From positions 1 through 24,613 of IMG/VR virus record IMGVR_UViG_3300046028_003273: 24,613 nucleotides of DNA. The stretch is one strand, 5' to 3'. This DNA is from a virus. Below are positions 1 through 24,613 of this stretch, one piece after another (the first letter of the stretch is position 1; every line of letters begins with the position of its first letter). Position numbers and translations under genes: made by a program. The notes under the pieces were generated by a model that ran no database searches, was not told where the DNA came from, and worked only from the letters and a program-made list of their open reading frames with translations.

Positions 1-1
1 A

Positions 2-967
2 GCTACTCCATCTGGTATGACTGTTGGCGGAACAACTCTAGTTTTAACCGCTGCTACTTCAGTATCTGCTGCTAGTAATGCAAGTAACTTAATTAAAGTT
101 GGTGACGTTGTGTCTTGCCCATTTGCTGGAACATTAGCTGCTTATGCCAATTTCAATTTCATTGTAACAGGTATTACTGCTACTGTATTAACTTTAGAAT
201 TATTAGTCGATACATTCACAACAGTAGTAACTGCAGCTGAAGCAGCTGGCTTAGTATTCTCATTACGTGGTAAAAAAACCTTCGTACCTAAAACTGGTCA
301 TTTGAAAAATTCATTCCAAATTGAACATTTCTTCAGTGATGTGTCATTGTCTGAATTATTCATTGGTTGCCGTCCAACACAATTAGCTCTTAAATTATCT
401 CCATCTGCGATGTCTACAGTAGACTTCACATTCATGGGTCAAGATATGAAAGTTAATAACAATACACCAACACCTGTACTTGCTTCAATTCCACAAGCGG
501 CTGGTAATGATGCGGTTGTATCTGCTAACACAGGTGCGCTTTATTTGAAAGACAGTACAACTGGTGCATTAGAAAAAGTTGGTTTAGTTACTGCATTTGA
601 TGCTACAGTAAATGGCAACGGTACAGTTGCTCAAGTAGTTGGTTCAACAATCACACCAGATGTATTCTTAGGTGCTATTGACGTAACTGGTAACATGAGT
701 ATTTATTTTACAAGTCCTCTTTACCGTGATTCATTCTTCAATCAATCAGATGTTTCTATTATTGCGGTATTCCGTTCTGATGCTTCACCAACAGGTAACT
801 TCATTTCAGTTGTTATTCCTAAAGCTCGTATCACTACAGCTACTAAAGATGATGGTGAAAAAGGTTTGATTTTGACTACTCCATACAGCGCATTGGTTTA
901 TGACCAATCTGTAGGTGGTACATATTTCGAAGAAACAACTATTCAGATTCAAGATTCAGCTCTTTAA
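2..967 (+). CDS. Tail tube (major tail) protein, 5' end cut off by the window edge
   Basis: This protein should polymerise into the tube of the tail. The visible 321 residues read through from base 2 without a stop. The first Met codon, at 17, has no ribosome binding site and sits inside a running frame, so the true start lies upstream. The sequence resembles the tail tube proteins of many siphoviruses: a small beta-rich stretch early on, then a conserved core with IEHFFSD and CRPTQ, then FMGQDM, and near the C-terminus KARITTATKDDGEKG, which is typical of the family. The gene stands directly upstream of the tail assembly chaperones and tape measure, the normal place for the tube gene. It ends 20 bases before a strong terminator, so it can be expressed apart from, and more than, the genes after it. 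Family assignment comes from recalled motif pattern and gene order, not from a search. Confidence 0.85.
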   Translation, partial: ATPSGMTVGGTTLVLTAATSVSAASNASNLIKVGDVVSCPFAGTLAAYANFNFIVTGITATVLTLELLVDTFTTVVTAAEAAGLVFSLRGKKTFVPKTGHLKNSFQIEHFFSDVSLSELFIGCRPTQLALKLSPSAMSTVDFTFMGQDMKVNNNTPTPVLASIPQAAGNDAVVSANTGALYLKDSTTGALEKVGLVTAFDATVNGNGTVAQVVGSTITPDVFLGAIDVTGNMSIYFTSPLYRDSFFNQSDVSIIAVFRSDASPTGNFISVVIPKARITTATKDDGEKGLILTTPYSALVYDQSVGGTYFEETTIQIQDSAL

Positions 968-986
968 TCTAAAAGTTAATTAAGAG

Positions 987-1022
987 AAACCTAGCCGCTG
1001 GAACAGGGCTGGGTTTTTTTTT
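987..1022 (+). terminator. Intrinsic terminator after tail tube gene
   Basis: AAACCTAGCC (987-996) pairs with GGCTGGGTTT (1007-1016) with one G-T wobble, around a 10-base loop. It is followed by an unbroken T run to 1022. It lies 20 bases after the tube gene stop codon and should end or reduce transcription there. Confidence 0.9.
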
Positions 1023-1043
1023 ATTTTTATTTTAATATTGCTA

Positions 1044-1072
1044 TTGACATTTATGTCTAAATATGTAACAAT
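1044..1072 (+). promoter_or_regulatory. Sigma70-like promoter with extended -10 for the tail assembly genes
   Basis: A perfect TTGACA at 1044-1049 is followed after exactly 17 bases by AACAAT (1067-1072). TGT stands directly upstream of that box, giving the TGn extended -10. The site lies just after a terminator and 55 bases before the chaperone start, where a restart of transcription is needed. The -10 itself matches the consensus at only four of six positions. The same layout (TTGAC, 17 bases, TGT plus -10) recurs at 15788. Confidence 0.65.
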
Positions 1073-1079
1073 AATGAGT

Positions 1080-1093
1080 GCAAACTTGTTTGC
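1080..1093 (+). promoter_or_regulatory. Small perfect inverted repeat in the chaperone leader
   Basis: GCAAACTTGTTTGC is a perfect palindromic arm pair starting eight bases after the -10 box, at or just after the expected transcription start. As RNA it can fold as a 5-bp stem closed by a CUUG tetraloop, near the 5' end of the message and 20 bases before the ribosome binding site AAAGGA (1115-1120). It could stabilise the message 5' end or be an operator. The sequence alone does not decide. Confidence 0.45.
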
Positions 1094-1126
1094 TAAAAAT
1101 AAACTAACCAACCAAAGGAAAATATT

Positions 1127-1531
1127 ATGGCTATTTCACTTAGCGATTTAAACGTAGAAGCTCAATCAGAAAAACCTTATGAATTTGAAGTTGTTGATGA
1201 TAACAATGGAAAAGGTACAGGTATCTTCTTATCAGTATTGGGTTCACATAGTAAAACAATCAGTGATTTCGTTGCAAAAACTTTAAATGCTCAACGCAGA
1301 GTTGCTGCTTTAAAAGCTCGCAAACGTGATAACAAAGATACCGACTATACACCAGTAGAAGATGATATTGACTTTTCTATTGAACTTGCCGCTATCCGTA
1401 TTGTAGCATGGCGTGGTATTACTGAAAACTTTAGTCCTGAAAATGCACAATTATTGTGCCGTACTAATCCAATCATCAAGCAACAAGTAATTGAAGCTTC
1501 TGATGACGTAAAAAATTTTACGAAGGGTTAG
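1127..1531 (+). CDS. Tail assembly chaperone, short (unshifted) form
   Basis: This 134-residue protein occupies the position of lambda gpG, between the tube gene and the tape measure gene. In that system the short form coats the tape measure protein during tail assembly and is absent from the finished virion. The start at 1127 is chosen because of a good AAAGGA ribosome binding site just upstream. The protein is polar and charged, with an acidic segment around residues 20-30 and a Lys/Arg-rich stretch near 60-70. There is no membrane segment or enzyme motif. Its last codons carry the slippery site 1513-1519, and the stop TAG (1529-1531) lies inside the 5' arm of the stimulatory stem. Function is inferred from gene order plus the frameshift signal, which together are diagnostic. 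I do not recognise the exact sequence family. Confidence 0.85.
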   Translation: MAISLSDLNVEAQSEKPYEFEVVDDNNGKGTGIFLSVLGSHSKTISDFVAKTLNAQRRVAALKARKRDNKDTDYTPVEDDIDFSIELAAIRIVAWRGITENFSPENAQLLCRTNPIIKQQVIEASDDVKNFTKG

Positions 1532-1887
1532 TTCAAGGTCTTATTAAATATGCTGAGAATGAACTAACCCTATCGTCTAAGCAGAAAGATGGATGCTCAT
1601 TGAGAGAGCATTTAGTAAGAGTCATGGAAATGACTGGACAAATCCCACATGAATTACAGCCTGTCGAGGTTAGCGACATTGTGATGTACATGTGGGAGTG
1701 GTTCTTGCAATTAAATGCAGCACGTCAAAATAATGGGATGGCAATCAGCCCATTGAGTTATTCCGAAATACTCGCGTGGGTTACTTTAATGCAAATCAAC
1801 ATATCCCCGTTTGAAATCACCGTTATAAAAGCATTGGACAGTATGTTCATTAATCACATTAACAATCAAAGCAAGGAAGATAAATAA
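1127..1887 (+). CDS. Tail assembly chaperone, -1 frameshift fusion (gpGT-like), 253 aa
   Basis: Ribosomes that slip back one base at 1513-1519 read 131 codons of the first frame (to 1519). They then continue from base 1519 in the -1 frame to the TAA at 1885-1887, adding 122 residues. The -1 frame is closed by TGA at 1504-1506 just before the slippery site, so the two frames overlap only in the stretch that holds the heptamer. The second frame has a TTG at 1600 but no convincing ribosome binding site there, so it is best read as the downstream half of the fusion. By analogy with lambda gpGT, the extra domain should recruit tail tube subunits to the chaperone-coated tape measure. The gene ends in a TAATG overlap with the tape measure start at 1887. 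Confidence 0.88.
1513..1519 (+). promoter_or_regulatory. Slippery heptamer A AAT TTT for -1 frameshifting
   Basis: In the zero frame the sequence reads GTA AAA AAT TTT ACG, so A AAT TTT fits X XXY YYZ exactly. After slipping, the two tRNAs read AAA and TTT. The overlapping A AAA AAT at 1510-1516 also fits the pattern, so two adjacent slip sites exist. The stem at 1524 starts four bases downstream. Confidence 0.88.
1524..1571 (+). promoter_or_regulatory. Frameshift-stimulating stem-loop
   Basis: AGGGTTAGTTCA (1524-1535) pairs perfectly with TGAACTAACCCT (1560-1571) across a 24-base loop. That is twelve Watson-Crick pairs with no mismatch, starting four bases after the slippery heptamer. Distance, strength and place all fit a frameshift stimulator. 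I found no convincing loop-to-downstream pairing for a pseudoknot, only four-base matches. Confidence 0.87.
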
Positions 1888-4800
1888 TGAGTACTGAAGG
1901 TTCAGTTGGCGTAGAAATTAAAATTACCGATAATTTTGATAAAATTGTAACTGGTGTATCTAATGTTGTCACTGCCATTACCACATTAGACAGTAAAATA
2001 GGAACAGCAACTCGAACTATTAATGTAAAGGCATTATTAGTTACAACGGACTTTGATAAAAAAATTGCTGAAGTTGAAGCAAAAGAACATACCATCAAAA
2101 TAAAAGTCAATGCTCAAGAAATAGAAGCAATGGTTGCTGGGGCAGTTACTGGTGGCACACCGCATACTATTCGCACAACTGTTGACCTAGCTAATGTAAA
2201 AGAAATAATCAATACTACATTAAACGCTGAACATCAAATCAATGTGACAGTTAATTCAGCTGGACTTGAAACAAAAGTTGCAGCTGCTATGAAAAACAAA
2301 TCATACCCAGTTCAAATAGACTTCACTCCAGATTCAGCAGTGGGTAATTCATTGTCTGGAATTTCATCAGCTATGAAAGATATAACTAGATTAACAGGTG
2401 AAATAAACAAATTAACAAAAACAGCATTGGGTGATTTAAATGCTCAAATGGCTACTTATTTTAATGACCTTAATCATATTATTGATTTAACAAATAAAGT
2501 AGCGGCTACTGTAGAAACAAATGAAAATAAAAAAGCTGAAGCTGCAGATAAAGCAGCTAAAAGAATGGAAGATGCTGCTCAAAAATTAGCAGACAAAACC
2601 GCAGAACTTGAAAATAAAAAAGCAACTCAAGCAAAAAAATCTGCAGATGATGCAACTGCTTTAGCTGAAAAAATAAAAACAGATACAATAGCTAAAGCTC
2701 AAGAATTAGCAGACAAACAAAAAGAAATTTCAGCTAAAGCCGAAGCTGCTATTTTAAAAGATAAACAAGAATCATTTGCTAAATATCTTAAAGGTACTGA
2801 AGCTGTAGTTGAACAAAGAATTGGAATTGAAGAAAAACAAGTTAAAGCATTAAAAGATATTAATCAAAAAGTAGAAGAAGATTTTAAAAATAGAGTTAAG
2901 ACATTTTTAGATGGACAAAATAGTATAGTTGAAGGATATAGAAAAGAAATTCAAGCTAAACTTGAAGCAACAAAAGCTGAATATGATTTATTAGAAGCAA
3001 GAAAAAAATCAGCAATAGAAGCTAAGATTACACAAAGTAATCTAGGTGCAGGTACATTCCAAAACAAAGGTCTTACTGGTTCTAAAACACAAGGGATGGA
3101 TACAGGTTTTCCAATTGCATTAGGTGGAACAGGTAAACCAAGTAATCAAGTAGAGCAAGCAGTTAGTGATGCTGCAAATATGGATAAGCAAATCGCTGCT
3201 TTGCGTAAATATAATGCTGAATATGAACAAGCATATAAAATGCAATATGATATGGAAAAGAAAATCCACAATGATATAAATGCAGCGTATGCTGAAAACA
3301 CAGCGCGTGATAGAAAAATGTTCCTAGACCGTGAAGCTGCGGAAAATGAAAACGTAGCTCGTGAAAGACGATACATACTCGATTATGAAGCTGCTTATAA
3401 AATGCGCTATGATATAGAAAAAAGAAACTATTTGGATATACAGGCAGCATACGAAGAAAACACAGCTCGTGACCGCAGAATGTTCTTAGACCGTGAAGCA
3501 GCCAATAAAGAAAATTACGAAAGAGAAAAACGTAATTATATGATGCTTAGAGATGCTTATAAAGAAAATGAAAAGATCGATAAGCAAAAACGTATGGATA
3601 GAGGTAAGGCTATTTATAGTGGTGATGCTATTATGACATCACGTCAAGATATAGCAAACCTAAGAGAATATGTGGCAGAACATACAAGATTACATGATAC
3701 GCTTGGTATGGTACAAAATTCAATAGGTATGGTGACTAACGCTTTAATGCAAATGGGTGTGTATCTGTCCGCTAGACAACTTATGGATTATGCTGACCAT
3801 TGGATGCATTTCATATCAACTGTGAAAGTAGCAATGCATTCAATGATTGATACAATGCAGCGTTTATCAGGAGAAACTGATATATTGACAAAAGACCAAC
3901 AAAAATTATTAGTTGAGTCTAAAATAGATGAAGTGTTTAAAATATCACAAGAAACTAGAACATCTATTGAAGGAACAGCTACGTTATTTGGTCGTATGTC
4001 AAGAGCAGCTGAAGCAATGGGCATGAGTAATAAAGTTGCTATGACATTGACAAAAGAACTTGGACAAGCTTTGATGATTTCTGGTTTAAGTACTAATTCA
4101 GCTCGCGGTGCATTGTTGCAGTTAGAACAAGCATTGGGTGGTGTGATTGTTCGTGGTCAAGAATTTAAATCAGTCAATGATGGTTTACCTATTGTAATGC
4201 AAACTATTGTGAAACATTATAATGAAGCTAAAGTTTCTATTGAAGCATTAAATCTAGGCTATGAAAGAGGAACAGAAGCTTACGAAAAATATATGGCAGC
4301 TAATAATAAAGTGCGAGCATTGACTATGCCAGAAGGTCGTACTTTAATGCTAAAACAAGAAATGATGTCAGCTGTTTCAGCAGAAGCTTTATTGCTTGGT
4401 CAAAAAGAATTAGATGAGTTATCAAAAGATGTTGAAAAAACATTTGAACAAAGTTTCAATTATATTGGAAATGCTTTTTCAAAATATATAGGTACATTGA
4501 ATGAAGCTTCAGGTGCAAGCAAATCATTTTCTGAAATTGCAAAAGTTATTGGAGATAATTTTGATGCAATTGGTAATGTTGTTCTAGGAGTAGGAACAGC
4601 ACTAGGTACTTATATGGTAGCAATTGGTTTAGCAACGGTTGCTACAAAATTATTTGCTGGTGCATTATCAACAAATATATATGCAACAACGCTTGCAGTG
4701 ATAGTTGCGCTTGGTGTGGAAATGTATAGTTTTGCACAAACATCAAAAGATACAACAAGTGAAGCAAATGTGGCTTGGCAAGCATTTTGGAAAACATTTG

Positions 4801-7800
4801 ATGAATCAGATAACCCAATGCTTACAATATTTAAATTAATTGCTGCTGAATTTGAAGGATTAAAAAATACAGTACTTTGGATGGTTGATAAAGTAAATGA
4901 ATTAAAAGGTAGTGTTGCTGAGGATAGCATGCTTGGTAAAATTGGCAGCGGTGTGTCAAAAGTATTGCACATAGCATCACCTGTTGCTGGTGCAGCATAC
5001 GATGCATTATCAGGAGCTAACTCTGAAAAAGGAAGTTTTGGTGACAGTTATGACAAAAATAAAGAACTAATAAAACAAAATCTTAAAAATGAAGAACTAC
5101 AAACAAAAGCCAAGCTATTAGGTATAGATAAAACTTTAGAAGGTTTAGAAAAAAGAATAGAAGCTGAAGAACAAAGACTTAAAGTAGTTGGTATGAAAGA
5201 AAGCACGAGTAGCTTTGGTTCTATTGCTATGGATAAAGTAGCAAGAGATGCTGCACATGATGCAATGTCAAATAGAGATAAATATATAGACACAGCTATA
5301 AATAAATTTCAATCGAGTTTTATTACAGAATTAGGTAAGTCTGGTACTAATGAAAAAAAGATAACGCTTGATGATTTATTAAAAATGGAACAAAAAAATC
5401 TTAGAGCTACTGAACCCAATACAACACTTTTGGCTATTGTATATGATGAGTGGAAAAAACAAAAAGAAGCTTTAGTTTCTATAGAAGGAAAAGCATACGA
5501 TTTAAAATTAGAGCAAGATAAAATTAATGCTGCACAAAAAGAGCAAGATACTTTTAAATCTAATTTACCAAATATTCAAGAAGGTAATCTTGTTTATATG
5601 GAAGGTCAACAATCTAAAATAGAAGATACTTATAAAAAATTAGGTGTAACTCTTAAGAAAACAATGGTTGAATCCTATGTTGAAAGTGTCAATGATATTA
5701 ATACAAAATCAGCAGAAATTAAACCACGCGTTGCTCCACCATCATCTAAAGAAGTATTAGCTCTTATTGAAAAATACTCAAAAGAATTTAACGTAGATTC
5801 AAATCTAGTTAAAGGTGTGATTCAACAAGAATCCGCTTGGAAACCAAATGCACATAATAAATCTGGTGCAAGTGGTTTAATGCAAGTTATGCCAGCTAAT
5901 TTTTCTGCTTATGGTATTACTGACCCAAGCAACGTAGACCAAAATTTAAAAGCTGGTATTAAAATATTATCTGAAGATATAAAATCTTTTGGTGGTAATG
6001 TTAAATTAGCATTAGCTGCATATAATTATGGTGGTGGTAATGTAAGAAAAGTAGATAAAGACATTTCAAGAATGCCAGCTGAAACTCAAAATTATATTCC
6101 AACAGTAATGGGATACGCTAAAGAATTCGCTGCAGGAAAAACTGGTCGTTTATCAGCAGAAGATAGTGCAGACCTTAAAGAAAAAGCAACTGAAGTTAAA
6201 AAAGTAATGACAGAAGCAATCACACCAGATTTTAGTACTCTATCACAACCATTGAGAAAATTAATGGATGAGGAATTAAAACTAGTAAATGAAATGCAAG
6301 CTAAAAAAGATACCATTAAAACAAAAGAAGAACAGCAAAATTTTGAATTAGATAAAAAACGTTTAACATCGATAGAAGGTGAAATAACTAGACAAGTAGA
6401 TTTAGAAAAAACTACAGATGCTAAATTTGAAAAAGAAATTCGTCAAGAAATGTCAATAGATAAAATTAGAAATAAGTATGGCGATTCGATGAAAAATTTC
6501 AAAGAAGAACAACTGCAATCAGCAAAGATGGCATCTATGATTTCTGAGAAAGGTGCGTATGCAGTTGACGAATTAAATCAAATGGCTGCTGCTAATTTTG
6601 AGAATGCTGATGCAGCAAAACAACTTGAAGCTAATTTACGTGAAATTCTTGACGCAGAATTAAAACGCTCAGTCTATAATGAAGATGCAAATATTCAAGC
6701 ACAAAATGAACTTGAAAAGAAACAAAAAATATTAGGCATAGTAGAACAAATCAACGATGCATCTGCTGCTGCAAAGCAAAGTGAAAAATTAGGTAAAGAT
6801 GCTGAGTCGTCTGTTAAGAATGTGACCGCTAATGCCTATAAACAAGTTGATAAATTAAAAGCTGAAAACCAATCTATCTTTGCTGCTACTGGAACAGGTA
6901 AGGCATTTGCTGTTGCAGATAAACGCATGGAACTTGATAAAGCTGTAGGTAATATTTTAGACCCAGAAGCTAAAAAGAAATTCCAAGCAGAAGCAGATGC
7001 CTTGTTAAAATCAATGCAATTAAAACTAGATGTGGAATTGCGTGTGGCTAACATTGAAGAATTTAAAACAGGTTTATCTACGTTAACACAATCATTAGGT
7101 GAAGACCTTGGTAAAGTTGGTGAAGCTCTTACAGGTATCGCTAGTCATTTTGCTGACATTGCTTTAAGCAATGAAAAGCTTGCTGGACAAGCGGAGATGG
7201 AGAAAAATGCGTATGAAGAAAAACTTAAAACAATTACAGGTACAGATGAAAAAGCTAACAAACAAAAATTAGAACTTACAGAAGCTTACAATAAAGAAAA
7301 AGAAAAAATTGAACGTAAAGGAACTAAAGCACAAATAGATGGATTTGCAAATATTGCTGGCGCAGCTAGTACAATGTTTGGTGAACAAACTCGTGGTCGC
7401 AAAGCATTGCATGCTTTAGAAATCACATTACACGCTACAAGCATGGCAATGACATTAGTTGAAACAGCGGCTAACGTGGCTTCTGGTGCGGCTAAATTCT
7501 TTGCACAATCTGGTTGGGCTGGTTTTGCTGGTGTGGCTGCTATGTTAGCACTTATGGGTACATTGGGTTATGCGATAGGTGGTGGAGGTGGTAGTAGTAA
7601 ACCACAAGATACTTCTGCACCAGAAACAAAATCAACAGGTTCAGTATTTGGTGATAAAGAAAGTAGTTCTAAATCAGTAGAAAACATTGTGACTACTTTA
7701 AATGATATTCACTATAGAGAATATGATGCATTACTTTCTATTGGTGATAGTTTTAAAATGCTAAGTAAAGATGTGAATGGTGCAGTTATTCTTGCAGTTA

Positions 7801-10800
7801 ATCAACAAGGTGGTTTTGCTGGTTCAACTAAACAAGCAAGCGCATCTGCATTAAACCCTGCTGGTTCAACTGCAATGATTGGTGCTGGTTTAGCTGGCTC
7901 TGTGGCTTTAGGTGCTACAGGTGCATTATCACAGGTAGGTTTGCTTGTTGGTGCGCAACTTGTGAATGCTGGGGCAACAAGCTTAGGCATAGGTATGTCA
8001 ACTGCTGCAGCATCTTCTGCTGCAATGTCAACAACGGTAGGCACAGCATTGGGAGCAGGTAGTGGTGCTATGGCTTCTGCATTAGGTGGAGCTGTATTAG
8101 GCTTAGCTGGTGGTTTAGTATTTGCAGCATTACAATATGGTCTTGGTAAATTATTAGGTATTGGTAAAACTAAATTCGAAGTAATTGGTGCTGGTATTAT
8201 GACAAAAGCAACTGATGTTATTATTGACGGTGCTGCAAAATCATTGATGGTTTATGATTATTCAAAAATCAAACAAACTACAAAAGGTTGGTTTAGTGAT
8301 ACAGTGAAAATTTATGATATAGTTAATGGCATAAATTCAAATATGACAAGTACGTTCACATCTATATTTGTAAATTTCAAAAATATAATTGGTGGAATGG
8401 CTAAAGAATTAAACATATCTGAATTTTTTGATAAAGCATTCACAATACCTAAAATGAAAATATCATTAAAAGGTTTAAAATCTGAAGAAATAAATAAAAA
8501 AATAACAGACACTCTTAACACGGTGATGGATGATATAGTAACCAGTGTACAAAATGGTTTCTTAACTCAATTCCAACGTATGGGCGAAGGGATGCTTGAA
8601 ACATTCAATCGTGTTGCAACAGATGCACTTGTAGTAAAAGCTACATTTAAAAACATGGGAATGGACATATCAACAACTGGCTTTGGGTTAATTACTTTCT
8701 CAGAAGCATTAGTTGACGTATTTGAATCTTCAGCATCAGCGAAAGATGGTTTGAAAAACTTTGTAAAAACTATGAATGACCTTTATAAAGTTGCTACAAC
8801 AGGTGGTCAAAAAACAGCTGATACTGCTGGACAACTTGCTGCTAAAATAACAGCTTTAAATACACAATCTACAACAATAACTACAAAATCAACAGGTATT
8901 GCTTTAACCTCTAATTTCGCTAATGATGTTGCAGATTTAAAAGCAAGCACTACTGCGGTTGTTGCTGATGTAGCCAAAGCAGCAAAAGCATTGCCAGCAG
9001 CAAATTTGAAAACACTTGCAGCTGATGTAAATAAAGATATAAGAGGAAAAGATTTCTCCAACGATGTGTTACTAAAAAGAATTGGCATGGCATTTGGTAC
9101 AGATAGTGATAGATATAAAACAGCGGAAAAAAATCCAAATGCTTTAAAACTTACCACAGCTGATATTTTAAAAGTAACAAAATCAGATATTTTTGACAAT
9201 ACTCAAGCATCTGTATCTCTAAGTGCTTATAGAAACTCATCAAGCGGTGAATCACAAAAAATAGCAGATAAAACATTAGCTTATGCCAAAGCATTAGACG
9301 CATCTACATTAGTTTTAACAAAACAAGAAACGGCTATAAATAATTTACAAAAAGCAACCGATGTGGATAATCCAGCTGGTATGGATAGATATGCAACAGG
9401 TATGTCAACAAATACAGTTGCTAATCAAACAATTATTTCTGGTTTAATTAATAAAGTGATAAACGATAAAACACCGCCAAATACATCAGCACTTATGTCC
9501 AAAACAATAAGTGTAACTCTACCAACATTACCAACAGACCCAACTGAATTGACACAAGCAGTTGTATTAGCCGCACAAAAAGAACTTACAGCTGCAATAA
9601 ATACAATGGGTAATATAACAAAAGGGTTAACATCATTACAAAATCTAACAACTCCAACTACTGCATTAGCTGATTTATCAAAATTAGATAAAAAAGGTAG
9701 TATTGATTGGTTGCTGAAAGGGAAAAATTCTCAATTTAACGAAATGAATATAACAAAAGAGCAATTAATGCATCTTACTACTAGTCAATTGAATGCAAAT
9801 GTAGCTGAAAAAGTCATGGGTGAAATTAGAGATAAGACTGGTGCAGTTACTGGATATGACCAAACAAAAGCTACATATACACAAGATAAAACATCAGGAC
9901 CTTTCTATACAGAACTTGCTAAAATCATTAAGCATAATGATGAAGCTGCTGAACAATTAAGAGCTATAAAAAAATCACCAACAGGTGTTGCTGATTTTGT
10001 AACAAAAACTTTTGGTACTGCAGAAACATTAGGTGGAAAACCTAATTTTGATAAACTTGTTGAACAGGTTAATGATATTGTAAAGATATCAGATGCTGTA
10101 GCAAGAGATGATGCATTTGCTTCGCTAAAAGGTTCATATACTGACTTAAACAAAACTGTTGCAACCTATCAATCAGATTTTGCATCAATAGCACAAAATT
10201 TTGGTGATACATTAGCATTTACAAAATCAATAGCTGATATTCAAGAATCTTATTTATCAAAAGTAACAACTGAGCTTGAAACAAAAAATCGTGCTTATGC
10301 TGAATCATTAAAAGACCTTAATAGTGAAACAGATATTTCTAGTTTGTTAACAAAACAAACTACAACAGCTGTGACAACATGGATAGGAACATTAAATGAA
10401 GAAAGAAAAGCGTACTTAGGTATAAAAGAAGTTACTAGTGATGTTGTTGATGAGCAAGGAAATCAAGTAAAAAGTCTTGCTATTACAGAAATGGCATTAA
10501 AAGCATTTGACAATAGCGTGACTTCTTTATCAGGAAGTTTACAAGCAGCGTTGACAGCATTAAAGAATTTCCAATCAAGCATATCTGATTGGGTAAGAAA
10601 TCAAAAAACTACTAATGTTGGAAATACTAAATCACAAATGGATGAAGCAAGTAGACAGTTTGATACATTAATGTTAAAAATTAAAAACCCAGCTGTATCT
10701 GCTGAAGATAAAAATTTAGCTATGTCAAAAATCACAGGTTCAGCTGATGCATTATTAAATGCTGTTAGAAACTATTATGGTACATCTAAAGCTGGTGCAG

Positions 10801-13800
10801 ATATTACTTCTGAAATAATAAAACAAATGGACACATTACCTGATTCATTAACTACACAAGAATTGATGTTAGGTGAGTTACAAAAAATTAAAGATAACAC
10901 AGCAGTATTACCTACATTCGTAGGTATGACACAAGGTAGCACTGATACCATTGATACATTATCAAAAGCAATTGCAGCTGCAATGGCATTAGACAAGTCT
11001 AATCCATCATTAGCTAATACAGCTATATTAGATGCTAAAGCAAATATACAATTAGTTTTACAAAAAGCTGTTGTAGGTGCTACAGGTGCAGATGCTGTAT
11101 TCTTAAATAATCTAGTTTCAGCTATCGGTGGCGATAAAGGTTTATCGGCTACTATTGACGCAGTAGTAAATGCTAAGCTTGGAACAACAACAACAGAAGA
11201 TGTGCTTAATACTTTGAAAACATCTTTTGCTGGATTAGAAGTTGAAATTGAAAAAGTTAAATTGAATCCAACTGAAGCTAATATCAAACAGATGCAAGCT
11301 GATATTGATAACTTCAAAGTTTTAACTATGAAAATAAATGGTAACGTGGAATCATTAAAACTCAATCCCGATGACCCTGTATTAAGAAGACAGTTGCAGG
11401 AATCACTAGATGAGATGAATGATTTTACAGCTAAAGTAACTGGTATAGATATTACAAGTACAGCTAAACGTTTAGCTGTTGGTGATTTAAAATCAACATT
11501 TGCTAATAGCACTTTCAAAGTTAATCCGTCTGTTAGTAATGGAAGTATTATTGAAATGATGTCTACATTACGTGAAAAATTTGCAGCCCTTATTGCTAAA
11601 GTAAATGTAACTGATAATCCTGTGGCAACGGCTACTTTAAAAGAAAGCTTTAGAAAATCATTCGGTACTATTGATTCAAAAGTATTTACTTCTCTTAATC
11701 AAGATAGCAAACTAGCAGTATTAAGTGCAATGGATGCTGCATTTGACCATATTGAAGCTACTGTAGACAGTACATTAAATGAGTCTAAAAAAGCAACTGT
11801 ATTAACATCACTCAATCGTGCATTTGGTATTATACCTTCAGTAGTTACTGCAAATATAAATGAATCAGCTAGAATCGCAGCAGTTGAAGCTTTAAAAGTA
11901 TCGTTTAAAACAATTACCACTGGTATTGCTCCAATGGTTAATGAAGATTTAAAACTCAAAGCACAAGGGATATTAGATAATGCTTTTGATACTGTAGAAG
12001 CTACTATTAATAGCACTGTTGGTGAAGCTACTAAGAAAACTACATTCAATGCATTGAAAAATGCATTTTCTACAATAACAGCTTCTATTAGTTCAGATGT
12101 TAATGAAACATCACAGGGGCTTGCTTTAACTGCATTAGAAAAAGGATTTAAAGCAGTTAATGCTAACATAGTGAGTGATTTAGATGACGGTGCTAAATAT
12201 TCTGTAGCTAATGAACTAAAAACAGCATTTGGTAAAATGACTGATATTATTTCAGTAGAACTAGACCCAAAAACTATGGACAAAGCATTGACTGCTATAG
12301 ATAGAGCTTTTGGTAGTATCGATGTATTAATTTCATCTAATGTTGAGCCAAAAACAAAACAAGCTGCCATAAAAGAAATAACAGCTGCATTTGGTACTAT
12401 CAAAACATTGGTTGAAAGCGATGTTGATGAGGAATCAAAATACAATGCTATTGCTGCATTAGAACGTGGATTTGCTACAGTTGAAGCTGTTGCCTATGCT
12501 AGTATCTCACCTGCATCTAAAACAGCAGCAGTTAATAGTTTGAAAAATGCTTTATCTGGAATTCAAGCCTTAATTAATGATGTAGCATTGAATCCAACTG
12601 ATACTAATATCAGACAGCTTAATGATAAGATTAAAAAGTTTGGTAATCTAACTGCACAAGTTGAAACCACTATCAGTGGAATAGCGATATCAACTAGTAC
12701 TGAAGCTCAATTAGCTCGTGATATTTCTGCAATAGATGATTTAATGGCTGATGTTGGTTTAGGTGTTAAGAGTGGTGCAGCAACTGATTTGAATTCTCAA
12801 ATAGCTGCTCTAACTAGTGCTATAAAAAATATTAAAGTTACTTTAAAAATTGATTTTGATGCTGTATCTGATGAAGCTGTTTCAAGAGTTGAGGGTATTC
12901 AAGATATATCACAAGACCCAATGGTATTTAAAATTCAAGTTCCACAAATAAGTACAGCTACTGTTGATAATTTAACAAATGCTCTTAAAGAATCAACAGC
13001 TGAAGCTGCTAAAATGATTACAACTTTTGATTCTATGTTATCCAATGCCCAACAAGTTCAATCAGCTATTGATATATTTGCCAATGGTAATACAATGATT
13101 GCTGCTTATATACCTCTTGCTGGTGAAGTTAGAGGTAGAGAAGGTTATCAAAAATTAGCAGACCTTACTGAAATCGAAGCTCAAATGCAGTTGACTACTA
13201 CAGAGAAACAAAGACAAACTTATACTGATTTTGGACAAGATAAAATAAAAACAGAAAAGGATGCGTTGAAACTTGGTTCACAACTTTATTATGATTTACA
13301 AACAGGAAGTAGTAAATATAATATTGCATTGAGTTATGTTGAAGGTTACAACTCAACACATACACCGGATATTCCACAAAAGGTTCATGTATTAGATGGT
13401 GCAAAGAATGAAGAATCGTATGCTGCTGGTGCAGTGTTAGGTAAAAATCCAAAAACAGATGCGAATAATGCATTAGCTGCTTATAACAGAGCATTGGCTA
13501 TTATAAAATCTAGTTCTGATGAATACTATAAATTAATTGGCTATAATCAAGGTGGACAAAGCCCTTCATTCTTCGCAATGGGTGGTGCATTTACAAATGG
13601 CATAGTTAACACACCTACTGCATTTAACATGGGTGTTATGGGTGAAGCTGGTCCAGAAGCTATTATGCCATTAGTGCAAACAAGTGGTGGTCTTGGTGTT
13701 CGTGCAATACCTGCTGCTAATGACAATAACAATAATTCTGAAGAAGAATTACGTGAAGTTAAAAAACAAAACCAAATCTTAATGGCACAAAATGCAATAT

Positions 13801-13895
13801 TGCAAGAAGGGTTCAAACAACTAATTAGTGTTAATACTAAACAAGCTGATAGCCTAGATAATATTGAAACAACAAATCGGAGAGCTGCTGCATGA
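1887..13895 (+). CDS. Giant tail tape measure protein with SLT lysozyme domain, 4002 aa
   Basis: This protein sets tail length and is ejected ahead of the DNA. The start at 1887 overlaps the chaperone stop (TAATG) and has AAGGA upstream. Order of parts, by residue: about 212-385, Ala/Lys/Glu-rich coiled coil; 445-570, seven tandem 18-residue helical repeats; about 584-780, a region like the TMP N-terminal domain (TRTSIEGTATLFGR, QLEQALGG, RGQEF); 897-952, hydrophobic; about 1285-1415, an SLT/GH23 lytic transglycosylase domain with catalytic Glu1315 in VIQQESAW, GLMQVMP and AAYNYGGGNV, which should open peptidoglycan during entry; 1817-1902 and 1988-2093, Gly/Ala-rich hydrophobic segments; 3240-3564, twelve tandem 27-residue repeats; about 3896-3930, the common tape-measure C-terminal motif ending GEAGPEAIMPL; last 60 residues, a coiled coil. 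At 4002 residues it is far above the usual 700-1500. Confidence 0.95.
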   Translation: MSTEGSVGVEIKITDNFDKIVTGVSNVVTAITTLDSKIGTATRTINVKALLVTTDFDKKIAEVEAKEHTIKIKVNAQEIEAMVAGAVTGGTPHTIRTTVDLANVKEIINTTLNAEHQINVTVNSAGLETKVAAAMKNKSYPVQIDFTPDSAVGNSLSGISSAMKDITRLTGEINKLTKTALGDLNAQMATYFNDLNHIIDLTNKVAATVETNENKKAEAADKAAKRMEDAAQKLADKTAELENKKATQAKKSADDATALAEKIKTDTIAKAQELADKQKEISAKAEAAILKDKQESFAKYLKGTEAVVEQRIGIEEKQVKALKDINQKVEEDFKNRVKTFLDGQNSIVEGYRKEIQAKLEATKAEYDLLEARKKSAIEAKITQSNLGAGTFQNKGLTGSKTQGMDTGFPIALGGTGKPSNQVEQAVSDAANMDKQIAALRKYNAEYEQAYKMQYDMEKKIHNDINAAYAENTARDRKMFLDREAAENENVARERRYILDYEAAYKMRYDIEKRNYLDIQAAYEENTARDRRMFLDREAANKENYEREKRNYMMLRDAYKENEKIDKQKRMDRGKAIYSGDAIMTSRQDIANLREYVAEHTRLHDTLGMVQNSIGMVTNALMQMGVYLSARQLMDYADHWMHFISTVKVAMHSMIDTMQRLSGETDILTKDQQKLLVESKIDEVFKISQETRTSIEGTATLFGRMSRAAEAMGMSNKVAMTLTKELGQALMISGLSTNSARGALLQLEQALGGVIVRGQEFKSVNDGLPIVMQTIVKHYNEAKVSIEALNLGYERGTEAYEKYMAANNKVRALTMPEGRTLMLKQEMMSAVSAEALLLGQKELDELSKDVEKTFEQSFNYIGNAFSKYIGTLNEASGASKSFSEIAKVIGDNFDAIGNVVLGVGTALGTYMVAIGLATVATKLFAGALSTNIYATTLAVIVALGVEMYSFAQTSKDTTSEANVAWQAFWKTFDESDNPMLTIFKLIAAEFEGLKNTVLWMVDKVNELKGSVAEDSMLGKIGSGVSKVLHIASPVAGAAYDALSGANSEKGSFGDSYDKNKELIKQNLKNEELQTKAKLLGIDKTLEGLEKRIEAEEQRLKVVGMKESTSSFGSIAMDKVARDAAHDAMSNRDKYIDTAINKFQSSFITELGKSGTNEKKITLDDLLKMEQKNLRATEPNTTLLAIVYDEWKKQKEALVSIEGKAYDLKLEQDKINAAQKEQDTFKSNLPNIQEGNLVYMEGQQSKIEDTYKKLGVTLKKTMVESYVESVNDINTKSAEIKPRVAPPSSKEVLALIEKYSKEFNVDSNLVKGVIQQESAWKPNAHNKSGASGLMQVMPANFSAYGITDPSNVDQNLKAGIKILSEDIKSFGGNVKLALAAYNYGGGNVRKVDKDISRMPAETQNYIPTVMGYAKEFAAGKTGRLSAEDSADLKEKATEVKKVMTEAITPDFSTLSQPLRKLMDEELKLVNEMQAKKDTIKTKEEQQNFELDKKRLTSIEGEITRQVDLEKTTDAKFEKEIRQEMSIDKIRNKYGDSMKNFKEEQLQSAKMASMISEKGAYAVDELNQMAAANFENADAAKQLEANLREILDAELKRSVYNEDANIQAQNELEKKQKILGIVEQINDASAAAKQSEKLGKDAESSVKNVTANAYKQVDKLKAENQSIFAATGTGKAFAVADKRMELDKAVGNILDPEAKKKFQAEADALLKSMQLKLDVELRVANIEEFKTGLSTLTQSLGEDLGKVGEALTGIASHFADIALSNEKLAGQAEMEKNAYEEKLKTITGTDEKANKQKLELTEAYNKEKEKIERKGTKAQIDGFANIAGAASTMFGEQTRGRKALHALEITLHATSMAMTLVETAANVASGAAKFFAQSGWAGFAGVAAMLALMGTLGYAIGGGGGSSKPQDTSAPETKSTGSVFGDKESSSKSVENIVTTLNDIHYREYDALLSIGDSFKMLSKDVNGAVILAVNQQGGFAGSTKQASASALNPAGSTAMIGAGLAGSVALGATGALSQVGLLVGAQLVNAGATSLGIGMSTAAASSAAMSTTVGTALGAGSGAMASALGGAVLGLAGGLVFAALQYGLGKLLGIGKTKFEVIGAGIMTKATDVIIDGAAKSLMVYDYSKIKQTTKGWFSDTVKIYDIVNGINSNMTSTFTSIFVNFKNIIGGMAKELNISEFFDKAFTIPKMKISLKGLKSEEINKKITDTLNTVMDDIVTSVQNGFLTQFQRMGEGMLETFNRVATDALVVKATFKNMGMDISTTGFGLITFSEALVDVFESSASAKDGLKNFVKTMNDLYKVATTGGQKTADTAGQLAAKITALNTQSTTITTKSTGIALTSNFANDVADLKASTTAVVADVAKAAKALPAANLKTLAADVNKDIRGKDFSNDVLLKRIGMAFGTDSDRYKTAEKNPNALKLTTADILKVTKSDIFDNTQASVSLSAYRNSSSGESQKIADKTLAYAKALDASTLVLTKQETAINNLQKATDVDNPAGMDRYATGMSTNTVANQTIISGLINKVINDKTPPNTSALMSKTISVTLPTLPTDPTELTQAVVLAAQKELTAAINTMGNITKGLTSLQNLTTPTTALADLSKLDKKGSIDWLLKGKNSQFNEMNITKEQLMHLTTSQLNANVAEKVMGEIRDKTGAVTGYDQTKATYTQDKTSGPFYTELAKIIKHNDEAAEQLRAIKKSPTGVADFVTKTFGTAETLGGKPNFDKLVEQVNDIVKISDAVARDDAFASLKGSYTDLNKTVATYQSDFASIAQNFGDTLAFTKSIADIQESYLSKVTTELETKNRAYAESLKDLNSETDISSLLTKQTTTAVTTWIGTLNEERKAYLGIKEVTSDVVDEQGNQVKSLAITEMALKAFDNSVTSLSGSLQAALTALKNFQSSISDWVRNQKTTNVGNTKSQMDEASRQFDTLMLKIKNPAVSAEDKNLAMSKITGSADALLNAVRNYYGTSKAGADITSEIIKQMDTLPDSLTTQELMLGELQKIKDNTAVLPTFVGMTQGSTDTIDTLSKAIAAAMALDKSNPSLANTAILDAKANIQLVLQKAVVGATGADAVFLNNLVSAIGGDKGLSATIDAVVNAKLGTTTTEDVLNTLKTSFAGLEVEIEKVKLNPTEANIKQMQADIDNFKVLTMKINGNVESLKLNPDDPVLRRQLQESLDEMNDFTAKVTGIDITSTAKRLAVGDLKSTFANSTFKVNPSVSNGSIIEMMSTLREKFAALIAKVNVTDNPVATATLKESFRKSFGTIDSKVFTSLNQDSKLAVLSAMDAAFDHIEATVDSTLNESKKATVLTSLNRAFGIIPSVVTANINESARIAAVEALKVSFKTITTGIAPMVNEDLKLKAQGILDNAFDTVEATINSTVGEATKKTTFNALKNAFSTITASISSDVNETSQGLALTALEKGFKAVNANIVSDLDDGAKYSVANELKTAFGKMTDIISVELDPKTMDKALTAIDRAFGSIDVLISSNVEPKTKQAAIKEITAAFGTIKTLVESDVDEESKYNAIAALERGFATVEAVAYASISPASKTAAVNSLKNALSGIQALINDVALNPTDTNIRQLNDKIKKFGNLTAQVETTISGIAISTSTEAQLARDISAIDDLMADVGLGVKSGAATDLNSQIAALTSAIKNIKVTLKIDFDAVSDEAVSRVEGIQDISQDPMVFKIQVPQISTATVDNLTNALKESTAEAAKMITTFDSMLSNAQQVQSAIDIFANGNTMIAAYIPLAGEVRGREGYQKLADLTEIEAQMQLTTTEKQRQTYTDFGQDKIKTEKDALKLGSQLYYDLQTGSSKYNIALSYVEGYNSTHTPDIPQKVHVLDGAKNEESYAAGAVLGKNPKTDANNALAAYNRALAIIKSSSDEYYKLIGYNQGGQSPSFFAMGGAFTNGIVNTPTAFNMGVMGEAGPEAIMPLVQTSGGLGVRAIPAANDNNNNSEEELREVKKQNQILMAQNAILQEGFKQLISVNTKQADSLDNIETTNRRAAA
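3219..3596 (+). repeat. Seven tandem 54-bp (18-residue) repeats inside the tape measure gene
   Basis: Units begin at 3219, 3273, 3327, 3381, 3435, 3489 and 3543. Each encodes 18 residues on a pattern of D..AAY.EN..RDR..FL. Eighteen residues make exactly five alpha-helical turns, so the array should form one continuous straight helix. At a higher level, 3219-3380 and 3381-3542 are copies of a 162-bp block (three units each) that still match well at DNA level, for example AGACCGTGAAGC in both, showing a fairly recent duplication. Confidence 0.85.
5736..6128 (+). other. SLT (GH23) lytic transglycosylase domain coding segment
   Basis: This in-frame part of the tape measure gene encodes roughly residues 1284-1415. 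The domain shows the SLT order: catalytic Glu1315 in VIQQESAW, GASGLMQVMP, then LALAAYNYGGGNV and NYIPTVMGYA. All the usual SLT hallmark positions are present, so the domain should be active against peptidoglycan. Confidence 0.92.
11604..12578 (+). repeat. Twelve tandem 81-bp (27-residue) repeats inside the tape measure gene
   Basis: After a first copy at 11604-11687 (one residue longer), eleven units of exactly 27 residues run from 11688 to 12578 with no gap or insertion. The shared pattern is roughly s.[vl]n[ed].[st]k..al.aL..aFgti.a.i. A Phe (Leu in the last unit) stands in the centre of each unit, and Asn/Asp with Glu/Asp or Pro comes near its start. Bases have diverged between units, so the array is visible only in translation. 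It encodes residues 3240-3564. Confidence 0.9.
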
Positions 13896-15781
13896 GTAGT
13901 TGGATAGCGACAATACAGGTACTGGATACAAATTCAGTACCCAAAACACTTTACTTTTCAGATGATGGATATACAACAGCAGATGGTATTTATTATGAAG
14001 CCCGTATGCGTCAACCCGCTATTATAAACATAACTGGTAATGATGGTGGATTATTAAATGTGATGGCTAGTAATTCTGTTGGTGAAATTGAATTAGATAA
14101 TACAGATGGTTATTTAGATTTCATGGCAGATTATTACATAGATGGTCGAGATTGTATATTGCAACTTGTGGATGACAATAATATATTTACCACATGGTTT
14201 AGAGGTATTGTGACAAGACAATATCAAAAAGGCAATAATGTCTATCTAACTGTGAAATCTTTATCTGAAGCATTAGATACACCTTTTTCACTTAACCGTT
14301 ATGATGGTTCAGGTGGTACACATGGCGTAGAAGGTTTGGCTACTGACATACGTGGTAATGTGAAACCCCGTATATATGGACGTGTAATAAATGCTACGCC
14401 TATATTGTGCAATGCTGCATTAGGTATATATCAAGTATCTGACTTAAGTACTTGTACTATAACAGCTGTGTATGACAAAGGTGCGTTGCTAACACCAGAA
14501 GCATCACCAAGAGCTTCGTTAGATGCTTTAGCTGGTTACACTTCTGGTGGTACTGATTATGATACACCACCAGCAGATGGATATTATGCATATTATCAAG
14601 GTTACTTTAGAATAGGCTCAATGCAAACTCAACAAGTCACATGCTCAGCGGAAGATACTGTAATAAATGCAGGTGATGTATTTTTAAAAATATGTCAAAG
14701 TATTTTATTCTCTAGTGGGGCTAGAACGATAGGCGAAGTTCCAGTAACGCTAAGTGATGTGCTTTATAAATACCAAGCGTCAGCATCAACTACAATCAAA
14801 ATAAACAATGTGTTTAATGATGGCGCACCATTAGATTATGCAGGAACACCTTATGCGAGTTTATCTGAATTTAATAGTACAGCTCCTCCTGTTGGAACAT
14901 GGCGTGACTTTCAAGGTTATTTTAGATTAACACCTCCTATTGATGACCAATCTTACGATAGCATTAATGACCGTTGGAATTCAATAATAATTAACAATGT
15001 GACCTATAATTCAACTGATACAGCAATTACTTATGCGACTACACAAACTGTAGCTGTAAACACAGATTCAACTTATGGCATAGCAGCTGTATTAAATCCA
15101 CTTGGACCGATTGGGATATATATAACAGCTGATACTACAATTAGACAGTTACTTGATAGTATTGTTTTATCTGGTGGAGCTTATTGGTGGTTTGGTGATG
15201 CAGTTAGTACTACAAACTATGCATCGAATAAAATTAACGTGGCTTTATATAAAGAACCTAGTTCTACTGCTGATATAACTATTGAAAATTGGCAAATTAT
15301 TTCTGTTGAGAGAACATCAACAGGTGTTGGTCAAAACGGCTTACCTATATATTCTACTATGGCAAAATATGATAAAATAGAAACTATACAAACTGATGTA
15401 TATGGTGTAGTTAGTGATAACTTTAGAAGTTGGCAAGCGCGATTATTAATAGGTTCGCTTATAAATGAATCTGCTGATTTAACTGTTAAAGCCAAACACC
15501 CACAAAGTACTCGTTTAGAGTTTAATAGTTTATGTCGTAGTCAAACTGCGGTTAATACCCGCACAGCTGCAATGTTAGCTTATTTTAAGAAACGTTGTGA
15601 TGTTCTCGATGCAGTTGCTTATTTTGATGAATTACCTAGAATAACATTAAACATGACAGTGCGTCTTTACTATAATCGCTTAGGTTATACCAATGGTGTT
15701 AATTTTAGACTAGTTGGTTATGAGATTGACATTAAACGTAAGCGTGTGACAATGCGTCTAATGGGGTATAAATTGATATGA
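13892..15781 (+). CDS. Tail tip / baseplate hub-like structural protein, 629 aa
   Basis: The start overlaps the tape measure stop as ATGA, with GGAG about ten bases upstream. A gene directly after the tape measure normally encodes a tail-tip component. The N-terminal part (to about residue 190) has the pattern GEIELDNTDG, DGRDC and GNVKPRIYGRVINATPI. This recurs in structural proteins of many siphoviruses that sit next to the tape measure. A module with V.D.GA.L, then PP.G, then QGYFR occurs twice, at residues 193-256 and 307-360. Related phage proteins that I recall usually carry it once. The C-terminal region (about 500-629) ends in a basic beta-rich stretch. There is no enzyme motif. Exact role (hub, distal tail or tail-tip shell) cannot be fixed from sequence alone. 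Confidence 0.7.
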   Translation: MSSWIATIQVLDTNSVPKTLYFSDDGYTTADGIYYEARMRQPAIINITGNDGGLLNVMASNSVGEIELDNTDGYLDFMADYYIDGRDCILQLVDDNNIFTTWFRGIVTRQYQKGNNVYLTVKSLSEALDTPFSLNRYDGSGGTHGVEGLATDIRGNVKPRIYGRVINATPILCNAALGIYQVSDLSTCTITAVYDKGALLTPEASPRASLDALAGYTSGGTDYDTPPADGYYAYYQGYFRIGSMQTQQVTCSAEDTVINAGDVFLKICQSILFSSGARTIGEVPVTLSDVLYKYQASASTTIKINNVFNDGAPLDYAGTPYASLSEFNSTAPPVGTWRDFQGYFRLTPPIDDQSYDSINDRWNSIIINNVTYNSTDTAITYATTQTVAVNTDSTYGIAAVLNPLGPIGIYITADTTIRQLLDSIVLSGGAYWWFGDAVSTTNYASNKINVALYKEPSSTADITIENWQIISVERTSTGVGQNGLPIYSTMAKYDKIETIQTDVYGVVSDNFRSWQARLLIGSLINESADLTVKAKHPQSTRLEFNSLCRSQTAVNTRTAAMLAYFKKRCDVLDAVAYFDELPRITLNMTVRLYYNRLGYTNGVNFRLVGYEIDIKRKRVTMRLMGYKLI

Positions 15782-15787
15782 TAATTA

Positions 15788-15816
15788 TTGACTATGTTAC
15801 TATAATGTGTTATAGT
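15788..15816 (+). promoter_or_regulatory. Promoter with extended and palindromic -10 for the fibre genes
   Basis: TTGACT (15788-15793) is followed after 17 bases by TATAGT (15811-15816), preceded by TGT (extended -10). The -10 is half of a perfect inverted repeat, ACTATAA (15799-15805) and TTATAGT (15810-15816), around TGTG. The site lies in the only real gap between 13892 and 21312. It repeats the design of the promoter at 1044-1072. The palindrome may be an operator. Confidence 0.6.
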
Positions 15817-15845
15817 GTTAAAATATTTGTAAATATAGGTAAAAT

Positions 15846-17009
15846 ATGAGTAATATAATAGTATGTCATCCAAATAGATTAATTGAACAAACTAAAATAT
15901 GGTCTAATGCTTCAGCATGGACTACTGGTTTACCTTTGGCAAACATATTAACACCAACATTACAAAAGAAAGCTCGTACTACTTCATTTGCAATAAATGT
16001 ACCAGCAACAGCTTGGTTTGCAATATCATTGCCAAGAACACCAGATAGATATATGGGAGCTATATCATTAATAAATCATAATTTTAGCACGTCTTCTAAA
16101 GTTAAATTTACTGTATATAAACACGCACCTTATTTCTACAGTGAAACAACAGCAACTATATCAACATCATTGACATTAACTATTCCCAGTAGTACTGTTA
16201 TATTAGCCGCTGGAACATCTATTAAAATGTATGCGCATAGTTCTGACCCAACAGTAGATGATGACTTTGTATTAACTGGTACAATAGGTTCTGTTGCTCT
16301 AGGTGCTACATCAATTAGCATAACTAATATAGTTATTCCAAATGGCTTTTTAGGAAAAACTTTTTCAAAATGGTTTATTGGTGATAGCACAGCTGTTCGA
16401 ATAAATAAAGCTACATGGAATAATACATGGACTAGGGTTACAAATACTAGCGATATATCTTCTATTTGGAATAGTACTACATTTTGGAACGGTTTAATTG
16501 AAGAAGAACAACGTAATAGTTATACAAAAATACACATATCACAATTATATACAATAGCTTCAACCACACAACAAGCGTATGGCTCACATTTACACGTTGA
16601 ACTATATGATAGTGCATCTACATATTTAGAATTAGGTAGAGTTTTCATTGGGCAAATTGTTGCACCAATAATAAATCCAGAATACGGTGCAGTGCAATTT
16701 GGTTATATTGATAATTCAGAAATGCAACAAGCTAATAGTGGTACAAAGTATTTTTATGAAAAACAAAAATTAAGAACAGTTAGTTTGCAATGGAATCATC
16801 TAAATGTAAATGAAGCATTGGGTGGTATATATGATGCGTATCGTTCACAAGGTATAAGTAGGGAAGTATTGTATTTATATAGTTCCGATGTAAATGAACC
16901 TTATGCGTATGCTAAATCATTCTTAGGTAGATTCACTTCACTAGATGCAATTGGAATACCCAACCCTGGTTTATATTCAGCAACAGTAAATATAGAGGAA
17001 ATTTTATAA
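15846..17009 (+). CDS. Tail structural protein (tip or fibre-associated), 387 aa
   Basis: The start is set by a modest AGGT sequence and by its place 30 bases after the promoter. Residues 1-85 have a beta-sandwich look, with PNRLIEQTKIWSNASAW, GLPLANIL and DRYMGAISLINHNFS. Residues about 95-185 are a Thr/Ser-rich insertion not needed by the flanking parts. Residues 240-387 resume with LELGRVFIGQIVAPIINPEYG and an aromatic-rich C-terminus. This split pattern recalls structural proteins that lie between tape measure and fibres in other siphoviruses, annotated there only as tail or virion proteins. There is no membrane segment and no catalytic motif. The gene ends in a TAATG overlap with the next. 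Structural role is inferred from position; I cannot name a specific family. Confidence 0.6.
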   Translation: MSNIIVCHPNRLIEQTKIWSNASAWTTGLPLANILTPTLQKKARTTSFAINVPATAWFAISLPRTPDRYMGAISLINHNFSTSSKVKFTVYKHAPYFYSETTATISTSLTLTIPSSTVILAAGTSIKMYAHSSDPTVDDDFVLTGTIGSVALGATSISITNIVIPNGFLGKTFSKWFIGDSTAVRINKATWNNTWTRVTNTSDISSIWNSTTFWNGLIEEEQRNSYTKIHISQLYTIASTTQQAYGSHLHVELYDSASTYLELGRVFIGQIVAPIINPEYGAVQFGYIDNSEMQQANSGTKYFYEKQKLRTVSLQWNHLNVNEALGGIYDAYRSQGISREVLYLYSSDVNEPYAYAKSFLGRFTSLDAIGIPNPGLYSATVNIEEIL

Positions 17010-17668
17010 TGGCAAATACAGCTACATTCCCGTTAACGGGTCATACTTATACAGACGATTCTGACCCTAATACTGGTCTTGATGGTGGCGGTCACGTTGC
17101 TAGATTTGTCCCTGCATTAGCTGACGTAGTTTTAGCTTGTGCTGATTTAGTAACAAAAATAAACACAGCTTACGATACAATTGACAATAAAGTATTAACT
17201 GGCACAACTTATATGGATGCTGTTGCGGCTACTGTGGCGCAATCAGCTTCTACTAGTGCAACATCAGTCACATCAATGACAGGTTCAATTTCACCAAAAA
17301 CATTTACATTAGCTCAAACTGGAAAAGCTTATTCTTTAGGTCAAACTGTGAATATAGCAGATTCAACTGTAACAGTAGTTATGTCTGGTTTAATTACAGC
17401 CTATAATTCAACTACTGGTGTTATGACTGTAAACGTTGGAACTTTATTAGGGGCAGGTACATTTTCATCTTGGGTAATATCAGTTGGCGCAGCAGGGGGT
17501 GGTGTGGCTACATCATTAGCTACATCTGGTTCTCCTGTATTAGTAAATAGTTCTTCTCCACCAGTAGCTAAACAACTATTAACTGCCACATCAGCAACAA
17601 CAGCAACATGGCAAGATGCTCCAAAATCTATGCCAGATTTTTTATTAATTAACGCAGGAATTATATAA
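17009..17668 (+). CDS. Tail fibre / collar-like protein, 219 aa
   Basis: The ATG at 17009 shares a base with the previous stop (TAATG), with GAGGAAA about ten bases upstream. The N-terminal 70 residues include DPNTGLDGGGHVARFVPALADV and may attach it to the tail tip. Residues about 95-160 match a small beta domain common in phage fibres and structural proteins: SPKTFTLAQTGKAYSLGQTV, then a Val/Met-Ser-Gly step, then TGVMTVNV and SSWVISVGAAGGG. The last part is low in charge and rich in Ser, Thr and Ala. The composition and neighbours fit a fibre or fibre adaptor. Host-binding function is not shown. Confidence 0.6.
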   Translation: MANTATFPLTGHTYTDDSDPNTGLDGGGHVARFVPALADVVLACADLVTKINTAYDTIDNKVLTGTTYMDAVAATVAQSASTSATSVTSMTGSISPKTFTLAQTGKAYSLGQTVNIADSTVTVVMSGLITAYNSTTGVMTVNVGTLLGAGTFSSWVISVGAAGGGVATSLATSGSPVLVNSSSPPVAKQLLTATSATTATWQDAPKSMPDFLLINAGII

Positions 17669-18330
17669 TGGCAATTACAGCTCAATATTCATCTATACCA
17701 AAAGCAGATGGTGCTATAGCAATAACACAAGATACATCTTTAACACAACCAACTATTGCTAATGTTGCTACAGTTTTTACAGCAGGTAGCTCTGGTTCAC
17801 GTATTGATAATATTTTAATATCAGCAACTGGTACAACTGTAGCAGGTCAATTAAGATTGTTTATTGCTAAAGGTTTACATGGTAAAACAATCACATCTAT
17901 AACATCATCGACAACAACAGCAACAGTTACAACATCAACTGCACACAATCTCATTACAGGTGATTTGATAACAGTACAAGGAGCATCTCCTATTGAATTT
18001 AATGTTAAGTCTACTGCAGTAACTGTGTTAACATCTACAACATTTACTTATCAAATTACTTCTGTGTCTTCAGTAGCGGCAGATACAGTTGGTTATTACT
18101 CATCAACTAGATTAGGTACAGGTATTCAATATTCTTTATTAAAAGAAATTACTTTTGCAGTTGTTACACCATCAACAACAGTAGCTGCATATAATTTACA
18201 ATTATCAAGTTTTATGAATCCTGAGATGTTGCCACTACAACTACCAGCAGGATATTCATTACGTGCAACAGTAAGCACTACGCAAACTTCAAGTGGTATA
18301 AATGTAACAGCAACTGGTGGCGATTACTAA
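17668..18330 (+). CDS. Tail fibre-associated beta-rich protein, 220 aa
   Basis: The start overlaps the previous stop (TAATG), with CAGGAA upstream. Residues 1-70 and 145-220 appear to form one beta domain (SRIDNILISATGTTVAGQLRLFIAKG, and then FMNPEMLPLQLPAGYSLRA). A module at about residues 72-145 seems inserted into it. The insert has the pattern TAHNLITGDLITVQGA, then Asn and a TTFTYQI strand, which is a common small phage structural module. There is no enzyme signature. It lies between the fibre-like protein and the two propeller-like proteins and is probably part of the same receptor-binding apparatus. Function is inferred from context only. Confidence 0.55.
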   Translation: MAITAQYSSIPKADGAIAITQDTSLTQPTIANVATVFTAGSSGSRIDNILISATGTTVAGQLRLFIAKGLHGKTITSITSSTTTATVTTSTAHNLITGDLITVQGASPIEFNVKSTAVTVLTSTTFTYQITSVSSVAADTVGYYSSTRLGTGIQYSLLKEITFAVVTPSTTVAAYNLQLSSFMNPEMLPLQLPAGYSLRATVSTTQTSSGINVTATGGDY

Positions 18331-19838
18331 TGTCAAATCAAGGTTTACGTGGCATAACTCCTGATTTAAAAAATGGAATAAGTCGATATTCATTTGTTGG
18401 CTATACTGCTCCTAGTTCTGGTGTTATTAGATTAAGTCTTTTGGATGTTGGTAAACGTATAACTATTAACACGCAGATTGCTGAAACTTTTGTTATTTTA
18501 CCTAGACTCTATGCTACTACTTTAGATAGAAATATCATTATTTGCAATACGTCAACTAAACCATTAAAAATTTATAGAAATGGTAGTAATGGTTCAAACT
18601 TTGCTGCATTTTTAACAATTGTTCCACCGAAATCATCAATGTTATTAGTGTGTACGTCTATATATTCAATTGTAGATGTTAGTACTACTTTATATGGAAC
18701 ATGGGCAACCACTTTAGTTGGAACATCTCCAATAAATACTAGTTCTATATTATTGACAGCTACATCAGGTAGTGCATTTACTTATTGTAAATTAATAATG
18801 TTCGATGATAGCAATGGTGTGCTTGTTGGTAGTTCTGCGGCAGGTACAATTGGAGCTGTGGTTTGGTTGACATCAGGTTCTAACATAGCTATATCTAGTT
18901 TAACAACTTTAAGTGGTAATAGTGTCGGTACTTTTGCAGCAGCAAAATTATCTTCAAATTCAATTATTATAGCAACATCAACTTCAAATTATGGTTCTAT
19001 GAATACACAAGTAGTTACTGTGAATTTAGATGGTGCTATGTCATTTAATACGTTAGGTGTAGTTTTTAATGTGGCTTCAGCCGCAACGTATAATGTTCTT
19101 GATATAGTTGCTTTAAGTGCCACACAAGCTGTACTTTCATTTATCCTTTTTGGTGCAAGTGAGCAGTATAAAGCAGCTGTTATTTCCATAACTGGAACAA
19201 CTTGTTCAGTTTTAGGTGGTGGTAGTTCTGTTGGTATAAATGGAACAGGGACTGGTACTGCTGGTGGTAGTAAAGCTCAATCGATACCGTTGACTTCAAG
19301 TTCTTGGTTATGGTTATTTGATAATTATAATGCGGGAAATCTAAATACACACGGAATAGTTTGTACAATTAGCGGCTCAACAGTTACTTATAATGGTACT
19401 CCAGTTAACATAGGTTTATCTCTTGGTGGTTTTGAAGCTATCGCAAATTCAGCAACACAGGTTTTAGTATTAGGTTGTAATAATACAGGTTATCCATTAT
19501 TTGTAGTAATAAGTATTAGCGGTACAACAGTATCAACTACCACATCAAAATCACTAAGTAGTTACGGTGTAGCACCAAAGACAAATTTGATGTATGTATC
19601 TAATAATACAGCTCTTGCATTAGTAAGGAATTCATCAGATGCTTCATTGCGTATATATATAGTTTTATTTTCAAGTACTACTGTTGACATAGCACCTTAT
19701 GAATTAATTATTGCAGGTTCAGGTTCAGATACTATGTTTGGTTTAGCCTCTGGTACTAGTGGTTCATTGCGTTATTTTGTATATAATAAATCAGCTGGAA
19801 CTAACCAACCAACAATTACACCTATTAAATTAGCTTAA
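18330..19838 (+). CDS. Putative receptor-binding protein, beta-propeller-like, copy 1 (502 aa)
   Basis: The ATG overlaps the previous stop (TAATG). The ribosome binding site is weak (GGTGG), so translation is likely coupled. Residues 1-125 form an attachment-like domain shared with the next gene. From about residue 158 to the end, six or seven units of 50-59 residues repeat one scheme: a strand like LSATQAVLSF, a loop of variable length, a strand like AAVISITGTT, then a variable linker. Unit starts include LSSNSIIIA, LSATQAVLS, LTSSSWLWL, NSATQVLVL and VSNNTALAL. This is what propeller blades look like. Composition is very rich in Ser, Thr, Gly and Val with few charges, like tail fibres. Host recognition is inferred from place in the fibre region and the repeat fold. 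No sugar-cleaving motif is seen. Confidence 0.55.
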   Translation: MSNQGLRGITPDLKNGISRYSFVGYTAPSSGVIRLSLLDVGKRITINTQIAETFVILPRLYATTLDRNIIICNTSTKPLKIYRNGSNGSNFAAFLTIVPPKSSMLLVCTSIYSIVDVSTTLYGTWATTLVGTSPINTSSILLTATSGSAFTYCKLIMFDDSNGVLVGSSAAGTIGAVVWLTSGSNIAISSLTTLSGNSVGTFAAAKLSSNSIIIATSTSNYGSMNTQVVTVNLDGAMSFNTLGVVFNVASAATYNVLDIVALSATQAVLSFILFGASEQYKAAVISITGTTCSVLGGGSSVGINGTGTGTAGGSKAQSIPLTSSSWLWLFDNYNAGNLNTHGIVCTISGSTVTYNGTPVNIGLSLGGFEAIANSATQVLVLGCNNTGYPLFVVISISGTTVSTTTSKSLSSYGVAPKTNLMYVSNNTALALVRNSSDASLRIYIVLFSSTTVDIAPYELIIAGSGSDTMFGLASGTSGSLRYFVYNKSAGTNQPTITPIKLA

Positions 19839-19848
19839 TGAGAACTTT

Positions 19849-21312
19849 ATGTCAAACAACGGATTAATATCAACTGCAATTAGACCAACAACTAGATTTA
19901 AAAAATATGAATATAGTAATTTAACAGATTATGTTTTTTTAACAGATAGTGCATGTAATAATACTATAAAAATAACTGAACCAAATGGATATGGTGTCGT
20001 ATTGCCTAGCGGCTCAACTTTAAAAAACAATAGTTTAATATTAACACATATTGCAGCATCTGAATCAAGCGAATTTAAAATTTATGATACAACAGGAAAT
20101 ACATTTTTAAAATATATTCCTGTTGGAGCTAGTATGCTGTGCTTATGTACAGATAAAGTAAATAATACTTGGCAGTTTGCATTACTAGGTTCTGTTGAAT
20201 TAGGATTAATTACTAATAACGGTATATCGCTTAGTGGTGGTACATTTAGTGGTGGTATATTCCAAGTAGTTAGATGCACTGATACAACTGGGTTTGTAGT
20301 AACAAGTAGTTCATATGTTGCCTATGTTTCTCCATATACATATGTCGCTGGTTCAGGAACTTTAACATTGGGTACTGCTGCAAGTCTTAGTACTTGGAGT
20401 GTTGGTGCGTTAGCTGGTAATTTAATAAGAACGGATAATACACATGCTGTATATACTTATAAAAATACAGCAAATCAACCATCGTTAATAACTTTTACTC
20501 ACAATGGTTCAACTGCGGCTGTCACAGGTTATGGTAATATACATACAGTTAATTTTTTTACCTTAGAATCTGAAATGATTACATCCACTGTAGGATTGAT
20601 GTCGTGGATTACAAATCCACCTTCAGGTTCTATGTATTGGTATATTTGTCCGTTTGGATGGAATGGCACAACTGTAAGCTCAAATCCATCTATTGTTATA
20701 GTTGAAACAAATCCTTCACAATTGAGTGGTCATACATCAATATGTAAAGCTGGCTCAGGTGTAGCTGCTACAAATAATATTAATTTAAAATATATAACTT
20801 TAAATGGTACAAATGCACCAACAATAGTAACAACAATAGCTTTAAGTGGGCTTATTGCAAGTCAATATGTTGGTTTGAATTCATTTGATGGTTCAGTTTT
20901 TGCAATGTCTTATTACGATACCAGTGGGTATCCACTTTTAAGACTATATGCAATGTCGGGAAATAGTTTCTCAGTACTTCAAAATTTAAACGTAAACACT
21001 GTGGCATCTACAGGTACAAGTGGTATTGCTTATTACCCTTCAGATGTTTTATTTTTATCAGCAACAAGAATTCTTGTGCTTTATTTAGATGAAAATAAAA
21101 AAATATGTGTAAAGCTAGTGGGTTTAAATACAACCACTAATACAATGTGGTTGATTTCTAAAACACCTATCACAACTACTATAACAACAGGATATGATAT
21201 AGCTTCTGGTATTAGATTAAAAGCAATTTCATCAACATCTTTTGTAATAACATCTGGGAATGGTTTTAATGATGTTACTATGATTAATAGCAATGTATTT
21301 ACAATAAGCTAA
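19849..21312 (+). CDS. Putative receptor-binding protein, beta-propeller-like, copy 2 (487 aa)
   Basis: This is a diverged paralogue of the preceding gene. Both open with MSN-x-GL, share ILPR or VLPSG, then IYD/IYR...G, then a Ser-Met-Leu-Leu/Cys-x-Cys-Thr stretch and a Trp near residue 110. Both then move into Ser/Thr/Gly-rich repeats. One clear blade-like unit is LSATRILVLYLDENKKICVKL, near residue 403, close to LSATQAV and NSATQVLVL of copy 1. The start is separated from the previous stop by ten bases, and its ribosome binding site (TGAGAAC) is poor. The two proteins may form a mixed tail tip, or each may bind a different receptor. The gene could also be a minor virion protein. I do not recognise a named family. 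Confidence 0.5.
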   Translation: MSNNGLISTAIRPTTRFKKYEYSNLTDYVFLTDSACNNTIKITEPNGYGVVLPSGSTLKNNSLILTHIAASESSEFKIYDTTGNTFLKYIPVGASMLCLCTDKVNNTWQFALLGSVELGLITNNGISLSGGTFSGGIFQVVRCTDTTGFVVTSSSYVAYVSPYTYVAGSGTLTLGTAASLSTWSVGALAGNLIRTDNTHAVYTYKNTANQPSLITFTHNGSTAAVTGYGNIHTVNFFTLESEMITSTVGLMSWITNPPSGSMYWYICPFGWNGTTVSSNPSIVIVETNPSQLSGHTSICKAGSGVAATNNINLKYITLNGTNAPTIVTTIALSGLIASQYVGLNSFDGSVFAMSYYDTSGYPLLRLYAMSGNSFSVLQNLNVNTVASTGTSGIAYYPSDVLFLSATRILVLYLDENKKICVKLVGLNTTTNTMWLISKTPITTTITTGYDIASGIRLKAISSTSFVITSGNGFNDVTMINSNVFTIS

Positions 21313-21322
21313 AGGAACAATT

Positions 21323-21514
21323 ATGCCATCAAAATCATTAGCACAACACAAAACAATGCTTGCTGCAGCACACAACAAAGCCTTTGCTAAAAAAGTTGGC
21401 ATACCAATGTCAGTAGCAATTGACTTTATAAAGGCTGATAAAAAAGCTGGAAAGTTTAAAGCCAAAGAAAAACCAAAAGCCAAAACCAAAACTAAGTCAA
21501 AGTCTAAGGGCTAA
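21323..21514 (+). CDS. Small basic phage protein, 63 aa, function unknown
   Basis: A good AAAGGA lies upstream of the ATG. The first 45 residues (MPSKSLAQHKTMLAAAHNKA, then FAKKVGIP and a KADKKAGKF stretch) match a short protein that I recall in many tailed phages, always without a known role. The C-terminal 20 residues are a Lys tail with Ala, Thr and Ser. There is no membrane segment. The charge suggests contact with nucleic acid, but this is speculation. Its stop codon overlaps an ATG (TAATG at 21512-21516) that leads to a four-codon reading frame. Confidence 0.75.
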   Translation: MPSKSLAQHKTMLAAAHNKAFAKKVGIPMSVAIDFIKADKKAGKFKAKEKPKAKTKTKSKSKG

Positions 21515-21540
21515 TGAGCATTTAGGGCTAATGGACATTT
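21507..21540 (+). repeat. 17-bp tandem duplication over the first holin-like start codon
   Basis: AGGGCTAATGAGCATTT (21507-21523) is followed directly by AGGGCTAATGGACATTT (21524-21540), differing only at two adjacent bases. Each copy holds a purine-rich AGGG and an ATG. The first ATG (21514) opens ATG AGC ATT TAG and stops at 21525, in another frame. The second (21531) opens the 91-residue membrane protein. Confidence 0.9.
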
Positions 21541-21806
21541 TGACATTTGCTGGTGAGGTTGGTTTTCCAATAGCAATAGCGTTAGCTGGGATATATTTTG
21601 TCTTGCTAACGCTAAAGTTTATCCTATTAAGTGTACAAGGTTCAATACAAGAATTGATTATTATAATGAAAAAGTTAGATAATCGTGTGACATGTATGAG
21701 CAATGACATCATAAAAATAGACATACTTGCATCAAATATGTTGGACTTAAAACCAGACATGGATAGAATTTCTCGTTCTGAAAAAGAGGACGCTAGGAGT
21801 GATTAA
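21531..21806 (+). CDS. Single-span membrane protein, holin candidate 1 (91 aa)
   Basis: Residues about 6-35 form one hydrophobic span (VGFPIAIALAGIYFVLL and on), followed by an amphipathic, charged cytoplasm-type tail with LDNRV and NDIIKID. The GFPI entry motif plus one span occurs in small phage proteins often annotated as holins. Its place near a lysozyme supports a lysis role, but a structural or other membrane role cannot be excluded. It shares layout and short motifs with the next protein, so the two look like tandem paralogues. The start lies in the second copy of a 17-bp duplication, with AGGG only a few bases before the ATG, so initiation may be poor or regulated by the mini-frame just upstream. 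Confidence 0.55.
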   Translation: MDILTFAGEVGFPIAIALAGIYFVLLTLKFILLSVQGSIQELIIIMKKLDNRVTCMSNDIIKIDILASNMLDLKPDMDRISRSEKEDARSD

Positions 21807-22054
21807 TGGAATTACAAGAATTGGCTAATAGCTTAAACAAATTTGGATTTCCCGTAATTGCATCGGGTGGTATGGGATATGTGATTTACTTTGTATGGAT
21901 TTGGGCAACTACAATAGTAAAACCATTACTATCAGAAGCCATAGATGTGTTGATTGCATTAGTTGACCGCATAAGATTATTGGACAATGATGTGATAAGA
22001 TTAACGCAAAAGATTAACGTAGCATTAACCTACAAAAACAAAAGCCCCAATTAA
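21806..22054 (+). CDS. Single-span membrane protein, holin candidate 2 (82 aa)
   Basis: The ATG overlaps the previous stop (TAATG), with a strong AGGAG at a good distance. Residues about 14-39 (FGFPVIASGGMGYVIYFVWI and on) form one span. An amphipathic helix with RIRLLDNDVIRLTQKINVAL follows. The pattern FGFP, span, then LDNDxI matches candidate 1 (VGFP, span, LDNRV, NDII), which suggests duplication. This form is also common in other phages. A holin, or one half of a holin/antiholin pair, is possible. Its TAA stop sits in the loop of the terminator at 22040-22064. Confidence 0.55.
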   Translation: MELQELANSLNKFGFPVIASGGMGYVIYFVWIWATTIVKPLLSEAIDVLIALVDRIRLLDNDVIRLTQKINVALTYKNKSPN

Positions 22055-22064
22055 GGGGCTTTTT
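22040..22064. terminator. Bidirectional intrinsic terminator between convergent genes
   Basis: AAAAGCCCC (22040-22048) and GGGGCTTTT (22055-22063) pair perfectly around AATTAA. The plus strand has a T5 run after the stem, and the minus strand reads TTTTGTTTTTG. It serves the rightward holin-like gene, whose stop codon is in the loop, and the leftward lysozyme, whose stop codon lies six bases beyond the stem. Confidence 0.95.
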
Positions 22065-22069
22065 AGTAT

Positions 22070-22543
22070 CTAGGCAATCTGACCACTCTTTAGCACTTGT
22101 GCTAATTCAATAGCTCTACCGTGTACTTGTCTAGCCCAACGTGAGTGTAATAACTCATTAGAAGCTAATTGATATTTATTGTTACGAATATACTTAACAG
22201 CTTGTTTGAATGATGATAAACCACCAACGCCCATGTTATAACTCATGTCGAGCATCACATATTGCACATTGTTTGGCAGTGTACCGTACCATTCAAAATT
22301 AACTGCTAAATCATCATTTAATTTGTGACACATCTTTTTAGCCAACGATGTTGCTTGCCACTTTGTTATGCCATGTTGTTTTAATTTTGAAATTTCAACT
22401 TTAGGTAAGCTAAGTGGATTTTGCGTAAGACTATAACCATAGCCTATTGAATAGCCATTAGAGTCTTTGTATTGCTTATCTCTAAACCCTTCGTGAGCAA
22501 TCGCTCCGTTCAAACAAACAGCTAACAATGTACTTGCAATCAT
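22070..22543 (-). CDS. Endolysin, GH24 (T4-type) lysozyme, 157 aa
   Basis: It should cleave the glycan strands of peptidoglycan at lysis. The length is close to T4 lysozyme (164). The active-site segment reads HEGFRDKQYKDSNGYSIGYG: Glu18 is the general acid and Asp27 stands nine residues on, as in T4 (Glu11, Asp20). The usual Thr is replaced by Ser32, one residue closer, and the usual GH step reads GYS. Downstream, DMSYNMGVGGLSSF and RWARQVHGRA fit the GH24 C-terminal lobe. The ATG follows GAGGAAG at good spacing, and no other start lies before the upstream stop. Residues 2-16 are hydrophobic and end AIA before His17, so export through the membrane is conceivable. The segment is short and lacks N-terminal positive charge, so this is unsure. 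Confidence 0.9.
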   Translation of the reverse strand: MIASTLLAVCLNGAIAHEGFRDKQYKDSNGYSIGYGYSLTQNPLSLPKVEISKLKQHGITKWQATSLAKKMCHKLNDDLAVNFEWYGTLPNNVQYVMLDMSYNMGVGGLSSFKQAVKYIRNNKYQLASNELLHSRWARQVHGRAIELAQVLKSGQIA

Positions 22544-22566
22544 AATTACTTCCTCAATTTTAAAAA

Positions 22567-22603
22567 CTTAATATTAACATATTAATCTTAAGATAATATT
22601 AAG
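22567..22603. promoter_or_regulatory. AT-rich inverted repeat between polymerase and lysozyme genes
   Basis: CTTAATATTA (22567-22576) and TAATATTAAG (22594-22603) form a perfect 10-bp inverted repeat. The 17-base spacer and right arm hold a second palindrome, ATCTTAAGAT (22585-22594). On the minus strand the repeat is followed by TTTTT, so it could be a weak terminator or processing site between the two genes. With one G-C pair in the stem it is weak, and an operator is equally possible. Confidence 0.45.
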
Positions 22604-24613
22604 ACGTTGCTCCAATGTCTTTTAAGATACGGTAGGCTTCAGTTATATACCATTGCTTATCTAAATCAGCAGGTAAGCAATCTGGTAATCTTTGCAATGG
22701 TCGGCAATTATTACTCATTGGAACAAGGTTGCCACTATTGGCATATACGATGGCTGTGTTGGTCGAATTACTGTGATAGTATCTAACTGTCTTACCTAAG
22801 TATTCACCGTCCTTTACAGCCCCTCCCTTGACGTTTCTCAATGTGATAAACTTGCGTATATCTGTATTATTGTTAATTGTATCTTCAATAGCAATAACAT
22901 TAGTCAAATAAGCAACTACAGCTTCAGTACATACCACATTGACAGGATTCTTAGCTATTGATGATTCAGCATAAGCACCTTTTAATTTAACTTCACCATT
23001 TGTTTTGATTGCAATATAGTTATTCACATCTCTATTGTAAATAGCTGAGTAATGTGTTTCTTCCATAATCATATTACAATGTTTTTCAAATCGTTTTGTG
23101 ATGTCCTGCAACAAATCATATTTATCTGTATCACAGTAAACAACTATGCCATCTGTGTTAGACAATACTACGTCAATACCAGCAAGTTGTAAACGCTCCA
23201 TAAACATAAGGATAGTTAATTGACCAGATATTGTGACTTGCGCTAATAAGCGTGGTGCATAGAGAATACTGTATTTACTGCCAAACTTACCAAACGAACC
23301 ATTAAGACAAATCTTAAGCATAGCATCTTTAACTTTATCTTTATTTTTCTTAGCTTGTAATCGTGGATAAAAGATTTTATTTTCATAAAGATTCAAGAAT
23401 CCAAAACCCAATGATTCTGGTGATAATTTTTGGTCAATAATCATTTTTGGATAAAATGATGCGGCATCAATATCAGTTACCTTTTTATTTTTAGTAGCAA
23501 TATAAGCAATGCTTTCTTCAACAACATGCAAACCACCCAAACCCATCTTGTGCTTAATACCACCAATAGTCACAATCAAACCCTCAACATCGGGACACAT
23601 TACCTTACCTTCTCCTGTGTCAATATCTGCATTGCGCACTATCTCAAGAATAGCTTGTAATTCTGGTGTTTTAAAATTGATATATGCTGGCACAGTATAT
23701 TTGAATTTAAAACTAACAAATTCACGCTTTTCAGCTTCACGACCAGTTAGCTTTTTATATTCAGCACCAATGATAGCTTCAGCAACCTGTGCATCTGATT
23801 TAGAACGCAAGTCAACATCATATTCGGCTGTCATCTTTTCACGTAATTCAATAGCAGATAATCTATCTAAATAAACTAATTTAGTTACAGATAAATCATT
23901 GGCACAATAATACTTGACAACTGATATTTTCTTTTCACAAAGGGTACTTAATGGTTTAAATGGTAAATCAATAATGCTATCGCAATGTAATCTTGCACCA
24001 TATAGTTTTAATGAATATTGCAATGGACACAATTCCATAATGTCAATTTGATTTATATTGACAAGTTTTGTTTTGAATGCTTTTAATACTTCATAGCCAC
24101 GCACTTCTTCTTCAATTATCATGGTGGTTGCACGTTGCATATCAGCACATGTTTTATTATTTAAGAATAATGACATGATGATGGCATCGAAGCCAATGCC
24201 GTTAAAAGAAATCAATTCTTTATTATCAATAATATATTGTAACTTACGATAGTTAGGTTCACCATGAAATTCAGATAGTTCAAAGAAAGCAACCTTACCA
24301 CTATCGATGCCTTCAAAAGCAATCAATGTGTAATTAGCATACACCTCAATGTCATATGTCAATCGCTCTGTGCAATCCACTAATTCACGGTCTGTGTATT
24401 CATTAGGAATCCATCCAGCAACCTCGTCAAGAAATGGAATATAATCCTCATTTTCCCAAACTCTTTCTGGTTTAACTGTCATGGTTTTTGGCTCAGCTTG
24501 CCAAAACAAACCATCCAAATCTCTACGTTGTTTACCAATAACCACAGGTTGATTATCAAAATAACGCTGTAGTCTTTCTAATACATCATCATTGAGGTCT
24601 AATTGAAATGCGT
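22599..24613 (-). CDS. Family B DNA polymerase with 3'-5' exonuclease, 5' end cut off by the window edge
   Basis: It should replicate the phage genome. The frame stays open to the right edge. A GTG at 24545 gives 648 residues but has no ribosome binding site, and the codons before it still look coding, so the start lies outside. Numbered from that GTG, the proofreading domain has Exo I Asp65/Glu67 (TYDIEVY), Exo II Asn115/Asp120 (FNGIGFD) and Exo III Tyr213/Asp217 (YCAND), all intact. The polymerase domain has motif A Asp358/Asp360 (DIDAASFYP), motif B Lys411-Gly419 (KICLNGSFG) and motif C SNTDG at 462-466. There the usual first Asp of DTD is Asn463 and the second, Asp465, is kept. Only about 50 residues separate motifs A and B, so the fingers are short. 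It probably heads the leftward block that includes the lysozyme. Confidence 0.92.
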   Translation of the reverse strand, partial: AFQLDLNDDVLERLQRYFDNQPVVIGKQRRDLDGLFWQAEPKTMTVKPERVWENEDYIPFLDEVAGWIPNEYTDRELVDCTERLTYDIEVYANYTLIAFEGIDSGKVAFFELSEFHGEPNYRKLQYIIDNKELISFNGIGFDAIIMSLFLNNKTCADMQRATTMIIEEEVRGYEVLKAFKTKLVNINQIDIMELCPLQYSLKLYGARLHCDSIIDLPFKPLSTLCEKKISVVKYYCANDLSVTKLVYLDRLSAIELREKMTAEYDVDLRSKSDAQVAEAIIGAEYKKLTGREAEKREFVSFKFKYTVPAYINFKTPELQAILEIVRNADIDTGEGKVMCPDVEGLIVTIGGIKHKMGLGGLHVVEESIAYIATKNKKVTDIDAASFYPKMIIDQKLSPESLGFGFLNLYENKIFYPRLQAKKNKDKVKDAMLKICLNGSFGKFGSKYSILYAPRLLAQVTISGQLTILMFMERLQLAGIDVVLSNTDGIVVYCDTDKYDLLQDITKRFEKHCNMIMEETHYSAIYNRDVNNYIAIKTNGEVKLKGAYAESSIAKNPVNVVCTEAVVAYLTNVIAIEDTINNNTDIRKFITLRNVKGGAVKDGEYLGKTVRYYHSNSTNTAIVYANSGNLVPMSNNCRPLQRLPDCLPADLDKQWYITEAYRILKDIGATS

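Follow-up and report, generated by a model that had tools for sequence, protein, structure and literature searches.

The locus considered here raises the question of what holds a tandem repeat in a phage tape measure protein to exactly 27 residues per unit while the sequence of the units diverges, the ring spacing of the surrounding tail tube or the fold of the unit itself. The window (the whole stretch of DNA that was analysed, 24,613 nucleotides of the IMG/VR record IMGVR_UViG_3300046028_003273) contains the gene in full; residues are numbered in its product, and handles beginning with L denote relatives.

The tape measure gene and its 27-residue array

1887-13895, + strand: open reading frame of the tail length tape measure protein (4002 aa), assigned by PHROG tape-measure families and Pfam SLT

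The reading frame matches the PHROG tape-measure families 3336, 339 and 7740 (E 7e-42 to 8e-34), and an SLT transglycosylase domain lies at residues 1293-1391 (Pfam SLT, 4.5e-26). The gene adjoins an upstream Phage_TAC_18 gene and the genes 3′ of it are conserved with those of other tape loci. Upstream, two tail assembly chaperone frames overlap (window 1127-1887) and contain a canonical A AAT TTT heptamer as slip site at 1513-1519, which is in the correct frame for -1 slippage of the lambda G/GT style. Judging from these letters, the chaperone genes directly upstream of the tape likely carry a -1 frameshift, and the TTG start listed at 1600 in this region is probably not used. No cysteine occurs among the 4002 residues. 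We surveyed 49 non-redundant related tape measures, and the window tape is the longest among the 40 full-length members of this set (range 1199-4002). As phage P23-45 has a tape of 5002 residues and a tail of >800 nm, the tail of the window phage should be roughly 600 nm long if its tape is extended, at 1.5 Å per residue. The same protein holds a second array with a period of 18/36/54 residues (window 3207-3584, residues ~441-566, with period peaks within ~361-600), which is charged, rich in Tyr, Phe and Met and of the classic 11/18 coiled-coil type. A 27-residue period is confined to the block described next. N-terminal tape arrays of relatives have units of 22, 33, 40 and 44 residues (L029, L008, L060 and L033).

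The array that concerns us lies in the last third of the protein and consists of the following parts.

11154-11441, + strand: upstream unit-related helices with irregular spacing (residues ~3090-3185; PSSM, 3-unit HMM, F-to-F spacing)
11442-11603, + strand: two degenerate in-phase units (residues 3186-3212 and 3213-3239; PSSM z 3.4 and 3.7 at phase 0, ungapped in the ortholog, AlphaFold)
11604-12575, + strand: core array of 12 units of exactly 27 residues (residues 3240-3563; lag-27 autocorrelation, leave-one-out PSSM, unit HMM)
12576-12662, + strand: downstream longer helix unit (residues 3564-3592, NDVALNPTDTNIRQLNDKIKKFGNLTAQV), out of the 27-residue phase (sequence reading; AlphaFold helix directly after the array)

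A BLOSUM62 self-comparison of residues 3240-3564 gave a value of 1.06 at lag 27, against -0.59 ± 0.11 for shuffled sequences (2000 shuffles, maximum -0.23), which places the observed value ~15 SD above the null. The only other high lags were 54, 81, 108 and 135, all of them multiples of 27. A leave-one-out profile placed each of the 12 units at phase 0, with scores exceeding those of shuffled sequence by 4.5-6.8 SD, and a one-unit HMM recovered the 12 units (i-E 8e-8 to 5e-10). Self-comparison, profile and HMM thus agree on the significant 27-residue period that a preliminary description, made from the letters of the window, had asserted. That description counted eleven units of 27 residues after a first unit that was one residue longer; the strict period stands, but the longer unit is a boundary effect. 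A 28-residue first unit was rejected since the 325 residues equal 12 x 27 + 1 with N3564 left over behind the last unit, which gives 12 exact units, or 14 with the degenerate ones. The degenerate units at 3186 and 3213 score above the 99.9% shuffle quantile in exact phase, and the whole in-phase block measures 14 x 27 = 378 residues (11442-12575), under 10% of the tape. Among the irregular helices upstream, the one at residue 3095 has a PSSM z of 4.9 but is not in phase, and the 3-unit HMM gives an i-E of 4e-4. Between phenylalanines, the flanks are spaced by 29 and 37 residues upstream of the block and by 56 downstream.

Amino-acid identity between the 12 units averages 25% and base identity is 37-58% (0.45/0.53/0.43 by codon position); Tandem Repeats Finder did not detect the array at the DNA level. 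The claim that residues and bases diverged while the phase was held is borne out by these values. The unit consensus is S-S-[TD]-[VL]-[ND]-[EP]-x-[SAT]-K-x-x-[AV]-L-x-A-L-x-x-A-F-G-T-I-x-A-x-[IV], with Phe at position 20 in 11 of the 12 units and Leu in the twelfth. The recurring aromatic had been described as lying in the middle of each unit; it does recur, but at position 20, about two thirds along the predicted helix.

Conservation of the array in related phages

The same array is present in the contigs L002, L003 and L004 at 97-100% identity. The L002 tape is a mosaic, much of which is ~25-57% identical to the window tape in aligned blocks, but from ~residue 3100, array included, it is 97-99% identical. 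The step is sharp (~30% to 97-99% at tape residue ~3000-3100), it persists through the C-terminus, and the next gene is 98% identical. From this step in identity we read a recent recombination inside the tape gene, in which the part with the array was exchanged.

A diverged ortholog, L097/L100, has a tape of 4148 residues with an array that is 54% identical, has 14 units and aligns with no gap. Over the 378 residues there are 172 substitutions and 0 indels, where 7.5 indels are expected (P about 6e-4) from the rest of the gene (95 gaps per 2193 substitutions between the window and L097/L100 tapes). The dN/dS in the array is 0.13-0.32. Selection on the spacing, as had been proposed, is thus upheld by the missing indels and by the dN/dS. 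Ortholog unit pairs are 58% identical and paralogous units 23%, from which it follows, by this comparison of sequences, that the array is older than the split of the window and L097/L100 lineages and has not been homogenised since. None of the 12 units differs between the orthologs at F20 or A12, and I27 is kept in 10 of 12; the exposed positions 10 and 14 are kept in 3 and 2 of the 12. The whole tapes of the two phages differ by 146 residues with the array remaining constant. We therefore rejected the array as a tuner of tail length within the clade, since it seems not to follow the change elsewhere in the tape.

The conservation of length is wider than the array, as the following segment shows.

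11028-13169, + strand: length-frozen segment of 714 residues (3048-3761) with the array inside, the longest ungapped run against the L100 tape measure

In this run there are 343 substitutions and 0 indels, where 14.9 are expected. As the freeze covers non-periodic flanks, the 27-residue period by itself does not, on the alignment, account for it, and a constraint beyond the repeat fold may exist.

All array-bearing relatives are metagenomic contigs, and the polymerase is ~43% identical to those of CAjan-like phages, which we take to be Seuratvirus. A tblastn search of the array against named phages and plasmids gave no convincing match, and genome scans for host or prophage relatives found none. 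A PDB sequence search with the array returned chance matches only. Among Pfam and NCBIfam profiles, run on the array or the C-terminus, there was no match for the array; PF05017, presumably the Pfam TMP repeat, did not match it at E up to 10, and all matches of that search were below the curated cut-offs.

The slot in relatives and the predicted unit structure

Relatives share the domain that precedes the array.

10527-11277, + strand: conserved domain just upstream of a variable slot (residues 2881-3130; blastp E 1e-13 to 4e-29, alignment, L092)

A homologous domain is common to L059, L072, L092, L017, L014 and L008, and what lies behind it varies. L059 has ~13 exact 31-residue units there (tape residues 2083-2485), in which a block of 124 residues (4 units) was recently duplicated. 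As far as the slot, L072 shares 75% and L092 81% identity with L059, but in the slot itself both have only a short GGT-rich stretch and no array; L059 against L072/L092 is thus a natural presence/absence set for the array. The slot holds a 40-residue repeat in L014 and a 7-residue T/S/G repeat in L008. The 27-residue array is absent in L011, L017, L018, L019 and L023 despite a homologous tube protein (27-37% identity). Repeats were found in 18 of the 49 surveyed tape measures, with a period of 27 only in the window clade; the other strong periods among the 49 are 31, 33, 40, 44, 46, 54, 55, 59, 60, 67, 71, 74 and 78 residues, plus a 7-residue one. In the corresponding region of their tapes (residues ~1093-1410), L023 and L049 have an insertion of two copies of a 46-residue strand-like repeat that is absent in the close relative L018. 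Since relatives have other repeats or none at the slot, the regularity most likely comes from folding of the unit and not from tube spacing. The preliminary description had taken free variation of unit length among relatives as grounds against a selected spacing; the lengths are constant inside each array, as that view needs, but differ between lineages.

AlphaFold2, run on residues 3090-3620 with a shallow input alignment of 4 near-identical rows (2 of 5 models confident), predicts core units of 21-23-residue helices with 4-6-residue loops at a pTM of 0.68. The pLDDT is 78-95 across most of the core array and mostly near 90. Of the degenerate units, the second is spanned by a helix and the first is of low confidence. 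A separate 108-residue job gave a matching helix/loop pattern at lower confidence. By this predicted secondary structure the array is built of repeated helix-loop units, as an alpha-solenoid would be, and the model agrees with the solenoid that had been put forward as the alternative to a match with the tube. In Foldseek the prediction best matched two designed repeat proteins, the flat helix-turn-helix repeat 8ugc (E 2.5e-3, prob 0.99) and DHR79, with low TM-scores (0.19-0.24), a weak match that backs the fold type and not its details; with the 108-residue model Foldseek found generic helical bundles only. Hydrophobic power is divided between harmonics 7 and 8 of 27 (3.857 and 3.375 residues) and is near zero at 3.5 and 3.667, and this spectrum shows no heptad or hendecad periodicity carried through the array. 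As 27 residues make 7.5 turns, a continuous helix would place the conserved face on alternating sides. A continuous coiled coil was therefore rejected, because the helix phase resets in every unit and the power is off the heptad and hendecad spacings. With a helix cap at position 5 and frequently Pro or Glu at position 6, each unit begins a fresh helix.

What sets the period

We favour, with moderate confidence, the reading that the array is a lineage-specific helix-loop domain of alpha-solenoid-like type whose phase is fixed by its own fold and not by the tube. On this view 14 helix-loop modules form a block that is old and restricted to the lineage, and that lies towards the tail tip, in the C-terminal third of a very long tape. 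In each 27-residue module a ~22-residue helix would restart at an N-cap, with N/D/S at position 5 followed by E/P at position 6, and would end in a 4-6-residue loop; L16, F20, I23 and I27, together with alanines at 12 and 19, would give it a broad apolar face. The length of the module would be constant because helix, cap and helix-helix packing, the last of which we infer from the model, must stay in step, as in helical solenoids. Tandem duplication would have created the block, in a slot at which different repeats come and go among relatives, and its unit number and length were then frozen. Inside the virion the block would run along the tube as an extended stretch of the tape: a lumen of 36-40 Å occupied by three or six tape chains (PMC12494034, PMC9022992) is too narrow for a folded solenoid, which rules that fold out for the virion. 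A single chain could adopt the predicted compact helical stack before assembly or after ejection via the tail tip.

The preliminary description had named a match to the symmetry or rise of the tail tube among the possible causes and saw in the array a model for tape/tube register. In the form weighed here, one 27-residue unit spans one tail-tube ring and the period is selected to match the ring rise. The arithmetic fits, 27 x 1.5 Å giving 40.5 Å, which is among the ring rises of 38.5-42.8 Å measured in other phages (T5 40.6, lambda 42.8 and SPP1 38.5 Å, PMC8718954; P74-26 40.25 Å, PMC10034513), and in HFTV1, tape residues 2-316 span 11 rings, or 28.6 residues per ring (PMC12494034). Deletion of part of a repeat in TP901-1 often left mutants without intact particles (PMC5099701), and the 14-unit block is itself frozen in length. 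Against this, the slot in relatives is filled by 31- or 40-residue repeats, by short motifs or by nothing, phages with homologous tube proteins do without the array, the freeze runs over 714 residues past the periodic part, and the flanking units are spaced differently. Caps and prolines also interrupt the helix in each unit, which makes 1.5 Å per residue throughout doubtful. A period that reflects the symmetry or rise of the tube is hence unlikely, and a period near 27 should not be taken as tube register before relatives have been checked. In a variant that we hold to be quite unlikely, the block is a true register segment in which each of 14 rings close to the tail tip would take up one helix-loop unit, with loops that adjust to the ring height; loops of ~5 residues here and ~9 in L059 might take up the difference, such that 27- and 31-residue units both correspond to one ring. 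If true, such a segment would be a match between tape and tube that is visible in the sequence.

We give very little credence to a ladder on which the tail assembly chaperone, coating the tape ahead of tube polymerisation, would dock at each unit. It would suit the chaperone genes with their likely -1 frameshift just upstream, the invariance of F20 between orthologs and the match of aromatic spacing in tape and chaperone proposed for phage p2 (PMC5099701), but the array occupies less than a tenth of the tape, the chaperone genes of L072 and L059 are related although L059 alone has an array, and an 11-residue repeat of TP901-1 could be replaced by alanines (PMC5099701). The array could also be a neutral leftover of tandem duplication that lengthens the tape and stays in phase merely from scarcity of indels, as the many periods in the survey, the recent block duplication in L059 and the TP901-1 repeat deletions that mostly just shorten the tail (PMC5099701) would allow. 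The dN/dS of the array, the 0 indels where 7.5 were expected and the identical 14 units in two diverged phages whose tapes differ by 146 residues make this very unlikely.

Comparison with known tape measure repeats

To our knowledge, few tape measure proteins have been seen at atomic detail. Repeats in tape measures are already known, and the 27-residue helix-restarting array, read here as a self-folding domain, is new among them. Those described in TP901-1 and p2 have 11, 18 and 40 residues with Trp/Phe markers, and tape repeat deletions shorten tails in proportion (PMC5099701). Like them, the window array is made of helical repeats in tandem that are marked by an aromatic and belong to the tape measure protein of a siphophage (PMC5099701), and it shares with the 11/18 aromatic repeats an aromatic at a fixed place (F20, in 11 of 12 units and unchanged in the ortholog). 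It differs in that its period of 27 is neither 11 nor 18 nor an in-phase sum of them, its helix restarts in each unit whereas theirs follow a continuous heptad/hendecad pattern, and its unit number is frozen between diverged phages. The HFTV1 tape likewise lines the tail tube, at ~28.6 residues per ring, but is a continuous hexameric coiled coil of ~340 residues, and is not known to contain a helix-loop repeat array (PMC12494034). The nearest fold matches of the predicted monomer, 8ugc and DHR79, are similar in their regular helices of similar length and short turns; they are, however, designed proteins without homology and with a low TM-score, and the oligomeric state of the native tape differs. 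A natural counterpart in the survey is the L059 array, which occupies the same slot behind the homologous domain with a strict period and, judged by its sequence, helix and loop. Its unit has 31 residues, a longer loop and an unrelated sequence, and it carries the recent 124-residue duplication and is missing in relatives that are 75-81% identical. L059 with its array set against L072 and L092 without one lets one ask how many angstroms of tail each residue accounts for in a tape that is not a continuous helix. A fixed-length module that is not a coiled coil, present in equal number in two diverged phages, is likewise natural material for this question.
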